Positions 1 through 64,000 of a stretch of DNA of 64,000 nt are shown in pieces. Numbering within the stretch: the stretch's first letter is position 1; the number at the start of each line of letters is the position of its first letter. The DNA lies in assembly GCF_003352835.1 (NCBI RefSeq), contig NZ_QLVD01000004.1, forward strand, positions 62,001-126,000. The letters are read 5' to 3'. The DNA comes from Ornithinimicrobium murale (GTDB lineage Bacteria > Actinomycetota > Actinomycetes > Actinomycetales > Dermatophilaceae). The notes beneath the pieces are model-generated. The model ran no database searches. It saw nothing but the letters and a program-made list of their open reading frames with translations, and was not told the DNA's origin. The position numbers were made by a program, and so were the translations under genes.

Positions 1-1820
1 CGGGCCCCCGCTCTCGAGGCGCGGTAGAGCGCGTCGATGACCGCCTCGTCGACGATCGAGTTGATCTTGATCCGGATGCAACCGTCGGGTCCCTTGGCCG
101 CCTCCTCCTCGATCAGGGAGAGCAGTCCTGAGCGAACCGAGCGCGGGGCCACCAGGAGTCGCTTGAACTTCGACTTCGGCGCCATGCCGGAGAGCTGGTT
201 GAACAACCGGGTCAGGTCCTCGCCGATCGCCTCGTCGCAGGTGAGCAGGCCCAGGTCCTCATAGAGGCGGGCGGTCTTGGGGTTGTAGTTGCCTGTTCCG
301 ACGTGACAGTAGCGGCGCAGGGCGCCCTTCTCCTCGCGCACCACCAGACAGAGCTTGGCGTGCGTCTTGAGACCGACCATGCCGTAGACCACGTGCACAC
401 CGGCGTGCTCGAGCTTGCGCGCCCAGGTGATGTTGTTCTCCTCATCGAAACGCGCCTTGATCTCCACGACGGCGAGCACCTGCTTGCCACTGGCGGCGGC
501 GTCGATGAGGGCGTCGATGATCGGGCTGTCACCGCTGGTCCGGTAGAGGGTCTGCTTGATCGCCAGCACCTGCGGATCGTTGGCCGCCTGCTCGATAAAG
601 GCCTGCACGGAGGTCGAGAACGAGTCATAGGGGTGGTGGAGCAGCACGTCGCTGCTCCGCATGGCCCCCAGGATGTCGGCCGGCGCCGCACGCTCCACCG
701 GTGCCAGGGCCGGGTGCGTGGCGGGAACGAAGTTGGGATAGCTGAGCTCGGTGCGGTCCAGGTCCGCCACGGTGTTCAAGGCGGTCAGGTCCAGCGGTGA
801 GGGAAGACGGTAGACCTCTGAGTCGTGCACGCGGAGCTCTCGGGTGAGCAGGTCCAGGACGTGGTCGTCCATGCTCTCCTCGACCTCGAGACGGACCGGG
901 GGGCCGAAGCGGCGTCGGGTGAGTTCCTTCTCCAGCGCGGTCAGCAGGTTCTCCGCGTCGTCCTCCTCCACCTCCAGGTCCTCGTTGCGGGTCACCCGGA
1001 AGGTGTAGGTCTCGTGCACCTCCATCCCGGGGAACAGGAACTCCAGGTGCGCCGCAATGAGCTCCTCGAGCAGGACGTAGCGCGTCACATACAGGTCATT
1101 GCCCGGCAGCTCGATGAACCGGGGCAGCAGCGGCGGGACCTTGACGCGGGCGAAGTGCTCGTGGCCGGTCTGAGGGTTGATCAGGATGACGGCCAGGTTG
1201 AGGGACAGCCCGCTGATGTAGGGGAACGGGTGAGCCGGGTCGACCGCCAGTGGGGTCAGCACCGGGTAGACGGTGCTGCGGAACATCTCGCCCAGGCGCT
1301 TCTGCTCCTCCTGGGGCAGCTCCTCCCAGCGCACGAGCGAGATGCCCTCGCCCTGCAGCGCCGGCGACACGACGTCGCGATAGAGGTGGGCGTGGCGGAC
1401 CATCAGCTCGTGGGCGCCGACGGAGATCTCGTCGAGGACCTCGCGCGGTTCCAGGCCGGACGCGGACCGGGTGGCGATGCCGGTGGCGATCCGCCGTTGG
1501 AGGCCGGCCACCCGCACCATGAAGAATTCGTCGAGATTGCTGGAGAAGATCGCCAGGAACCGGGCACGCTCCAGCAGGGGGACGTCGGGGTCTGCCGCCA
1601 ACTGCAGCACCCGCTCGTTGAACTGCAACCAGGAGACCTCACGGTCCAGGAACCGGTCCCCGGGCAGACTGTCCGTCTCGTCCGTGGAGTCAGCATCCTT
1701 CGGCACGGCACTGATGAACCGACCGTTGGAGGCGCGCGGACGCTGCGCCCGGATCGTGGGCAGGGGAACGACCGAGGAGGACTCGACCACGTCTGGAACC
1801 GGCCGGGGGTTCGAGGTCAT
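1..1820 (-). CDS. ppk: Polyphosphate kinase 1 (C-terminus cut by window edge)
   Basis: Reversibly transfers the terminal phosphate of ATP onto polyphosphate. About 606 codons are visible, starting at an ATG at 1820. The N-terminal domain shows [14 protein letters not shown] (residues 59-72) and [14 protein letters not shown] (about 94-107), both typical of PPK1. Further on come [13 protein letters not shown] and [10 protein letters not shown]. The His of the latter (about residue 506) corresponds to the autophosphorylated catalytic histidine of the family. The frame is still open at base 1 with [17 protein letters not shown], so roughly the last 100-130 residues lie outside the window; this is an edge effect, not a pseudogene. 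mshD follows on the opposite side of a 32-bp gap, also on the minus strand. Confidence 0.96.
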
Positions 1821-1852
1821 GAGGACCAGTGTGCCACCAGGAAGGGAGGGGT

Positions 1853-2794
1853 TCAGTCGGTGGTGACTGCGGCATACATGACATCGATGGCGGACCGCTC
1901 AAAGCCCAGTCGGTGATAGGTCGCCAACGCTGGTGCGTTGTCTCCCTCGACATAGAGGGTGGCGCTGGCCAGGCCTCGGTTGCGCAGGTGGTGCAGCCCG
2001 ACCAACGTGGCCACCTTTCCCAGGCCACGGCCCTGGTATGCCGGGTCGACCCCGACGACATAGACCTCGCCTGAGGTGGGAACACTGTGGCCCGGCTCGG
2101 CCGGCTCGACCTTGGTCCAGTGGAAGGCTGCCAACTCTTTGCCGTGCTCGATGAGCAGGAAGCCGTGCGGGTCAAACCACGGTTCGGAGGTGCGCTCCTG
2201 CAAGTCAGCGAGGGTCATCCGGCCCTGCTCGGGATGGGCGGCGAAGGCCCGGGCATTGACCTCCAACCACCGCTGCTCGTCCCTGCCCACCTCGAACGGA
2301 CGCACGGTGAAGCCGTCAGGCAGAGAAGCCTCCGGCAGCTCGGACCACTCGCCGCGCAGCGGCCGCATCATCTGCCACAGGTCGCGCACCGACTCCAGGC
2401 CGAGGCTGCCGAACAGTGCCTTGGCGGCAGGCAGGTCGCCGTGAGCCCAGAACCGGGTGTCCGGCCAGCGCTCGAGGACTGCGGTGGCCAGGGCGCGGCC
2501 GTGCCCGTCGTGGCGGTGGTCGGGGTCCACGACGATCTCTGCCGCTGGCGGGTCGGAGTGCTCGACGTGGGCATAGGCCACCACACCGGGCCGTGGCGTG
2601 TCGGGGTTCTGCTCGATGAGCAAGTGGGTCGTGCGCGACTCGCCGGCGGGGGAGCCGGGCAGGCGTCGCACGTCGAGCACTGTCTGCTCGGACAGCGGGC
2701 GGACCCCGTCGTGCGTCGCGGCACGCACGGCCAGCGCCAGCACGTCAGCGGACTGGGTCGGCTCGAGGTGGAAGTCAGTCGCCGTCGGCTCCAT
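1853..2794 (-). CDS. mshD: Mycothiol synthase (MshD)
   Basis: Catalyses the last step of mycothiol synthesis: acetyl-CoA-dependent N-acetylation of Cys-GlcN-inositol in the cytoplasm. The 313-residue protein has the two tandem GNAT folds of MshD. The N-terminal one (about 1-150) is degenerate. The C-terminal one (about 160-313) carries the acetyl-CoA loop QGRGLGK (254-260) and ends in the GNAT-typical [10 protein letters not shown] stretch. Its start lies 4 bp after the glnR stop, so the two are probably one transcript. A glnR-mshD pairing is also found in mycobacteria (Rv0818-Rv0819). mshA is further along in this window; mshB and mshC are not. Confidence 0.93.
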
Positions 2795-2798
2795 CGGA

Positions 2799-3515
2799 CT
2801 ATTCCACCACGTCAGGGTCAGGAGACTGTTGCGCCGGTCCCGAGAAGCGGTATCCGACGTTGCGGATCGTGTTGATCAGGGACTCTCGTTCGGGGCCGAG
2901 TTTGGCGCGCAGTCGGCGGATGTGCACGTCCACGGTGCGGGTGCCGCCGTAGTAGTCGGTGCCCCACACCTCGTGGAGCAGGTGCTCTCGCGTCACCACC
3001 CGGCCGGGCTGTCCCACCAGGAACTTCAACAGCTCGAACTCCCGGTAGGTGAGGTCGAGCGGTTCGCCGCCGGCACGGACCGTCCAGCTCGCCTCGTCGA
3101 CCACGACATCGCCGGCTCGCAAGGCCTGTCCCACGGGGGTCGGGTCCGGTGTCTCCGGGGTGGTCGCCAGGCTGGCGCGGGACAGACGCGCACCCAGCTC
3201 GGCCGGTCCGGCGTCCGGGAGCACGAAGTCGGCGACGGGCCACTGGTCGTCCAGCGCGGCGAGCCCTCCCTCGGAGAAGATGGCCACCACCGGGGCATCG
3301 AGTTGCATGGCGGCCAGGGTGCGGGCGACCGTGCGTGCCCGGACCAGGGCGCTGGTGGCATCCAGCAGCACGATGGTGGCCGGCGGTCCCGACAGAAGGC
3401 CTGCTGGCTCAAGATCCAGCACCCGTAGCCGGTGCGGGAGGAGCTCGAGCGAGGGCAGCACCGTGGCCGGGGCGTCCGGGGCGCCACCAGGTGTCAGGAG
3501 TGCCAGCTCGGCCAC
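2799..3515 (-). CDS. glnR: GlnR-type orphan response regulator
   Basis: OmpR-family transcription factor resembling GlnR, the nitrogen-assimilation regulator of actinobacteria. It has an N-terminal receiver-like domain (about 1-115) and a C-terminal winged helix with LTYREFELLKFL, WGTDYYGGTRTVDVHIRRLR and INTIRNVGYRF. The receiver is atypical: the conserved acidic cluster at its N-terminus is missing, as is known for GlnR, which works without a cognate kinase. I chose GTG 3515 over ATG 3554. The resulting N-terminus (VAELALLTPGG) aligns with mycobacterial GlnR, and a TATTCT hexamer lies exactly 6 nt upstream, as for other leaderless genes here. mshD follows after 4 bp. Confidence 0.87.
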   Translation of the reverse strand: MAELALLTPGGAPDAPATVLPSLELLPHRLRVLDLEPAGLLSGPPATIVLLDATSALVRARTVARTLAAMQLDAPVVAIFSEGGLAALDDQWPVADFVLPDAGPAELGARLSRASLATTPETPDPTPVGQALRAGDVVVDEASWTVRAGGEPLDLTYREFELLKFLVGQPGRVVTREHLLHEVWGTDYYGGTRTVDVHIRRLRAKLGPERESLINTIRNVGYRFSGPAQQSPDPDVVE

Positions 3516-3521
3516 CCGGCC

Positions 3522-3527
3522 AGAATA
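3522..3527 (-). promoter_or_regulatory. -10 element of leaderless glnR
   Basis: Minus-strand TATTCT, 6 nt before the GTG at 3515. No Shine-Dalgarno is possible, so transcription probably starts at the start codon. Confidence 0.6.
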
Positions 3528-3601
3528 GTCGGACGGGAAGGCGCCTGCGTCCACGCGGCACCGTTGGGCCGTGCGGCCAGGCGCAGTGGCACGATGTCCC
3601 T

Positions 3602-4378
3602 GTGCCGATCCGCAGACCCCTGGTGCCGCCCTCCATCGAGGTTGCGGCGATGGTGTGCTGCGCGGCGACCGTCACCTCCGTCGCAGCCCTCGCGGGTCCC
3701 TTCGTGCTCGCCCTCGCCCTGTGGATCGCCGGGGCGGTGCTGGCCTGGGGCTGGGCCGGGATGCTGGCCCTGCCTGCGCCGAAAGGCACCGCCGTCATCC
3801 TGTATGCCGGGTCGCTGGCTCTGGTGCTCAGCCCCCTTCTCGAGCAGCGCCCCGGGTTGACCTGGGTGGCCGGGGCGCTGGCCCTGGCCCTCATCGCCGC
3901 CTTCGTGCACCAGCTCCTGCGGGTCGACGGTCGTCCTCGCATCGTGGAGTCGATCAGCTCGGTCGCCCTCGGGCTCGGGGTGATGACGTGCGGTGTCCTG
4001 CTGATCCCGTTGAGCGGCACCACGCAGGGAGCGGCGCTGGTCGTGGCCACGGTCGCGGGCGCCGCCGCCAGTGCCGTGAGTGACGTGCTCGGTCGGTGGC
4101 AGCGGATGCGTCCGTGGCTGGTGCCCCTCGCCCTCCTCGTCGGTGGGGGCACGGCAGCGCTGGTGGGTCTCGGTCTGGGCGAGCCGTGGACCATCTTCCT
4201 GCTGGCCGGCGTCGTGGCGGGCGGCGTCAGTCATGCGCTGCGCAGTGTCAACGGCGCCCTGCCCACGATGGCCCACCCTCGGCCGCGTCTCGTGATGGCG
4301 GTCTGTTCTCTGCTGGTCACGGGGCCGGTTGCCTATGCCGTGGCGCTCGCACTGCTCCCGGGTTTCTCGCTCGCCTGA
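3602..4378 (+). CDS. Polytopic membrane protein of unknown function
   Basis: 258 residues, almost wholly hydrophobic, with about 7-8 predicted membrane segments such as VLALALWIAGAVLAWGWAGM and FLLAGVVAGGVSHALRSV. I recognise no catalytic motif. It is divergent from glnR, and the two starts are 86 bp apart. GTG 3602 was chosen because a weak CACGAT -10 lies 6 nt upstream; ATG 3650 inside the first hydrophobic stretch is the alternative. The frame stays open further upstream, but that part shadows glnR. A function in the envelope is inference from hydrophobicity only. Confidence 0.75.
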   Translation: MPIRRPLVPPSIEVAAMVCCAATVTSVAALAGPFVLALALWIAGAVLAWGWAGMLALPAPKGTAVILYAGSLALVLSPLLEQRPGLTWVAGALALALIAAFVHQLLRVDGRPRIVESISSVALGLGVMTCGVLLIPLSGTTQGAALVVATVAGAAASAVSDVLGRWQRMRPWLVPLALLVGGGTAALVGLGLGEPWTIFLLAGVVAGGVSHALRSVNGALPTMAHPRPRLVMAVCSLLVTGPVAYAVALALLPGFSLA

Positions 4379-4415
4379 GGCACGCAGTCACCGACCCCGA
4401 GCGGCCCGTAGCCAC

Positions 4416-4434
4416 CGGCCCCGGACCGGGGCCG
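4416..4434 (+). terminator. GC-rich hairpin after the membrane protein gene
   Basis: Perfect 9-bp inverted repeat (CGGCCCCGG / CCGGGGCCG) around a single A, 38 bp after the stop at 4378. There is no T-tract, so it may be a U-less actinobacterial terminator. Confidence 0.5.
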
Positions 4435-4521
4435 ACCGAGCAGTCTGCCTCGGGGGAGTTCGGCGCCGACTCTGAGCTGGGCTGAGGACACCGTCTGCGC
4501 AGGTCAAGCGACTGTCAGTGG

Positions 4522-4537
4522 TCGCATCTATGTTCGA
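4522..4537 (+). promoter_or_regulatory. LexA-like SOS box over a TATGTT -10 hexamer
   Basis: TCGCATCTATGTTCGA matches the actinobacterial SOS consensus TCGAAC-N4-GTTCGA at 10 of 12 fixed positions; the right half-site is perfect. The -10 hexamer TATGTT (4529-4534) lies inside it, 6 nt before the ATG at 4541. A bound repressor would therefore block the promoter of the HNH gene. Confidence 0.5.
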
Positions 4538-4540
4538 GAT

Positions 4541-6004
4541 ATGGATCACCGGAGGAGCGCAACAGGCCAGCAGGCGTATGCCGATGGTGCGCCTGTGTCG
4601 CCCGGTGACCCGGGTGTGGGAGATGGTCGGGTGCGGTTTGTGCCGGTGATCGGGTCAGGGCCGGTGGCGCGGGAGGCCAGCGTGTCCTCGGGTCCGTTGG
4701 TTCCTGAGCTGGTGGCCGAGCGGGGTGGGGATCCGGATCGTGGGGTGGCGTTGACGTCCTCGGGGCACGAGGTGCCGGAGTTCCTGGCGGGGTCGGCGCA
4801 CATGGTGCAACTGCTGGCCGCGCAGTTCCCGTTGGGCACGCTGCCGGAGCAGGGCCTGGGTGAGGTGGTCGGTGCGGCGCAGGCGCTGGTGCAGGCCGCG
4901 CAGTCGTTGGTGACGGTGGCCACTCACGAGGCGATCGGGCGGGGGTTGCCCGGCCAGTCGGGGCACTCGGTGCCGGACTGGGTGACGGCTTGGGCGCCGG
5001 GCATCGAGCGGGCCGAGGCCTTGGCCACGGCCCGGGTCGCGGTCGGGATGGATGATGAGCGGTTCGCGGCCCTGTCCGGGAAGGTCGCTGATGGCACGGC
5101 GCGGGTGGGCCGGGCCAATGTGATCACCCGGATGACGTTGGACCTGGCGCCGGTGGCCACGGCGGAGTCATTGCAGGCGGTCACGGATCTGATGACTGAT
5201 GTGGTGGAGACCACCTCGGTGGCCGGGTTGACCCGGATCGCGCGCGAGGCCAAGAACCAGTTGGTCGAGCCCGCTGACGACGAGGCGGACGACCACGCCC
5301 AGGCCGCCCGCCGGGTGTTCCGTCGGGTCGGGACGGTCGCCGGGCTGGCGGAGTGGCAGCTGCTGCTGGACGCCGAGGGGCAGGCGGTCCTGGAAGCGGC
5401 GCTGGACCCGTTGTCCGCACCACGGCCGGCGGCTGATGAGCACGGGGTGCACCGGTTGGACCACCGCACCGCGGCCACCCGCCGGGCCGATGCGTTGCTG
5501 GAGATCATCGGCCGCGGCGTCGCGGCCCCCGAGGGCACCACGCAGACCGAGAAGGCCAAGATCCAGGTCACCGTCGACCAGGACGCGTTGGCTGGGAAGG
5601 TGCCCGGCGGTGGACACACCGGCACCGGGCAACGCCTCTCCGCGGGCACGATCCGCCGGCTGGCCTGTGACGCGCAGATCATCCCGATCGTGTTGGGCGG
5701 GCCCTCGGAGGCTCTTGATGTCGGCGCCGTGAAACGGTTGTTCACGCCGGCGCAACGCACCGCGGTCCTGCTACGGGACAAGGGATGCTCCTTCCCTGGC
5801 TGCTCGATGCCCGCGGGCTGGACCGACATCCACCACGTGATCCACTGGATCTTCGGTGGCGCCACCGACCTGGACAACGCCGCCGCACTCTGCCGGCGCC
5901 ATCACGTCATCGTCCACCGCTACGGCTACACCGCGACCGTGACCGCGACCGAAGTCATCTGGCACCTGCCCGAGGACCCCTACACCCCGCTGACCGAACC
6001 CTGA
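4541..6004 (+). CDS. DUF222 / HNH endonuclease domain protein (13E12-like)
   Basis: 487 residues with an N-terminal DUF222 region (about 60-370, mainly helical) and a C-terminal HNH nuclease domain (about 416-460). The nuclease domain shows CSFPGC, WTDIHHVIHW and LCRRHHVIVH: two Cys for zinc and the HH of the active site. This architecture is that of the 13E12 repeat family, multi-copy in actinobacteria, whose true substrate is not established. Mycobacterial members are known to be DNA-damage induced, which fits the LexA-like box over its promoter. The gene is leaderless (ATG 4541). A 36-bp tandem repeat array starts 40 bp after its stop. Confidence 0.88.
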   Translation: MDHRRSATGQQAYADGAPVSPGDPGVGDGRVRFVPVIGSGPVAREASVSSGPLVPELVAERGGDPDRGVALTSSGHEVPEFLAGSAHMVQLLAAQFPLGTLPEQGLGEVVGAAQALVQAAQSLVTVATHEAIGRGLPGQSGHSVPDWVTAWAPGIERAEALATARVAVGMDDERFAALSGKVADGTARVGRANVITRMTLDLAPVATAESLQAVTDLMTDVVETTSVAGLTRIAREAKNQLVEPADDEADDHAQAARRVFRRVGTVAGLAEWQLLLDAEGQAVLEAALDPLSAPRPAADEHGVHRLDHRTAATRRADALLEIIGRGVAAPEGTTQTEKAKIQVTVDQDALAGKVPGGGHTGTGQRLSAGTIRRLACDAQIIPIVLGGPSEALDVGAVKRLFTPAQRTAVLLRDKGCSFPGCSMPAGWTDIHHVIHWIFGGATDLDNAAALCRRHHVIVHRYGYTATVTATEVIWHLPEDPYTPLTEP

Positions 6005-6043
6005 CCACCCTGCCCCACACCCCGCCACTCCGGCGGGGCCACC

Positions 6044-6239
6044 GGCATGCCCGGACACCTCCCCTCCGACAGGGCCTGCGGCATGCCCGGACACCTCCCC
6101 TCCGACAGGGCCTGCGGCATGTGCGGGCACCTCCCCTCCGACAGGGCCTGCGGCATGTGCGGGCACCTCCCCTCCGACAGGGCCTGCGGCATGTCCGGGC
6201 ACCTCCCCTCCGACAGGGCCTGCGGCATGTCCGGGCACC
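6044..6239. repeat. 36-bp tandem repeat array, 5.4 copies
   Basis: Copies start at 6044, 6080, 6116, 6152, 6188 and 6224 (the last is partial). The 20-bp core CACCTCCCCTCCGACAGGGC is invariant, apart from an a/c change directly before the core; only the 16 bases around GGCATG vary. The variants come in pairs: copies 1-2 have GGCATGCCCGG, 3-4 GGCATGTGCGG, 5-6 GGCATGTCCGG. Because 36 is a multiple of three, all frames stay open through the array. I see no gene that convincingly uses it. Confidence 0.9.
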
Positions 6240-6318
6240 GACGACTCGTGCTGGTTCGGCAGTGGTTGTTCCGGAGGGGGCGAGGTGCGACCCGCCCGCC
6301 TCGGTGGCTGCGAGGTCC

Positions 6319-6324
6319 TACGAT
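6319..6324 (+). promoter_or_regulatory. -10 element of leaderless nitrobindin-like gene
   Basis: TACGAT, 6 nt before GTG 6331. No Shine-Dalgarno is present. Confidence 0.6.
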
Positions 6325-6330
6325 GGGGCC

Positions 6331-6828
6331 GTGGCTTTTGAACTTGACCCGAACCTGCCCTCTGAGCTCGCACCCCTGGCCTGGTTGATCGGCCGCTGGG
6401 AGGGGGCTGGGGTCGTTGGCTATCCGACGATGGAGTCCCAGAACTTCGGGCAGGAGGTCGAGGTGAGCCATGACGGCCGGCCGTTCCTGCGGTGGGAGTC
6501 CAAGGCCTGGATCCTGGACAACGACGGCAACAAGGTTCGCCCCGCGGGCACCGAGCTCGGGTTCTGGCGCCCGCTGCCGAACGATGAGGTGGAGCTCCTG
6601 CTCACCCATCCGACCGGCATCGTTGAGCTGTATTTCGGTAGCACAAGTCCCGCCAAGATCGAGGTGCGCACCGACAGCGTCGTGCGCAGTCCGCACGCCA
6701 AGGAGTACACCGCAGCGCACCGTCTGTACGGGCTGGTCAACTCCAACCTGATGTGGGTGATGGATATGGCCGCGATGGGGCAACCGCTCACCAGTCACCT
6801 GTCGGCCGAGCTCAAGCGCGTCGGCTGA
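6331..6828 (+). CDS. Nitrobindin-like heme-binding beta-barrel protein
   Basis: 165-residue FABP-like beta-barrel of the nitrobindin/THAP4 C-terminal family, usually binding heme and reacting with nitric oxide or peroxynitrite. The family signature is seen as LIGRWEGAGVVGYPT near residues 19-33, with PFLRWESKAW and ELGFWRPL in the following strands. A C-terminal His in LTSHLSAEL (about residue 156) sits where the family has its axial heme ligand. Start GTG 6331 is supported by a TACGAT -10 6 nt upstream. The gene is convergent with the LCP gene (86-bp gap). Heme binding is inferred from the family. Confidence 0.85.
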   Translation: MAFELDPNLPSELAPLAWLIGRWEGAGVVGYPTMESQNFGQEVEVSHDGRPFLRWESKAWILDNDGNKVRPAGTELGFWRPLPNDEVELLLTHPTGIVELYFGSTSPAKIEVRTDSVVRSPHAKEYTAAHRLYGLVNSNLMWVMDMAAMGQPLTSHLSAELKRVG

Positions 6829-6914
6829 CCTCATCGGATCGCGTCAAATTTGTCGCGCCGGGCGCCTCGGGAAGGTCGGCTGAGAGCTGGGGCACCGCGT
6901 TCCGGGCGAACCGG

Positions 6915-8018
6915 TCACCCGAACCCCTGCTGCGGTGACACGTCGTCGGCGTAGTCCGCCATCGTGTCCGTTCTGAGGTGCTCCTGGAGCACCTCGAGCT
7001 GCGCCTCGTGCGGGATCACGATCGAACCGGCGTAGTCGTCGCTGCCGATGCCGCTCCACGGCGCCGTCACGAAGTGGATGTCGCCCCCGCGGACGTTGCG
7101 CATCGACCAGCCGAGGTCGCGCATGTCGCTGACCGCAAAGCCCTCGTCGACGGTGAGGTTGGTGGTGCCGGCGTCGACGACCTCGGCCAGGCGGGCCGGG
7201 TTGGTGAACGTCTCGCGGGTCAGCACCTGGAGCATCAGTGCCTTGATGAAGGCCTGCTGGCGGTGGCCTCGGGAGATGTCTCCCTGGCTCAGGGCGTAGC
7301 GCTCACGGACAAACTTCAGCGCCGTCTCGCCGTTCATCCACTGCGTGCCCTCGGCAAAATCAGGGCTGCCCTCGGCCACGTCGACCTCGACTCCACCGAC
7401 AGCATTGGTGAGTGCCTTGAAGCTCTCGAAGTCGGTGATCACCACATGGTCGATCGGCACGCCGACCAGCGGCTGGAGTGTCTGCACGAGCAGCGGAGTG
7501 CCACCGAAGGAGTAGGCAGCGTTCAGCTTGTTCTTGTTGTTCGAGCCGGGGATCTCGACGAAGTAGTCGCGCGGGAAGTGCACCAGGTCGACACGGTCCC
7601 GGTCGTCGGAGATGTGCATCAGCACCATGACGTCGGAGCGTCCTCGCTCAGCGTCGACATCCCGGCTGTCCGAACCCACCACCAGGATGTTCAGGGAGTC
7701 CCCGGCCTCCTCTGCACGCTCCGGCGGAGCTGTCGCGGTGACCTCACTGTCCTCACCGCGGATGGGCGACTCCGGCAGCGGGAGCAGGTCGGCGTGGGTG
7801 ACGTTGCTGCTGACCTTCCAGTTCAGGAAGGCGACGTAGCCGGCGACAGCAGCGATCGACAAGAGAGCCACCGTGACCAGTGACACGATGGCGATCCGCA
7901 GCCCGCGACGCTTCGGACGCGGATGCGTCGACTCCTCATCGACCGAACCGGCGCCGTCGAAGATGTCGTGGTCATCTTGCGAGGTGTCCGGCGGGTTGTC
8001 CTCGTGATCCCCTGCCAT
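6915..8018 (-). CDS. LytR-CpsA-Psr (LCP) family cell-wall glycopolymer ligase
   Basis: 367 residues: a cytoplasmic N-terminus (about 1-40), one membrane anchor (about 41-66), then an extracellular LCP domain (about 108-270). LCP proteins transfer lipid-linked glycopolymers, such as teichoic acids or arabinogalactan, to peptidoglycan. Family motifs seen are LVVGSDSRD, RSDVMVLMHI, HFPRDYFVEIP (with the lipid/phosphate-binding Arg and Asp) and FVRERYALSQGDISRGHRQQ. ATG 8018 was chosen over a longer frame because a TAGTAT -10 hexamer lies 7 nt upstream. It is divergent from the YgfZ-like gene, whose promoter lies within 40 bp. Confidence 0.91.
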   Translation of the reverse strand: MAGDHEDNPPDTSQDDHDIFDGAGSVDEESTHPRPKRRGLRIAIVSLVTVALLSIAAVAGYVAFLNWKVSSNVTHADLLPLPESPIRGEDSEVTATAPPERAEEAGDSLNILVVGSDSRDVDAERGRSDVMVLMHISDDRDRVDLVHFPRDYFVEIPGSNNKNKLNAAYSFGGTPLLVQTLQPLVGVPIDHVVITDFESFKALTNAVGGVEVDVAEGSPDFAEGTQWMNGETALKFVRERYALSQGDISRGHRQQAFIKALMLQVLTRETFTNPARLAEVVDAGTTNLTVDEGFAVSDMRDLGWSMRNVRGGDIHFVTAPWSGIGSDDYAGSIVIPHEAQLEVLQEHLRTDTMADYADDVSPQQGFG

Positions 8019-8025
8019 GAGGCAG

Positions 8026-8056
8026 ATACTACGTGCCCAGCCTGGGGAGATACCGT
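8026..8056. promoter_or_regulatory. Back-to-back leaderless promoters for LCP and YgfZ-like genes
   Basis: Minus-strand TAGTAT (8026-8031) lies 7 nt before ATG 8018, and plus-strand TACCGT (8051-8056) lies 6 nt before GTG 8063. The -10 hexamers are only 19 bp apart, so each promoter's -35 region overlaps the other promoter. Confidence 0.55.
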
Positions 8057-8062
8057 GAATGC

Positions 8063-9130
8063 GTGACACACCCCAGCAGCCCGCCCGCCGACTCCGCGCC
8101 GCAGGAGCCACCGACCCGCGCGCCGAGCCCACTGTTGCAGCGTCCCGGAGCCGTCGCCTCCACCGGAGCCGACGCCGGGGTGGCGGCCCACTACGGCGAT
8201 CCCCACCGTGAGCAGCGACTGCTGGTTGAGGGGCTCTCTGTCGTTGACCTGTCGCACCGGGCCGTCCTCACGGTCTCCGGCCCGGACCGGCTCAGTTGGC
8301 TTCATTCGCTGACCAGCCAGGCGCTGACCAACCTGGCCCCCCGCACGTCGACCGAGACCCTGATCCTCACGCCGAAGGGCCACATCGAGCACGCGCTCCA
8401 TGTCGTGGACGATGGCGAGACGACGTGGCTGATCACTGAGCCGGAGACGGTCGGCGCCGCGCAGGCCTGGCTGGAGTCCATGCGGTTCATGCTCCGGGTC
8501 GAGATCGTTGACCGGAGCGAGGACTTCGCCGTGGTGGGGGAGCCGGTCGCCCGGGAGTCGGTCGAGGGAGAGCACCTCGCCTGGGTGGACCACTGGCCGG
8601 GCCCGATGGGTGACACCGCGTGCTACGGCCCGGAGGAGGACCACCCGGGGGCCAACCGACCCTGGCGGGAGGTGCTGGTCCCGCGCGGCGAGCTCACGGC
8701 ATACGTCGGTGAACGACCGCTGTCCGGCACCTGGGCCTCCGAGGCTCTGCGGGTCGCCGCGTGGCGCCCACGGGTCGGGGCCGAGACCGACCACCGCACG
8801 ATCGCCCATGAGCTGGACTGGCTGCGTTCTGCCGTGCACCTGCACAAGGGCTGCTACCGCGGGCAGGAGACGATCGCCCGGGTGCACAACCTGGGGCGTC
8901 CGCCGCGGCGCCTCGTCTTCCTGCACCTGGACGGGTCCGGGCACACCCTGCCCGAGCCCGGCGACGAGCTACGGAACGGCGAGCGGGCCGTCGGACGAGT
9001 CACGACCGTGTCGCGGCACTACGAGGACGGGCCGATCGCACTCGCCGTGATCAAGCGCAACACCGACCCGACGGCAGTGCTCACATCCGGCCCGACGAGC
9101 GCTGCCCAGACGGTCGTCGTGCGACCCTGA
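8063..9130 (+). CDS. YgfZ/GcvT-like folate-binding protein
   Basis: 355-residue member of the YgfZ/CAF17 family, tetrahydrofolate-dependent proteins that support repair or assembly of iron-sulfur enzymes. The diagnostic motif KGCYRGQE is at about residues 262-269, followed by ARVHNLGRPPRRL. The N-terminal aminomethyltransferase-like domain (about 60-240) includes VSGPDRLSWLHSLTSQ. GTG 8063 was chosen because TACCGT lies 6 nt upstream; GTG 8033 would be a longer alternative. It is monocistronic as far as can be seen. Confidence 0.88.
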   Translation: MTHPSSPPADSAPQEPPTRAPSPLLQRPGAVASTGADAGVAAHYGDPHREQRLLVEGLSVVDLSHRAVLTVSGPDRLSWLHSLTSQALTNLAPRTSTETLILTPKGHIEHALHVVDDGETTWLITEPETVGAAQAWLESMRFMLRVEIVDRSEDFAVVGEPVARESVEGEHLAWVDHWPGPMGDTACYGPEEDHPGANRPWREVLVPRGELTAYVGERPLSGTWASEALRVAAWRPRVGAETDHRTIAHELDWLRSAVHLHKGCYRGQETIARVHNLGRPPRRLVFLHLDGSGHTLPEPGDELRNGERAVGRVTTVSRHYEDGPIALAVIKRNTDPTAVLTSGPTSAAQTVVVRP

Positions 9131-9230
9131 CCCTGCACGACTGGCCCCTGGCGTGGTGCCGCTGACCTGAGCGCAGCCCGCGACGAGGGGTTTGACGAAG
9201 GGTTGCTGCCGCACCCCGGGTCCGGCCTGG

Positions 9231-9236
9231 CAGGAT
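9231..9236 (+). promoter_or_regulatory. -10 element of leaderless BKACE gene
   Basis: CAGGAT, 6 nt before ATG 9243. Confidence 0.5.
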
Positions 9237-9242
9237 GCGGGC

Positions 9243-10082
9243 ATGGCCGCCTCAACGCTGATCACGGTCGCTCCCACCGGAGCCGAGACCGCCAAGTCCG
9301 ACTTCCCGCAGCTGCCGACCACTCTCGAGGAGCTGGTCGAGACCGCCGTCGCCTGCCAGGAGGCTGGCGCGGGCCTGGTCCATGTGCACATTCGTGATGG
9401 CGAGCACAAGCCGACGCTGGATGCCGCGCGGCTGCGGGACACGGTCCAGGCCCTGCGCGAGCAGACCGACCTGGTGGTCCAGCTGTCGACGGGGGGCTCC
9501 GTGCACGACCCGCTCGAGGCCCGGTTGCAGGTGCTGGATGCCGAGCCGGACTCGTGCAGTCTCACCTGCGGCACCACCAACTTCGGCGACGACGTCTTCC
9601 TGAACCCCTACCCGTTCATGAGTCAGCTCTATCGCCAGGCCCAGGAGCGTGAGGTGGTGCCGGAGTTCGAGTTGTTCGACCTCGGGCACGTGCACGCGCT
9701 GCGCCGGTTGCTCGATGAGCACGGGCTGCCCTTCGGTGGCAAGGTGCACGTCGACTTCGTGACCAATGTGCCCGGAGGTATGCCTGGCACGGTCGAGGCC
9801 CTCGTGGCGGGGATCCAGGCCCTGCCTGAGCAGGTCACCAGCTGGTCGGCCACCGGCATCGGTCGCGCTCACCTGCCAATCGCTGCGGCAGCCCTGGCTG
9901 GCGGCGGTCACCTGAGGGTGGGCATGGAGGACAACCTGATGCTGGCTCGCGGGCAGCAGGTTCAGCACAACCGCGAGCTGGTCAGCCGGGTTGCCGAGCT
10001 CGCCGTGCTGATGCAGCGTCCGCCGATGACGACCGAGGACGCGCGCGTGCTGCTCGGTGTGAAGGAGCGCCGCCAGCGCTGA
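9243..10082 (+). CDS. BKACE-family beta-keto acid cleavage enzyme (DUF849)
   Basis: 279-residue TIM-barrel protein of the BKACE family, zinc enzymes that condense a beta-keto acid with acetyl-CoA and cleave it to acetoacetate and a CoA ester. The metal-binding HVHIRD is at residues 47-52; PEFELFD (about 140) and HLRVGMEDN near residue 222 are the other conserved blocks, the last holding the catalytic Glu. STGGS and TCGTTNFG are also typical. The real substrate cannot be read from the sequence, and no neighbouring catabolic genes point to one. ATG 9243 has a CAGGAT hexamer 6 nt upstream. Confidence 0.85.
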   Translation: MAASTLITVAPTGAETAKSDFPQLPTTLEELVETAVACQEAGAGLVHVHIRDGEHKPTLDAARLRDTVQALREQTDLVVQLSTGGSVHDPLEARLQVLDAEPDSCSLTCGTTNFGDDVFLNPYPFMSQLYRQAQEREVVPEFELFDLGHVHALRRLLDEHGLPFGGKVHVDFVTNVPGGMPGTVEALVAGIQALPEQVTSWSATGIGRAHLPIAAAALAGGGHLRVGMEDNLMLARGQQVQHNRELVSRVAELAVLMQRPPMTTEDARVLLGVKERRQR

Positions 10083-10194
10083 GCGGGACGAGGATGTATG
10101 CCGAGGGGCCCGGTCGCCTTCGTCACCCCGGTCCGAAGAGCGTCGGGGGAGGCGGCGTGTGGTGAGAGTCTCAGCGCGCCTGTGCTAACTCAGT

Positions 10195-10224
10195 TTGCAT
10201 TCTGCTTGCAATTGCAAGCATACT
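10195..10224 (+). promoter_or_regulatory. Promoter of the XRE regulator gene
   Basis: -35 TTGCAT (10195-10200), 18-bp spacer, -10 CATACT (10219-10224), then 7 nt to ATG 10232: a leaderless arrangement. The spacer is almost wholly occupied by an 18-bp palindrome. Confidence 0.6.
10203..10220. promoter_or_regulatory. Perfect 18-bp palindromic operator
   Basis: TGCTTGCAATTGCAAGCA is a perfect palindrome between the -35 and -10 of the XRE gene and overlaps the first two bases of the -10. Position and symmetry fit an autoregulatory operator for the dimeric XRE protein encoded directly downstream. A further TTTGCAT half-site lies 8 bp upstream. Confidence 0.7.
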
Positions 10225-10231
10225 GGTGGGT

Positions 10232-10636
10232 ATGAGCCGTCTACCCGTTCCCGACCTGGGCCACTACCTGCGTGAGCAGCGCGAGGCCGCCCAGATGTCG
10301 GTGCGCCAGGTGGCCAAGGCAGCAGGCATCTCCAACCCCTACCTCAGTCAGATCGAGCGGGGCCTGCGCAAGCCGAGTGCCGAGATCCTGCAGCAGCTCG
10401 CCAAAGGTCTGCGGATCTCGGCGGAGCAGTTGTATGTCCGTGCCGGGATCCTCGACGACAGTGTCGCCGGCGCCCCGGTCGCCCAGCCGTATGACGTCAC
10501 GGTCGCCATCATGGCCGACGAGCGGCTGAACGACCGCCAGAGGCGTGCGCTGCTCGACGTCTACCGCTCATTCGTCGGCGATGCGGCCGACCTCCCCCAC
10601 GACCAGTCCGCCGATCCGTCGAGCGTTCAGGGCTGA
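10232..10636 (+). CDS. XRE-family transcriptional regulator (Rv0474-like)
   Basis: 134 residues with an N-terminal Cro/C1 helix-turn-helix (about 7-65): LREQREAAQMSVRQVAKAAG, then ISNPYLSQIERGLRKPS as the recognition segment. The C-terminal half is acidic and of unknown role. The next gene is HbhA-like; the same XRE-hbhA pair exists in Mycobacterium tuberculosis (Rv0474-Rv0475). A palindromic operator sits inside its promoter, so autoregulation is likely. GTG 10226 is an alternative start, but ATG 10232 fits the -10 spacing better. Confidence 0.9.
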   Translation: MSRLPVPDLGHYLREQREAAQMSVRQVAKAAGISNPYLSQIERGLRKPSAEILQQLAKGLRISAEQLYVRAGILDDSVAGAPVAQPYDVTVAIMADERLNDRQRRALLDVYRSFVGDAADLPHDQSADPSSVQG

Positions 10637-10698
10637 CGCCCTCCGCCCCGCGGCCGGCTCCCAATCACCACACGCACCCCGATCCAGAGGAGCAGCAC

Positions 10699-11919
10699 AT
10701 GCCCACCATCAAGCAGATCCGTGACGACGCCAGCAAGACTGTCGAGTCCGTCACCGACGAAGCCACCAAGCGCGTTGAGGGCGTGACTGCCGAGGTCGCC
10801 AGGTCCTCTGCCGCGGCCCGCTCCGAGGCGTCCCGCGTGGCCACCGACCCCACCCCGCTCTACGCCGTCGTCGGGCTGACCGACACCGTGATCGAGCGTG
10901 CCCGGGAGACCGTCACCGAGACCGTTGCCCGCGCCGGCAAGGTCGGCCGGTCGCTGTCCCCGAAGGCTCTCTCCAACACCGTGAACGAGCGTGCCGCGGA
11001 TGTCTCCAAGTTCGCCGAGTCACTGCCGGGCAAGGCCGTCCACGACGTCACCGAGGGCTTGGGGAAGTTCCAGGAGGGCTACCAGGGGCTGGCCAAGCGC
11101 GGTCAGGGTCTGGTGGGCCGGGTCAAGGAGCAGCAGGCCACCAAGGACCTGACCCAGCAGGTCGCCACGGCCGTCGAGCAGGGCAAGCAGTTCCTGGACA
11201 CAGCCTCCAAGGGTGTCACCGACACCCGCAGCGCGGCTCGGGCCACCGTGACCAAGGGTCGTCGTCAGGCTGCGGACACCGTGGCCGACGTGGTCGCCGG
11301 GGAGGATGTCTCCGGCACGGCGAGGCCGCAGGCCCGCAAGGCCGCCGGGACCCGGTCCGCGACCACGACCAAGCCAGCCAGCAAGGGTGCGGCCACCAAG
11401 AGCTCGGCCACGAAGCCGGCTACCAAGACTGCGAGCGCCAAGACCGCGAGCGCCAAGACTGCGAGCAAGGGCTCGGCCACGAAGCCGGCTACCAGGTCGG
11501 CGACCGCCAAGACGGCGACCGCCAAGACTGCGAGCAAGGGCTCGGCCACGAAGCCGGCTACCAGGTCGGCGACCGCCAAGACGGCGACCGCCAAGACTGC
11601 GAGCAAGAGCTCGGCCACGAAGCCGGCTACCACGTCGACGACCGCCAAGACTGCGAGCAGGAGCTCGGCCACGAAGCCTGCGGGCACCAAGAGCACCAGC
11701 ACCACGCCCAAGAGCTCGGCCACCAAGAGCACCAGCACGCGCAAGGCGTCACCCGCGACCAACTCCACGGCCACGACCGCCAAGCGCGCCGCCACCACAG
11801 CGAACAACGCGGCAACCACGGGTGCCGACGCCGCCCGGGACGTCGTGACCGAGACCGCGAAGGTGGCCGACAAGGCCGTCGACGCGACCACGGCCACCGC
11901 TCGCAAGATCGGCGACTGA
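10699..11919 (+). CDS. HbhA-like protein with long Lys/Ala/Thr-rich tail
   Basis: 406 residues. The N-terminal part (about 1-190) is amphipathic helical and contains PLYAVVGLTDTVIERARETV, which resembles the PLLAALGAADLAL region of heparin-binding haemagglutinin. The rest (about 200-390) is a low-complexity basic tail of Ala, Lys, Thr and Ser, much longer than in mycobacterial HbhA (about 200 residues in total), and contains 23-residue repeats. Such tails bind sulfated glycans in HbhA and also DNA in histone-like proteins. No signal peptide or membrane anchor is visible. GAGGAG lies 8 nt before ATG. A co-transcript with the XRE gene (62-bp gap) is possible. Confidence 0.8.
   Translation: MPTIKQIRDDASKTVESVTDEATKRVEGVTAEVARSSAAARSEASRVATDPTPLYAVVGLTDTVIERARETVTETVARAGKVGRSLSPKALSNTVNERAADVSKFAESLPGKAVHDVTEGLGKFQEGYQGLAKRGQGLVGRVKEQQATKDLTQQVATAVEQGKQFLDTASKGVTDTRSAARATVTKGRRQAADTVADVVAGEDVSGTARPQARKAAGTRSATTTKPASKGAATKSSATKPATKTASAKTASAKTASKGSATKPATRSATAKTATAKTASKGSATKPATRSATAKTATAKTASKSSATKPATTSTTAKTASRSSATKPAGTKSTSTTPKSSATKSTSTRKASPATNSTATTAKRAATTANNAATTGADAARDVVTETAKVADKAVDATTATARKIGD
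11461..11660 (+). repeat. 69-bp in-frame repeats in the HbhA-like tail
   Basis: Unit starts are at 11461, 11530 and 11599. The first two units are nearly identical and the third has diverged in its second half. Each encodes 23 residues of the type ASKGSATKPATRSATAKTA plus four more. Confidence 0.85.
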
Positions 11920-11969
11920 CCACGGTCGACTCGGCCTGACCGGCCGCGCTGGACCACTGCGGTGGGGTT

Positions 11970-11975
11970 TAGGCT
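11970..11975 (+). promoter_or_regulatory. -10 element of leaderless asparaginase gene
   Basis: TAGGCT, 7 nt before GTG 11983 but only 1 nt before ATG 11977, which argues for the GTG as start. Confidence 0.55.
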
Positions 11976-11982
11976 CATGGCC

Positions 11983-12966
11983 GTGACCCCACCGCAGCTG
12001 TCTTCTGAACACCCCCTGCACGCGGCTCCTGTCGTGGCGCAGGTGGACCGGTCCGGCTTCGTCGAGTCGGTGCACCACGGCGTCGTCGCCGTCACCAGCG
12101 CCGACGGTGGCCTGGACATCTCGATCGGACCGGTCGGGGCACCGATCTTCCCTCGGTCCTCCAACAAGCCGTTGCAGGCTCTGGCCATGTTGCAGTGCGG
12201 GCTCGACCTGCCGGATCACCTGCTCTCCCTCGCCTGCGCGAGTCACAACGGAGAGGACTACCACCGCGACGGGGTCCGCGAGATCCTCACCGGCGCGGGG
12301 CTCACCGAGGACGATCTGCAGAACACCCCGGACCGGCCGATCTATCCGCCGGAGCGGGAGCGGTGGATCGCCGAGGGGCTGCCGGCCAGCTCGCTCGGAC
12401 AGAACTGCTCCGGCAAGCACGCGGCGATGCTCGCGACCTGCAGGGTCAACGGTTGGGACACCGCGAGTTACCGGGACCCCGGGCACCCACTTCAGGTCGC
12501 GATGGCCACCACCCTCGGTGACCTATCGGGTGAGACCGTCGCCGCCACGGGCATCGACGGTTGCGGCGCCCCCGTGATGGCGATCAGCACAGCCGGCCTC
12601 GCCAAGGCGTTCGGCCGGATCGCCGCTGCCGACAACAGCACTCACGAGGGCCGCATCGCCGGCGCAATCCGCAGGCACCCGGACTACCTCGCGGGGACAG
12701 GTCGCGATGTCACGGACCTGATCCGGTCCGTGCCCGGGCTCATTGCCAAGGACGGCGCGGAGGCCGTCTACGCGATCGGGCTCGCCGACGGCCGCGGCAT
12801 CGCCCTGAAGATCGCTGACGGCAACCAGCGCGCCCGCACGGTCGTGGCGCGCGCGGCGTTGGAGGCCGCGGGGGTCACCGAGGGTCTCACCGCCCTGGAT
12901 CCGGATCCCGTCCTGGGACACGGCGAGCCGGTCGGGATGATCAGCCCGCTCGGGTTCGACGTCTGA
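11983..12966 (+). CDS. L-asparaginase, Asparaginase_II (Rhizobium etli AnsA/ReAV) type
   Basis: 327 residues. Hydrolyses L-asparagine to aspartate and ammonia. The class-3 asparaginase residues are visible: Ser-x-x-Lys in PRSSNKPLQ, Ser of ASHNGE, Cys and Lys of NCSGKHA, and the second Cys of IDGCGAPV, which forms the zinc site in the ReAV structure. GTG 11983 was preferred to ATG 11977 because the TAGGCT hexamer is at the leaderless distance from GTG only; the two differ by two residues. dtd starts 4 bp after its stop, so the two are probably co-transcribed. Confidence 0.9.
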
Positions 12967-12970
12967 GCTC

Positions 12971-13396
12971 GTGCGCGCCGTTCTGCAGCGAGTAACGCGC
13001 GCCAGCGTGCGCGTCGAGGACGCCGTCGTCGGTGCCATCGAGCGCCCGGGACTGCTCGCGCTGGTCGCCGCCACACACGATGACGGCCCGGAGGATGTCG
13101 AGCGGATGGCCCGCAAGATCGCCGAGCTGCGCATCCTGCCGGAGGAGGCTTCCGTGCTCGACTCGGGGGCCCCCGTGCTCGTGGTGAGCCAGTTCACCCT
13201 CTACGGCGACACCCGCAAGGGTCGCCGCCCCGGATGGTCGCACGCCGCCCCGGGACCGGTGGCCGAGCCACTCGTCGACGCTGTCGTCGCGGCACTGCGG
13301 CAGCGGGGAGTCGAGGTGGCCACGGGACAGTTCGGCGCCCAGATGCAGGTGGAACTCGTCAACGACGGGCCGTTCACCATCCTCGTCGACACCTGA
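12971..13396 (+). CDS. dtd: D-aminoacyl-tRNA deacylase (Dtd)
   Basis: 141 residues. Removes D-amino acids (and glycine) mischarged on tRNAs. Both family signatures are present: SQFTLYGDT (about 77-85) and NDGPFTI near the C-terminus, where the Gly-Pro forms the chiral-proofreading loop. The N-terminus [13 protein letters not shown] is typical. GTG start, 4 bp after the asparaginase stop. Confidence 0.96.
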
Positions 13397-13528
13397 GGGT
13401 CTCGTGGTCGCCCGACCGATGAGCGAGCGGTCGCAGGCAGGAGCAGCGGGTGAGGTCGGAGCAAGGCCGGATGGGCCCACAGCCGGTCCAGTCAGCACGC
13501 CGGGACCGGTGGCGGGCCGTCATCGGCT

Positions 13529-13534
13529 TACGCT
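13529..13534 (+). promoter_or_regulatory. -10 element of leaderless DUF2516 gene
   Basis: TACGCT, 6 nt before ATG 13541. Confidence 0.55.
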
Positions 13535-13540
13535 TGAGTC

Positions 13541-13870
13541 ATGCCGACCTTCTTCGACGTCCAGCAGTGGGTGGGGCTCGCCCTGGGAGCCCTTGCCCTC
13601 GGGATCCAGGTCTGGGCACTGGTCGATGCGTTGCTGACCCGTGGGGATGCCTTCGTCGCGGCCGGCAAACGCACCAAGGGGTTCTGGCTGGCGATCACCG
13701 CCGTCGCGAGCGCCATCGGCTTCTTCCACCTCTACCAGCCGTTTGGCCTGTTCAACCTGATCGCCATCGTCGCCGCGGCGGTCTATCTCACGGACGTGCG
13801 ACCGGCCGTCGCGCAACTGCGGGGACGGGGCCGCAGCGGAGGGTCCAGGGGGCCTTACGGTCCGTGGTGA
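13541..13870 (+). CDS. DUF2516 family membrane protein
   Basis: 109 residues with three hydrophobic segments (about 9-32, 46-64 and 68-86) and a basic Gly/Arg-rich C-terminus. It matches the DUF2516 family, small actinobacterial membrane proteins of unknown function; the mycobacterial relative Rv0476 lies directly after hbhA, and here it is 1.6 kb away. Leaderless. Its stop overlaps the start of the hydrolase gene in a GTGA. Confidence 0.85.
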   Translation: MPTFFDVQQWVGLALGALALGIQVWALVDALLTRGDAFVAAGKRTKGFWLAITAVASAIGFFHLYQPFGLFNLIAIVAAAVYLTDVRPAVAQLRGRGRSGGSRGPYGPW

Positions 13871-14703
13871 CCCCTCCGCATACCTCCCGGGTGGCCGGCC
13901 CAAGCGGCCCGCTGGAGACGCTCACCGCCGGCAGCGGGCGGCCGCGCACGGTCTTCGCTCACGGTCTCGCCGGCTCCATCCCCACCACGCGTCCCTACGC
14001 GGGCAAGGTGCCCGGGGCGCGCACCTTCCTGCATTTTCGGGGCCACGGCGACTCCGCCAACCCGGAAGGTCCCTGGCAGTATGCGGACCTGGCGGCAGAG
14101 CTCTGGGCCGTCGCCGACCATGTGGGGGCCACCCAGGCGCTGGGCATCAGCATGGGGGCCGGTGCGCTCTGCGCCGGACTGGCGGCAGACCCCGACCGTT
14201 TCGAGCGGATCGTCCTGGTGCTCCCCGCCGCGATCGACCGCCCGCGCCAGGACGGCGCGATGGCTCGCTTCGCTCTCCTGGCCGACCTCGTGGATGGAGG
14301 CGACCGCGAGGCGGTCGCGCGCCACCTCCTGGCCGATGAGCCGGCGGATGTCGCCGCTGACCCGGGCGTGCAGCACTGGGCTCGGGAGCAGGCCGGACGC
14401 CTGGTCGGCTCAGGCGTCGCGGCCGGGCTGCGTTCTCTGCCGAGCCGAACACCGCTCACTGATCGGGAAGTGCTCGCCCGGGTCAGTGCACCGATTCTGC
14501 TGATCGCGCAGGAGGGCGACAAGGCGCACCCGGCCTCGGTCGCTCGCGAACTGGCCGAGGTGCTACCGTCGGTGACCCTGTTGGTGCTGCCACGGGGCGG
14601 CATCATGTGGCAGCATCGATCCCACGTCCGTGACGTGGTGGGGGAGTTCCTGACACCTGTCACGAGCAGCGCTGCACCGACACCCGGGAGAACACGTCCA
14701 TGA
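13867..14703 (+). CDS. Alpha/beta-hydrolase fold protein
   Basis: 278 residues. The nucleophile elbow GISMGAG places the catalytic Ser at residue 95; AHGLAG (about 31-36) forms the oxyanion strand-turn, and LHFRGHGDS is the usual loop after beta-4. LIAQEGDKAHP and MWQHRSHVRDVV probably hold the Asp and His of the triad. The substrate is unknown. GTG 13867 overlaps the previous stop by 4 bp and the gene overlaps the next start by 4 bp (ATGA), so DUF2516, hydrolase and cupin form one transcript. GTG 13864 would be an equal alternative. Confidence 0.82.
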   Translation: MTPPHTSRVAGPSGPLETLTAGSGRPRTVFAHGLAGSIPTTRPYAGKVPGARTFLHFRGHGDSANPEGPWQYADLAAELWAVADHVGATQALGISMGAGALCAGLAADPDRFERIVLVLPAAIDRPRQDGAMARFALLADLVDGGDREAVARHLLADEPADVAADPGVQHWAREQAGRLVGSGVAAGLRSLPSRTPLTDREVLARVSAPILLIAQEGDKAHPASVARELAEVLPSVTLLVLPRGGIMWQHRSHVRDVVGEFLTPVTSSAAPTPGRTRP

Positions 14704-15164
14704 CCGATCCCACCTCGCTGACCCACCGCGTCGCGACCCCGGAGGAACTGGCCGACGCCGCGCGGGGCCAGACGACCGAGCCCTCGCCGACGGCCTACCA
14801 CGACCGCACGCAGGACGTCTTCGTGGTGGAGCGCCCGTGGGGACAGTTCCAGCAGTTCGCCACCAACGAGCGGGTGACCGTCAAGACGGTCACCATCGCC
14901 CCTGGCCAGCGCCTGTCGCTGCAGCACCACGCCGAGCGCAACGAGATGTGGCAGGTGCTCGACTCTCCCGTCGAGATCACCCTCGGTGAGCGCACGTGGA
15001 TGGCCCAACCGGGTGAGCTGGTGTGGGTGCCGGTCGGCACGATGCACCGGATGGGCAACCCCGGTGACCAACCGGTCCGGGTCCTGGAGCTGGCTTTCGG
15101 CGACTTCGACGAGGGTGACATCACCCGCGTGCAGGACGACTACCGACGCGACGACCGGGACTGA
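14700..15164 (+). CDS. Cupin protein, mannose-6-phosphate isomerase type II C-terminal domain
   Basis: 154 residues corresponding to the stand-alone C-terminal isomerase domain of bifunctional ManC/type II PMI. VVERPWGQFQQF (about 41-52), LSLQHHAERNEMWQVL (about 77-92) and PVGTMHRMGNP contain the metal-binding His/Glu residues of the cupin. It lacks the guanylyltransferase half, so it would interconvert mannose-6-phosphate and fructose-6-phosphate, or simply bind a sugar phosphate. Start overlaps the hydrolase stop. Convergent with the methyltransferase gene (4-bp gap). Confidence 0.86.
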   Translation: MTDPTSLTHRVATPEELADAARGQTTEPSPTAYHDRTQDVFVVERPWGQFQQFATNERVTVKTVTIAPGQRLSLQHHAERNEMWQVLDSPVEITLGERTWMAQPGELVWVPVGTMHRMGNPGDQPVRVLELAFGDFDEGDITRVQDDYRRDDRD

Positions 15165-15168
15165 CCAG

Positions 15169-15999
15169 CTAGCCCGTGGCGCCCGGCGCCACTGCGCTCC
15201 ACGCGATCTCGAGCTCACCCAAACGCCAGCGCTGACGCGTGCCCAGCACCGGCCAGCCCTGCGCACGCAGGTCGCTCACCGTGGCGAGGAAGCGCTGACG
15301 TGCTCCGTAGGGTGCGTGTCCGGCCGCTCGCGCCCACGCCGCGTCCAGGTCGCGCATCAGGGCATGCACCCGCTCGCCGGGGACGTTGCGGTGGATGAGG
15401 GCCTTGGGAAGGCGCTCGGCGACCACCGAAGGGACCTCGATGTCCCGCAGACGCCAGGACAGTGTGAGGGACCGGGGTGCCGGCTCCCCGGTCGGGCCAC
15501 GACGCACGTCCACCCAGGAGCCCAGCCGCCCGAGCTCGTTGCAGGTGCCCTCCACGAGCGCCCCACCAGGGGCCAACCGTGCGACCAACCGCGACCAGGC
15601 AGGCTCGACCTGCGCCTCGTCATACTGTCTCAGGACGTTGAACGCCCGGATCAGTGTGGCTGCCCCACCCCCTGGCAAGGGCACCTCGAAGCCGCCCTGG
15701 GCGAACGTCAGGTGGGGAGGCTCCTGGTGCGGTGCCGCGGCGCTGACCCGCTCCGGGTCGATCTCGAGCCCCACCACGCGCACGTCCGGCCGAAGTGCCG
15801 CAAGGCGGGCACGGAGTTCGACCGTGGTGACGGGGTGGGCGCCGTAGCCCAGGTCGACCACCACCGGATCAGCGGCCTCCCGCAGCGTTCGGCCATGGGT
15901 GTGCACGACCCAGCGGTCGACCCGTCGCAGCCGGTTGGGGTTGGTGGTGCCGCGGGTCACCGTCCCGACCGGTCGGGTCCTCCTCGCTGCACCAGCCAC
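15169..15999 (-). CDS. Class I SAM-dependent methyltransferase
   Basis: 276 residues with a Rossmann-type motif I VVVDLGYGAHPVTT, acidic motif II VVGLEIDPERV and PGGALVEGTCNE. Similar proteins are encoded next to mshA in many Micrococcales; the substrate is unknown. The protein ends with a WRLGELEIAW segment. GTG 15999 is supported by a minus-strand TATCGT -10 exactly 6 nt upstream. It is divergent from mshA (63 bp between starts), so the two promoters lie together. Confidence 0.82.
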   Translation of the reverse strand: MAGAARRTRPVGTVTRGTTNPNRLRRVDRWVVHTHGRTLREAADPVVVDLGYGAHPVTTVELRARLAALRPDVRVVGLEIDPERVSAAAPHQEPPHLTFAQGGFEVPLPGGGAATLIRAFNVLRQYDEAQVEPAWSRLVARLAPGGALVEGTCNELGRLGSWVDVRRGPTGEPAPRSLTLSWRLRDIEVPSVVAERLPKALIHRNVPGERVHALMRDLDAAWARAAGHAPYGARQRFLATVSDLRAQGWPVLGTRQRWRLGELEIAWSAVAPGATG

Positions 16000-16005
16000 A
16001 GCACC

Positions 16006-16011
16006 ACGATA
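16006..16011 (-). promoter_or_regulatory. -10 element of leaderless methyltransferase gene
   Basis: Minus-strand TATCGT, 6 nt before GTG 15999. Confidence 0.6.
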
Positions 16012-16062
16012 GGTGTCGTGTCAGACTGAATCGTCCAGTTCCGAGATGGAGGAGCGAGCTGC

Positions 16063-17373
16063 GTGAGTGAGAGCGACCGGGTGCGTCGGGTGGCGATGCT
16101 CAGTGTCCACACCTCCCCTCTGGATCCTCCGGGGACGGGGGACGCCGGCGGGCTCAACGTCTACGTGGTCGAGACGGCACGGCGGCTCGCAGCCCGGGGG
16201 ACCGAGGTGGAGATCTTCACCCGGGCCACCAACGGCGCCCTCCCGGAGACGGTGCGGATGGGACCGGGCATCCTGGTCCACCATGTGCCGGCCGGCCCCT
16301 TCGAGGGGCTCGGCAAGGACGACCTGCCGGGGCAGCTGTGCGCCTTCGCTGCGGGTGTGATGCGCACCGCCGCAGGCAGACCCGAGCAGTGGTATGACGT
16401 GGTCCACTCCCACTACTGGCTCTCTGGGCAGGTCGGCTGGCTGACGGCCGACCGATGGAACGTGCCGTTGGTCCACACCATGCACACGATGGCCCGGGTC
16501 AAGAACGCCCAGCTCGCCGAGGGGGATAGCGCTGAGCCTCCTGGCCGGGAGATTGGCGAGGCGCAGGTCGTGGAGGCAGCCAATGTGCTCGTGGCCAACA
16601 CCGAGGAGGAGTCCCGGCAACTGGTCGGGCTCTATGACGCGGAGCCGGCCAAGGTTCACGTCGTGCCGCCAGGGGTCGACCTCGCGGTCTTCCGGCCCGG
16701 TGACCAGGCAGCGGCACGAGAGGCGATCGGGGTCCCCGCCGACGCGCACCTGGTGCTGTTCGTGGGAAGGATCCAGCCGCTCAAGGCCCCGGACGTCCTG
16801 ATCCGGGCAGCCGCCGAGTTGATCCGCCGCGACCCGATCCGACGCGAGAAGCTCGTGATCGGTGTGCTCGGTGGGCCCTCCGGGTCCGGGCTGGAGCGCC
16901 CGCAGGCACTGCAGGAGCTGGCCGCAGAGCTGGGGTTGGCCGACCGGGTGCGCTTCGTGCCGCCGGTCTCCCGGGCCGAGCTTGCGCAGTGGTACCGCGC
17001 AGCGGACCTGGTGACCGTGCCCAGCTACAACGAGTCCTTCGGGCTGGTGGCCGTGGAGGCACTCGCCAGCGGGACGCCGGTGGTTGCCGCCGCCGTCGGT
17101 GGCCTGCCCGTCGCGGTGGGAGACGGCGGCATCCTGCTGGACGGTCACGAGCCCGACCGCTGGGCCGACGCGATCGCAGACCTGTTGGACGACGACGACC
17201 GCCGTGCGGCCCTGGCCGCCGCCGGCGTGCGCCATGCCGCGTCCTTCGGGTGGGACCGCACGGTGGACCTGCTCGATGAGGTCTATCGGCAGGCGCGCCG
17301 CGATCACCAGCGGCTGGGCATCGACGGGGCGCACCACACCCTCGAGCAGGTCCCCAGCATGGTGTCGCCGTGA
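16063..17373 (+). CDS. mshA: D-inositol-3-phosphate glycosyltransferase (MshA)
   Basis: First committed enzyme of mycothiol synthesis: transfers GlcNAc from UDP-GlcNAc to 1L-myo-inositol-1-phosphate. 436 residues, GT-B fold, GT4 family. The N-terminal domain shows [14 protein letters not shown] and [12 protein letters not shown]. The C-terminal domain shows [14 protein letters not shown] and the nucleotide-sugar EX7E motif in [18 protein letters not shown] (about 323-340). GTG 16063 is preceded by GGAGGAG, so unlike its divergent neighbour it is translated from a leader. The YbjN gene overlaps its stop by 4 bp (GTGA). Confidence 0.95.
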
Positions 17374-17912
17374 GTTCCGCCGCACACGAGCCAGCCGCGA
17401 CGCTCCCCGCCCTGGAACGCCTCCGGTCCGCCCTGGAGGAGGTTGGTGTCGAGAGGGCCGACGGGACCCGGGAGGGCGAGATCGTGGTCACGCTGCCGGG
17501 CGAGCGCAAACTCCGGACGGTGTGCTCGCTGGTCGTGGGCGCCGACGCGGTGTCGGTGCAGGCCTTCGTGATCCGCCGCCCGGACGAGAACCACGAGAAG
17601 TTCTACACCTCCCTGCTGCGCCGCAACCTGCGTCTGCCGGGCATGGCCTACGCCATCGATGGGACGGGCGACGTCTACCTCACGGGTCGGCTGCCCGTGG
17701 CCGCGATCGACGCCCCGAGCATCGACCGACTGCTCGGCACGGTGCTGGTCGCGTGCGACGAGCCCTTCAACGAGCTGCTGGTCATCGGGTTCCTCAGCTC
17801 GATGCGCACCGAATGGCGGTGGCGGGTCTCGCGGGGGGAGTCCACGGCCAACCTCGAGGCCTTCCGTCACCTGCTCGAGGAAACCGGGGACGACCCCGAC
17901 GCGGCACGCTAG
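17370..17912 (+). CDS. YbjN domain protein
   Basis: 180 residues with a YbjN/type III secretion chaperone-like fold, seen as [20 protein letters not shown] followed by [20 protein letters not shown]. The function in actinobacteria is unknown. It follows mshA with a 4-bp overlap, the same order as Rv0486-Rv0487 of M. tuberculosis, so the association with mshA is old. Convergent with gpmI (87-bp gap, nothing recognisable in it). Confidence 0.85.
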
Positions 17913-17999
17913 CTGCCGTCCCGCACCGACCACTGGGTCTGGAGGCCGGCCACCCGCCGAGGCGTGACCGACATCCGGAGGCGGCTCAGTGCTGCCGAG

Positions 18000-19640
18000 T
18001 CAGGCGCGTGCCACCAGGGACGGGCGGTAGTCCTCGGGGACCTCCAGGCCGAGCAGCACCAGCAGCGTCGCGGCCAGGTTGGACAGGCCCGGTGACTCGA
18101 CACCGTCGACAACCTGCCACCGTGCGCCCGAGAAGTCGCTGATAGAGAGGGGCACCGGGTTGGTGGAGTGCGCGGTCTTCCACAGCGGTGAGCCGTCCGC
18201 GGAGAAGCGTGGCTGTCCCTGCTTGTCACGCTCCACCATGTCCTCGCTGTTGCCGTGGTCGGCGGTGACGACCAAGCACCCACCAGCGGCCTCGACGGCC
18301 GCGGCGATCCGGCCCACCGCCTCGTCAACTGCTTCGACGGCGGTGATGGTGGCCTCGAAGTTGCCGGTGTGGCCGACCATGTCCCCGCCGGCCAGGTTCG
18401 AGCGGAGGAAGGTGTAGCCGTCCTCTTCGAGTGCCTTGATGACGTAGTCGGCGGTCTCGGCGGCCTTCATCCGCGGTGCCTTGTCGAACTCGACCTGGTC
18501 GGAGGGGATGTCGATGTAGGTCTCCGTCTCCGGGTCGAACGGGTCGGACCGGTTGCCGTTCCAGAAGTAGGTCATGTGACCGAACTTCTGGGTCTCCGAG
18601 GCGGCGAGCTGGCGCAGTCTGGCTTGGGCGATGACCTCGCTGACCGTGTCGGTGATGGTCGGCGGCTGGACCAGCCGGACCGGCGGCATGTTGGTGTCCC
18701 CGTCGTAGAGGGTCATGCCCGCGAAGAAGACGTCAGGGACCTCTCCGCGGTCGAACCCGGGGAAGGCGTCTCCCTCCACGAAGGCACGGGTCAACTCGAT
18801 GGCCCGGTCCCCGCGGAAGTTGAAGATGATGACCGCGTCGCCGTCACGGACCGGCCCGACGGCCTGTCCGTCGGTGTCGACGACGGTGAAGGCCTCAAGC
18901 AGCTGGTCGCTGATGCCGGGGGTCTCCTCGCGCAACGTGGTGATGGCCTCGTCCGCGGAGTGGAAGGGGCGAGCAACCCCCTGCACGTGGGCGCGCCAGC
19001 CGGCCTCGACGACGCCCCAATGTGCCTCGTAGCGGTCCATCGTGGTCACCATGCGGCCCCCGCCCGAGGCGATGCACCAGTCCAGGTCGGTGCCTTCCGT
19101 GCGCTCGGTCAGCGCATCCTCGAGGCGGGAGACGTAGTCGTCCGCGGTGCGATCCTCCACATCCCGGCCGTCAAAGAGGGTGTGCAGGCGCAGCCGGGTC
19201 ACCCCGTCGGTCTTGGCGTGGTCCAGCAACAGCATGAGGTGCTCCCAGGAGGAATGCACATTGCCGTGGCTCAGCAGCCCGATCAGGTGAAGGGCTGCGC
19301 CGTCACCGGTGGCGGTGACCACGGCATCGCGCCAGGCTCCCTCCCAGATCTCGCCACCCCGGACCGCGTCGTCGACGCGCTTGGCGCCCTGCGGGATGAT
19401 CCGGCCGGCCCCCATCGTGTTGTGGCCAACCTCAGAGTTGCCCATGTCGCTGTCGCTGGACAGCCCGACGTGGGTGCCGTGGGCAGCGATCTCGAGGTGA
19501 ACCCCGTTCTCTCGCAATTGATCCAGGTGCGGGGTGTCGGCCGCTGCGACCGCGTCGTAGGCATCGCCAGGGCCGGTTCCGACGCCGTCCATGACGACCA
19601 GGACCACCGGTCGCACGCCCTGGCTGTGCGAGGGGCTCAC
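18000..19640 (-). CDS. gpmI: 2,3-bisphosphoglycerate-independent phosphoglycerate mutase (GpmI)
   Basis: Interconverts 3- and 2-phosphoglycerate using two Mn2+ ions and a phosphoserine intermediate. 546 residues, slightly longer than the usual 510. VVMDGVG holds the first metal Asp (18); SDSDMGNSEVGHNTMGAGRI carries the catalytic Ser (69). LFDGRDVEDRTA, IIFNFRGDRAIELT, GGDMVGHTGNFEAT and VTADHGNSEDM supply the substrate and second metal residues. ATG 19640 overlaps the regX3 stop by 4 bp, so it is the third gene of senX3-regX3-gpmI. In mycobacteria the corresponding place is held by the unrelated cofactor-dependent Gpm1. Confidence 0.94.
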   Translation of the reverse strand: MSPSHSQGVRPVVLVVMDGVGTGPGDAYDAVAAADTPHLDQLRENGVHLEIAAHGTHVGLSSDSDMGNSEVGHNTMGAGRIIPQGAKRVDDAVRGGEIWEGAWRDAVVTATGDGAALHLIGLLSHGNVHSSWEHLMLLLDHAKTDGVTRLRLHTLFDGRDVEDRTADDYVSRLEDALTERTEGTDLDWCIASGGGRMVTTMDRYEAHWGVVEAGWRAHVQGVARPFHSADEAITTLREETPGISDQLLEAFTVVDTDGQAVGPVRDGDAVIIFNFRGDRAIELTRAFVEGDAFPGFDRGEVPDVFFAGMTLYDGDTNMPPVRLVQPPTITDTVSEVIAQARLRQLAASETQKFGHMTYFWNGNRSDPFDPETETYIDIPSDQVEFDKAPRMKAAETADYVIKALEEDGYTFLRSNLAGGDMVGHTGNFEATITAVEAVDEAVGRIAAAVEAAGGCLVVTADHGNSEDMVERDKQGQPRFSADGSPLWKTAHSTNPVPLSISDFSGARWQVVDGVESPGLSNLAATLLVLLGLEVPEDYRPSLVARA

Positions 19641-20320
19641 GGGGCCTCGAACTTGTAGCCGAGGCCGCGCACCGTGACGATGTGCTGGGGCTGGCCCGGG
19701 TCCGGCTCGATCTTGGTGCGCAGGCGCTTGACGTGCACATCGAGCGTCTTGGTGTCACCGACGTAGTCACTGCCCCACACACGGTCAATCAGCTGACCCC
19801 GGGTGAGCACCCGTCCGGCGTTGCGCAGGAGCATCTCCAGCAGTTCGAACTCCTTGAGTGGCAGCGAGATCGTCTCCCCGTTGACCGAGACGGTGTGCCG
19901 CTCCACGTCCATGCGGACCGGCCCCGACTCGACCGTCGAGGGGACGAGTTCCTCGGGCTCGACCTGGCGGCGCAGCACGGCCTTGATCCGGGCGAGCAGC
20001 TCCCGCCCGGAGTAGGGCTTGGTGACGTAGTCGTCGGCGCCGATCTCCAGGCCGACGACCTTGTCCACCTCGCTGTCCTTCGCGGTGAGCATGATGACCG
20101 GCACCGAGGACTTGCTGCGCAGCGAGCGGCACACGTCCACGCCGGACAGTCCCGGCAGCATGAGGTCCAGGAGCACCAGGTCGGCGCCGTTCCGGTCGAA
20201 CTCCGTGAGGGCCTCCGGCCCCGTCTCGGCCACGGCAACGTCGTAGCCCTCCTTCTGGAGCATGTAGGAGAGCGGGTCCGAGAACGACTCCTCGTCCTCG
20301 ACCACCAGGATCCGGGTCAT
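19637..20320 (-). CDS. regX3: Phosphate-response regulator RegX3
   Basis: 227-residue OmpR-family regulator. The receiver has the acidic pair in VVEDEESF, phosphoacceptor Asp52 in LLDLMLPG and Lys101 in TKPYSG. The winged helix carries LPLKEFELLEMLLRN, VWGSDYVGDTKTLDVHVKRL and VTVRGLGYKFE. The pairing with a SenX3-type kinase and a nearby phoU identifies it as RegX3 rather than MtrA or PhoP. ATG 20320 overlaps the senX3 stop by 4 bp. The frame is open further upstream, but that part shadows senX3. Confidence 0.9.
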   Translation of the reverse strand: MTRILVVEDEESFSDPLSYMLQKEGYDVAVAETGPEALTEFDRNGADLVLLDLMLPGLSGVDVCRSLRSKSSVPVIMLTAKDSEVDKVVGLEIGADDYVTKPYSGRELLARIKAVLRRQVEPEELVPSTVESGPVRMDVERHTVSVNGETISLPLKEFELLEMLLRNAGRVLTRGQLIDRVWGSDYVGDTKTLDVHVKRLRTKIEPDPGQPQHIVTVRGLGYKFEAP

Positions 20321-21651
20321 GAACTCACTCCTCGCTCGGGCGCACTGCCGAGATCGCGGGTCGGGTGGGTGGGTTGAACGGATGCTGACCCCGAGGTTAC
20401 CGCCGGTCGCCACAGGGGTGTGTTCTGGGGCCTGGATGCCGTCCCCTGGGAGGTGCCGGCCGCGCCGCGGTCCTGCTCGGGACGGCCGTCCCGCCGTTCT
20501 CGGCCGCTGGGTCCGTCCCCCGTGGAGGCGGCGGGCAGCCGGATGGTGAAGGTCGATCCCTGTCCGAGCCGGCTCCACACCACCACGTCACCGCCGAGGT
20601 TGGCGCAGATGTGCTTGACGATCGACAGGCCCAGGCCGGTGCCGCCGGTGGCGCGGGAGCGAGCGGCGTCGACACGGTAGAACCGTTCGAAGACGCGCTC
20701 CTGGTCTGCCGTCGAGATGCCCTGCCCCTGGTCGGTCACTGAGACCTCCACCAGGTCTCCCCGGCGGCGACTGACCACCGCGATCGGGCTGTCAGCGTCG
20801 GAGTAGTTGATGGCGTTGGTCACCAGGTTGCGGATGGCCGTGGTGATCAGCTCGGCGTCCCCGTGAACATGGAGTTCAGCGGGGCTGCCGACCCGCTTGA
20901 CGGTGATTCGTCGGGTGCCGGCGACGACGCGGGTGTGCTCCACGGCCTCCTGGGCGCACTGGCTCACGTCGACCGCCACCAGCGGGTCGGAGAGGTCGGC
21001 CGCCTGGAGACGGGACAGATCGACGATCTCGCTGACGAGCCTGGTGAGTCGACCGGACTCGATCTTCATCCGGTTGGCGAAGCGTTGGACCGCCACGGGG
21101 TCGTCGGCGGCGTCCTCCACCGCCTCGGCAAGGAGCGCGAGGCCACCCACAGGCGTCTTGAGTTCGTGGCTGACATTGACCACGAAGTCTCGACGGACCT
21201 CCTCGACGCGTCGGGCCTGCGTGCGGTCGTCGACGAGTGCCAGCACGAGGTCGCGCCCGATCGGCGCAACCCGCACACCAACGAGCATGACGCCCTGGCC
21301 CAGCGGTCCGCGAGCCAGCTCCAGCTCCGCCTCCCGGATGATTCCGTCGTGGTGCACCTGCACCGCCAGGGTCCGCAGTTCGGCGTGGGTCAGGTTGGTG
21401 CCCCGGACCAGGCCGTAGGCGACCGCTGCGGCGCTGGTGCGCACGACCCGTCCGGAGGCGTCGAGCACGATCGCGCCGTCACGGAGCACAGCGAGCACGT
21501 CGGCGGCGCCCTCCGGCACCCGGGGGTCGGAGGTAGTCTCGGGGACGGGGGTCGCCTGCCGACGCTCCGACACCCTGACCAGCAGGGTGGCGATCGCGGC
21601 AAGCGCCAGCCCGAGCACGACGCCCAGGGCACCAGCTGTCAGTCCGTCCAC
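20317..21651 (-). CDS. senX3: Sensor histidine kinase SenX3
   Basis: 444 residues with one N-terminal membrane segment (about 4-26), a PAS-like region (about 50-145), a HisKA domain with His162 in VVNVSHELKTPVGGL, and an HATPase domain with NLVTNAINYSD, DQGQGIS and GTGLGLSIVKH. It would phosphorylate RegX3 under phosphate limitation. The last 70 residues are a polar low-complexity tail. GTG 21651 has a minus-strand TAGGCT 6 nt upstream, so the operon appears leaderless. phoU is divergent, with 188 bp between starts. Confidence 0.9.
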   Translation of the reverse strand: MDGLTAGALGVVLGLALAAIATLLVRVSERRQATPVPETTSDPRVPEGAADVLAVLRDGAIVLDASGRVVRTSAAAVAYGLVRGTNLTHAELRTLAVQVHHDGIIREAELELARGPLGQGVMLVGVRVAPIGRDLVLALVDDRTQARRVEEVRRDFVVNVSHELKTPVGGLALLAEAVEDAADDPVAVQRFANRMKIESGRLTRLVSEIVDLSRLQAADLSDPLVAVDVSQCAQEAVEHTRVVAGTRRITVKRVGSPAELHVHGDAELITTAIRNLVTNAINYSDADSPIAVVSRRRGDLVEVSVTDQGQGISTADQERVFERFYRVDAARSRATGGTGLGLSIVKHICANLGGDVVVWSRLGQGSTFTIRLPAASTGDGPSGRERRDGRPEQDRGAAGTSQGTASRPQNTPLWRPAVTSGSASVQPTHPTRDLGSAPERGVSS

Positions 21652-21657
21652 CCCTCT

Positions 21658-21663
21658 AGCCTA
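21658..21663 (-). promoter_or_regulatory. -10 element of leaderless senX3 operon
   Basis: Minus-strand TAGGCT, 6 nt before GTG 21651. Confidence 0.6.
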
Positions 21664-21752
21664 GGTCGCACACGGCGCATTTCTGGCCCAGGATGGTGAT
21701 GACTCACCGCTAGGGAGGAGCCGGAGCGCCTCCGGAGTTCTGCTGGTTGAGT

Positions 21753-21784
21753 GGCGTTTACCTGGAGGCCGGTCGGCGTTCATC
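21753..21784 (+). promoter_or_regulatory. Candidate Pho box (RegX3 site) upstream of phoU
   Basis: GGCGTTTACC (21753-21762) and GGCGTTCATC (21775-21784) are similar direct repeats 22 bp apart, two 11-bp units, as in the GTTCACC-type Pho boxes of actinobacteria. The intervening unit is degenerate. Confidence 0.35.
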
Positions 21785-21839
21785 AGAGACTGGGAGACTC
21801 ACCGACGAGATTCCGGATCTAACGAGAGGGAGAGGTCCG

Positions 21840-22541
21840 ATGCGCATCGCATTCACCGAGGAGCTGCAGTTCATTTCCGACCAGTTGGTGGAGATGGCAG
21901 CGCTGACGTCAACGGCACTGGAACAGGCCACCATCGCGCTCATGGAAGCAGACCTGGAGACCGCCGAGTCGGTCATCAGCGCCGATGAGCACATCGACGC
22001 GGTCCGCCGCGACCTGGACACCAGGGCGGTCGATGCGCTCGCGCGCCAGCAGCCGGTCGCCACCGATCTGCGCACCCTGGTCACCGCGATGCGGATGAGT
22101 GCTGATCTCGAGCGGATGGGTGACCTCGCCCGGCATGTCGCCAAGTTGGCCAGACTGCGCTATCCCAACACCGTGCTGCCCGAGGAGCTCAAGAGCACGT
22201 TCACCCGGATGGCCGAGGTCGCCGAGGCCCTCGTCAACGAGGCGGCTCGGATCATCAAGGACAACGACGCCGAGGCCGTCGCTCAACTGAAGATCACCGA
22301 TGACGAGATGGATGATCTGCACCGTGACGTGTTCCGGGTGCTGCTCGATGACACCTGGTCCGGAGGGGTGCAGGCTGCGATCGACGCGACGCTGCTGAGC
22401 CGCTACTACGAGCGGTTCGGGGACCACGCGGTGTCTATCGCCCAGCGGGTGGTCTACCTGGTGACCGGGCAGTGGGACGACGACTACCTCAACGTCGAGG
22501 AGCGCCTTGAGGTGACTGAGGTCAGCCGCGCGACCCCGTGA
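21840..22541 (+). CDS. phoU: Phosphate signalling protein PhoU
   Basis: 233 residues forming two three-helix bundles, each with the PhoU metal-binding pattern: MRMSADLERMGDLARHVAK in the first and LLSRYYERFGDHAVSIAQR in the second. PhoU mediates repression of the phosphate two-component system when phosphate is plentiful. ATG 21840 is preceded by GAGAGGGAGAGG, a Shine-Dalgarno, so the gene has a leader, unlike senX3 opposite. No pst genes are adjacent; the only pstS lies at 28.7-29.7 kb. Confidence 0.94.
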   Translation: MRIAFTEELQFISDQLVEMAALTSTALEQATIALMEADLETAESVISADEHIDAVRRDLDTRAVDALARQQPVATDLRTLVTAMRMSADLERMGDLARHVAKLARLRYPNTVLPEELKSTFTRMAEVAEALVNEAARIIKDNDAEAVAQLKITDDEMDDLHRDVFRVLLDDTWSGGVQAAIDATLLSRYYERFGDHAVSIAQRVVYLVTGQWDDDYLNVEERLEVTEVSRATP

Positions 22542-22625
22542 CGGACTGAGGTCAGCCGCGCGAGCCGAGTCCAGTCGCGCAAAACCCGTGACCGATTGAG
22601 CCCATGTCGCGCAAACCCGTGACGA
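22508..22625 (+). repeat. Degenerate short repeats at the phoU 3' end
   Basis: GACTGAGGTCAGCCGCGCGA occurs at 22508 (inside phoU) and again about 38 bp later. Two looser copies of the type tcgcgcaaa-acccgtgac follow at about 22577-22593 and 22605-22621. The rest of the gap to the lipoprotein gene (to 22704) shows nothing recognisable. Confidence 0.6.
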
Positions 22626-22704
22626 TCGCGGGCTTCCCGTCGTGAGCCGACGTGCCGACGCGAACCAGTTGGTCCCGGCTCTCGCCGGGGGCCTGCACCG
22701 CGCG

Positions 22705-23244
22705 TCAGGTGGCGCTGTCGGCGGTCGTGGCCACGAGGTCGCCGTAGGGTCCGTCCGGAAGCAGGACCGGGGCGAGTCCGCTGCCGGCCTCGCCCAGTGA
22801 GGTTTGCACGACGATCGTGAGGGTGCTGCCAGGATTGACCTCCACCGACGGCACCTGCACCGCCTCGCCCGAGCCCTCAGGGCTCTGACCGTCCAGCCGG
22901 AGCGCCTGGCCCGGTGCGACGGTCACCGTCGGGTTGAGAGCGACAGCCTGGCCGCCACTGTCGATCGTGAGGGTGACATCGGCCGGCTCCGTGGCGTTGT
23001 TGACGACGAGCCCACTGACGACTCCGGCGGCTCCGCCTCCCTCGCTCACCACGAGCAGGTCCCGCACGGCGATGTCGCCGGCGTCGACGGAGACCCCGTC
23101 GGCCGGGTCATAGTTCATGTCGGTCGTCACCGGCGAGCTGATCTGGCAGGCGCTGAGACTCAGCGCGGCCACAAGTGCGAACCCGGCGGCGGCCAGGCGA
23201 CGGGGGCGGGGGGCGAGCTGCGGGGCGGCTGTCCTGGAGATCAC
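22705..23244 (-). CDS. Small lipoprotein of unknown function
   Basis: 179 residues. A basic N-terminus (about 1-18), a hydrophobic stretch and the lipobox LSAC (Cys about 33) predict a lipid-anchored exported protein. The mature part is rich in beta-strand patterns: DIAVRDLLVVSEGGGAAG, VVNNATEPADVTLTIDSGG and a hydrophobic-polar alternation to the end. This resembles copper-chaperone-like or adhesin-like single-domain lipoproteins, but no metal-binding motif is present. It lies between phoU and carD, a position in which similar lipoproteins occur in other Micrococcales. Confidence 0.75.
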   Translation of the reverse strand: MISRTAAPQLAPRPRRLAAAGFALVAALSLSACQISSPVTTDMNYDPADGVSVDAGDIAVRDLLVVSEGGGAAGVVSGLVVNNATEPADVTLTIDSGGQAVALNPTVTVAPGQALRLDGQSPEGSGEAVQVPSVEVNPGSTLTIVVQTSLGEAGSGLAPVLLPDGPYGDLVATTADSAT

Positions 23245-23371
23245 GAGGACACTCTAGCCGCCCCCACGCGCGCGTGTTGAAGACCCGCGTGCCCAGGGTG
23301 CACCGGGCGTGGTTCACGGGGTCCGATAGCCATTCTCGAGACTCTGACCAGCGCAAATATCATCTCTGTCA

Positions 23372-23401
23372 TTACGTGATCTGCGCCACGCGTGGTAGCC
23401 T
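23372..23401 (+). promoter_or_regulatory. carD promoter
   Basis: TTACGT (23372-23377), an 18-bp spacer and TAGCCT (23396-23401). Transcription would start near 23408, giving a leader of about 22 nt with AAGGGG before ATG 23430. The upstream region is AT-richer than its surroundings. Confidence 0.5.
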
Positions 23402-23429
23402 TGAGGTCCGCGAAAGGGGCTAACTGAAG

Positions 23430-23912
23430 ATGACGTTCAAGGTCGGCGAGACGGTTGTGTACCCGCACCACGGGGCCGCGCTAATCGAAGAAATGAAGAC
23501 ACGCACCATCAAGGGCGAGGAGAAACTTTACCTAAAGCTCAAGGTCGCACAGGGTGATCTGACCATCGAGGTTCCCGCAGACAACTGCGATCTGGTGGGT
23601 GTCCGTGACGTCGTCGGCAAGGAGGGTCTGGACAAGGTGTTCGAGGTGCTGCGCGCTGAGCACACCGAGGAGCCGACCAACTGGTCCCGTCGCTACAAGG
23701 CCAACCTTGAGAAGCTCGCCTCCGGTGATGTGATCCGCGTGGCCGAGGTGGTGCGCGACCTGTGGCGCCGCGACAAGGACCGTGGCTTGTCCACCGGCGA
23801 GAAGCGCCTCCTGAACAAGGCTCGCCAGATCCTGGTCTCTGAGCTCGCGCTCGCCGAGAAGACCAACGAGGACAAGGCCGAGGCCACGCTGGACGAGGTC
23901 CTGGCCTCCTGA
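23430..23912 (+). CDS. carD: RNA polymerase-binding transcription regulator CarD
   Basis: 160 residues. The N-terminal RNA polymerase interaction domain (about 1-60) is [18 protein letters not shown] onward; the C-terminal helical domain binds the upstream edge of the transcription bubble. Trp85 in TNWSRRYK matches the Trp that mycobacterial CarD wedges into the -10 region, followed by the basic [19 protein letters not shown]. It stabilises open complexes at rRNA and other promoters. ispD overlaps its end by 4 bp if the CTG start is right. Confidence 0.96.
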
Positions 23913-25273
23913 CTCCACAGCACCGCGTCGGCGTCATCCTGGTGGCCGCCGGCCGGGGCACCCGCCTCGGAGCCGACCGGCCCAAGGCACTCGTGCCACT
24001 GGGGCACGGGCCCGATGCAGAACCGCTGGTGACACACGCCCTCCGGGGCGTGTTGTCATGTCCGGACCTGTCCGACGTGGTCGTGGTGGCACCGCCGGAC
24101 CGTATGCCGCAGCTCACCGCCGCGGTCCGCCTCGCCTCCCGACCGGGGTCGCCTGAGGCGTTCGAGGGCGTGCGTGGCCAGGCGGTGTCTGTCCGTGTCG
24201 TGCCCGGCGGGGAGGACCGCACCGACTCCGTTGCTGCGGGGCTGTCAGCCCTGGCCGAAGGGGCCGGCATCGTGCTGATCCACGACGCGGCCCGGGCGCT
24301 GGCGCCGACCGAGGTGTTCGAGCGGGTCGTGGCAGCAGTGCGTCACGGACATCCGGCGGTCGTTCCCGCGCTGGCGGTGACTGACACCATCAAGACGGTC
24401 GACGCGCGTGACCGTGTCGTCGCGACGCCCGAGCGGAGCAGCCTGCGGTCGGTGCAGACACCCCAGGGGTTCCTGCGCGAGACGCTCGAGCGCGCACATC
24501 GGCAGTCAGCAGGGTCGGCCACGGATGATGCAGGCCTGGTCGAGGCGATGGGCGGCAGCGTCGTCGTGGTCGAAGGTGACTCCCGCTCACTGAAGATCAC
24601 CGGACCGGAGGACCTGGCCGTCGCCACCAGCTGGATGCCGGAGACCGCTGCCCGGTGCGCCCGGTCACCCGAAAAGTCGCCACACGGTGCGCCCGGTCAT
24701 CAGGAATCGCGCCACCCGACGCGTCCGGAGGGGCATGGGGCGTCGCCAGGCCCGGACGGGGAGCGGGCTCCGGTGCTGCTCGTCCTCGGGGGCCTCCCCG
24801 GCACCGGGAAGACCACCGTCGCGCGTGCCTGGGCACGGCAACGGGGCGCCGTGCACGTCCGCCTCGACACCATCGAGCAGGCCCTCGTCCGCGCCGACCC
24901 CGGCCGAGCAGTCGGCGCGGATGGCTATGCGGCTGCCTACGCCCTCGCCGCGGATCAGCTCGAGCTCGGTCTCGACGTGGTGGCCGACTCGGTCAACCCC
25001 CTGCCGGTGACGCGGCAGGCCTGGCGCGACGTGGCCGCCCACCACGGGGCACGGGTCGTCGAGGTGGAGCTGACCTGTGCCGTCACGGAGCATCGAGAGC
25101 GAGTCGAGACCCGCACGGCGGACATCGAGGGGCACCAGGTCCCGGACTGGAGGGCGGTGCAGGCCAGCGACTACAGCCCCTGGCCCGACGCCGATCTCTG
25201 CCTGGACACCACCGGAGCGGACCTGCGTCACCTCCTGGCACAGATCGAGCAGGCACTCACGGCCACCACCTGA
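23909..25273 (+). CDS. ispD: IspD fused to a P-loop kinase domain
   Basis: N-terminal domain (about 1-240): 2-C-methyl-D-erythritol 4-phosphate cytidylyltransferase of the MEP isoprenoid pathway, with [30 protein letters not shown] and [11 protein letters not shown]-terminal domain (about 285-454): a P-loop kinase of the AAA_33 type with Walker [10 protein letters not shown] (about 296-304); substrate unknown. A 45-residue linker carrying a 32-bp DNA repeat joins them. Start: no ATG, GTG or TTG occurs in frame between the TGA at 23840 and GTG 23942, and GTG 23942 would delete beta-1 (VGVILV). CTG 23909 overlaps the carD stop as CTGA and is proposed as start. Confidence 0.82.
24653..24716 (+). 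repeat. Two 32-bp direct repeats in the IspD-kinase linker
   Basis: Copies begin at 24653 and 24685, both with CGGTGCGCCCGGTCA, then diverge mildly. The period is not a multiple of three, so the copies are read in different frames. Confidence 0.75.
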
Positions 25274-25275
25274 GG

Positions 25276-26229
25276 TCAGTCCAGCTGGGTCCCGACCTCC
25301 GCCGCGATCAGCTCCAGGTGGTCCACCACGTCCTCGGACAGGTCGAGAACCTGCAGATAGACGCGGGAGACCCCGGTCTGCTCGGCCCACTCGCCGATCC
25401 TGTCGACCACCTCGCCGGGAGTGCCTGCCAGCCCCTCCGTGCGGAGCCCGTCGAGGTCCCGTCCGATCGTCTGTGCCCGCGCGCTGACCTGGGCGTCGTC
25501 GCGGCCGACCACTGCTGTCAGCGCGGCCGACCGGATCAGGCTGTCTGGCTCACGCCCCGCCTCCTGACAGGCCGCGGTGACCCGCTCGAACTGGGTCTGG
25601 GCCTGCTCCAGCGGCATGAAGGCCACGTTGAACTCGGCGGCATAGCGAGCGGCCAGCGCGGGGGTGCGCTTGCGGCCTCCGCCACCCACGATGACGGGCG
25701 GCCCGGAGGAGATCGGATCGCGCTGCACCGGCTTGGGAAGACCGGGTGAGTCGTGCACGCTGGCCTGCGCCCCGGCATACGAGAAGTGTTCTCCCACAGG
25801 GGTTCCCCACAGACCGGTGATGACGGCCAGGGAGTCCTCCAAGAGGTCGAAGCGGTCGCCGACCTCCGGGAAGGGGATGCCGTAGGCCGCGTGCTCGGCC
25901 TCGAACCATCCCGCACCGAGCCCGAACTCCACGCGGCCGTCGCTCATCGCATCGACCTGCGCCACCGTGATCGCGGTGGGGCCGGGGAGGCGGAAGGTGG
26001 CCGAGCTCACCAGGGTGCCCAGCCGGATGGTGGACGTCTCGCGAGCGAGCCCGGCCAGCGTCGCCCAGGCGTCCGTCGGCCCCGGGAGGCCGTCACCGCC
26101 GCCCATCGCCAGATAGTGGTCAGAGCGGAAGAAGGCATCGAAGCCGGCGTCCTCGGCGGTCCGGGCCGCGCGGAGCTGGTCGTCGTAGCTCGCGCCCTGC
26201 TGTGGTTCGGTGAAGATGCGTAGGTCCAT
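25276..26229 (-). CDS. LLM-class F420-dependent oxidoreductase
   Basis: 317-residue luciferase-like TIM barrel. MDLRIFTEPQQG at the start, FFRSDHYL, TLAGLARETSTIRLGTLVS, GRVEFGLGAGWFEAEH and GPPVIVGGGG are typical of the F420-dependent branch. The hydride acceptor is unknown. ATG 26229 fits a CAGGAT hexamer 7 nt upstream; ATG 26238 is 3 codons longer. The gene is inserted against the direction of transcription between ispD and ispF, which are normally contiguous; its stop is 2 bp from the ispD-kinase stop. Confidence 0.87.
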   Translation of the reverse strand: MDLRIFTEPQQGASYDDQLRAARTAEDAGFDAFFRSDHYLAMGGGDGLPGPTDAWATLAGLARETSTIRLGTLVSSATFRLPGPTAITVAQVDAMSDGRVEFGLGAGWFEAEHAAYGIPFPEVGDRFDLLEDSLAVITGLWGTPVGEHFSYAGAQASVHDSPGLPKPVQRDPISSGPPVIVGGGGRKRTPALAARYAAEFNVAFMPLEQAQTQFERVTAACQEAGREPDSLIRSAALTAVVGRDDAQVSARAQTIGRDLDGLRTEGLAGTPGEVVDRIGEWAEQTGVSRVYLQVLDLSEDVVDHLELIAAEVGTQLD

Positions 26230-26236
26230 ACCGACC

Positions 26237-26242
26237 ATCCTG
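26237..26242 (-). promoter_or_regulatory. -10 element of leaderless LLM gene
   Basis: Minus-strand CAGGAT, 7 nt before ATG 26229. Confidence 0.5.
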
Positions 26243-26293
26243 TCCGACGAGCGGCACAGGGTGGGAGGGGCCTGACCCCGGACCGAGGCTGTC

Positions 26294-26299
26294 TAGGGT
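26294..26299 (+). promoter_or_regulatory. -10 element of leaderless ispF
   Basis: TAGGGT, 6 nt before ATG 26306. ispF therefore has its own promoter, as needed once separated from ispD. Confidence 0.6.
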
Positions 26300-26305
26300 G
26301 TGCCT

Positions 26306-26809
26306 ATGACGAACGGTCTGGCCGGGGCCCCCTTCCGCGTCGGCACCGGCGTGGATGTGCACGCCTATGCCGCTGCGGGCAGTGACAGACTGCTGATGCT
26401 GGGCTGCCTGGAGTGGCCCGGAGAGCGCGGCACCGAAGGGCACTCTGATGGTGACGTGGCAGCGCACGCGGCCTGCAACGCGCTGCTGTCCGCCGGGGCG
26501 CTCGGTGACCTCGGGTCAGTCTTCGGCACCGACCGTCCCGAGATGGCCGGCGCCTCCGGCGTCCAGATGCTCCAGCACGTCCGCTCGCTGCTGACCGGAG
26601 CCGAGTGGCAGATCGGCAACGTGGCCGTGCAGCTGGTCGGGCAGCGGCCCCGGGTCGGCCCGCGACGTCAGGAGATGGAGGCAGCGATGTCGGCGGCTCT
26701 CGCCGGTGCCTCGGTGTCAGTCAGCGCAGCCACCTCCGACGGGCTCGGGTTCACCGGTCGCGGGGAGGGGCTGGCCGCCATCGCCACGGCACTGGTTCAC
26801 CGGCCCTGA
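26306..26809 (+). CDS. ispF: 2-C-methyl-D-erythritol 2,4-cyclodiphosphate synthase (IspF)
   Basis: 167 residues; cyclises CDP-ME 2-phosphate with release of CMP in the MEP pathway. The zinc ligands are Asp17 and His19 in GVDVHAY and His54 in [37 protein letters not shown] and [19 protein letters not shown] are the other conserved blocks. ATG 26306 is at leaderless distance from TAGGGT. IspD is 1 kb upstream beyond the LLM gene; IspE is not in the window. Confidence 0.95.
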
Positions 26810-26915
26810 GCTGACACCCCGGTCACCTGTTCCCACCAGGACGTGACGCGGGGCGCCGGACCACCTAGATTGGGCGGACGGCATCTCGCCATCGATCACG
26901 CAGAGGGAGTCATCA

Positions 26916-28001
26916 GTGCCTAGCACCGTCAAGGGAGTCATCGCCCGCAGCAAGGGAGCCGACGTCGAGGTCGTCGACATCGTGGTCCCTGACCCCGGTC
27001 CCGGGGAGGCCGTCGTCAAGGTCGAGGCCTGTGGCGTCTGCCACACCGACCTGCACTACCGCGAGGGTGGCATCAACGACGACTTCCCGTTCCTCTTGGG
27101 CCATGAGGCGGCCGGCGTGGTCGAGGCGGTCGGTGAGGGGGTCACTGAGGTGGAGCCCGGCGACTTCGTGATCCTCAACTGGCGAGCCGTCTGCGGGCAG
27201 TGTCGCGCCTGCGCCAAGGGTGAGCCCTGGTACTGCTTCGACACCGCCAACGCCACCCAGAAGATGACGCTCACCGACGGCACCGAGCTCTCTCCGGCGC
27301 TCGGGATCGGTGCCTTCATCGAGAAGACCCTCGTGGCCGCGGGCCAGTGCACCAAGGTCGACAAGGAGGCCTCTGCCGCGGCTGCCGGGCTGCTCGGGTG
27401 CGGGATCATGGCGGGCTTCGGTGCCGCGGTCAACACCGGTGGCGTGGGGCGGGGTGACTCGGTCGCCGTCATCGGCTGTGGCGGTGTCGGCAATGCCGCC
27501 ATCGCCGGGGCGGCGCTGGCGGGTGCGACCACCATCATCGCCGTCGACCTCGACGACCGGAAGCTGGAGGGCGCCAAGAGCTTCGGCGCCACTCACACGG
27601 TCAACAGCTCCGGCCGCGACCCGGTCGTGGCGATCCAGGAGCTCACCGGAGGCTTCGGTGCGGACCTGGTCGTGGATGCCGTCGGTCGACCGGAGACCTA
27701 CAAGCAGGCCTTCTACGCCCGCGACCTGGCCGGCACCGTCGTGCTGGTCGGAGTGCCGACACCCGACATGATGATCGAGCTGCCGCTGCTGGACGTCTTT
27801 GGGCGGGGCGGCTCGCTGAAGTCCAGCTGGTACGGCGACTGCCTGCCCTCCCGAGACTTCCCGATGCTGATCGACCTGTATCGCCAGGGTCGCTTCGACC
27901 TGGACGCCTTCGTCACCGAGACCATCCCGCTGGACGGCGTCGAGCACGCGTTCAGCAAGATGGAGCGCGGCGAGGTTCTCCGATCGGTGGTGCAGCTGTG
28001 A
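26916..28001 (+). CDS. mscR: S-(hydroxymethyl)mycothiol dehydrogenase (MscR)
   Basis: 361-residue zinc-dependent medium-chain dehydrogenase that oxidises the mycothiol-formaldehyde adduct with NAD+ and also reduces S-nitrosomycothiol. Catalytic zinc ligands lie in [12 protein letters not shown] and LLGHEAAG; structural zinc Cys are in [15 protein letters not shown]. The nucleotide fold is [28 protein letters not shown] is typical of this subgroup. GTG start 26916 has GAGGGAG 9 nt upstream. The MBL hydrolase overlaps its stop by 4 bp, as in mycobacterial Rv2259-Rv2260. It fits with mshA and mshD in the same window. Confidence 0.92.
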
Positions 28002-28633
28002 ACGGCGCGGCACCTCGGATCGACCATGCCGTCACCTCCGGCACGTTCAGCCTGGACGGTGGCACCTGGGACGTGGACAACAACGTGTGGGTCGTCGGGG
28101 ACGACCACGAGTGCGTGGTGGTTGACGCGCCCCACGACGTCGAGGCAATCCTGGCCGTGGTGGGTGAGCGGACCGTGACGGGCATCCTGTTGACCCACGC
28201 GCACGACGACCACATCGACGCGGCCGTGCAGCTCGCCGAGCGGACCGGAGCCCCGACCTATCTGCACGCCGAGGACCGCATGCTGTGGGACCGGGTGCAC
28301 CAGGAGGCGCCGACCGAGGAACTGGCCGAGGGCGACACGATCGAGGTGGCCGGCACTGTCCTCCACGTGCTGCACACCCCTGGTCACTCCCCGGGGGCCT
28401 GCTGCTTCCATGCACCCGCCCTCGGGGCGGTGTTCAGCGGAGACACGCTCTTCCAGGGAGGCCCCGGCGCCACCGGCCGGTCGTTCAGTGACTTCGACAC
28501 GATCGTCGACTCGATCACGCGCAAACTGCTGACCTTGCCGCTGGACACGGTGGTGCACACCGGTCACGGCGACACCACGACGATCGGTGCCGAGGCCCCG
28601 AACCGGCAGGAGTGGATCGACCGCGGGCACTGA
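27998..28633 (+). CDS. MBL-fold metallo-hydrolase linked to MscR
   Basis: 211-residue glyoxalase II-like hydrolase. The metal site is THAHDDHID (His67, His69, Asp71, His72), with [20 protein letters not shown] and [11 protein letters not shown] downstream. By position after mscR it probably hydrolyses the S-formylmycothiol produced by MscR, or another mycothiol thioester. That role is inference from conserved gene order and from the glutathione pathway analogue. GTG 27998 overlaps the mscR stop. Confidence 0.9.
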
Positions 28634-28675
28634 CGCCGGTAGGAGTGGAGCGCGCACCGTGAAGGTCAGGTCGGG

Positions 28676-29722
28676 TCAGCCGCCCTGGATCAACTCCAGG
28701 CTGTTCATGACCTGCTGACGCAGCTTCTCGGAGATGGGCGCAGAACCGGCGGCGTCGGCCGCGGCCCGCTGGCCCTCTTCGGAGGCGATATATCCGATGT
28801 AGTCCTTGATCAGATCGGCGCGCTGTGGATCCTCGTAGGAGGAGCAGACGATGTGGTACGTGACCAGGACGATCGGATAGGCCCCCGAGTCGGTGGTGTC
28901 GCGGGCCAGCTCCAGGGCAAGGTCGCCCTCGATGCCGGTGTCGATCAGTTCGGAGGCGTCCACGACCGCAGCGGCGGCCTCCGGCGAGAACCCGACGAAC
29001 TCGTCACCGACCCCGATGGCGGCCGACTGGCCGGTCACCGAGGAGGCGTCGGAGTAGCCGATCGAGCCCTCGGTGCCGGTGATGACCTGGATGACACCGT
29101 GGGCCTGGACTGCGGCCTCACCACCGGGGACCGGCCAGGCAGCATCCGGTTCGTGCGGCCAGGCCTGAGGTGCGGCGGTGGCCAGATACTCCATGAAGTT
29201 CTCGGTGGTGCCCGAGTCGTCGGAGCGGTTGACCACGGTGATCGGGGTGTTGGGCAGGTCAGCGTCGGGGTTGTCCGCGGCAATCGCCGCGTCGTTCCAC
29301 GTGGTGATGTCCTGGTTGAAGATGCCGGCCAGCACCTCAGGTCGCAGGTTGAGCTTGTCCACACCTGGCAGGTTGTAGGGAATGGCGATGGGGGAGATGT
29401 ACAGCGGCAGGTTCATCGCTCCCCCTGGCCCGCAGACCTCCTTGACGTCCTCTCGCTCCTCCTCGTCCAGTGCTGCGTCGGAGCCAGCAAAGTCCACCGC
29501 ACCGGTGATCAGTTGCCCGCGGCCGGCGCCGGACCCCACGGCGTCGTAGCGCACGGTCACGTCGGGGTGGAGGTCCCGGTAGCCGGCGATCCACGCGGTG
29601 GTGGCGGAGGCCTGTGAGGAGGCACCGGCACCGACCAGGTTGTTGCTGCTGTCGCTGCACGCGGTCAGGGTGAGTGACACCATCGCGATCACGACGGTCG
29701 ACGCTAGGCGGTGAAGCTTCAC
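28676..29722 (-). CDS. pstS: Phosphate ABC transporter substrate-binding lipoprotein (PstS)
   Basis: 348 residues with signal peptide and lipobox LTLTAC (Cys22). The phosphate pocket appears as GAGASSQ, GSGAGRGQLITGAVDFAGSD and NRSDDSGTTENFMEYL. GTG 29722 opens a short palindrome (GTGAAGCTTCAC) and is preceded by GAGAGAGGTG. No pstC, pstA or pstB lies on either side, so it is an orphan here. Proximity to senX3-regX3-phoU (7 kb away) may be coincidental, and I saw no clear Pho box in front of it. Confidence 0.92.
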   Translation of the reverse strand: MKLHRLASTVVIAMVSLTLTACSDSSNNLVGAGASSQASATTAWIAGYRDLHPDVTVRYDAVGSGAGRGQLITGAVDFAGSDAALDEEEREDVKEVCGPGGAMNLPLYISPIAIPYNLPGVDKLNLRPEVLAGIFNQDITTWNDAAIAADNPDADLPNTPITVVNRSDDSGTTENFMEYLATAAPQAWPHEPDAAWPVPGGEAAVQAHGVIQVITGTEGSIGYSDASSVTGQSAAIGVGDEFVGFSPEAAAAVVDASELIDTGIEGDLALELARDTTDSGAYPIVLVTYHIVCSSYEDPQRADLIKDYIGYIASEEGQRAAADAAGSAPISEKLRQQVMNSLELIQGG

Positions 29723-29863
29723 TGTTGCACCTCTCTCGTCCTACTAGCCGATGGGCACCTTAGCGGGGCGGAGGCCTCAGCATGGCAGGCCGGGTTGATC
29801 CCGGGCCGCCGCGGCCACGAGTCCCGGAGCCGGCCAGTGGACCCCCGGGCGTTGCCTGCTGGG

Positions 29864-29869
29864 TATGGT
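29864..29869 (+). promoter_or_regulatory. -10 element of the small membrane protein gene
   Basis: TATGGT, 7 nt before GTG 29877. The ATG at 29865 lies inside the hexamer, so GTG is the more likely start. Confidence 0.55.
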
Positions 29870-29876
29870 AGATCTC

Positions 29877-30197
29877 GTGGACCAGACCGACCGTCGCAGT
29901 TCCCTGCTGGGGATGCTGCTGAGCGCGGTCCTGGTGGGTGCCCTCTCCGTAGCGTTCGCCGACACCGTCACGATGGCGGTGGGACTCGGCGTCGTGCTCA
30001 TGGTCAGCCTGACCGTCACCACCCATGCGGCGACGCTGGCGGTGACCACATCCGGTGCGGCCATCCCGCGAGCAGACCGGTTGCGGCGACAGTGGGGGCG
30101 ATCACCGATGCCACTGCTCGAGCCAGACCTGGCGGGCAGACCACAACCGAGGGCTCCGGGGCACACCGCCCCGGAGGTCCTCTCGCCTGCCACCTGA
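29877..30197 (+). CDS. Small membrane protein (DUF6412-like) before yidC
   Basis: 106 residues with two adjacent hydrophobic segments (about 10-28 and 31-55) and a Pro/Arg-rich polar tail. It resembles the short DUF6412 proteins encoded directly before YidC/Oxa1-type insertases in actinobacteria; this assignment is from memory of the family. yidC follows after 78 bp with its own Shine-Dalgarno. Function unknown. Confidence 0.65.
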   Translation: MDQTDRRSSLLGMLLSAVLVGALSVAFADTVTMAVGLGVVLMVSLTVTTHAATLAVTTSGAAIPRADRLRRQWGRSPMPLLEPDLAGRPQPRAPGHTAPEVLSPAT

Positions 30198-30275
30198 GCT
30201 GACCAGCCCCGCGGCGGTCACTGCACGCGAGCACCTCCGAGACGACCCCTCGTCCCGACCTTTCTCGGAGGACCC

Positions 30276-30977
30276 ATGCTGTCCTGGCTCGACCCGCTGC
30301 TCCTGCCCGCCCACCACCTGATCGACCTCACCGCCCAGTGGTTTCCGATGCCACTGGTCATCGTCCTGCTGACCATCCTGGTGCGGCTCGCGCTGCACCC
30401 GCTGAACCGCGCAACCCACCGTGCGAGCCTGCACCGGCAGCGCATCGCCCCACAACTGAAGGAGGTGCGCACCCAGCACGCCAAGGACCCGGAGCGGCTC
30501 CAGCGCGAACTGCTGGAACTGCATCGCCGCGAGGGTGTGTCCCCGGTGGCTGGGTGTCTGCCCGCCCTGGTGCAGTTGCCCGTCATCATGATCATCTATC
30601 GGCTGTTCTCTGCCCCGCACATCGCGGGACAGGTCAACGCCCTGCTGCACCACAGCCTGCTGGGTGTGCCCCTGACGGCGCACCTTGCCACCGCCGGGGC
30701 CGGGGGCCCGGTGTTCCTGGGGCTCGTCGCGCTCGCTGTCGTCGTCGCCTATCTGACCATGCGGCATACCCGGGCCACTCTGGTGCTGCCCACGCCAGAG
30801 ACTGACTCGCCGCAGGCCCAGGTCGCCCAGACGATGGGCCGGATCATGCCGATGATGTCCTTCGGCACGGTCCTCGCGGTCGCGGTGCTGCCGCTGGGCA
30901 CGGGCCTCTACCTGGTCACCAGTGCTCTGTGGACCCTTGGGGAGCGGTATGCCGTGCGTCGCCTGGTCACCATGTGA
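30276..30977 (+). CDS. YidC/Oxa1-family membrane protein insertase
   Basis: 233 residues with five hydrophobic segments and the Oxa1 core: PLNRATHRASLHRQRIAPQL as the cytoplasmic hairpin with its basic face, GCLPALVQLPVIMIIYRLF in the second segment, and IMPMMSFGTVLAVAVLPLGTG near the end. It is shorter than the main YidC of actinobacteria and is not next to rpmH/rnpA, so it is probably a second paralogue. GGAGG lies 6 nt before ATG 30276. Confidence 0.88.
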   Translation: MLSWLDPLLLPAHHLIDLTAQWFPMPLVIVLLTILVRLALHPLNRATHRASLHRQRIAPQLKEVRTQHAKDPERLQRELLELHRREGVSPVAGCLPALVQLPVIMIIYRLFSAPHIAGQVNALLHHSLLGVPLTAHLATAGAGGPVFLGLVALAVVVAYLTMRHTRATLVLPTPETDSPQAQVAQTMGRIMPMMSFGTVLAVAVLPLGTGLYLVTSALWTLGERYAVRRLVTM

Positions 30978-31148
30978 TCCTCTCGTCCAGGGGGTCGTCC
31001 TCGGAGACGAGGGTGGGCCAGCCGGGCCAAGGGGCTGGGCGCCTGTCAGGTGCTTGCTGAACCCGGTGCGAGTGTTGACCTGAATGATCTGGTGCAGATC
31101 GTCGCGTGGGAGCACACTGGTGCTGTCCGCCCTCAGTGAGGAGAGCCG

Positions 31149-31610
31149 ATGTGCCCAGTGGGTGCCGAGCAGCGCCATGTCTCGTCCGAGCCGATCGTCT
31201 GCTCCCGCCGAGTCGATGCCGACCCGGTGCACGCCTTTGAGGTGTTCACCGAGGGGTTTGGCGACTGGTGGGACCCGCGACTGACGCCCGACCCGGCGAC
31301 CTTCGAGGGCGCCGACGTCGAGGAGGTGGAGGGCGGAGTCGTGGCCCTGCACCACGACGGCCAGGACTACCCGATCGGGGAGGTGCTGGAGTGGGCGATC
31401 GGGGAGCGGTTCGTGATGAGTTTCCACCTGTCGCTGCCGCGCGACCACCCGACGACCCTCGAGGTCACGTTTGCGCCCTCGGGCGGTGGCACGCTCGTGA
31501 CGTTGGCCCACAGCGGGTGGGAACCGGACAACGTCGCGCAGCGCGGCAAGTTCGCCGAGTGGCCCACGCTGCTCGAGCGCTTCGCCGCCACTGTCGTCGC
31601 CGGCGACTGA
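31149..31610 (+). CDS. SRPBCC (AHSA1-like) protein
   Basis: 153 residues of the START/Bet v 1-like fold: VFTEGFGDWWDPRL, IGEVLEWAIGERFVMSFHL and TLVTLAHSGWEPD are typical of the activator of Hsp90 ATPase-like subgroup. Ligand unknown. GGAGAG lies just before ATG 31149. The 171 bp upstream show only a short GATCT-GGTGC-AGATC inverted repeat. The last 40 bases of the gene are imperfectly repeated just downstream. Confidence 0.82.
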   Translation: MCPVGAEQRHVSSEPIVCSRRVDADPVHAFEVFTEGFGDWWDPRLTPDPATFEGADVEEVEGGVVALHHDGQDYPIGEVLEWAIGERFVMSFHLSLPRDHPTTLEVTFAPSGGGTLVTLAHSGWEPDNVAQRGKFAEWPTLLERFAATVVAGD

Positions 31611-31665
31611 GCCGCCGTGGTCGTTTCGAGCACCTCGCCGCCACGTCGCTGGCGACTGGGCCCGG

Positions 31666-32274
31666 TCAGATCCACCCGTGCTCCTGTGCCACGGCCCGCG
31701 CCTCAGCCCGGTTGCGTGCGCCCGTCTTGCCGATCCCCGAGGACAGATAGTTGCGCACCGTCTGCTCGGACAGGTAGAGCCGCCCGGCGATGTCAGCCAC
31801 TGTCGCCCCGTCCCGCGATGCCTGCAGTACCTCCTGCTCACGGACCGTGAGCGGGTTGGCCGGAGCACGCAGGGCTGCAACCGCCAGGTCCGGCTGGACC
31901 ACGACCTCCCCGGCCAGCACGCTGCGGATGGCGGCGGCCAGCTGGTCGACCGGGTCGTCCTTGACCAGGAAGCCCCGGGCGCCCGCGGCCATGGCGCGGC
32001 GCAGGTAGCCGGCACGCGCAAAGGTCGTCACGATGATCGCCGTGCAGTCCGGGGCCTGCCTGCGCAGGTCGGGCAGGGCATCCAACCCACTGCCGCCGGG
32101 CAGGTCGATGTCGACCAGCGCTACCTCGGCACGGTGCTCCACGGCAGCCGCCACGATCTGGTCACCGCGCCCGACCTGTGCCACGACCTGCATGTCGGGC
32201 TCGGCGTCGAGCAGGGACGCCAACGCCGACCGGAGCATCCCCTGGTCCTCGGCGAGCAGGATGCGCGTGGTCAT
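31666..32274 (-). CDS. LuxR/NarL-family response regulator
   Basis: 202 residues: a receiver with acidic LLAEDQ, phosphoacceptor Asp55 in VALVDIDLPG and Lys in FLVKDDPVDQL, then a LuxR-type helix-turn-helix LTVREQEVLQASRDGATVAD and LYLSEQTVRNYLSSGIGKTG. It resembles DesR-like regulators paired with HisKA_3 kinases. ATG 32274 overlaps the kinase stop by 4 bp. Confidence 0.9.
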   Translation of the reverse strand: MTTRILLAEDQGMLRSALASLLDAEPDMQVVAQVGRGDQIVAAAVEHRAEVALVDIDLPGGSGLDALPDLRRQAPDCTAIIVTTFARAGYLRRAMAAGARGFLVKDDPVDQLAAAIRSVLAGEVVVQPDLAVAALRAPANPLTVREQEVLQASRDGATVADIAGRLYLSEQTVRNYLSSGIGKTGARNRAEARAVAQEHGWI

Positions 32275-33464
32275 CGACCCTCCCGCACCACGGGCCGGTC
32301 CTCAGCATCAGCCAGCGGCACCTCGGCCACGAGCGTGAACCCGTGCGGACTGTGCTGCACGGTCACTGTGCCACCACGCCCGGCCAACCGTTCCCGGAGG
32401 CCGATGAGCCCGGTGCCCCTCCGCAGACTGCCCGGTGTGCCGCGCCCGTCATCGGCGACGGTCACCCGCGCCCGTCCGTCGCTGCGGCCCACCGAGACCC
32501 GACAGGTGCGTGCCCCGGAGTGCCGCAGGACATTCGTGGTGGCCTCGCGGACCACCCACGCCAGCTGTCGCTCGGCCCCCGGGTCGAGACCGGGCGGGAC
32601 ATGGCCGATCTCCGGCGCGATCCCACCGGCCCGCAGGGCGGCCGCGGCACGGGAGATCTCGTCCTCCAGACTGCCCTCGCGATAGCCAGCCACCGCCTGA
32701 CGCACCTCGGTGAGCGCGGACCGTCCCAGCGTCTCGATCTCGGAGCCGTGCTCGGCCGCGGCGGCCGGGTCGGCCTCCGCCAACCGGCGCACCGCCTCGG
32801 CCTTGACGACGATGACGGACAGGGTGTGGCCGAGCAGGTCGTGCAGGTCCCGGGAGAACCGCATGCGCTCCGCGCTCACCGCCGCCTCGGCGAGCTGCCG
32901 GCGGGTGCGGGCCAGCTCCTGGACGGTCGCGGCCAGACGGTGCACGACGAAGGTGCCCATCCCGCTGAGCACCGTGGTGATGGTCAACCAACTGACCACA
33001 CCCCAGCCCCACCCGGCCGCCAGGCCGCCAGCGCCGCCCAGCACCCCGAGCGCCACCATCGTGAGAGGCACGGCCCGGGGAGGGAGCACGACGGCCGCCG
33101 CGATGGCGAGCAGGGCCAGCGTCATGAACGCGATCTCGGAGGCCGCCACGGCGCGGATCGTCCACAGGATCGTGCCGACCAGGGCGGCCAGCAGACTGAG
33201 CGGAACCCACGACGGGAGGCGGAACCGGGCTGCATCGACCGGGCGGTAGAAGGTGCTGATCGTGGCCCAGAAGGCTGCTCCAGCGGCCACCAGCAGCAAC
33301 ACATCTCGCCACAGGTGGTCCTGGGCGGCCGCGATGACATAGGCGCCCAGCAGCAGCGGGGCCCAGATCAGGACGAGCCACCGGCCGTGCCGGACCAGCG
33401 GACTCGGGGACAGCATGACATCCGGGGCCGTGCAGGCCTCCGGCTCCTGGTGCTCTGCGTTCAT
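32271..33464 (-). CDS. DesK-like sensor histidine kinase
   Basis: 397 residues: about five N-terminal membrane segments (30-170), HisKA_3 dimerisation domain with His208 in [17 protein letters not shown], and a compact HATPase domain with NVLRHSGA and [20 protein letters not shown]. The membrane-embedded sensor is of the DesK type, which often reads membrane state; the signal here is unknown. ATG 33464 was chosen over a longer frame. It forms a pair with the response regulator, and the DUF6069 protein is upstream on the same strand. Confidence 0.9.
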
Positions 33465-33513
33465 CGCGGACACTGGTGCCAACGGTACGCCGGTCCGACC
33501 CTGCCCCGGGAGA

Positions 33514-33993
33514 TCATCCGGTCGCCCCCGCGCGGCTCCGCCCAGGGAGGGCCAGGATGAGGATGCCCGCGACGAGCACGTGCAGCAGGGCGAGCGCCAC
33601 GGTGCCCCCACTGCTCTGCGCGAGAGTCAGGGGACCGCACAGGGACAACAGGGCCACGAGGCTGGCGACCCAGCGCCAGATCGTGGCGCCCCGTGAGGTG
33701 AGCCGTTGCAGGACGGCCAGCAGGGACCACCCCAGCAGTCCGGCGACCACGGTGGAGGTGATGACGGCACCGGCGGTGACCGGGGCCGCGCTCCTCGCGC
33801 CCGGACCTTCCAGGACCTGCAGGTCGGTGCCGAGGACGGGGCCGGCGACCAGCCACAGGAGCACGGCTGCTGCCGTGGCGCCGGCGATGACGAGGGCACG
33901 CCGGGAGCGCTGCGCCTGCGGGCGCGGGTCCGCGGTGGTCCGAGTGGGGTCGGAGACGGTGGACGGCTGCCTGGCGGTCGTGTGGTGGGTCAT
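33514..33993 (-). CDS. DUF6069-like membrane protein
   Basis: 159 residues with a polar N-terminus (about 1-30) and four hydrophobic segments ending in [19 protein letters not shown]. It matches the small four-helix DUF6069 proteins often encoded beside two-component systems; function unknown. ATG 33993 lies 7 nt after a minus-strand TAGCGT. It is 49 bp before the kinase gene and may share its transcript. Confidence 0.72.
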
Positions 33994-34000
33994 GCCGACA

Positions 34001-34006
34001 ACGCTA
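34001..34006 (-). promoter_or_regulatory. -10 element of leaderless DUF6069 gene
   Basis: Minus-strand TAGCGT, 7 nt before ATG 33993. Confidence 0.6.
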
Positions 34007-34086
34007 GAAATCACCACCGCTCACCGGCTAGATACTGATGTCGTCGGTGCGCCAGTACATCTGTCCTCGGGACGCCGTCGCGCAGG

Positions 34087-34092
34087 TAGCCT
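34087..34092 (+). promoter_or_regulatory. -10 element of leaderless cysS operon
   Basis: TAGCCT, 7 nt before GTG 34100. Confidence 0.6.
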
Positions 34093-34099
34093 TGTCCGC

Positions 34100-35554
34100 G
34101 TGACCCTGCGCCTGTATGACACCGCGACCCGTGAGCTGCGTGACTTCGAGCCCCTGGAGCCGGGCCGGGCAGGGATCTACATCTGTGGTCTCACCACACA
34201 GGGCTCTCCCCACATCGGGCACATCCGGTTTGCCGTGGCCTTCGACATCCTGCGCCGCTGGCTGGTTCGGGGACACCGCTTGGACGTCACCCTGATCCGC
34301 AATGTCACCGACATCGACGACAAGATCCTGCGCAAGTCCGCAGAGAACGACCGGCCCTGGTGGGCCTGGAGCTATCTGCACGAGCGGGCGACGACCCAGG
34401 CGCTGGAGACCCTCGGGGTGCTGGCCCCGACCTACGAGCCGCGGGCGACGGGGCACATCACCGAGATGGTCGAGCTGATCGATGCCCTGGTCGAGCGCGG
34501 CCATGCCTACCCGGCGGCCGACGACAGCAGCGACGTCTACTTCGATGTCCGCTCCTGGGCCGACTACGGGGAACTGACCCACCAGAAGATCGAGGACATG
34601 GAGCCTGCCGCGGACGCGGACCCGCGCGGCAAGCGCGACCCCCGGGACTTCGCGCTGTGGAAAGGCGCCAAGCCGACCGAGCCGGCCACCGCGAGCTGGC
34701 CCACGTCCTACGGACGGGGTCGCCCGGGCTGGCACCTGGAGTGCTCGGCCATGGCGCGCAAGTATCTCGGCGACACCTTCGACATCCACGGCGGCGGGGT
34801 CGACCTGCGGTTCCCGCACCACGAGAACGAGCAGGCCCAGTCCCGTGCAGCCGGCCTGGGGTTCGCCCGCTACTGGCTGCACAACGCCTGGGTGACCCTC
34901 AGCGGCGAGAAGATGAGCAAGTCCCTGGGGAACACGCTGACGGTCGCCGAGCTCACCAAGACCACGCGACCGCTGGTGCTGCGCTACTACCTGGGGGCGG
35001 CGCACTACCGCTCCACGATCGAGTACGGCGACCACTCCCTGGACGAGGCGGCCTCGGCCGTCGAACGGATCGAGGGCTTCCTGCAGCGGGCGCTCGACCT
35101 CGTCGATGACTCGGGCGCCGTGATCCAGGAGGCCGCGACGGTCGCGGTCCCCACGGCGTTCGCCGCTGCCCTGGATGACGACGTCAACGTGCCCGAGGCG
35201 CTCGCGGTGCTCTTCGGGGCGGTCCGTGAGGGCAACCGGACCCTCGAGCAGGGCGAGGGTGCCGACCGAGGTGCGCTGCGGCATACCATCCTGCAGGTCC
35301 TGGCGATGACCGACATCCTGGGCATCAACCCGCTCGACCCCGTCTGGGGAAGCGCGGGCACCACGGGCTCGGCCGAGCAGGTCCTGGACGCCCTGGTGCA
35401 GGACCGGCTGGACGCCCGGGCAGCCGCCCGCGCCGACCGTGACTTCGCCACCGCAGATGCCATCCGGGACGAGCTCACCGCACGTGGCATCGTGATAGAG
35501 GACACCCCCGCCGGCGCCCGCTGGGTGCTGGACCGTCAGCAAGGACCGAGGTAG
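34100..35554 (+). CDS. cysS: Cysteinyl-tRNA synthetase
   Basis: 484 residues, class Ia. Cys29 (YICGLTTQ) and WHLECSAMA plus [10 protein letters not shown] supply the zinc site that selects cysteine. The ATP signature is intact as HIGH at 38-41 and KMSKS near 272. The GSPHIGHIR and [11 protein letters not shown] wording is that of CysS1, not of the related MshC. GTG 34100 is leaderless; a far longer open frame exists upstream, but that part shadows the DUF6069 gene. rlmB follows after 5 bp and the NUDIX gene after another 6 bp. Confidence 0.96.
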
Positions 35555-35559
35555 ATCAC

Positions 35560-36501
35560 GTGGCAGGCAACAGTCAGCGCAAGGGTGCCGTCCGCAAGAG
35601 CGCCAAGAAGGGCCCCCAGGTCGGCAGCGGCGGGCAGCGTCGCAAGGGGCTGGAGGGCCGTGGCCCGACCCCCAAGGCCACCGAGCGCACCGGGCACCCG
35701 GCCGCGCGACGTGCCCGGACGAGCACCTCGACCCGACGCCCGGCACAGCGTGGCGCGCCCAAGGCGAGCACCGAGGTGATCACCGGCCGCAACTCCGTGC
35801 TGGAGGCGCTGCGCACCCACGTGCCGGCCAGCACCTTGTATGTCAGCACCCGGATGGAGTCGGACGACCGGATCAAGGAGTCGGTCAAGCTCGCCACCGA
35901 GCAGGGGATCGCGATCCTCGAGGCCAACAAGCCCGAGCTGGACCGCCTGACCGATGACGCGGTGCACCAGGGGATCGCGATGCTCGTCCCGCCCTACGAC
36001 TATGCCCACCCCGACGACCTGCTGTCCGCCGAGCTCCCGGGAAGCCCCCTGGTCGTGGCGCTGGACGGGATCACTGACCCGCGCAACCTCGGGGCGATCA
36101 TCCGCTCGGTCGGCGCCTTCGGTGGCCACGGCGTCGTGGTGCCGGCCCGTCGGTCGGCCGGGATGACCGCGGCCGCCTGGAAGACCTCGGCCGGTGCGGC
36201 GACCCGGGTGCGCGTCGCCCAGGCGACCAACCTGACGACGGCGTTGCAGGACTACAAGAAGGCTGGCTGCTTCATCATCGGGCTGGACGCCGACGGCGAC
36301 GTGGACCTTCCGGACCTCGAGCTCGCCGATCTGCCCCTGGTGGTCGTCGTCGGATCCGAGGGCAAGGGTCTGTCCCGCCTGGTCCGCGAGAACTGCGACC
36401 AGATCGTGTCGATCCCGATGGCTGGCGTGACCGAGTCGCTCAACGCCGGCATCGCCGGCGCGGTGACCCTCTACGAGATCGCCCGCAAGCGACAGCGCTG
36501 A
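35560..36501 (+). CDS. rlmB: 23S rRNA (guanosine-2'-O-)-methyltransferase RlmB
   Basis: 313-residue SPOUT methyltransferase that methylates G2251 of 23S rRNA. An 80-residue basic N-terminal extension (Lys/Arg/Gly-rich, probably RNA-binding) precedes the substrate-binding domain starting at [15 protein letters not shown]. The trefoil-knot motifs are [28 protein letters not shown] and [21 protein letters not shown] start, in operon with cysS. Confidence 0.94.
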
Positions 36502-36507
36502 CCGATC

Positions 36508-36963
36508 GTGGCCACCGTCCGCGCCGCCACCCGCGGCCTCGTCGTCGCTGACGGCAAGCTGCTGGTGACCGTGCTGCATGGCACGACGGGGGAGTACTGG
36601 CTCACCCCGGGCGGTGGCCAGCGGTTCGGTGAGACCAAGCGGGAGAACGCCGAGCGGGAGGTTCTGGAGGAGACCGGCTACCACGTCCGGGCTGGGGACC
36701 TGGCCTGCGGCCGTGACTACCTCGGCGTGCGGCACTATCCGGAGTGGGACAGCGGCTTCCAGCAGACCGAGCTGTTCTTCTGGTGCACGCTGCTCGACGA
36801 CCGCCCCGATCGCTCGGCCATGGAGCCGGATGCCAACCAGAGCGGTGTGCTGTGGGTGCCGCTGGAGGATCTGGTCGGCTCCCCGCTCTTTCCGCGGCGG
36901 CTGGCCGCCTGGCTGCACGAGCCGCCTGAGGGCCGACCCGTCTGGCTGGGCGACATCAACTGA
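36508..36963 (+). CDS. NUDIX hydrolase
   Basis: 151 residues with a complete NUDIX box: GGGQRFGETKRENAEREVLE followed by ETGY (Gly-x5-Glu-x7-Arg-Glu-x2-Glu-Glu-x-Gly). The substrate cannot be inferred; KLLVTVLHGTTGEYWLTPGG resembles housecleaning enzymes of the MutT/ADP-ribose type. GTG start 6 bp after rlmB, last gene of the operon. Confidence 0.9.
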   Translation: MATVRAATRGLVVADGKLLVTVLHGTTGEYWLTPGGGQRFGETKRENAEREVLEETGYHVRAGDLACGRDYLGVRHYPEWDSGFQQTELFFWCTLLDDRPDRSAMEPDANQSGVLWVPLEDLVGSPLFPRRLAAWLHEPPEGRPVWLGDIN

Positions 36964-36984
36964 GCGATCAGCCGGCCCGCAGTT

Positions 36985-37130
36985 GGGGTGGTGCAGGGTC
37001 GGTGCGCCAGCGCGGGACACGCCGCGACGATAGTGGCACAGTGCACGACACGCCGGCGGGGTGGTGCAGGGTCGGTGCCCCAGCGCGCGACACGCCGCGA
37101 CGATAGTGGCACGGTGCACGACACGCCGGC
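36985..37130. repeat. Two 73-bp direct repeats of a dispersed element
   Basis: Copy A is 36985-37057 and copy B 37058-37130, with only a few differences. Each contains GACACGCCG near its middle and again near its end, about 29-30 bp apart, around a CGATAGTGGCAC core. A related segment lies in reverse orientation at 49591-49634. The array sits between the convergent NUDIX and DUF4032 genes. Confidence 0.85.
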
Positions 37131-37145
37131 GCGCGGCCCGGCGGC

Positions 37146-38387
37146 TCAGCCCTTGGTGCGGATCGGGATCTCCTGGGTGTCGAGGCCGAGCACGGCCACC
37201 TCGTCCGGCTTGCTGGGCAGCACCGTCGCGACATAGTCGGCCACCGCCTCCTCGAGCGGCACGTCATAGTCGGCCCGCTCCGAGAGGTACCACCGGTGCT
37301 CCAACAGTTCGTGGAAGAGCTCGGCCGGCTCCAGCTTGCTGCGCAGCTCCGGCGGGACAGTGCGGGTGATCGGCTCATAGATGCTGGAGAGCCAGTCGTG
37401 CGCGACGAGCTCCTCGTCGTCGTTCTGCCGGTTCTGCGAGGCGCGGTAGGCATCCAGGTCGTTGAGCAGCCGCCGCGCCTGGTTCTCCTCGACATCCTGA
37501 CCGGTGAGCCGCAGCAGGCGTCGGCTGTGGTGGCCGGCGTCCACGATCTTCGGCTCGATCTGGATGTGCGTGCCGTCCAGGTCGGTGCTCATCGCCAGCT
37601 CCCCGACATCGAACCCGAGGTTGTTCAGCCGGCGGATGCGCTCATCCACCCGCCAGCGGTCACCGCGCTCGAAGCGCTCGGTGGCGGTCAGCTCGCGCCA
37701 GAGCAACTCATAGCGGTGCATCAACCGGTCGGCGATCTCCAGGGCGTCGGCCTCCTCGGCGAGCAGCTCACCGGCCGCCAGGTCCATCAGCTCGCCGGCG
37801 ATGTTGCCGTGCGCGATGTGGAGATCGTGGTTGCGCTGGCCGTTGCTGAGTTGGTTGTGGACCTCGGCGGTCTCCGCGTCGACCAGGTAGGCCGCGAACT
37901 CACCGGCGTCCCGACGAAAGAGCGTGTTGGACAGGGACACATCGCCCCAGTAGACGCCGCCCAGGTGCAGACGCACCAGCAGGACGGCCAGCGCGTCCAG
38001 CACCCGGCGCGCGGTGTCGGGCCGCAGCCGCTGGCTGAAGATCGCGCGATAGGGCAGCGAGAACTTCAGGTGTCGGGTGACCAGGCAGGCGTCCAGCTCG
38101 TTGTCGTCGACATCGGTGCGCCCCGCGATGACCGCCAGTGGCTCGACCGCGGGCTGGTCGATCCGGCGCAGCAGCTGCAGCGTCTGGTACTCCCGCCGGG
38201 CCAGCTCGTCCTTGATCTCCTTGACGGCGATCACCCCGCCGGACAGCCGCACGAAGCGGACGACATGGCGCGAGATACCACGGGGCAGGGCAGCCAGGTG
38301 CTCCTCGGGCCACTCCTCCAGCGGCACCTGCCAGGGCAGGTCGAGGATGGCGGGGTCCGGCCGGGCGGCCGTGATCTGCAGGGCCAT
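37146..38387 (-). CDS. DUF4032 protein with kinase-like N-terminal region
   Basis: 413 residues. The N-terminal half (about 40-230) has a protein-kinase-like order: IAVKEIKDELARREYQTL as the Lys-bearing strand, VYWGDVSLSNTLF as the catalytic loop (Asp and Asn) and AYLVDAETAE as the metal-binding Asp. The C-terminal half is DUF4032, with LVAHDWLSSIYEPITRTVP. It probably phosphorylates a small molecule or lipid; the substrate is unknown. ATG 38387 is preceded by GAGGAGG. It lies after the ABC ATPase gene, behind a hairpin terminator. Confidence 0.82.
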   Translation of the reverse strand: MALQITAARPDPAILDLPWQVPLEEWPEEHLAALPRGISRHVVRFVRLSGGVIAVKEIKDELARREYQTLQLLRRIDQPAVEPLAVIAGRTDVDDNELDACLVTRHLKFSLPYRAIFSQRLRPDTARRVLDALAVLLVRLHLGGVYWGDVSLSNTLFRRDAGEFAAYLVDAETAEVHNQLSNGQRNHDLHIAHGNIAGELMDLAAGELLAEEADALEIADRLMHRYELLWRELTATERFERGDRWRVDERIRRLNNLGFDVGELAMSTDLDGTHIQIEPKIVDAGHHSRRLLRLTGQDVEENQARRLLNDLDAYRASQNRQNDDEELVAHDWLSSIYEPITRTVPPELRSKLEPAELFHELLEHRWYLSERADYDVPLEEAVADYVATVLPSKPDEVAVLGLDTQEIPIRTKG

Positions 38388-38402
38388 GGTGCCTCCTCTG
38401 CT

Positions 38403-38438
38403 GGGTGCGGTCAGGGCCATTGTCCCCCGACCGCACCC
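38403..38438 (-). terminator. Hairpin after the ABC ATPase gene
   Basis: GGGTGCGGTC (38403-38412) and GACCGCACCC (38429-38438) form a perfect 10-bp stem, with inner GGG/CCC pairs. No T-tract. It lies between the ATPase stop and the DUF4032 Shine-Dalgarno. Confidence 0.55.
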
Positions 38439-38483
38439 GAGCGCGTGCCGCCAGCCGGTATGCCGTCAGCTGGCCGAGTGAGC

Positions 38484-39566
38484 TCAGTCGCCGAGGCGGA
38501 GGCCGGACTCGGCGTGGAAGACGTGGATGTGGTCGGACTTGGGCAGGAAGTGGACGACCTCACCCTTCTGGGGTGGGGTCCGGCCGTCGACCCGGGCGAT
38601 GAACGGCCGGTCGTCGGTCACGGCCCCCGGCACCTGGCCGTAGACGTAGGCGTCCGCGCCGAGCTCCTCGACCACGTCGACCTCGACCGGGAGGCCGGTG
38701 CCGTCGGTCGTCATCGTCAGGTCCTCCGGGCGCACGCCGACCACGGCCCGCTCGCCTGCGCCGGCCAGGACGCCGCGCTCGATCGGCAGGGTGCCCTCAC
38801 CGAAGGTCACGCCACCGTCGGTGACCGCGACGTCCATCAGGTTCATCGCGGGGGAGCCGATGAACCCGGCCACGAAGACGTTGTCGGGGTGGTCGTACAT
38901 CCGGCGCGGGGCGTCACACTGCTGCAGGATGCCGTCCTTGAGCACGGCGACGCGGTCGCCCATCGTCATGGCCTCGACCTGATCGTGGGTGACGTAGACG
39001 GTGGTGACGCCGAGGCGGCGCTGTAGGGAGGCGATCTGGGTGCGCGTCTGCACGCGGAGCTTGGCGTCCAGGTTGGACAGTGGCTCATCCATCAGGAAGA
39101 CCTGAGGCTGGCGCACGATGGCCCGCCCCATGGCGACCCGCTGGCGCTGGCCGCCGGACAGTGCCTTGGGCTTGCGGTCCAGGTAGGGCTCCAGGTCCAG
39201 GATCTTGGCGGCCTCCTCAACGCGCTCCCGGATCTCCGCCTTGGACTTGCCCGCGATGCGCAGCGCGAAGCCCATGTTGTCGGCGACCGACATGTGGGGG
39301 TAGAGCGCGTAGTTCTGGAAGACCATCGCGACGTCGCGGTCCTTGGGCGGCAGGTCGGTGACCTCGCGGTCGCCGATCAGAATGCGCCCGGAGTTCACTT
39401 CCTCCAGGCCGGCGAGCATGCGCAGGCTGGTGGACTTGCCACAACCGGACGGGCCGACGAGCACGAGGAACTCGCCGTCGGCGATCTCAATGTCCAGGGA
39501 GTCCACGGCCGGGGTGTCCGAGCCGGGATACGTCCTGGTGGCCTTGTCGAAGGTCACTGTTGCCAT
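38484..39566 (-). CDS. Sugar ABC transporter ATP-binding protein (MalK/MsmK/UgpC type)
   Basis: 360 residues: ATPase domain with Walker A GPSGCGKST (about 38-46), signature LSGGQRQRV, Walker B FLMDEPLSNLDA and THDQVEAMTMGD, followed by the regulatory OB-fold tail (about 240-360) seen in MalK-type proteins. By position it energises the MalEFG-like permease encoded divergently 290 bp away, though such ATPases commonly serve several sugar porters. No specific gene symbol is given for that reason. Confidence 0.9.
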   Translation of the reverse strand: MATVTFDKATRTYPGSDTPAVDSLDIEIADGEFLVLVGPSGCGKSTSLRMLAGLEEVNSGRILIGDREVTDLPPKDRDVAMVFQNYALYPHMSVADNMGFALRIAGKSKAEIRERVEEAAKILDLEPYLDRKPKALSGGQRQRVAMGRAIVRQPQVFLMDEPLSNLDAKLRVQTRTQIASLQRRLGVTTVYVTHDQVEAMTMGDRVAVLKDGILQQCDAPRRMYDHPDNVFVAGFIGSPAMNLMDVAVTDGGVTFGEGTLPIERGVLAGAGERAVVGVRPEDLTMTTDGTGLPVEVDVVEELGADAYVYGQVPGAVTDDRPFIARVDGRTPPQKGEVVHFLPKSDHIHVFHAESGLRLGD

Positions 39567-39858
39567 AGTGGGACTTCTCCTTCACCGGCAGGAACGTGCC
39601 GGACGATCCGTTGTAAAGGACGGTCCCGCCAGCGGGTGCTGACGGAAAGCGCCGGGGCAGTAGTGCCCCGAGAGGTCCCGGCCCCCAAGGAGGCCGGTCA
39701 CCGGCGGCACTGCCCGTGACTGGTCACACCGTACTCCATTGCAAGATCTTGCAAGATGTGTAAGGTTCTGCCATGCTAACCCACGTCCTGTCCGGGACGA
39801 GCACCGGCGCAGGCCGGCCGCGACCCCTCGCGGAACACCGATGTTCGAAGGAGAACAC
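39567..39858. other. Divergent control region between the sugar ATPase and malE-like genes
   Basis: 292 bp without a gene. It holds a hairpin CGGGGCA / TGCCCCG (39653-39670), a second CCGGCC / GGCCGG hairpin shortly after, the TTGCAA operator at 39739-39754, and GAAGGAG as Shine-Dalgarno before ATG 39859. The hairpins would be in the 5' leader of the ATPase transcript. Confidence 0.6.
39739..39754. promoter_or_regulatory. LacI-family operator (MalR-like)
   Basis: TTGCAAGATCTTGCAA is a perfect 16-bp palindrome with a TTGCAA direct-repeat character, like the maltose-repressor operators of actinobacteria. It lies between the divergent transport genes, in reach of both promoters. The cognate repressor is probably the LacI protein at 43996. 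Confidence 0.7.
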
Positions 39859-41241
39859 ATGAAGCGCACGACCGGCGCGATCGCGATGGCGGGCATCACG
39901 GCCCTCCTGCTGACCGCCTGCGGTGGCGACACCGAGTCCGATGACCCCACGACTCCGGCTGGTGGCGAGGAGGAGTCCGAGGCCCCCGCTGACGACGCGG
40001 GTGAGGCCACTGACGAGGGTGAGGCCGCCGAGGAGACCGCCGCAGAGGGTGAGGGTGGTGACGGCGCCGAGGAGACCGCCGGCCCGCCGGCCGCCAGTGA
40101 CGGCACCAGTTTGGTGATCTGGGCGGACGACCTGCGCGCCGCGGCCATCGAGCCGCTGACCGAGACCTTCACCGCCGACACCGGAGTCGAGGTCACGGTG
40201 CAGATCGTCGCCCAGGAGAAGCTGCGCGAGCAGTTCAAGGACGCTGTCGGTCAGGGTGCGGGCCCCGACGTCACCATCGGCGCCCACGACTGGCTGGGCG
40301 AGCTCGTCCAGAACAATGTCGTGGCCCCCGTGCAGATCGCACCTGAGGTCGCCGAGCAGTTCGTGCCCGAGTCCATCGAGGCCGTGACCTTCGAGGGCCA
40401 AGTCTACGCCGTGCCCTACTCGGTCGAGTCCCTCGCGCTGATCCGCAACGCGGATCTTGCTCCGGAGGTTCCCGCCTCCATGGAGGAGCTGGTGACCGAC
40501 GGTGAGGCACTGGTCGAGGCCGGTGACACTGAGCTGGTCCTGGCCCAGGAGCTGGGCAAGGAGGGCAACGCCTACTCCATGTATCCCTACCTGGCGGCCT
40601 ACGGTCCCGGCATCTTCCCGCTTCTTGAGGAGGGTGGCTTCGACGGCAGCCAGTCGATCCTGGACTCCCCGGAGACGATCCAGGGCGCCGAGAAGCTGGC
40701 CTGGCTCGGTGAGGTCGGTGCGCTGAGCACCAACCAGGACGCCTCCAACGTCATCCCGAACTTCATCGACGGCAAGGCCGCCTACATGGTGTCCGGCCCC
40801 TGGGCGATCGATCAGATCACCGAGGGCGGCATCAACTACGCCATCGACCCGATCCCGGACTTCGAGGACGGCGGGGAGACCTCTCCCTTCCTCGGGGTCC
40901 AGGCGTTCTATGTCTCGGCCGAGTCGCTGAACCCGCAGATCGCCCAGACCTTCGTCCAGGAGTATGTCCCGACCGAGGAGATCCAGGTCGGCATGTTCGA
41001 GGCCGACCGTCGCCCGCCGGCGCTCTCTGCTGCGGCCGAGCAGGTCCAGGCCCAGGACCCGGACGTCGAGGCGTGGGCCACCGCCGCTGAGGGTGGCCTG
41101 CCGATGCCGAACATCCCGCAGATGAACGCCGTCTGGGGTCCGCTGGGCAAGGCGACCGCCGACATCGTCGACGGGGCCGACGCGGCCGAGCGGATGGGCA
41201 CCGCCCAGACCGAGGTCGCTGCCGCCCTCGGGGGCAAGTAG
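39859..41241 (+). CDS. Maltose/trehalose-type ABC transporter substrate-binding lipoprotein
   Basis: 460 residues: lipobox LLTAC (Cys about 21), then an unusually long acidic linker (about 22-80, mostly Glu, Asp, Ala and Gly), then an MBP-like domain from SLVIWADDLRAAAIEPL. DVTIGAHDWLGELVQNN, IKAAYMVSGPWA-type (here GKAAYMVSGPWAIDQI) and the SPFLGVQAFYVSA block are those of maltose/maltodextrin-binding proteins. The exact sugar is not decided; trehalose is possible given otsA/otsB nearby. GAAGGAG before ATG. Confidence 0.87.
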   Translation: MKRTTGAIAMAGITALLLTACGGDTESDDPTTPAGGEEESEAPADDAGEATDEGEAAEETAAEGEGGDGAEETAGPPAASDGTSLVIWADDLRAAAIEPLTETFTADTGVEVTVQIVAQEKLREQFKDAVGQGAGPDVTIGAHDWLGELVQNNVVAPVQIAPEVAEQFVPESIEAVTFEGQVYAVPYSVESLALIRNADLAPEVPASMEELVTDGEALVEAGDTELVLAQELGKEGNAYSMYPYLAAYGPGIFPLLEEGGFDGSQSILDSPETIQGAEKLAWLGEVGALSTNQDASNVIPNFIDGKAAYMVSGPWAIDQITEGGINYAIDPIPDFEDGGETSPFLGVQAFYVSAESLNPQIAQTFVQEYVPTEEIQVGMFEADRRPPALSAAAEQVQAQDPDVEAWATAAEGGLPMPNIPQMNAVWGPLGKATADIVDGADAAERMGTAQTEVAAALGGK

Positions 41242-41250
41242 CACCCACCG

Positions 41251-41289
41251 GATGGAGTATGCCGACCCGGCAGGTCGGCATACTCCATC
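41251..41289 (+). terminator. 17-bp-stem hairpin between malE- and malF-like genes
   Basis: GATGGAGTATGCCGACC (41251-41267), loop CGGCA, then its perfect complement (41273-41289). No T-tract follows and malF starts 57 bp later, so it is probably a partial terminator or a 3' stabiliser that sets a higher level of binding protein than of permease. Confidence 0.7.
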
Positions 41290-41346
41290 TGCCGGTCCCG
41301 GCTCCGCCGGTCCGGTTCCCTGACAACGTCGTCCTCTGGAGCAGTG

Positions 41347-42948
41347 ATGTCCCAAGCCCCCGTCGGGCAGTCCGTGGCGACCCCAGCCTGGGTGGTCGCC
41401 ACGAAGTGGTTGTTGATCGCGCTCACCGTGCTCGGCTGCACCTACCTTTCTTGGCGGGCCGTGGAGGCCGGGTCCTGGCTCATCGTGACGGTGGCCGCCT
41501 TCATCGCCATGGCGGTGCTGGTCGTCTACGCCACCGGACGCGGCATCACCCTGAAGTACCTGCTGCCCGGGCTGATCCTGCTCACCCTGTTCCAGATGTG
41601 GCCGATCGCCTACACCGTGGCCACCGCCTTCACCAACTATGGCGACGGGCACTCCCTGACCAAGGAGCAGGCGATCGAGGCGGTCCAGGCGCAGTCGGTC
41701 CGACCCGAGCCCGACTCCGCGCGCTACGGCATGTCCGTGGCGATCCCCGAGGGCGAGACGATTGCCGAGGCCGACCTGGCGCTCCTGCTCTCCCGGCCCG
41801 CGGCGGAGGGGACCAGCGGCGACAACCTCCTGGAGGGCCAGGAACTGTTCGTGGGCACCCTGGAGGGTCTGGAGCCGCTCCCGGCCGACGGGGTCACGCT
41901 GCGCGGCAACGGCACCGTCGGCGAGGCACCCGGCTTTCAGGTGCTCACCCTGGTGGAGGCCAACGAACGCGCGCAGGACGTCGCCGAGTTCGCGGTCCCG
42001 CTCGAGGGTGGCGCGGGCATCAAGGCGGCCACCGGCACCCAGGCCTTCGTCGGTCGCACGACCACGACCTACGACGCCGCCGCGGACACCATGACCACCA
42101 TCGACGGCACGGTCTATGTCGCCCACGAGGGCAACTTCGTGCCGCAGGACGGCCAGGGTCCTCCGCTGCCGACCGGCTGGACGGAGAACGTCGGGTTCGA
42201 CAACTTCAGCTCGATCTTCACCGACTCCACCCTGCGCAGCGGCTTCCTGAAGATCTTCCTGTGGAACCTGGCCTTCCCGCTGCTGTCCGTGGGCTCGACC
42301 TTCATCCTCGGCATGCTGTTGGCGCTGCTGTTCAACGACCCCCGACTGAAGGGCAAGGGGCTCTACCGGTCTCTGCTGATCCTGCCCTACGCCCTGCCGA
42401 TCTTCGTGACGGCCATCGTGTGGTCCGCGATGTTCAACCAGGACTTCGGGATGATCAATGACGTCACGGGACTGAACATCAACTGGCTCGGTGATCCGTG
42501 GCCCGCACGGGCGGCGGTGCTGATCACCAACCTGTGGCTCGGCTTCCCCTACATGTTCCTGATCTGCACCGGTGCGTTGCAGTCGATCCCCAACGACGTC
42601 AAGGAGGCGGCGTCCGTCGACGGGGCCGGCCCGATCCGCACGCTGTGGTCGGTGACCATGCCGCTGCTGCTCGTCGCGGTGGGCCCCCTGCTGGTGGCGT
42701 CCTTCGCCTTCAACTTCAACAACTTCGGCCTGATCTATCTGCTGACCGGCGGCCGCCCGTTCGAGGCGACCAACAGCCAGGTCGGCAACACCGACCTGCT
42801 GATCACCTTCGCCTACCGGCTGGCCATGGAGTCCGGCTCGCCGAACATCGGGCTGGCCTCCGCGGTCAGCATCATCATCTTCCTGATCGTGGGCGTGCTC
42901 AGCTATGGCATGTTCCGACAGTCCAAGGCTCTCGAGGAGGTGAACTGA
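41347..42948 (+). CDS. Maltose-type ABC transporter permease (MalF-like)
   Basis: 533 residues. Three N-terminal membrane segments (to about 95) are followed by a large extracytoplasmic insertion (about 100-290), as in MalF, and then a six-segment permease core. The EAA loop is EAASVDGAGPIRTLWSVTMP. MALF-type FNFNNFGLIYLLTGGRP is also present. ATG 41347 is preceded by TGGAG; GTG 41344 directly before it is the alternative. Confidence 0.92.
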   Translation: MSQAPVGQSVATPAWVVATKWLLIALTVLGCTYLSWRAVEAGSWLIVTVAAFIAMAVLVVYATGRGITLKYLLPGLILLTLFQMWPIAYTVATAFTNYGDGHSLTKEQAIEAVQAQSVRPEPDSARYGMSVAIPEGETIAEADLALLLSRPAAEGTSGDNLLEGQELFVGTLEGLEPLPADGVTLRGNGTVGEAPGFQVLTLVEANERAQDVAEFAVPLEGGAGIKAATGTQAFVGRTTTTYDAAADTMTTIDGTVYVAHEGNFVPQDGQGPPLPTGWTENVGFDNFSSIFTDSTLRSGFLKIFLWNLAFPLLSVGSTFILGMLLALLFNDPRLKGKGLYRSLLILPYALPIFVTAIVWSAMFNQDFGMINDVTGLNINWLGDPWPARAAVLITNLWLGFPYMFLICTGALQSIPNDVKEAASVDGAGPIRTLWSVTMPLLLVAVGPLLVASFAFNFNNFGLIYLLTGGRPFEATNSQVGNTDLLITFAYRLAMESGSPNIGLASAVSIIIFLIVGVLSYGMFRQSKALEEVN

Positions 42949-42950
42949 CG

Positions 42951-43934
42951 ATGACGCAGCCAACTGCTGCCGGTGCCCCCGGCGCCTCCGGTGCTCCTGG
43001 TGCCGTCCCGACCGACGACACCGTCAGCGTCCGCACGGACGGCACCGTCAGCGTCCGCACGGACGACTCCGCCAGCCGCACGGTCGGTCAGCGGCCGCGC
43101 ACCGGTGTCTGGTGGCGTCATGCCCTGGCCGTCCTGGCCCTGGTGTGGGCCCTGTTCCCGGTGGCGTTCATCCTGTCGGCCGCGCTCAACCCGACCGGCA
43201 CGCTCAACAGCGCCTCGCCGATCCCGACGGACTTCTCCCTCAAGAACTTCACGGACCTGTTCGCCTCGACGACCTTCCCCTACTGGACCTGGTTCAAGAA
43301 CTCCCTGATCGTCGCGGGCCTCGGCACGCTCTTCCAGGTGTTCATCGGTGCCGCAGCGGCGTTCGCGTTCTCCCGGCTGCGCTGGAAGGGGCGCCGGCCC
43401 GGGTTGATGGCCCTGCTGCTGTCCCAGATGTTTCCGGCGCTGCTCGCCTTCCCCGCGCTCTACCTGATGTTCCTGCGCATCGGCGAGGTGATCCCGGAGA
43501 TCGGCCTGAACACCCTCTGGGGTCTGCTGCTGGTCTACCTGGGCGGGGCCATGGGCGCCAACGTCTGGCTGCTCAAGGGCTACTTCGACACCATCCCCAG
43601 GGAGCTGGACGAGGCCGCCCGGATGGACGGTGCCAGCCATGCACGGATCTTCTTCACGATGACCCTGCGGCTGGTGGCGCCCATCCTGGCCACCGTCGGC
43701 ATCCTGGCCTTCGTGGCGCTCTGGGGAGAGTTCATGCTGGCCAGTATATTCCTGCTCGACCAGGACCAGCGCACCCTCGGCGTCGGCCTCTACTCGCTCA
43801 ACCTGGCCGACCGCAACAAGTACTTCGGGATGTTCTGCGCCGGCGCGCTGCTGGCCTCCCTGCCCACCGTCGCGGTCTATCTCTCCCTGCAGAAACAGCT
43901 CATCGGGGGCCTGACGCAGGGGTCGGTCAAGTAG
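42951..43934 (+). CDS. Maltose-type ABC transporter permease (MalG-like)
   Basis: 327 residues, six membrane segments. EAA loop ELDEAARMDGASHARIFFTM, and FVALWGEFMLASIFLLDQDQ with the MalG-typical ending FVGGLTQGSVK-like (IGGLTQGSVK). The first 45 residues are a low-complexity cytoplasmic extension with a duplicated VSVRTD. ATG 42951 is 2 bp after the malF stop, with GAGGAGG upstream. The frame is open further upstream only as a shadow of malF. Confidence 0.92.
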   Translation: MTQPTAAGAPGASGAPGAVPTDDTVSVRTDGTVSVRTDDSASRTVGQRPRTGVWWRHALAVLALVWALFPVAFILSAALNPTGTLNSASPIPTDFSLKNFTDLFASTTFPYWTWFKNSLIVAGLGTLFQVFIGAAAAFAFSRLRWKGRRPGLMALLLSQMFPALLAFPALYLMFLRIGEVIPEIGLNTLWGLLLVYLGGAMGANVWLLKGYFDTIPRELDEAARMDGASHARIFFTMTLRLVAPILATVGILAFVALWGEFMLASIFLLDQDQRTLGVGLYSLNLADRNKYFGMFCAGALLASLPTVAVYLSLQKQLIGGLTQGSVK

Positions 43935-43995
43935 CCGTGACCGGATCAGCTAACCCCGCCCTCCGCCGAGCGCCCGCAGCCACCGTGAGCAGACG

Positions 43996-45003
43996 ATGAG
44001 CCGACTCGCCGACCTGGCGCAGCACGCAGGTGTCAGTGAGGCGACGGTCAGTCGCGTCCTCAACGACCGTCCCGGGGTGGCCACGCACACCCGGCAGGCG
44101 GTGCTCACCGCGCTCGACGTGCTCGGCTATGAGCGCCCCAGCAAGCTGCGTCGCAGCAGCGCCGGACTGGTGGGCCTGGTCGTCCCTGAACTGACCAACC
44201 CGATCTTCCCGGCCTTCGCCCAAGCGGTGGAGACCCAGCTCGCGGCCGCCAACTACACCCCCGTCCTGTGCACCCAGGTGCCCGGCGGCGTGCACGAGGA
44301 CGAGTACGTCCAGATGCTGCTGGAGCGGGGGGTCGCCAGCATCATCTTCATCAGCGGGTACCACGCGGACACCAGGGCCAGCATCGAGCGCTACACCACC
44401 CTGCGGGAGCGGAACCTGCCGATCACCCTGGTCAACGGCTGGCGGGAAGGGATCGAGGCCAGCTTCATCTCGCACGACGACATCGCCGGGATGCTCCTGG
44501 CTGTCCGGCACCTGCGCGATCTCGGCCACACCCGGATCGGGCTGGCCACCGGACCTCAGCGGTATGTGCCCGTCCAGCGCAAGGTCCAGGGCTACCAGGA
44601 GGCGCTGGCCCAGCTGCTGCCAGGGGCCGAGCAGTTCGTCCAGACCACGCTGTTCACCGTCGAGGGTGGTCAGGCAGCAGGACGCAAGCTGCTCGACCAG
44701 GGGGTCACGGCGGTCGTCTGCGGCTCGGACATCATGGCGCTCGGGGTAGTCCGGTCGGCCCGCCAGGCCGGGCTGCGGGTCCCCGAGGACGTGTCGGTCA
44801 TCGGCTCGGACGACTCCCAGCTGATCGGCTTCACCGACCCCCCGCTGACCACCGTCCGGCAGGACGTGCCGGCCATGAGCGAGGCCGCGGTGACCGCGGT
44901 CCTGGAGGAGATGCAGGGGGAGCCGGTGGCCCACCGGGAGTACCTGTTCGCCCCCGAGCTGATCCTGCGCAGTTCCACCGGAGCCGCACGCGGCCGGGCC
45001 TGA
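43996..45003 (+). CDS. LacI-family repressor of the sugar transport operon
   Basis: 335 residues: N-terminal helix-turn-helix and hinge (1-60) LADLAQHAGVSEATVSRVLN, then the periplasmic-binding-like effector domain (GLVGLVVPELTNPIFPAFAQ, VIGSDDSQLIGFTDPPLTTV). Last gene of the malEFG-like operon, 61 bp after malG. Probably a MalR-type repressor acting at the TTGCAA palindrome at 39739; the inducer is likely the transported disaccharide. Confidence 0.9.
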   Translation: MSRLADLAQHAGVSEATVSRVLNDRPGVATHTRQAVLTALDVLGYERPSKLRRSSAGLVGLVVPELTNPIFPAFAQAVETQLAAANYTPVLCTQVPGGVHEDEYVQMLLERGVASIIFISGYHADTRASIERYTTLRERNLPITLVNGWREGIEASFISHDDIAGMLLAVRHLRDLGHTRIGLATGPQRYVPVQRKVQGYQEALAQLLPGAEQFVQTTLFTVEGGQAAGRKLLDQGVTAVVCGSDIMALGVVRSARQAGLRVPEDVSVIGSDDSQLIGFTDPPLTTVRQDVPAMSEAAVTAVLEEMQGEPVAHREYLFAPELILRSSTGAARGRA

Positions 45004-45030
45004 CCGACCGGGCCAGCCCTCGGCATACGG

Positions 45031-45828
45031 TCAGGGGGCGGAGCGCAGCTCGACCAGGGTGCGCAGCAGGGTCTGGACCTGGATCTCGTTGGCGACCCGG
45101 TGCCGGGCGGTCGTCTCGCCGGGGCCGACCTTGACGGTCAGGTCGGTCGGCCGCAGCATCGCGAAGGCCCGCTCGTCGGTCACGTCGTCCCCGACGAAGA
45201 GCATCGAGTCCACCTCGTGCTCGGCCGCCAGGTCGAGCAGGGCCGCTCCCTTGCCGACGTGGCGCGTGGCCATCTCCAGCACCTCCTTGCCGGGCGTCAC
45301 CACCAGGCCGGTATGCCGAGTGAGCACCTCCTGCGTGGCGTGGACCGCTGCCTCGGAGTCCTGCGTGGACAGCCCGCGGGTGTGCAGGACCAGCGAGTGG
45401 GGCTTGCGCTCCACCCGCGCCCGGGGATGGTCCAGCAGCACCGCCGCCAGGTCCTCATCCAGCGCCGCGAAGCGAGCCTGCTCGGTGGTGTCGGGGGACA
45501 GGGCCCGGGGGTCGGACGAGCGCTCCACACCGTGGCTGCCCACCAGCAGCACTGGCTCGGTGAGGCGGGTCAGCTCGAGGAGGTCCGCCAGCGCACGGCC
45601 CGAGACGATCGCCACCAGGGTGTCGGGCAACCCGCAGAGCCTGTTGAGCAGCTCCTCGCTCCCGGGCAGGGCACGGGCGTCCATCGGCTCATCGACCAGC
45701 GGCGCGAGCGTGCCGTCGAAGTCCATCGCCACCAGGATGCGCGGGTTGCGGGCGAACTGGCGCAGGGCACCGGCCAGCGGCTCGGCGAGCACCTGATCGG
45801 CATCGCGCGCGGTTGTGCGTCCGGTCAT
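45031..45828 (-). CDS. otsB: Trehalose-6-phosphate phosphatase (OtsB)
   Basis: 265-residue HAD-superfamily phosphatase. The nucleophile motif AMDFDGTLAPLVDEP (about 34-48) carries both Asp; IVSGRALADL holds the second motif; GDDVTDERAF the metal-binding Asp pair. Produces free trehalose from trehalose 6-phosphate. ATG 45828 overlaps the otsA stop by 4 bp. Convergent with the LacI gene (27 bp). Confidence 0.94.
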   Translation of the reverse strand: MTGRTTARDADQVLAEPLAGALRQFARNPRILVAMDFDGTLAPLVDEPMDARALPGSEELLNRLCGLPDTLVAIVSGRALADLLELTRLTEPVLLVGSHGVERSSDPRALSPDTTEQARFAALDEDLAAVLLDHPRARVERKPHSLVLHTRGLSTQDSEAAVHATQEVLTRHTGLVVTPGKEVLEMATRHVGKGAALLDLAAEHEVDSMLFVGDDVTDERAFAMLRPTDLTVKVGPGETTARHRVANEIQVQTLLRTLVELRSAP

Positions 45829-47279
45829 CGCCGGGTGGGCCTGTCCGGGGCGGCTTCGAGCGCGGTCAGATAGTGCCGTGCCCACGCATGCACGTCGTGG
45901 GCACGGACCCGTCGGCGCATCGCGAGCATCCGCTTGCGTGCTCTGGCTGGCTCCTCGCGCATCGCCTCGAGAATAGTCTCCTTGAGCCCGGCGATGTCGT
46001 GCGGGTTGCACAGGAAGGCCTGGCGCAGCTCCTGCGCAGCACCGGTGAACTCGCTGAGCACCAGAGCCCCGCCGCCGTCCCACCGGCTGGCGACATACTC
46101 CTTGGCCACCAGGTTCATCCCGTCACGCAGGGGCGTGACCAGCAGCACGTCCGCAGCCTGGAAGAGTGCGGCCATCTCCTCCTTGGGGTAGGAGTGGTGC
46201 AGGTAGTGGACCGCGGTCGCGCCGATGTCGGAGTGGTCTCCGTTGATCCGACCCACCTGCCCGTCGACCTGGCTGCGCAGGTCCTGGTAGGCGCTGACGC
46301 GCTCGCGGCTGGGTGTGGCGATCTGCAGCAGCGTGACCTCCGGAGCGGCGATCGCCTCGTCGGCGAACAACTCGGAGATGGCCCGCAGGCGGTGCCGGAT
46401 GCCCTTGGTGTAGTCGAGCCGGTCGATGCCCAGGAGCACCGTCTGGGGGTCTCCCAGGGAGGCCCGGATCTCTCGGGCACGGCGGCGCACTCCCGGTGTC
46501 CTGGCGAGCTCCTCCATGGATCGGAAGTCGATCGAGATCGGCACCGTGGCGGTCCGGGCCCGTCGCGCCTCGGCGCCGAGCTGGCCGTCCTGGGCGCCCT
46601 GCCAGGTGATGACATCGCCGGAGGAGGTCGTGCCGAGCAGCTGGTGGCAGGCGCGGGTGAAGTTGGCGGCGTCGTTGCTGCGCTGGAAGCCGAGGAAGTC
46701 GGCCCCGAGCAGGCCGCGGAGCACGGCCCGGCGCCACGGGAGCTGACCGAAGAGCTCCACCGGTGGGAACGGGATGTGGTTGAACCACCCGATCTGCAGG
46801 TCCGGGCGCAGGGCGCGCAGCATGGCCGGCACCAGTTGGAGCTGGTAGTCGTGGACCCACACCGTTGCTCCCTGTGCCGCGACCCCGGCGATCGCTTCGG
46901 CGAAGCGAGTGTTCACCCGCTGGTAGGACGCCCACCAGCTGCGTCGGTAGCGAGGAGGGACGATCACGTCGTGGTAGAGCGGCCACAGGGTCTCATTGCT
47001 GAAGCCCTCGTAGTAGCCGCGGAGGTCATCGGAGCTCAGCACGATCGGGTGCAGTCGGATGCCCTCGCGGTCGAAGGGCGCGACGCTCTCGCCGGGGTCA
47101 CCGGCCCAACCCACCCAGGCCGCGGACCGGCCCTGCATGACAGCGTCCATGGCCGTCACCAGACCGCCAGGGCTCGCCTGCCAGCGGGTCTGACCGTCAG
47201 CATCGACCACCCGGTCAACCGGCAGTCGGTTGGCGGCCACCACGAAGTCGAAGGTGTCCTGCGAGGAAACCACAACCAC
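45825..47279 (-). CDS. otsA: Trehalose-6-phosphate synthase (OtsA)
   Basis: 484-residue GT20 enzyme that joins UDP- or GDP-glucose and glucose 6-phosphate. VVAANRLPVDR, ASPGGLVTAMDAVM, VWVHDYQLQLVPAML, WFNHIPFPPVELF and LGIDRLDYTKGIRHR are the donor and acceptor motifs; VTPLRDGMNLVAKEYVAS closes the donor site. GTG 47279. With otsB it makes trehalose, next to genes that may import trehalose or maltose, suggesting an exchange between import and synthesis. Confidence 0.94.
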   Translation of the reverse strand: MVVVSSQDTFDFVVAANRLPVDRVVDADGQTRWQASPGGLVTAMDAVMQGRSAAWVGWAGDPGESVAPFDREGIRLHPIVLSSDDLRGYYEGFSNETLWPLYHDVIVPPRYRRSWWASYQRVNTRFAEAIAGVAAQGATVWVHDYQLQLVPAMLRALRPDLQIGWFNHIPFPPVELFGQLPWRRAVLRGLLGADFLGFQRSNDAANFTRACHQLLGTTSSGDVITWQGAQDGQLGAEARRARTATVPISIDFRSMEELARTPGVRRRAREIRASLGDPQTVLLGIDRLDYTKGIRHRLRAISELFADEAIAAPEVTLLQIATPSRERVSAYQDLRSQVDGQVGRINGDHSDIGATAVHYLHHSYPKEEMAALFQAADVLLVTPLRDGMNLVAKEYVASRWDGGGALVLSEFTGAAQELRQAFLCNPHDIAGLKETILEAMREEPARARKRMLAMRRRVRAHDVHAWARHYLTALEAAPDRPTRR

Positions 47280-47402
47280 TCCATCATCGTCAGATCGTCT
47301 GGGCCCCGGCTGAGGGGACTGATCGCGTCATCGCGCGGTGCAGGGATCCTGGGCCTGAGGGCACTGGAAACCAACTAGCGGCCCGGTTCGTTGCTGACCC
47401 GA

Positions 47403-47424
47403 GCCTAGTCGGGTCCGACTGGGC
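47403..47424. promoter_or_regulatory. Imperfect palindrome in the otsA / kinase intergenic region
   Basis: A 22-bp near-palindrome with 6-bp perfect core arms AGTCGG / CCGACT around GT. It overlaps a minus-strand TAGGCT (47402-47407), a candidate -10 for otsA with a leader of about 115 nt. Confidence 0.35.
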
Positions 47425-47488
47425 CCGCGATCCCGCACCCGGGGTGCCGAATGGGCCTGAAGTGCCGTGCCGAGACGAGGAGACGCAA

Positions 47489-47494
47489 TACGGT
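47489..47494 (+). promoter_or_regulatory. -10 element of the Ser/Thr kinase gene
   Basis: TACGGT, 7 nt before ATG 47502. GGTGGAG in the same place could also serve as a Shine-Dalgarno, so leaderless status is less sure here. Confidence 0.45.
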
Positions 47495-47501
47495 GGAGAT
47501 C

Positions 47502-49442
47502 ATGAGCGCCGAGTCCACTCCTGCCGGGGGACCCCCGGAGGGGGCTTCCCCGACCTCGCGCCGTCTCGGTCGGTATACCCTCGGGACCCGCGTCGGTGAG
47601 GGCGGCATGGGCGTGGTCTACCGTGCGCGTGCCGACGGCGCAGCCGAGGACGGCAGCCGCGACGTGGCGATCAAGGTGCTGCGTCCGCACATCGCCCACG
47701 ACCCGGACGCGCGTCAACGACTGTCCCGCGAGGTCGCCACCCTCTCGCGGGTGAACAGCCCCAGAATCGCGGCCGTCCTCGATGCCGACACGGAGGGACC
47801 GGCGCCGTACATCGTCACCGAGTTCGTGCCCGGTCCACCGCTCGACCGCGTGGTCACCGAGCGCGGCCCCGTCACAGGTGAGGCACTGGTGGACCTGGGG
47901 CGGGGTCTCTATGAGGCCCTGACCGCGATCCACCGGGTGGGCATCGTCCACCGCGATCTCAAGCCCGGCAATGTGCTGATGGTCGGGTCGGACCCGGTCG
48001 TCATCGACTTCGGCATCGCCCAGGTTGCCGACGATGTCCGTCTCACCATGACCGGGTTGGTGATGGGGACGCCCGGCTATCTGTCGCCCGAGGTCGTTGA
48101 GGGTGGCGCGGTGACCGAGGCCACCGACTGGTGGGGCTGGGCAGCGACCCTGGCCTTCGCGGCCAGTGGCAGCCCGCCCTTCGGCCGGGGTCCGATGAGT
48201 GCCGTCCTGGACCGTGTGACGCGGGGGCGCACCCAGTTGGACGGCGTGGACCCCAGACTGCGACCGCTGCTGGAGGCCGCGCTCGACCCCGAGCCGGAGC
48301 GCCGGCCGCACAACGACGAGGTGATGGCCGCCCTGGAGCTCTATGCCGCGCACCGTCCGGTGACCGCGGCGTTGACCCAACGGGTGCCCCGGCCCGCGGC
48401 AGAACGGGCGCAACCGCCGCGGACCCCGCCCCGCGCCTGGCCCGCAACGCCCTCGACGGCGGCCACACCGCAGGTGGACCCGACCCGTGTGCAGCCCGCG
48501 CAGCCGACCCCGCAGACCCGGGTGGCACTGCAGCAGGGCGGCGCGCACGGTGGGACTCCTGGCGGGTCGCACGGTGGGACGCCTGGCGGGTCGCACGGTG
48601 GGACGCCTGGCGGGTCGCACGGTGGCAGCGGTCACGGTGCAGCCCGCCCGAACCACCCGATGTCACGGGAGGCGCCCTACGGAGCCGATCGCCGGCCGGG
48701 GCCTGATCCGCTCGGCCAGCCCACGGCATACGGTCAGCCCTCGGCATCCGGCCAGTCGGGCCAGTCGCCGTTCGGGCAGCCCCTGCCGTACCCGCCGGGG
48801 CAGTCACAGCGTGGCCCCGATCCCAGGATCGGCCGCCCGATGCGCACCGGCACGCTCGCTGCGGGCCTGGTCGCGCTCGTCGGGCTTGCCGCGCTGGTGC
48901 CGCTGCTGTCCTGGGGCTTGCTCATCATCTGGTCGGTGGCGGCACGCACCGTCGATCATGCCGTGACCGCTCTGGTCCTGCGCCGGCACGAGGCGGGGCC
49001 ACGTCGCTCCGATGTGCCGCTCACCGTGCTGGCCAGCCCGTGGCACCTGTTTGTGTCGGCGCTGTCCACCGGGTTGGCGATGCTGCTGCCCCTCGCGTTC
49101 GCCATGGCGGCCACGGTGATCACGGCCGGTGGGCTCACCGAGTCCGGACTGATGCAGGTGGACGTCGGGCACCCGCTGCCCGTGGGAGTCGGCAGCCTGC
49201 TCGGCCTGCTCATGGCCTGGTGGGGGCCCGGCGGCGTGTCGCTGCGCAGAGGCTCCCGCACCCTGGTCCGCGCGATCCTGCCAGGGCAGCTGATCACCCA
49301 GGTGGTGACGGTGGTTCTGGCCGTCGGTGGCCTGGTGATCCTGGGATACTCCCTGATGGAGGGCGTCCCGGTCTCCTGGTGGCCCACCTCGTGGACTTCC
49401 GCGCCGTTCACGGACCTGATCCCGCAGGTGCTGCGCCCCTGA
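47502..49442 (+). CDS. Membrane-anchored Ser/Thr protein kinase
   Basis: 646 residues. Hanks-type kinase (about 22-290): glycine loop VGEGGMGVVYRAR, Lys in DVAIKVLRP, catalytic IVHRDLKPGNVL, metal site VIDFGIAQV and activation segment MTGLVMGTPGYLSPE. Then a Pro/Gln/Gly-rich linker (about 300-445) with a His-Gly-Gly-Thr-Pro-Gly-Gly-Ser repeat, and a C-terminal part with about five hydrophobic segments (450-646). No PASTA or other extracellular sensor domain exists, unlike PknB. The C-terminal membrane domain could sense the membrane itself; that is inference. Confidence 0.9.
   Translation: MSAESTPAGGPPEGASPTSRRLGRYTLGTRVGEGGMGVVYRARADGAAEDGSRDVAIKVLRPHIAHDPDARQRLSREVATLSRVNSPRIAAVLDADTEGPAPYIVTEFVPGPPLDRVVTERGPVTGEALVDLGRGLYEALTAIHRVGIVHRDLKPGNVLMVGSDPVVIDFGIAQVADDVRLTMTGLVMGTPGYLSPEVVEGGAVTEATDWWGWAATLAFAASGSPPFGRGPMSAVLDRVTRGRTQLDGVDPRLRPLLEAALDPEPERRPHNDEVMAALELYAAHRPVTAALTQRVPRPAAERAQPPRTPPRAWPATPSTAATPQVDPTRVQPAQPTPQTRVALQQGGAHGGTPGGSHGGTPGGSHGGTPGGSHGGSGHGAARPNHPMSREAPYGADRRPGPDPLGQPTAYGQPSASGQSGQSPFGQPLPYPPGQSQRGPDPRIGRPMRTGTLAAGLVALVGLAALVPLLSWGLLIIWSVAARTVDHAVTALVLRRHEAGPRRSDVPLTVLASPWHLFVSALSTGLAMLLPLAFAMAATVITAGGLTESGLMQVDVGHPLPVGVGSLLGLLMAWWGPGGVSLRRGSRTLVRAILPGQLITQVVTVVLAVGGLVILGYSLMEGVPVSWWPTSWTSAPFTDLIPQVLRP
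48546..48617 (+). repeat. 24-bp in-frame repeat in the kinase linker, three copies
   Basis: Copies at 48546, 48570 and 48594, nearly identical, each encoding HGGTPGGS; a partial fourth follows. Confidence 0.85.
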
Positions 49443-49580
49443 GGTGTGGACGCTGCGCCCCTCATCCGCAGGCGCTGAGCGCTGAGGCTGTGCGCTGCGC
49501 CCCTCGTCCTGCAGGCGCTGCGCCCCGCATCCGGAGGTCCTGCTCCCGCCCGTGCTCCGTCCCGAGCTCCCGCCCGTGCT
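49424..49580 (+). repeat. Degenerate GC-rich repeats at and after the kinase gene end
   Basis: Three loose copies of the type GCTGCGCCCCTC-n-TCCGCAGGCGCTG begin inside the last codons of the kinase gene, followed by two copies of GCTCCCGCCCGTGCTCC (about 49542-49582). No coding potential seen. Confidence 0.55.
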
Positions 49581-49590
49581 CCCCCCCGCC

Positions 49591-49634
49591 CGGCGTGTCG
49601 CGCACGGTGCCGCCATCGTTGCGGCGTGTCCGGC
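49591..49634 (-). repeat. Reverse-orientation copy of the 37-kb dispersed element
   Basis: CGGCGTGTCGCGCACGGTGC and the following 20 bases match the reverse complement of the 37085-37127 segment at all but about five positions over 41 bases. Confidence 0.7.
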
Positions 49635-49889
49635 GTTCTAGCGCGGATTCGGTCGCGCCGATCCTGCACCAGGAGACCTCCGGGACCAGGGGCCGATGGG
49701 ACCCCGCACCACCGGAGACGCGGAGTGCGGTGGGCCGCCCGCGGAGTGTGACAGGGCGTGTTGCTCACACGGGGGTAGCACAGCACAGGAGACGTGGGTA
49801 CTCTTGCGGACGGCCCTCCCCGGGGCCTCACAAGTGCATTTCCAGCACCACACGCATGGCGTGTGCCCATGGGCGCCGAACCTCGTCAC

Positions 49890-50036
49890 CAGGGCACGAC
49901 CTCCGGACCGTCCGGCGCCAGATGAGGGTGGGGGACCCGAGATGACGCCACCCCGGCGTCTTGGGGTGAAGCCGCGAGAGCGGCCGGGCACCTGACCGCC
50001 CGAACCCGACAGCTAACCCCGCAGGCGCGCAGTCAG
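49890..50036 (+). ncRNA. Cyclic di-AMP riboswitch (ydaO-yuaA type)
   Basis: The leader of the rpf-like gene has the conserved riboswitch segments in order: GGTGGGGGACCCGAG (49927-49941), CTTGGGGTGAAGCC (49960-49973), CCGCCCGAACCCGACAGCTA (49997-50016) and ACCCCGCAGGCG. Actinobacterial ydaO leaders have this layout upstream of resuscitation-promoting factor and other cell-wall hydrolase genes, and high c-di-AMP turns expression off. The 5' boundary is approximate. Confidence 0.85.
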
Positions 50037-50052
50037 GAAGGTTGGCCCCGCC

Positions 50053-50826
50053 ATGGCATCTGGCAAGCACCGTAAGCCCCGCACGCCCCTCGGCCCTGTG
50101 ATTCGGCGCGCCGGCGGCGCTGGAGTTGCCGCAGCAGCCGCTGCCGCGGCGCTCGGCGTCGCTGCCCCGAGCGCGAGCGCCAGCTCGGTCTGGGATCGCG
50201 TCGCCGCCTGTGAGTCCGGTGGCAACTGGTCGATCAACACCGGCAACGGCTACTACGGCGGGCTGCAGTTCAGCGCGCAGACCTGGTCCGGTTTCGGTGG
50301 CGGGCAGTACGCCGCCTACGCCCACCAGGCCTCCAAGTCCCAGCAGATCGCGATCGCGCAGAAGGTCCTGGCGACCCAGGGCCCCGGTGCCTGGCCGGTC
50401 TGCTCGGTCCGGGCCGGACTGAACCGGTCCAACGGTGGTGCGGGCGGATCGGCCCCGGCTCCCGCCCCAGCTCCCGCTCCGGCCCCGGAGACCCAGCGGC
50501 AGACGGCGGCACCCTCGCGCAGCGCGGGCCCGATCAACCCGGCCGTCAGTGTCACGGCGCCCCTTGTCAAGGACGGCATCCGTGGTCCGCTGACCACGGC
50601 GACGATCCAGCGCTGGGTCGGCACGCACCCGGACGGCATCTTCGGGCCGATCACGACCAAGGCACTCCAGGAGAAGGTCGGCACCACACCCGACGGCATC
50701 TGGGGCCCGAAGTCCCAGGCGGCGCTCCAGGACTACCTGGGCATGGAGCGCGACGGGTCGACCTCCATGAACTCTCGCACGGTGATCGCGCTCCAGGCGC
50801 ACCTGAACGCCAAGGTCCTCGGCTGA
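50053..50826 (+). CDS. Secreted resuscitation-promoting factor-like transglycosylase
   Basis: 257 residues. Signal peptide (about 1-41, cleavage after SASA), then an Rpf catalytic domain: [20 protein letters not shown] with the catalytic Glu in [22 protein letters not shown] and [11 protein letters not shown] Pro/Ala linker (about 130-150) leads to a C-terminal region with three repeats of the type [13 protein letters not shown], resembling peptidoglycan-binding domain 1. It should cleave peptidoglycan glycan strands outside the cell and promote growth. Controlled by the riboswitch in its leader. Confidence 0.91.
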
Positions 50827-50871
50827 CGCTGACGGAACCGCGCTGATCACCAAGCAGCGCGCGGATGGACG

Positions 50872-50909
50872 ACACTGCGCCGCCGGGAAGTCTCCCGGCG
50901 GCGCAGTGT
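50872..50909 (+). terminator. Strong hairpin terminator after the rpf-like gene
   Basis: A perfect 17-bp stem (ACACTGCGCCGCCGGGA and its complement) with loop AGTC, 45 bp after the stop, followed by TGCGTCT rather than a full T-run. Two direct repeats ACCGTGCTGGTGGCGC follow at 50931 and 50959. Confidence 0.85.
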
Positions 50910-51057
50910 TGCGTCTAGCCTGTGGCGCGCACCGTGCTGGTGGCGCGGTGCTACGCGGACCGTGCTGGTGGCGCAGCGGCGGTCTAGGACCCATCATTTC
51001 CGCGGGGCCTCGTGGCGCGGGTAGCATCGTCGTCGTTGTCGGCACCGGCCGACACAC

Positions 51058-51133
51058 GCCCCTGTAGCTCAGTTGGTAGAGCATCCGCCTTGTAAGCGGA
51101 CGGTCGCGGGTTCGACTCCTGTCGGGGGCTCCA
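51058..51133 (+). tRNA. tRNA-Thr (anticodon TGT)
   Basis: Cloverleaf: acceptor GCCCCTG / CGGGGGC (with one T-G pair), D-loop AGTTGGTAGA, anticodon stem TCCGC / GCGGA with loop CTTGTAA (anticodon 51091-51093), T-loop GTTCGACTC. The discriminator is T at 51130 and CCA is encoded (51131-51133). No copy of its 3' end elsewhere in the window, so no sign of an integrated element. Confidence 0.95.
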
Positions 51134-51182
51134 CAGGGTCATCGCCGTGTCCACCCTGCGGGTCGGGCACCGAGGCCTGTGA

Positions 51183-52055
51183 TCACTCCGGGGTGTCGGG
51201 GCTCTCCAGGTGGACGGTGACCTCGCCCTCGGTCCGCAGCTCCTCCACCAGGGTCTGGACCGCCTCGTTCTCCCGCTCGGACGCCAGCTGCTCAGCGACC
51301 TGGTCCTGGACCTCCTCGAAGGGCGGAATCTCCGGAGCGGGGGAGCCGGACTCAGCGTCTCCGCCTCCCTGCTGGGCCACCAGCTCGTCGTAGCGTGCCC
51401 GGACCTCCTCGTCGGTCGGCTCCGTGACATCAGCTTCCTGCTCGATGAGCTGGTCGACCTTGATGATCTGCTCCACCTCGGCGTTGACCTCCTCGCCGGA
51501 CATTCCCTGCTGCTCGAGCGCGGCCAGGAACTCGTCGGCGGACGCCATGCCGTTGCCCTCAGCCAACTCCGTGAGCTCGGCGGTAATGTCCTCGTCGCTG
51601 GCCTCGAACCCGTGCTCCTCGGAGGCCTGCATGAGCAGCTCGCTGCTGATCAGTCCCTCCACGGTCTGCTCGCGGAGCGTCGGCTCGTCGACCGGCTGAC
51701 CGGTCGTCTGGGCCTGCATCGAGGCCTGCTCGAACGTCGGCGTGTAGGCCTCGGTGAACTCGTCCTTGGAGATCTCGGTGCCGTTCACTTCCGCCACCAC
51801 GTCGGGGACGTCGGAGAGATCAGGCGCAGCAGCCTGGTCCGGTCCGGCCGTCCCTGCACCTGCGTCGGGTCCCTCGCTGGCCCCCGCCCCATCCGGCCCG
51901 GCGGACTCAGCAGCATTATCCGATCCTGGTGCGGCAGAGGCGCCCTCGCTCGTGCCGGCATCATCTGTGCCGGAGTCTGAGTCTGTGCTGCAGGAAGCAG
52001 CACCGAGCAGGCAGACGACGAGCCCGAGGCTGGTCATCCATGTCTTATTCCGCAT
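51183..52055 (-). CDS. SurA N-terminal-like lipoprotein
   Basis: 290 residues: signal peptide with lipobox-like GAASC (Cys about 22), then an acidic Asp/Ser/Gly/Ala linker (about 23-75), then a SurA_N-like helical domain from VVAEVNGTEISKDEFTEAY to the end. No parvulin (PPIase) domain is present, so it would be a chaperone-like holder rather than an isomerase. A Glu-rich C-terminal helix follows. ATG 52055 has GGAGG 3-8 nt upstream. Role in export folding is inference. Confidence 0.83.
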   Translation of the reverse strand: MRNKTWMTSLGLVVCLLGAASCSTDSDSGTDDAGTSEGASAAPGSDNAAESAGPDGAGASEGPDAGAGTAGPDQAAAPDLSDVPDVVAEVNGTEISKDEFTEAYTPTFEQASMQAQTTGQPVDEPTLREQTVEGLISSELLMQASEEHGFEASDEDITAELTELAEGNGMASADEFLAALEQQGMSGEEVNAEVEQIIKVDQLIEQEADVTEPTDEEVRARYDELVAQQGGGDAESGSPAPEIPPFEEVQDQVAEQLASERENEAVQTLVEELRTEGEVTVHLESPDTPE

Positions 52056-52203
52056 TATTCCTCCCTCATATGGAATGGCCGGTCAACGTAGCACGCAGAG
52101 ATAAATATCCAATTCAGGAATTCCCAGTCTTCGGTCAGGAAGAAAGGGCAGGGAAAATGCCAGGTGAAGATGATCCGCGTGAGTCGCAGCGTCCAGGAGG
52201 GAC
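52056..52203. promoter_or_regulatory. AT-rich promoter region of the SurA-like gene
   Basis: About 47-50% GC against roughly 70% around it. On the minus strand TTGGAT, 16 bp and TACGTT form a plausible -35/-10 for the lipoprotein gene. Nothing coding was seen. Confidence 0.4.
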
Positions 52204-54009
52204 TCAGCCGAGCGGCGGGCGCTCGCCGATGCTGGCCCGGACCTGCCGGATCTCCCGGGCCTCAGGGATGTCGTGTCTGGCCAGGCGGGCGGCCAGGTCT
52301 CGAGCGACAGCTTCGGCCGGGGCCACGCGCTCGAGGGCCTCCCCGGGTGCTCCCTGCGAGGCCGTGGCAAGCGCTGTGAAACCCAGCCAGGCCGTGGCGT
52401 CTCGGACGTCCACGAGATCGGCCACCCGGTCCGGTTCGTCGCGGATCGCACGTCCGGCGATCGCGGAAAGCTCCTGCAGGTCGAGGGAGAGCTCGCGCTG
52501 GGCCATCAGGCCGGCCCGGTCCTGGTGCTGTCCCCGCCCCAGCAGCCCGATCACGTCGGCGCTCGTGGCGACCGCCCGTGCCAGGTGTGCCGTCACCATG
52601 TCTCGCCCGGACCGCCAACCGACCAGCCAGGGGATGGCGACGCCACAGAGCACACCGATGCCGGTGTCCAGCAGCCGTTCCTGAGCGATCGTCAGCGCCG
52701 CCAGGCCGGATCCCGCCGTGCCGATGGTGAGCGCCAGGGGCGTCATGAAGACGACGGCCAGGGTGTAGTTGCGGACCACAAAGAGCTCGACCAGCCCCTG
52801 CAACGTGACGATAGTGACAACGACCGTCCACGGCCCGCTGTCGGAGAATCCACCGAGCAGGAAGAGCCCGATGCCCAGGGTCGTGCCGGCCAGGCGCTCC
52901 ACGGAACGGATCGCCGTGGCCCGGCGGTCCATTCCGGTGTGCAGCACCAGCGCGGCTGCGGCCATGGCCCAGTACATGTGCCCGCTGCCGGCCAGGAGGC
53001 CCGCCGCCACGCCGGCGGCCGCGATGCCGACGGCGACGCGGACGGCCGCCTGCAGTGCCGCGGTCGGCCAGCGCAGCGCCCGGGCCACCATGCGACGCAG
53101 GCGGGGACGGCCCAGAGGGGCGGCTGTGGGCTCGCCGCCCAGGTCCGGGTTGAGCTGGTGCGCGGGCAGCAAATGTTGGGAGTAGCGCTGCTGGATGACA
53201 ATCAGATCCGTGGCCAGTTCAGCGCGCAGAGCCTCGTCCGTGGCGCGCGGTGAGGTGCTGTCCGGGGAATCTTCTGGCAGCAGGGCCGGCTCACCCCCGT
53301 CCCACAGCGTGGTCCAGGCGTCGTGGATGGCATTGGTCGCGTCGGTGCTGCGATCCTCGGCCTGCGGATCATCGGGGGCGGTGGCCAGGAACTTCTCGAC
53401 CGCACGCTCGGCTGCGGCGACGGCAGCGCGCTCGGGGCCGAGGCGGTCCAGGATCAGGTCGAACATGGCGATGGGCACGGCGACCGCGGCGCCGGTCGCC
53501 GTCGCGAGGACGAGGGCCCCCGGATCCAGGCCGCGCGTGGGCAGGTAACCCCCGATGCCGACGATCAGCACGAAGAAGAAGGCCCCCGGCGGCCCGAGTC
53601 GAAGGGCGTGCGACAGGAAGGTCGCCACGGCGCCGACGAACGCCGTCGCGAGGATCGACAGCAGCAGGTTGCCGGACACCAGGATCCCCAGCGACATGCC
53701 GCCGACCAGTCCCAGCGCGACGAGCACCAGAACCCGGATCCGGCTCCGGAGCGGGCGGCCGGGGCCGTAGAGCACGGTGAAGATCCCCGTGCCACACAGC
53801 AGGCCCCACGCCTGGTGGCCAGCGGCCGTTGCGATGCTCAGTGGGATAGCGATCGCGATAGCTGCCCGCAGTGCCACCGGCCACCGGGTCGGAGGACGGA
53901 CCTCCCACCGCAACCCGCGGAAGGGTGTGATCGCGGCGGACGCGAGGTGCTCGGCACCGCGGACGGCTCTCCGACGAGCGCCACGCACCGCACGCCGGGA
54001 GAAACTCAT
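52204..54009 (-). CDS. FUSC-family transporter (aromatic acid exporter-like)
   Basis: 601 residues with two six-segment membrane halves (about 45-190 and 310-450), each followed by a cytoplasmic helical region, the FUSC layout. PPTRWPVALRAAIAIAIPLS opens the first half and the second repeats the pattern with LRWPTAALQAAVRVAVGIAA. The substrate is unknown; p-hydroxybenzoate-type efflux is known for relatives. ATG 54009 with GGAG upstream; 45 bp after the SDR gene and probably co-transcribed. Confidence 0.87.
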   Translation of the reverse strand: MSFSRRAVRGARRRAVRGAEHLASAAITPFRGLRWEVRPPTRWPVALRAAIAIAIPLSIATAAGHQAWGLLCGTGIFTVLYGPGRPLRSRIRVLVLVALGLVGGMSLGILVSGNLLLSILATAFVGAVATFLSHALRLGPPGAFFFVLIVGIGGYLPTRGLDPGALVLATATGAAVAVPIAMFDLILDRLGPERAAVAAAERAVEKFLATAPDDPQAEDRSTDATNAIHDAWTTLWDGGEPALLPEDSPDSTSPRATDEALRAELATDLIVIQQRYSQHLLPAHQLNPDLGGEPTAAPLGRPRLRRMVARALRWPTAALQAAVRVAVGIAAAGVAAGLLAGSGHMYWAMAAAALVLHTGMDRRATAIRSVERLAGTTLGIGLFLLGGFSDSGPWTVVVTIVTLQGLVELFVVRNYTLAVVFMTPLALTIGTAGSGLAALTIAQERLLDTGIGVLCGVAIPWLVGWRSGRDMVTAHLARAVATSADVIGLLGRGQHQDRAGLMAQRELSLDLQELSAIAGRAIRDEPDRVADLVDVRDATAWLGFTALATASQGAPGEALERVAPAEAVARDLAARLARHDIPEAREIRQVRASIGERPPLG

Positions 54010-54054
54010 GTCTGCTCCGACGCGCTCTCGTCGGACCCCGCAACCGGCACCGGG

Positions 54055-54819
54055 TCAGCGCGGCGGCATCCGCAGCGCACCATCGAGCCGGATCACCTCG
54101 CCGTTGAGCAGGGCGTTGTCGACGATGTGGGCCACCAGGGCGGCATACTCCTCGGGCTTGCCCAGCCGCGAGGGGTGCGGCACCAGTGCCTCCAGGGAGG
54201 CCCGCACCTCCTCGCCCAGCCCGGCCATCATCGGCGTCTCGAAGATGCCCGGCGCGATGGTCGCCACCCGGATCCCCTTGTCGGCCAGGTCCCGGGCGGC
54301 GGTCAGCGTCAGGCCGGCGATGCCCGCCTTGGAGGAGGAGTAGGCGGCCTGCCCGATCTGGCCGTCGAACGCAGCCACAGAGGCCGTCATCACAATCACC
54401 CCGCGGTCCTCGTCGACCGGCTCGTGGGCTGCCATCGCCTCGGCCGTCAGGCGCAGCACGTTGAAGGTGCCGATCAGGTTGATCTCGATGACGGTGCGGT
54501 AGGCGTCCAGCTCGATGGTGCCCCGCCGGGAGAGGATGCGGCCCGGGGTCGCGACGCCCGCGCAGTTGACGACGATCCGCAGTTCGCCCAGCTCGCCCGC
54601 CACGGCGATGGCGGCACGGACCTGCTCCTCGTCGCGCACGTCCGCGGGCGCGAAGCGCACTCGGTCGCCGAGCTCGGTGGCCAGGTCCTCGCCCCGGCTG
54701 CCGGGCAGGTCGACGAGCACCACGGAGGCACCCTCGGCGAGCAGGCGGCGGGCCGTGGCCTCGCCCAGTCCGCTGGCACCTCCGGTCACCAGGGCGACGG
54801 TCTTCTGGGTGATCTGCAT
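54055..54819 (-). CDS. SDR-family 3-hydroxyacyl-CoA dehydrogenase-like protein
   Basis: 254 residues. NAD-binding [23 protein letters not shown] for NAD preference, NCAGVA, catalytic Ser in MTASVAAF and YSSSK with Tyr and Lys. The [15 protein letters not shown] and [18 protein letters not shown] blocks match the type-2 3-hydroxyacyl-CoA dehydrogenase (HSD17B10-like) group. Together with the acyl-CoA dehydrogenase upstream it would carry out two successive steps of acyl-CoA oxidation; the substrate may be branched-chain, which is inference. Confidence 0.87.
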
Positions 54820-54884
54820 GCTGGCCTCTCGGTCGGGGTCGGGTCGGGGTGAGGGTCGAGTCAGAGGTATGCCGGGTGGTCGGG

Positions 54885-56027
54885 TCAGCGCAGCAGCTGG
54901 CGGGAGATCACCAGCCGCTGGATCTGGTTGGTCCCCTCAAAGATCTGGGTGACCTTGGCCTCGCGCATGAAGCGCTCGACCGGGAAGTCCTTGGTGTAGC
55001 CGTAGCCACCCAGCACCTGGACGGCGTCCGTGGTGACCTTCATGGCGGCATCCGTGGCGACCAGTTTGGCCACCGACGCCTCCTGGCTGTGGGGCAGGTC
55101 GGCATCCTTGAGCCGGGCTGCGTGCAGGTAGGACGCGCGGGCCGCCCCGACTGCGGCGGCCATGTCGGCCAGCAGGAACGCCAGACCCTGGTTGTCGGCG
55201 ATCGGGCGACCGAACTGCTCGCGCTCACGGGCGTAGGCCACGGCCTCATCGAGCGCGCGCTGGGCCAGCCCGACGGCCGCTGCCGCGATGCCCAGGCGAC
55301 CGGAGTCGAGCGCCGCGAGGGCGATCGACATGCCCTGGCCCGGGGTGCCGACGAGCCGGTCGTCCGGCACGAAGACCTTGTCGAAGAGCACCTCGCGGAC
55401 CGTGTCGCAGTCCAGGCCCATCTTGCGCTCCGGCTCGGCGAAGGTCAGGCCCTCGGCCCCGGCCGGCACGATGAAGCAGCTCAGGCCCCGCCCGCCGTCG
55501 TCTGAGGTGCGGGCGAAGGTGGTGTAGAAGTCGGCGTGCCCGGCGTGGCTGATCCACGCCTTGCCGCCGGAGATCTCATAACCGCCGTCGACCGCGTTGG
55601 CCCGGGTGCGGATGGCCGCGACGTCGGAGCCGGCACTGGGCTCGGACAGGCAGTAGGCGCCGAGCTGCTCGCCGGACAGCATCCCGGTGAGCAGTTTCTC
55701 CTGCTGGTCCGGCGTGCCGAAGGCCGCCACGGGTGCGCAGGTCAGGGAGTGGACCGAGACGCCCACGGCGACGGACATCCAGGCGTAGGCGATCTCCTCG
55801 ACCACCTGGAGATAGACCTCGTAGGGCTGACCGCCGCCACCCAGCTCCTCCGCATACGGGAGGGAGAGCAGACCCGACTGACCGAGCAGGGAGAAGACCT
55901 CGCGCGGGAAGCGCGCGGCGGCCTCGGCCTCGTCGACCTGCGGCAGCAGTTCCTCCCGGGCGATGTCGCGAACCAGGGCGATCAGTTCGGTGGCCTCGTC
56001 GGTGGACAGGACGCGCGTCACAGGCAT
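54885..56027 (-). CDS. Acyl-CoA dehydrogenase
   Basis: 380-residue FAD flavoprotein. LSEPSAGSDVAAIRT and AWISHAGHADFYTTFAR are the substrate/FAD strands; REREQFGRPIADNQGLAFLL and QVLGGYGYTKDFPVERFMRE complete the family, and the base Glu is in IFEGTNQIQRLVIS, as in short/branched-chain enzymes. ATG 56027 has a minus-strand TAGTCT 7 nt upstream (leaderless). First gene of ACAD-SDR-FUSC, divergent from the molybdate operon. Confidence 0.92.
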   Translation of the reverse strand: MPVTRVLSTDEATELIALVRDIAREELLPQVDEAEAAARFPREVFSLLGQSGLLSLPYAEELGGGGQPYEVYLQVVEEIAYAWMSVAVGVSVHSLTCAPVAAFGTPDQQEKLLTGMLSGEQLGAYCLSEPSAGSDVAAIRTRANAVDGGYEISGGKAWISHAGHADFYTTFARTSDDGGRGLSCFIVPAGAEGLTFAEPERKMGLDCDTVREVLFDKVFVPDDRLVGTPGQGMSIALAALDSGRLGIAAAAVGLAQRALDEAVAYAREREQFGRPIADNQGLAFLLADMAAAVGAARASYLHAARLKDADLPHSQEASVAKLVATDAAMKVTTDAVQVLGGYGYTKDFPVERFMREAKVTQIFEGTNQIQRLVISRQLLR

Positions 56028-56034
56028 GAGCCGA

Positions 56035-56040
56035 AGACTA
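56035..56040 (-). promoter_or_regulatory. -10 element of leaderless acyl-CoA dehydrogenase gene
   Basis: Minus-strand TAGTCT, 7 nt before ATG 56027. Confidence 0.6.
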
Positions 56041-56083
56041 CCGGGGGAGGCGCAGCGCTTCGACGCAGCCGCAGATGCGGGGT

Positions 56084-56089
56084 TATAGT
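56084..56089 (+). promoter_or_regulatory. -10 element of the leaderless molybdate operon
   Basis: TATAGT, 7 nt before GTG 56097; the closest match to TATAAT among the leaderless promoters here. Confidence 0.65.
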
Positions 56090-56096
56090 CTGAAGC

Positions 56097-56492
56097 GTGC
56101 CGCAACTGAGGGTGACTGAAGCAGCCGCGCTGCTGGGCGTGAGTGATGACACCGTGCGCCGCTGGATCGACCAGGGGCGCCTGCCCGCAGCCCGCTCCGA
56201 CACCGGCCGGATGGCGGTCGAGGGCCGGGACCTGGCTCGGCTCACCCAGGAGCTGGCCGGTGAGGACGGCGCTGCCCTGCGCTCCTCCGCCCGCAACCAG
56301 CTGCGGGGCATCGTCACCCGGGTCACCCGGGACACCGTGATGGCCCAGGTTGAGCTGCAGTGTGGACCGTTCCGGGTGGTGTCCCTGATGAGCACCGAGG
56401 CCGCCGACGACCTGGAGCTGGAGCCCGGTGTCGTGGCGCTAGCCTCGATCAAGGCCACCCAGGTGGTTGTGGCGCTCCCCGCGGAGAGCTGA
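56097..56492 (+). CDS. Molybdate-responsive HTH-TOBE regulator
   Basis: 131 residues: an N-terminal MerR/excisionase-type helix-turn-helix (1-50) RVTEAAALLGVSDDTVRRWI plus a single TOBE (molybdopterin/molybdate-binding) domain (about 65-130) NQLRGIVTRVTRDTVMAQVE. A short ModE-like one-component regulator placed first in front of modABC, so it probably adjusts molybdate uptake to supply. modA starts 9 bp after its stop. Confidence 0.87.
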   Translation: MPQLRVTEAAALLGVSDDTVRRWIDQGRLPAARSDTGRMAVEGRDLARLTQELAGEDGAALRSSARNQLRGIVTRVTRDTVMAQVELQCGPFRVVSLMSTEAADDLELEPGVVALASIKATQVVVALPAES

Positions 56493-56501
56493 CCAGGATC
56501 G

Positions 56502-57341
56502 ATGCCCCCACGACCGCTCTGTCCCGCCCGGTTCCGACCGGCGACCCGACGGGTCCGGCTCGGCGGTCCGATCGCCCCGATCGCCCTGATCATCGTGCTC
56601 TCCGCCTGTGGCGGCACTCCCCCGGAGGAGACGCAGACGGCCACGCCGGGCGAGACGGGCCCGGTGACCGGCGACATCACGGTCTTTGGCGCCGCCTCGC
56701 TGACCGACAGCTTCACCGAGCTGGGGGAGGGTTTTGAGGAAGCGCACCCGGGCACCAGCGTGAGGTTCAGCTTCGCCGGCAGCTCCTCACTGGCCCAGCA
56801 GATCCTCAGCGGCGCACCGGCCGACGTGTTCGCCTCCGCCTCGCCGGCCACGATGGCCCTGGTCGCCGAGGGCGGACGGACCGAGGGCGATCCCGTGGCC
56901 TTCGTGACCAACCGGTTGCAGATCGCCGTCCCGGTCGGCAACCCCGGGAGGGTCACCAGCCTGGAGGACTTCACGGACCAGGACCGCACCATCGCGCTGT
57001 GCGCCGCAGAGGTGCCGTGCGGGGCCGCCTCGGCACGGGCCTTCGAGGCAGCCCGGCTGACGCCTGCCCCCGACACCTACGAGGAGGACGTCCGGGCGGC
57101 CCTGACCAAGGTGCGTCTCGACGAGGTCGATGCGGCACTCGTCTACCAAACCGACGTGCTCGTTGCCGGCACCCAGGTTGAGGGCATCGACTTCGCGGAG
57201 TCGGCGGCAGCGGTCAACGACTACCCGATCGCGGTGCTGCGGGAGGCTCCCAACCCCGCCGGCGGCCAGGCCTTCCTCGACTTCGTGCTCTCCCCGGACG
57301 GGCAGGCCGTGCTGGGCGCGGCCGGGTTCGGGTCCCCGTGA
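56502..57341 (+). CDS. modA: Molybdate ABC transporter substrate-binding lipoprotein (ModA)
   Basis: 279 residues: signal peptide and lipobox LSAC (Cys about 35), then the ModA fold with ITVFGAASLTDSFTELGEGF, FSFAGSSSLAQQILSGAPAD and VDAALVYQTDVLVAG, whose Ser and Tyr residues bind the oxyanion. GEADVFASAS-type wording is here GAPADVFASAS. ATG 56502; modB overlaps its stop by 4 bp. Confidence 0.94.
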   Translation: MPPRPLCPARFRPATRRVRLGGPIAPIALIIVLSACGGTPPEETQTATPGETGPVTGDITVFGAASLTDSFTELGEGFEEAHPGTSVRFSFAGSSSLAQQILSGAPADVFASASPATMALVAEGGRTEGDPVAFVTNRLQIAVPVGNPGRVTSLEDFTDQDRTIALCAAEVPCGAASARAFEAARLTPAPDTYEEDVRAALTKVRLDEVDAALVYQTDVLVAGTQVEGIDFAESAAAVNDYPIAVLREAPNPAGGQAFLDFVLSPDGQAVLGAAGFGSP

Positions 57342-58192
57342 CGGGCGCTCCCTCGCCTGCTCGCCGCCTGCGTCGGTCCGCGGTGCAGACGCCCGCGGAC
57401 GGCCGGGGGACCGGCATCCCGCCGATCCTGCTGCTGCCCGCCGGGCTCGGTCTGGCCTTCCTGCTGCTGCCCCTGGTCGGGCTGCTGGTGCGCACCCCAT
57501 GGAGCGAGCTGGGCACCCTGCTGAGCCGACCCGCGGTGCTGGAGGCGCTGCGTCTCTCCCTGGTCACCGCCACCGCGGCCACCGCGATCTGTCTGGTCCT
57601 CGGGGTGCCGCTGGCCTGGGTGCTGGCCCGGGCCACCGTGCCGGGCGTCCGGTTGGTCCGGGCGCTGCTCACCCTGCCGTTGGTCCTGCCGCCCGTCGTC
57701 GGGGGCGTCGCGTTGCTGCTGCTCCTGGGACGGCGGGGCCTGATCGGCCAGCACCTCTACGACTGGTTCGGGCTGAGCCTGCCGTTCACCAGCACGGCCG
57801 TGGTGCTCTCCCAGGCGTTCGTGGCCATGCCCTTCCTGGTGATCGCCGTCGAGGGCGCGCTGCGCGGAGCGGACCGGCGCTTCGAGGACGCGGCCGCCAC
57901 GCTGGGCGCCGGACGCTGGCTCATCTTCCGCAGAGTGACCCTGCCGCTGGTGGCGCCGGGCATCTCGGCCGGTGCGGTCCTCTGCTTCGCCCGGGCCCTG
58001 GGGGAGTTCGGCGCAACGATCACCTTCGCCGGGAACTTCCCCGGCGTGACCCGGACCATGCCCCTGTCGGTCTATCTCGCCCTGGAGACCGACCCACAGG
58101 CAGCGATCGTGCTGGCCCTGGTCCTGCTCCTGGTCTCGGTCCTGATCCTGCTCGCCCTGCGCGGCCGGTGGCTCAACGGGGTCGGCTCGTGA
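57338..58192 (+). CDS. modB: Molybdate ABC transporter permease (ModB)
   Basis: 284 residues with about six membrane segments. The cytoplasmic coupling loop is DRRFEDAAATLGAGRWLIFR, and CFARALGEFGATITFAGNFPGVTRTMPL is the strongly conserved ModB/CysT segment. GTG 57338 overlaps modA and its stop overlaps the modC start, both as GTGA, so translation is coupled. Confidence 0.94.
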   Translation: MTGAPSPARRLRRSAVQTPADGRGTGIPPILLLPAGLGLAFLLLPLVGLLVRTPWSELGTLLSRPAVLEALRLSLVTATAATAICLVLGVPLAWVLARATVPGVRLVRALLTLPLVLPPVVGGVALLLLLGRRGLIGQHLYDWFGLSLPFTSTAVVLSQAFVAMPFLVIAVEGALRGADRRFEDAAATLGAGRWLIFRRVTLPLVAPGISAGAVLCFARALGEFGATITFAGNFPGVTRTMPLSVYLALETDPQAAIVLALVLLLVSVLILLALRGRWLNGVGS

Positions 58193-59304
58193 GCTCCCAG
58201 AGGTCGACCCCGCCGACCGCCGACCCCCGGGAGGCAGCCCCGGGAGGCGACCTCGCGGCATACCTGCAGGTCTCCCGCGGAGCTCTGCAGCTGGAGGTGG
58301 ACCTGCAGGTCCCGTCCGGCCAGGTGGTTGCCCTGCTGGGGCCCAACGGGGCCGGCAAGACCACGGCGCTGCACGCGCTCGCGGGTCTGCTGCGGCTGCG
58401 TGCGGGCTCGCTGACCCTCGGTGGCCGGGCACTGGACGACCCCACGACGGGCACCTTCGTCCCCGCGGCGCGCCGCGAGGTGGGCGTGGTCTTCCAGGAC
58501 TACCTGCTCTTCCCGCACCTCACAGCGCTGGAGAACGTTGCCTTCGGGCTCCGGGCCCGCGGGGTCGGCCGCGTGGCAGCCCGGGAGGCTGCCGGGGCCT
58601 GGTTGGACCGGGTGGGGCTGGCGGACCGCGCGGGGGTGCGCCCCGGTCAGCTCTCCGGAGGGCAGGCGCAGCGGGTCGCCCTGGCCCGGGCCCTGGCGAC
58701 CCGGCCACGACTGGTGCTGCTGGATGAGCCCCTGGCCGCCCTGGACGCCGCGACCCGGCTCGAGGTGCGCGCCGACCTGGCGCGGCACCTGCGGGAGTTC
58801 GGCGGCAGCGCCGTGCTGGTCACCCACGACCCGCTCGACGCGATGGTGATCGCCGACCGGATCATCGTGCTCGAGCAGGGGCGGGTCGTGCAGGACGGCG
58901 CCCCCGCGGAGGTGGCCAGGGCACCGCGGACCGAGTATGTCGCACGCCTGGTCGGTCTGAACCTGCTCCGTGGGGTGGGCTCGGGGCCGGTGGTCTCGGT
59001 GGCTGCTGGCGGGGTGCTGCACGTCGCCGACCCGGTGGACGGTCCGGTGCTCGTCGCCTTCCCGCCCACCTCGGTCACCCTGCACCGCCAGCGGCCCGAG
59101 GGGTCGGCCCGCAACGTCTGGCGGGGCGCGATCCGCGCCCTGGAGCAGCACGCCCACACGGTGCGTGCGCAGGTCACAGCTGCGGGTCACCCGCTGGTGC
59201 TGGCCGACGTCACCCCCGCCGCGGTCGCTGACCTGGACCTGGCCGTGGGGGCAGCGGTCTGGGTGTCCTTCAAGGCGACCGACACCCACGTCTATCCGGG
59301 GTGA
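58189..59304 (+). CDS. modC: Molybdate ABC transporter ATP-binding protein (ModC)
   Basis: 371 residues: Walker A GPNGAGKTT (about 50-58), signature LSGGQAQRV, Walker B VLLDEPLAALDA, switch LVTHDPLDA, followed by a C-terminal TOBE domain (about 300-370) that in ModC-type proteins binds molybdate or tungstate and inhibits transport. GTG 58189 overlaps modB. A longer frame upstream is only a shadow of modB. Confidence 0.93.
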   Translation: MSSQRSTPPTADPREAAPGGDLAAYLQVSRGALQLEVDLQVPSGQVVALLGPNGAGKTTALHALAGLLRLRAGSLTLGGRALDDPTTGTFVPAARREVGVVFQDYLLFPHLTALENVAFGLRARGVGRVAAREAAGAWLDRVGLADRAGVRPGQLSGGQAQRVALARALATRPRLVLLDEPLAALDAATRLEVRADLARHLREFGGSAVLVTHDPLDAMVIADRIIVLEQGRVVQDGAPAEVARAPRTEYVARLVGLNLLRGVGSGPVVSVAAGGVLHVADPVDGPVLVAFPPTSVTLHRQRPEGSARNVWRGAIRALEQHAHTVRAQVTAAGHPLVLADVTPAAVADLDLAVGAAVWVSFKATDTHVYPG

Positions 59305-59319
59305 GCCAGGGACGCAGGC

Positions 59320-59727
59320 TCAGCGGTGGAGGACGACCTCGACCTCGAAGCCCTGGCCGTCCTGCAGGAAGAGTGCCGTGTGCTCCGGGCCGCCGGCGTG
59401 CGGATAGCGTTCGGCGAACAGCTCCTGCCAGCCGTGGTCCGGCGCAGCCGCCCGCAGGGCATCGAGCGCCGGTCGGTCGGTGCTCGTGAGAGCCAGGTGG
59501 TTCAGGCCGGCTCGGAGCCGGTCGTGGCCTCCGGGTCGGAGGTCCGGTGACTGCTCCACCCCCAGGTAGGTGCCGTCCGGGTGGATCCAGCTCAGCCCCT
59601 CCCGCCACCGCTGGTGCTCGCTCCAGCCGAGCTCGTGCAGCAACCACCCCCAGGAGCGGACGGCGGCCTGGAGGTCGTCGACCCAGAGGTCGAGGTGGTG
59701 CAGGGCGCGGGCGGTGCGCTCAGTCAT
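59320..59727 (-). CDS. VOC-family (glyoxalase-like) protein
   Basis: 135 residues, two beta-alpha-beta-beta-beta modules: ALHHLDLWVDDLQAAVRSWG opens the first and LNHLALTSTDRPALDALRA the second. Metal-type His and Glu positions (HHLDLW, LNHLAL, FEVEVV) are kept. Substrate unknown. It follows the SGNH hydrolase with an 8-bp overlap and converges on modC (15 bp). Confidence 0.85.
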   Translation of the reverse strand: MTERTARALHHLDLWVDDLQAAVRSWGWLLHELGWSEHQRWREGLSWIHPDGTYLGVEQSPDLRPGGHDRLRAGLNHLALTSTDRPALDALRAAAPDHGWQELFAERYPHAGGPEHTALFLQDGQGFEVEVVLHR

Positions 59728-60550
59728 CGGCCCGGTCCTCGCTCGCGGCCCGGACCGGTGTCAGGGAGGGGCGTTTGGGCGGCACGTTGTCGCCGGAGGA
59801 GGTCCCGCGCAGGCGCCGACCCACCCACGGGGCGGCGTACTCCCGCGCCCAGGTCGCGTTGTCGCGGAACGCCTCGAGGCGTCCGGGGCGGGGTTGTGGC
59901 GGCAACGGGATCCGCCAGTCCGCCTCCTCGGCGGTGTGCCCGAGGGACTCGTAGGCAGCGAGTGCCACGCGGCGGTGCCCCTCCGGGCTCATGTGGATCC
60001 GGTCCCGCCCCCACATGCGCCAGTCCCGCAGAAAGGTCAGCGCCCACTGGTTGAGCAGGTAGGCACCCTGCCGCTCGGCGATCGACCAGAGGTGGCCGAC
60101 GTAGACCGCAGCCTTGCCACGGGTCCGTTCCACGATGGGTGCCCCAGCAGGGTCGCTCGGCGTCGCCATCAGCACGTCGGAGCCCGTCGCGCGGATGCGA
60201 GCGACGGCCTCCTCCAGCGCGGCCGCCAGTGCGTCCGGGTCGGCGCCGGGGCGCAGGATGTCGTTGCCGCCGCCGATGATGCTCACCAGGTCCGGCTGCA
60301 GCTCCAGCCCGCGGTCGACCTGACGACCTGCGATGTCGTGCAGCCTCCGGCCCCGCACCGCGAGGTTGGCGTAGTTGAGGTCCGCGGTATGGGCCGACAG
60401 CAGCGCAGCGAGCCGGTCGGCCCAGCCGATCAGGCCACCGTCGGTGTCCGGGTCGCCCAGGCCCTCGGTCATGGAGTCGCCGAGGGCGACATAGCGACGC
60501 CACGGTCGAGCCTCGGGTCGGATACTGCCGGTGCGGGTGCTGCCTGTCAT
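59720..60550 (-). CDS. SGNH/GDSL hydrolase
   Basis: 276 residues. Block I YVALGDSMTEG with the nucleophile Ser26, block II NLAVRGRRL, block III IIGGGNDIL and block V DRIHMSPEGH (Asp and His of the triad). A cytoplasmic esterase or lipase-like enzyme, no signal peptide seen; substrate unknown. ATG 60550 was chosen because CAGGAT lies 7 nt upstream; ATG 60559 is 3 codons longer. 19 bp after the ArsA-like gene. Confidence 0.87.
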   Translation of the reverse strand: MTGSTRTGSIRPEARPWRRYVALGDSMTEGLGDPDTDGGLIGWADRLAALLSAHTADLNYANLAVRGRRLHDIAGRQVDRGLELQPDLVSIIGGGNDILRPGADPDALAAALEEAVARIRATGSDVLMATPSDPAGAPIVERTRGKAAVYVGHLWSIAERQGAYLLNQWALTFLRDWRMWGRDRIHMSPEGHRRVALAAYESLGHTAEEADWRIPLPPQPRPGRLEAFRDNATWAREYAAPWVGRRLRGTSSGDNVPPKRPSLTPVRAASEDRADD

Positions 60551-60557
60551 GGAGACC

Positions 60558-60563
60558 ATCCTG
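60558..60563 (-). promoter_or_regulatory. -10 element of the SGNH hydrolase gene
   Basis: Minus-strand CAGGAT, 7 nt before ATG 60550. It overlaps the small gap after the ArsA-like gene. Confidence 0.4.
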
Positions 60564-60569
60564 CCGGTC

Positions 60570-61601
60570 TCACGCGAGATAGCCGAGTAGCCGCTCCAGA
60601 CCCGGCTCGCCGAGCACCTCGTCCGCCAGAAGCGGGACCTGCACCGTGGGTAGGTGCGGCAGTGACCGGGCCAGCTCCGCGACATACTCCTCCTCGACCA
60701 GACGTCGGGAGGCGAGCAGGTCGCCAGCATCGGCCGGAGAGCGCTTGTTGATCACCACGGCCGCGACGGTCATTCCCGAGCGGGTGAGCTGCTCGTGCAG
60801 CTCGACCGACTCCAGGACCGGCAGCCGCTCGGCGGCGGTCACGATCACGAAGGCCGTGCCGGTGCGGTCGGTGAGCACCTCCCGCAGGTGGCGGAAGCGC
60901 TGCTGCCGGCGGTCGAGCACCGAGCGGATCTCCTCGTCGCGGTGTGCCCGTCGGTCCTGGGTGCGGCGTGGGCCGATCGAGGTGCCGGAGCCCGGGAGCC
61001 TCCGCGATCCGATGAGCTCCGCGGCGTCATAGTCGGCTCCCTCCAGTCCGCGCAGGGCCGCCCCGAACCGGGCGGAGCGGTCCTGGCGGCGCAGCAGCCC
61101 TTCGGTCCAGGCCTGCATCAGTTCGGGCAGTGCGATCAGCCGGGTGGTGTGGCCGCTCGGGGCTGTGTCGAAGATGACCAGCTCCTCCGGGTCGCGCTGC
61201 TCGACGACCTCGGCGATCCGCTCCAGCACCGCGGCCTCATGCGTTCCCGGGGCGTCCCGCGCCAGATCCAGGTGCTTGTCGACCTCGCCCTGCAGGTTGT
61301 CGGCCATCAGGCGCCGCACGGTGGCCCGGACAGCTCGAAGGTGCTCCTCGGTCGTGCGGGCGGGGTCGATCTCCAGTCCCCGGAGGCGCGGTGCCAGCTC
61401 GATCGGTGAGTCGCCGACCCGGCGCTGCCACAGGTGGCCCAGGTTGTGGGCCGGGTCGGTGGACACCACGAGGGTGGGGCGGCCGGCGCGGGCGCGGGCC
61501 AGGCCGAGCGCGGAGGCCACGGCCGTCTTGCCGACGCCGCCCTTGCCGCCCACGAAGAGGACATCGCGGTGCCGGGCGAGATCGCTGAGTGGCTGGGGCA
61601 T
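60570..61601 (-). CDS. ArsA/Get3-like ATPase without cysteines
   Basis: 343 residues of the ArsA/GET3 branch of the SIMIBI NTPases: deviant Walker A VGGKGGVGKT (17-26), STDPAHNLG as switch I, IFDTAPSGHTTRLI as switch II and VINKR near the base-binding loop. It contains no Cys at all, so it has neither the metalloid site of arsenite pumps nor the zinc CxxC of Get3. A single ATPase half, expected to be a dimer. AGGAG precedes ATG 61601. It is 48 bp after the small CC-tailed protein gene and downstream of cstA, all on the minus strand. Confidence 0.85.
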   Translation of the reverse strand: MPQPLSDLARHRDVLFVGGKGGVGKTAVASALGLARARAGRPTLVVSTDPAHNLGHLWQRRVGDSPIELAPRLRGLEIDPARTTEEHLRAVRATVRRLMADNLQGEVDKHLDLARDAPGTHEAAVLERIAEVVEQRDPEELVIFDTAPSGHTTRLIALPELMQAWTEGLLRRQDRSARFGAALRGLEGADYDAAELIGSRRLPGSGTSIGPRRTQDRRAHRDEEIRSVLDRRQQRFRHLREVLTDRTGTAFVIVTAAERLPVLESVELHEQLTRSGMTVAAVVINKRSPADAGDLLASRRLVEEEYVAELARSLPHLPTVQVPLLADEVLGEPGLERLLGYLA

Positions 61602-61649
61602 CAGGCTCCTGGGCAGTGGCGGGCGGGAACGAGCAACGGCACGGCTGCC

Positions 61650-61925
61650 TCAGCAGCACGAGAAATGGTCGAGGGGGGAGCGGTCCAGGCCCATGCGCTT
61701 GTGCCAGTCGTGGAACTGGTCGTAGACGACCGGCAGCAGCTCCACGGTGTAGTAGCTCACCGGGTTGGGCACGCCGAGGGCCTCGGCCATCACGATGACC
61801 AGGAACAGGTCGTCCTCGTCCTGCTGGGCACGGGCGAAGGTGCGCCGGTAGGGGCCGCTGTAGAAGTCACGCAGCCCCGCAGCCACCTGCCAGAGGCGGC
61901 TGCGGGACTGGTCGGAGTCCTCCAT
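61650..61925 (-). CDS. Small protein ending in Cys-Cys (cory-CC-star type)
   Basis: 91 residues, soluble and mostly helical: RLWQVAAGLRDFYSGPYRRT, EDDLFLVIVMAEALGVPNPV, then LLPVVYDQFHDWHKRMGLDR and the terminal HFSCC. The only two cysteines are the last two residues. It resembles the short families known by the name cory-CC-star. YbdD, the partner of CstA in E. coli, is equally short and also ends in Cys-Cys, though I see no other similarity. It lies directly after cstA (20 bp) and before the ArsA-like gene. GTG 61928 is an alternative start one codon earlier. Confidence 0.82.
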   Translation of the reverse strand: MEDSDQSRSRLWQVAAGLRDFYSGPYRRTFARAQQDEDDLFLVIVMAEALGVPNPVSYYTVELLPVVYDQFHDWHKRMGLDRSPLDHFSCC

Positions 61926-61933
61926 CACGCTGG

Positions 61934-61939
61934 AGGCTA
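61934..61939 (-). promoter_or_regulatory. Possible internal -10 element before the CC-tailed gene
   Basis: Minus-strand TAGCCT, 5 nt before GTG 61928 and 8 nt before ATG 61925. It would let the CC gene and the ATPase gene be expressed apart from cstA. Confidence 0.4.
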
Positions 61940-61945
61940 CTCCCG

Positions 61946-63664
61946 TCAGTCCTGTGGTGCCCGCTCCGCGGCCGCGCGCTCGGCCTCCTGAGCGAGCTCG
62001 GCGTCGTCGTCACCGACGTAGTTGCGCGCCGACCGCATCGCGGCCGCGGCCTCGACGATCACCCAGAGTGCTGCCACGAGGATGACCAGGTCCAGGGCCA
62101 GGAGCAGCCAGTTCTGAGCCTCCCAGAAGGTGCCGAGCTGGATGAACAGCGCATAGATGGTCATCACCGCCACGAAGACCAGGGGGATCAGCGCGGGCAG
62201 CGGAGTGCGTCCTCGCCGCAGCAGCATGATCGCCACGATGGACAGGGTGAGGGCGGCCATGAGCTGGTTCGTGGTGCCGAACAGGGGCCAGATGAGCAGC
62301 CCGCCGGAGCCGTCCACACCGGCGCCGAACGTCAGTGCCAGCGCGACGCCGACCGCGATGACCGTGGCGACGCCCTTCCCGAGGGCCATGCCGGCGATGT
62401 CGCCGATCTCCTGGACGACGAAGCGCTGCAGGCGCACCCCGGTGTCCATCGTGGTGGCGGCGAAGAGGATGGCGGTGGTGGCCAGGATCGTCGCCGACAG
62501 CGACTGGGACAGCCCCAGGCCGCTCTCCACGATGGCACCGCCGCCCTGGACGAACGCGCCCACGCTGCCGGCGCCGAACTCGGAGTAGGTCTCCCGCCAC
62601 GCGCCGAGGGTGGCGAAGCCGGCGGTGGCGGCGATGATCGCACCCAGCGCCAGCAGGCCCTCGCCCACCGCGCCGAAGTATCCGACGAAGCGGGCGTCGG
62701 ACTCCTTGTGCAACTGCTTGGAGCTGGTGCCCGAGGACACCATGCCGTGGAAGCCCGAGACTGCGCCGCAGGCGATGGTGACGAACAGCAGCGGCACCAG
62801 GCTGGGGGTCCCTGCCGGAACCTCGTTGTTCACTGCAGGGGCGACGATCTCTGGGCGGGCGATCAGGACCGACCCGTAGAGAATGCCGAGCGCGATGAAC
62901 AGCTGCAGACCGTTGATGTAGTCGCGCGGCTGCAGCAGGACCCAGACCGGCAGGGTGGAGGCGATACCGGCGTACAGGAACAGGACGATGATCCAGAAGG
63001 CGTTGTCCGGCAGACCCATGACCGTCTCCGGAAGGGCGAGCGGCACCTGGTCGCCGATCCAGATGAGGGTGTAGAGCGCGACCACTCCCACCACGGAGAC
63101 GACCGGCAGGCTCCACTTCAGCTTGTAGATCGCCTGGCCCACGAGCAGGGCGACCAGCAGCGCACCCCAGGTCGGGATCACGGCCGTGGGGGTGCTGACC
63201 AGCAGGTTGGAGATGACGACCGCGAAGGCGGCGTTGACCATCAGCAGGAGCAGGAAGATGACCACCAGGAACAGGTTGCGTCCGTGCTTGCCGATGTAGC
63301 GACCGGACAGGGCGCCGATCGACTGGCCACGGTTGCGGATCGAGGCCCACAGGGCGCCGAGGTCGTGCATCCCTGCGAAGAAGACAGTGCCGATGGTCAC
63401 CCAGAGGAAGGCGGGCAGCCAGCCCCAGATGACGGCGATGGCGGGTCCGACGATGGGGGCGGCGCCGGCGACGGATGTGAAGTGGTGTCCCCACAGCACG
63501 TACTTGTTGGTCGGGACGTAGTCGACGCCGTCCTCGAACTGGTGCGCTGGGGTGGTGCGGGAGTCGTCGAGTGCGTAGATCCGGCTGGCCAGGTACTTCG
63601 AGTACAGGAAGTAGCCGGCCAGGATCATGGCGACGCCGATGAGTGCGAGTACCAGGGAGTTCAT
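61946..63664 (-). CDS. cstA: Carbon starvation protein A (pyruvate/peptide transporter CstA)
   Basis: 572 residues with about 15-16 membrane segments, shorter than E. coli CstA (701). Conserved blocks: TNKYVLWGHHFTSVAGAAPI, GPAIAVIWGWLPAFLWVTIG, VSGFHGMVSSGTSSKQL and WPLFGTTNQLMAALTL. CstA-type proteins are known as pyruvate symporters and peptide-uptake-related proteins. ATG 63664 has AGAGGCAG upstream and a minus-strand TAGGGT about 35 nt away as possible -10. It heads the cstA - CC protein - ArsA-like ATPase set. Confidence 0.94.
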   Translation of the reverse strand: MNSLVLALIGVAMILAGYFLYSKYLASRIYALDDSRTTPAHQFEDGVDYVPTNKYVLWGHHFTSVAGAAPIVGPAIAVIWGWLPAFLWVTIGTVFFAGMHDLGALWASIRNRGQSIGALSGRYIGKHGRNLFLVVIFLLLLMVNAAFAVVISNLLVSTPTAVIPTWGALLVALLVGQAIYKLKWSLPVVSVVGVVALYTLIWIGDQVPLALPETVMGLPDNAFWIIVLFLYAGIASTLPVWVLLQPRDYINGLQLFIALGILYGSVLIARPEIVAPAVNNEVPAGTPSLVPLLFVTIACGAVSGFHGMVSSGTSSKQLHKESDARFVGYFGAVGEGLLALGAIIAATAGFATLGAWRETYSEFGAGSVGAFVQGGGAIVESGLGLSQSLSATILATTAILFAATTMDTGVRLQRFVVQEIGDIAGMALGKGVATVIAVGVALALTFGAGVDGSGGLLIWPLFGTTNQLMAALTLSIVAIMLLRRGRTPLPALIPLVFVAVMTIYALFIQLGTFWEAQNWLLLALDLVILVAALWVIVEAAAAMRSARNYVGDDDAELAQEAERAAAERAPQD

Positions 63665-63732
63665 GGTGTGCTGCCTCTGTCCGGGGGCGGGGTACCGGTC
63701 ACCCTAGCGACTCGCGGACCGTCCTGGTGGGA

Positions 63733-64000
63733 TCACGACAACGACCAGTCGACCGGTGTGCCGCCCTGTGCGACCAGCAGGTCGTTCGCGCGGCTGAACG
63801 GGCGCGAGCCGAAGAATCCGCCGCGAGCCGACAACGGTGACGGATGGGCGCTCTGGACCGTGGGCACGTCGCCCAGTGCCGGTGCCAGTGACCGGGCGTC
63901 CCGACCCCACAGGATCGCCACCAGCGGGCCGCCGCGCCGGGCGAGTGCGGCGATGGCCAGGTCGGTGAGCTGCTCCCAGCCCCGGCCCCGGTGGCTGGCC
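63733..64000 (-). CDS. ung: Uracil-DNA glycosylase, family 1 (N-terminus cut by window edge)
   Basis: 89 codons of the C-terminal end, open to the window edge. [11 protein letters not shown] is the strand before the catalytic loop, and [20 protein letters not shown] contains the catalytic His and the minor-groove Leu loop. It ends with [14 protein letters not shown], as in Ung. It removes uracil from DNA. The Asp-containing water-activating motif lies outside the window. Confidence 0.93.

Follow-up and report, generated by a model that had tools for sequence, protein, structure and literature searches.

A cstA, cory-CC-star and ArsA/Get3-type ATPase gene set in Ornithinimicrobium murale and a putative accessory module of CstA transporters

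In 2010, Castillo & Saier reported operons that join cstA to a small gene, cstX, and to an arsA homologue (PMC2963123), and in the passages of that survey drawn on here the set consists of CstA, a CstX of roughly 90 aa and a single-domain ArsA homologue of ~330 aa without the cysteines of ArsA. The same passages place no ars genes alongside the cstA operons, and the ArsA table of the survey includes Brevibacterium linens and Pseudomonas stutzeri. A CstA-family carrier with a small partner is likewise found in E. coli, where YbdD (DUF466/KCU-star, PF04328, NF033934) is required for pyruvate uptake by CstA, as the excerpted text of PMC5847655 states. Published excerpts on DUF466/KCU-star relatives also report Cys-Sec ends.

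The three genes and their families

We analysed a window of 64,000 nucleotides from Ornithinimicrobium murale, that is, the whole stretch of DNA presented above, in which the following features were located.

61946..63664, minus strand: cstA, short type, carrier of the CstA family, 572 aa (PF02554, E 1.4e-133, 447 bits against a gathering cut-off of 27)
62768..62770, minus strand: codon of Cys299, the sole Cys of the window CstA (Cys in 133/135 aligned CstA rows)
61650..61928, minus strand: cory-CC-star / CstX-type small protein (NF041419, 128.5 bits, E 7.2e-38, cut-off 80)
61701..61712, minus strand: His73-x-x-His76 of CC-star, invariant (109/109 aligned rows)
61653..61658, minus strand: Cys91-Cys92 terminus of CC-star, invariant in class A (CC end in 108/108 distinct sequences)
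60570..61601, minus strand: ArsA/Get3-type ATPase, single-domain, 343 aa, without Cys (TIGR00345, 194.3 bits, cut-off 135)
61524..61550, minus strand: Walker A GGKGGVGKT of the ATPase (motif counted over 111 loci)
61434..61463, minus strand: switch I STDPAHNLGH of the ATPase (every position >97% conserved in 77 aligned rows)
61146..61169, minus strand: switch II DTAPSGHT of the ATPase (every position >97% conserved in 77 aligned rows)

The genes follow each other on the minus strand in the order cstA, CC-star and ATPase, with intergenic gaps of 17 and 48 bases. Such a row of cstA, a CC-tailed small protein and a Cys-free ArsA/Get3-type ATPase had been proposed in the original prediction, and the coordinates and profile matches confirmed it. 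The small protein belongs to the NCBIfam family NF041419, "cory-CC-star", whose profile it covers over positions 2-80 of 80; it has 92 aa when read from GTG or 91 aa from the directly following ATG at 61925, stops at TGA, and contains Cys at 91 and 92 only. The family name carries no function, and the Cys-Cys-stop end, which the window protein has, is attributed to the family on the basis of that name. The ATPase was also matched by PF02374 (ArsA_ATPase, E 2.9e-53) in the Pfam scan, and it missed the cut-off of TIGR04291, the arsenical pump ArsA (119.7 bits vs 650), having one domain whereas ArsA has two.

As scanned, the trio is flanked by a GDSL lipase, a glyoxalase and an ABC transporter on the other strand, and the last scanned frame beyond cstA had no Pfam match. 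Beyond the ATPase, no ars gene was found among the nine genes or frames scanned in and around the locus, which bears out in part the earlier statement that no other ars gene is present. An Acr3 arsenite exporter is encoded on another contig of the same genome.

The window has the layout of the Castillo & Saier operons, with CstA, a small gene of ~90 aa and a single-domain ArsA adjoining, and the gene set is the same as far as the excerpted survey describes it, likewise with no ars genes among the scanned flanks. From gene order and organisms, not from sequence, we infer that the CstX of that survey is CC-star, and the trio is present in Brevibacterium and Pseudomonas genomes. In the passages of PMC2963123 drawn on here, neither the Cys-Cys end nor HxxH is mentioned, nor is the fourth protein described below. 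Within one literature library, cstX occurred with carbon starvation in PMC2963123 only, "carbon starvation protein" and "ArsA family ATPase" appeared together in no paper, and no paper naming cory-CC-star was found. The window trio is thus not new, as the operon type has been known since 2010 and the small-protein family is already named; the original prediction had the gene set right and missed both the operon type and the name. What is new is the linkage across 111 loci, the H2C2 residues, a doubled version of the small protein and ATPase, the Cys-Cys ends of YbdD proteins without ArsA, and the fourth protein.

Linkage of the trio and the CstA clade

The 111 loci comprised 31 from Actinomycetota samples (window included) and 80 from named genomes, with at least one genome in both. 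In every one of them the Walker A codons lie on the strand of CC-star and start 21-235 bases past its stop, and an ATPase directly after CC-star in 111/111 loci is not a chance arrangement. The cstA gene was located just upstream of CC-star in 94 of the 111 loci and was not so in 16, all among the loci from named genomes (16/80). CC-star and the ATPase are the tightest unit of the trio. The plasmid records examined, from Pseudochrobactrum, Paracoccus and Cytobacillus, all carried the intact trio (3/3).

The loci without adjacent cstA were mostly gammaproteobacterial, with the CC-star/ArsA pair downstream of genes for an NSS-family Na+ symporter (Pfam SNF in the 3 scanned) and of ratA-like genes, and these neighbours were observed in 16/16 such loci and in 0/64 of the others. 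One reading of this pattern is that CC-star/ArsA serves another membrane protein and that the association with cstA is history only. We consider that reading very improbable, since a short CstA was kept elsewhere in the genome in 12/12 of the split genomes tested (12/16 were given to the CstA search, with L136, L140, L145 and L162 left out), and the 5 split-locus CstAs placed in the tree joined the clade of linked CstAs with support 1.0. A short CstA was found in only 6/143 of a class-wide sample, which includes one split genome; the 12 split genomes are akin to each other and hence are not independent events. Linkage, co-occurrence when unlinked and a single CstA clade all support that the trio is one functional set, as had been predicted; of the expected co-occurrence, the presence of CstA in the genome stood (12/12 tested), and an adjacent cstA was missing in 16/80 loci.

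The window CstA groups in the clade of CC-star-linked CstA with support 1.0. The tree contained 135 rows, 134 of them distinct, each labelled according to the search that had yielded it (PF04328 did not match in L081 and L083), and a few genomes are repeated (L199 is the genome of L081, and L209 and L210 are those of L014 and L024). L207 was labelled two-CstX by its place although its contig ends before any CstX, and because loci with a CstA match span <400 aa were excluded, most of those with the fourth gene are absent from the tree. The window CstA missed the cut-off of NF011590, the equivalog of the E. coli pyruvate/proton symporter CstA (221.5 bits vs 1188), so a pyruvate substrate is not implied by this profile; by analogy with distant relatives, the substrate is probably of the pyruvate type. 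The CstA family presumably has a LeuT/APC-type fold, and a sequence search of solved structures gave no CstA match at E 0.01. Cys299 was also considered as a partner of the CC tail; it is kept in 133/135 aligned rows regardless of partner type and is evidence neither way.

Nested in the CC-star-linked clade were five CstAs with neither CC-star nor ArsA adjoining, and an NF041419 search of their genomes found no CC-star, which indicated that neither CC-star nor a neighbouring ATPase is indispensable to such a CstA. These CstAs bear on the proposal of Castillo & Saier (2010) that, in the manner of ArsA with ArsB, the ArsA homologue energises CstA transport by ATP, and that CstX links the two physically and so couples transport to hydrolysis. 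The proposal was made on the grounds of operon structure and co-evolution, according to the passages of PMC2963123 drawn on here, and accounts for the tight CC-star/ArsA unit and for the dependence on CstA. However, the five same-clade CstAs without an adjoining ATPase imply that CstA-type transport does not in general require coupling to ATP, the long CstA with YbdD also has no ArsA nearby, and we regard the proposal as rather unlikely.

Cysteine ends, the ATPase and a fourth protein

All CC-star loci end in Cys-Cys (111/111, overlapping samples with the window included). Of six strictly invariant residues in CC-star, His73, His76, Cys91 and Cys92 make up four, which suggests one putative metal or redox site. 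The AF2 model of CC-star is a helical hairpin (pLDDT 75.6, pTM 0.40), with the tail as its lowest-confidence part (pLDDT 55-61); Foldseek with this model returned nothing at E 10, and the sequence search of solved structures gave no CC-star match at E 1.

Homology between CC-star and YbdD was rejected, as the profile-profile probability was 0.5% with just the two Cys aligned, and CC-star had no match to PF04328 or NF033934 and no Pfam match at E 1. This agrees with the earlier view that the two have only the CC end in common. Among the YbdD relatives sampled beside long CstA, 19/31 distinct sequences had a Cys-Cys end and 12/31 a Cys-Pro end. YbdD, unlike CC-star, goes with the long CstA type and without ArsA, none being found near YbdD and long CstA in 40 loci from 34 genomes, with flanks of about 1.5 kb covered.

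A divergent version contained two CstX and two ArsA genes, and His73, His76, Cys91 and Cys92 were all missing from its CstX proteins, which have no Cys at the C-terminal end. These tandem CstX proteins are homologous to CC-star in profile-profile comparison (94% probability, E 1.1e-7), and all 6 matched NF041419, with a score under the cut-off in the one case for which it was given. One ArsA of the doubled version carries a natural Asp-to-Asn change in switch I. The doubling of both partners in this class is what would be expected if CstX and ArsA pair. Conservation of the Cys-Cys end, as anticipated in the original prediction, held for CC-star (108/108 distinct proteins) and was lost in the divergent class.

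Get3 has a CxxC zinc bridge and a hydrophobic, Met-rich groove for tail anchors, and hydrophobic transmembrane tails are what it binds. The window ATPase has in common with Get3/TRC40 and ArsA the fold and the P-loop and switch motifs; the closest solved fold to its AF2 model (pLDDT 88.8) was archaeal TRC40 (3zq6, E 1.2e-23). Walker A was GGKGGVGKT in 103 loci, SGKGGVGKT in 7 and GGKGGGGKT in 1, a count that covers all 111 loci, unlike the switch alignment, whose 77 rows were picked by a P-loop text pattern that excluded 4/80 ATPases. The ATPase differs from Get3 and ArsA in having no conserved Cys (45/76 were Cys-free, and the most frequent Cys column reached 15/77), the CxxC zinc bridge being absent from the window protein, which has no Cys at all. 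Its helical subdomain is charged and nearly Met-free (42% charged, 24% VILMFW, mean 0.6 Met), apparently unlike the groove of Get3.

A Get3-like role had been predicted, in which the ATPase would recognise its cargo in the Cys-Cys tail and hand the small protein over to CstA. The invariant CC end of the distinct CC-star proteins (108/108) and the closeness of the ATPase fold to archaeal TRC40/Get3 are consistent with it. Nevertheless, CC tails, such as those of the 19/31 CC-ended YbdD relatives, are found among the 40 loci with long CstA and no ArsA match, and pairs of ArsA accompany divergent CstX proteins without CC. The tail of CC-star is not hydrophobic, in contrast to the tails of Get3 clients, and the composition of the helical subdomain given above may also speak against cargo binding. 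Because the CC tail and the ATPase are each found without the other, the tail as ATPase cargo is disfavoured, and we give this role little credence.

In 15 loci, cstA and CC-star are separated by the gene of a fourth protein, which has an internal Cys-Cys and a conserved GCCGR-type motif; this gene also follows cstA in 5/5 loci of the same CstA clade without CC-star. The fourth protein had no significant Pfam or NCBIfam match; thioredoxin-like matches were very weak and not significant (E 0.08-0.16), solved structures gave chance-level matches only (best E 0.069), and no match was found in the plasmid collection. The single weak match in the window, at 17148-17282 (14.3 bits), corresponds to a frame of 45 residues and is probably fortuitous.

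The motif and the non-significant thioredoxin-like matches of this protein, the vicinal Cys of CC-star beside an ArsA-family partner and an H2C2 set that could bind metal would fit an ArsD-like metallochaperone, in which CC-star, with or without the fourth protein, captures a thiol-seeking metal or metalloid and engages the ATPase in the way that ArsD engages ArsA, with CstA as the exporter. We find this highly doubtful, as the ATPase has no conserved Cys, Acr3 is encoded elsewhere in the genome, CstA relatives import pyruvate (PMC5847655, as excerpted) and the cstA operons lack ars genes in the part of the 2010 survey used (PMC2963123). Metalloid export had been judged unlikely in the original prediction, and the absence of a conserved Cys and the separate Acr3 support that judgement.

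A putative gated module for CstA

We propose, with the chances for and against about evenly balanced, that the trio combines a secondary transporter from one CstA clade with a dedicated, ATP-driven and His2-Cys2-gated accessory module. The ATPase would act as a homodimer, like Get3 and ArsA, and would dock on the helical body of CC-star, and its ATP cycle would deliver CC-star to CstA or switch CstA on. Uptake, of pyruvate if E. coli CstA/YbdD is a guide, may in this way be tied to the ATP state of the cell. Judged from residue conservation, His73-x-x-His76 and Cys91-Cys92 would most likely belong to a single site on CC-star, metal-binding or redox-active, by which the step is gated, and the tail would be neither a membrane tail nor cargo of the ATPase.

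More tentatively, and as a possibility rather than a probability, CstAs of this clade may be controlled by thiol-bearing partners, namely CC-star under the action of its Get3/ArsA-type ATPase, the fourth protein with the GCCG motif, or both. CC-star would then be a metal- or redox-gated switch by which the ATPase turns the secondary transporter on or off, the Cys end would have two separate origins, one in CC-star and one in YbdD/KCU-star, which is unrelated to it, and in the doubled version the switch would have been replaced by an asymmetric ATPase pair.

CstA-type pyruvate uptake matters in starvation and stationary phase. The trio offers a natural comparison, that is, an unrelated second partner with the same Cys-Cys end and its own ATPase, for which a third Cys-pair protein can stand in, and the split loci, together with the doubled version, which is Cys-free, are handles for separating genetically the role of the tail from that of the ATPase. 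A bacterial role outside arsenite export would be added for ATPases of the Get3/ArsA class.

The operon type and its surroundings in the window

Three genes on the minus strand of the window follow one another and encode proteins with one, two and no cysteines, as the original prediction had correctly described:

63664-61946, minus strand, cstA, one cysteine
61928-61650, minus strand, small gene encoding the cory-CC-star protein (CC-star), two cysteines (residues 91 and 92)
61601-60570, minus strand, ATPase gene, no cysteine

The small protein exceeded the cut-off of NF041419 (cory-CC-star protein), the ATPase met the cut-off of the GET3/ArsA/TRC40 subfamily and stayed below that of the arsenical-pump equivalog, and CstA met the cut-off of PF02554 and stayed below that of the E. 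coli CstA equivalog. The nearest CC-star matches to the window protein were found in Ornithinimicrobium (named-genome scan, best 80 of 481 matches), and five of the six plasmid records matched were publicly annotated with 'cory-CC-star protein' and 'ArsA family ATPase' under the match.

The window system is a member of the known operon type cstA-cstX-arsA. Castillo & Saier 2010 (PMC2963123, in part) reported 26 CstA/ArsA associations, 24 of them including the small CstX, argued for co-evolution of CstA, CstX and the ArsA homologue, described single-domain ArsA homologues without conservation of the ArsA cysteines, and suggested that CstX links the ATP-hydrolysing ArsA homologue to CstA. The gene set, the cysteine-poor ATPase and a suggested transport role are already published; the portions of that paper covered, section 3.2 included, hold no mention of the Cys-Cys end of CstX. 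New here are the His2-Cys2 set in CC-star and its joint absence where CstX and ArsA are both doubled, the retention of CstA in genomes where the CC-star/arsA pair is unlinked from cstA, and a fourth protein, carrying a Cys pair, that accompanies or replaces CC-star with its ATPase.

Two further features lie beside the trio:

56502-59304, plus strand, ABC transporter (solute-binding protein, permease, ATPase with TOBE domain)
59720-60730, minus strand, GDSL-type lipase/esterase frame

From its gene arrangement, we take the ABC transporter to be probably for molybdate. Taken from its longest start, the GDSL frame overlaps the 3' end of the ATPase gene. The window's genome also carries two further ArsA-family genes in tandem (G000:C7:424326-426168) and, on a separate contig, an Acr3 arsenite exporter (G000:C4:97835-98821).

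The invariant site of CC-star and the conserved ATPase

Alignment of the CC-star proteins (109 rows, of which 108 are distinct sequences and one is the full window protein) revealed six invariant residues, Gly52, Pro56, His73, His76, Cys91 and Cys92. In one row Cys91 falls in a gap of the alignment, yet all 108 distinct proteins end in Cys-Cys, so the conservation of the cysteine pair held, while the histidine pair had not been noticed in the original prediction. The pattern suggests that His-x-x-His and Cys-Cys constitute one putative metal-binding or redox site. In the AlphaFold model (mean pLDDT 75.6, pTM 0.40), CC-star forms a helical hairpin (3-51, 56-78), and its tail is weakly modelled.

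The Walker A motif of the ATPase across 111 loci, comprising 31 sample and 80 named loci in overlapping sets (L144 and L005 are the same contig), was GGKGGVGKT in 103, SGKGGVGKT in seven and GGKGGGGKT in one. Both switches were conserved in 76 relatives and the window protein; 45 of the 76 relatives are cysteine-free, and the commonest cysteine column is occupied in 15 of 77 rows. The ATPase model (pLDDT 88.8) was closest to archaeal TRC40/Get3. Its helical subdomain, with 42% charged residues, 24% VILMFW and 0.6 Met on average, seems by this composition unlike a groove for a hydrophobic tail.

A divergent class, with two CstX and two ArsA-like genes after cstA, was found in four of 396 genomes from three genus groups; three of them show both arsA copies, and the contig of G277 ends within the first. 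CstX of this class is homologous to CC-star, but none of the six proteins aligned has the Cys end, and the positions of His73 and His76 hold N/S/E/Q and K/R. Two more searches (2/27 and 2/40 genomes, all known) gave no further genome of this class and one extra G277 fragment. One ATPase carries SVDPQASL and YDLVPLGHA, the other STNPVHSL and DTAPTANA. Tandem CstX and tandem ArsA-like pairs were observed at L034, L036, L037 and L204-L206; at the tandem-ArsA loci, Asp is changed to Asn in switch I of one ATPase (STNP) and switch II is altered in the other (YDLVPLGHA), which suggests that the paired ATPases may form an asymmetric heterodimer. The solved ArsA chain 9nbo has STNP, and at that place 9nbl, which shares its protein name, has STDP; the STNP form is presumably a trap mutation.

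No ArsA match was found around 40 loci of YbdD or of long CstA, the type found with YbdD (34 genomes, about 1.5 kb flanks). Among 31 distinct YbdD proteins (L046-L085), 19 end Arg-Cys-Cys and 12 Arg-Cys-Pro, so that the first cysteine alone is constant in the set. Cys-Sec forms of YbdD-type proteins are published as KCU-star (PMC9312934, PMC13188914; both in part). In genome G066, next to a long CstA, a YbdD-like frame identified by eye (L199, 3493-3930) ends short of the usual position and is possibly a broken or shifted gene. There are therefore CC tails with no ATPase and ATPase pairs with no CC tail, which disfavours the proposal of the original prediction that the ATPase acts on the CC tail.

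Linkage of the trio and separation from cstA

NF041419 was matched in 12 of 246 genomes of the class sample, including the window's own, and in all 12 loci cstA preceded and arsA followed CC-star. In the phylum sample it was matched at E 0.01 in 29 of 396 genomes, 27 with CstA; the other two were weak matches (E 1.3e-4 and 0.006). Together, the class and phylum samples gave 31 CC-star loci, with arsA in 31 and cstA in 30, the sole exception (L030) sitting at a contig start. The named-genome scan (best 80 of 481 matches kept; Actinomycetota and Proteobacteria, few with other labels) showed the Cys-Cys end in 80/80 proteins and cstA upstream of CC-star in 64/80 loci. Walker A starts 21-235 bases past the CC-star stop in all 111 loci. 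arsA is thus beside CC-star throughout, and adjacent cstA is absent in 16 named loci.

The trio was also present on plasmid records from two Alphaproteobacteria and one Bacillus relative, and in Cytobacillus a 95-residue gene lies between cstA and CC-star. In Luteimonas (L121, 1944-5986), a long-type cstA points away from a short-type cstA, which is followed by CC-star and arsA; genome G089 has a YbdD system as well as a CC-star system, located apart from each other.

The 16 loci without adjacent cstA were labelled gammaproteobacterial or as lower groups thereof, except for one Rhodoferax-labelled MAG. At these loci (L119, L126, L151, L165 and 12 more), the pair lies downstream of SNF-family Na+ symporter-like and ratA-like genes in place of cstA, genes found nearby in 16/16 exceptions vs 0/64 other named loci; Pfam SNF and Polyketide_cyc were identified in the three exception loci scanned. 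A short-type CstA was present elsewhere in 12/12 of the split genomes searched (of 16), which are related to each other and not independent cases, and no CC-star, CstX, YbdD or ArsA lay alongside it in the five inspected. In 143 genomes from the class of one split genome, CstA occurred in 20 and the short type in six, including the split genome itself; CC-star occurred in two, both with short CstA. This retention indicates that the pair seems to need short CstA even without gene linkage.

The CstA clade, the fourth protein and a possible mechanism

In a CstA tree of 135 rows, 79 linked and five split CstAs fell in one clade (support 1.0), together with five CstAs without CC-star; long CstAs, mostly from YbdD loci, fell outside. 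A fourth gene of ~140 residues directly follows cstA in all five clade loci without CC-star, and every CstA of the clade, in the rows seen, is therefore accompanied by CC-star, the fourth protein or both. The fourth gene is also upstream of CC-star in 15/31 sample loci, 14 times between cstA and CC-star and once as a fragment at a contig start (L030), and is absent from the window and the 80 named loci. It either precedes CC-star or replaces CC-star and ArsA after cstA.

Loci carrying the fourth protein: L015-L025, L028, L029, L030 (fragment), L033, L184-L188

Its pattern reads HRxxLVREWDxQxxGSGCCGRLGG...VDPRN...VDGKVL. The GCCGR motif occurs in 16/20 loci, with SCCGR in L028, GCCGT in L184 and GCCGG in L188, and a motif of this type is absent from the L030 fragment. 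There was no significant match in Pfam or NCBIfam, and thioredoxin-like hints were not significant. The Cytobacillus 95-residue gene (L202:3648-3935) is a relative (E 2e-8) that lacks the Cys-Cys portion.

Pyruvate uptake by E. coli CstA requires YbdD (PMC5847655, in part), and mutation of cstA in Desulfovibrio gives a phenotype specific to pyruvate (PMC10102598, in part). Linkage, co-occurrence and the invariant site are established by the analysis; by analogy, CC-star would be the partner of short CstA, the ATPase would dock on CC-star and cycle it on and off or set CstA activity according to ATP state, and the substrate may be pyruvate.
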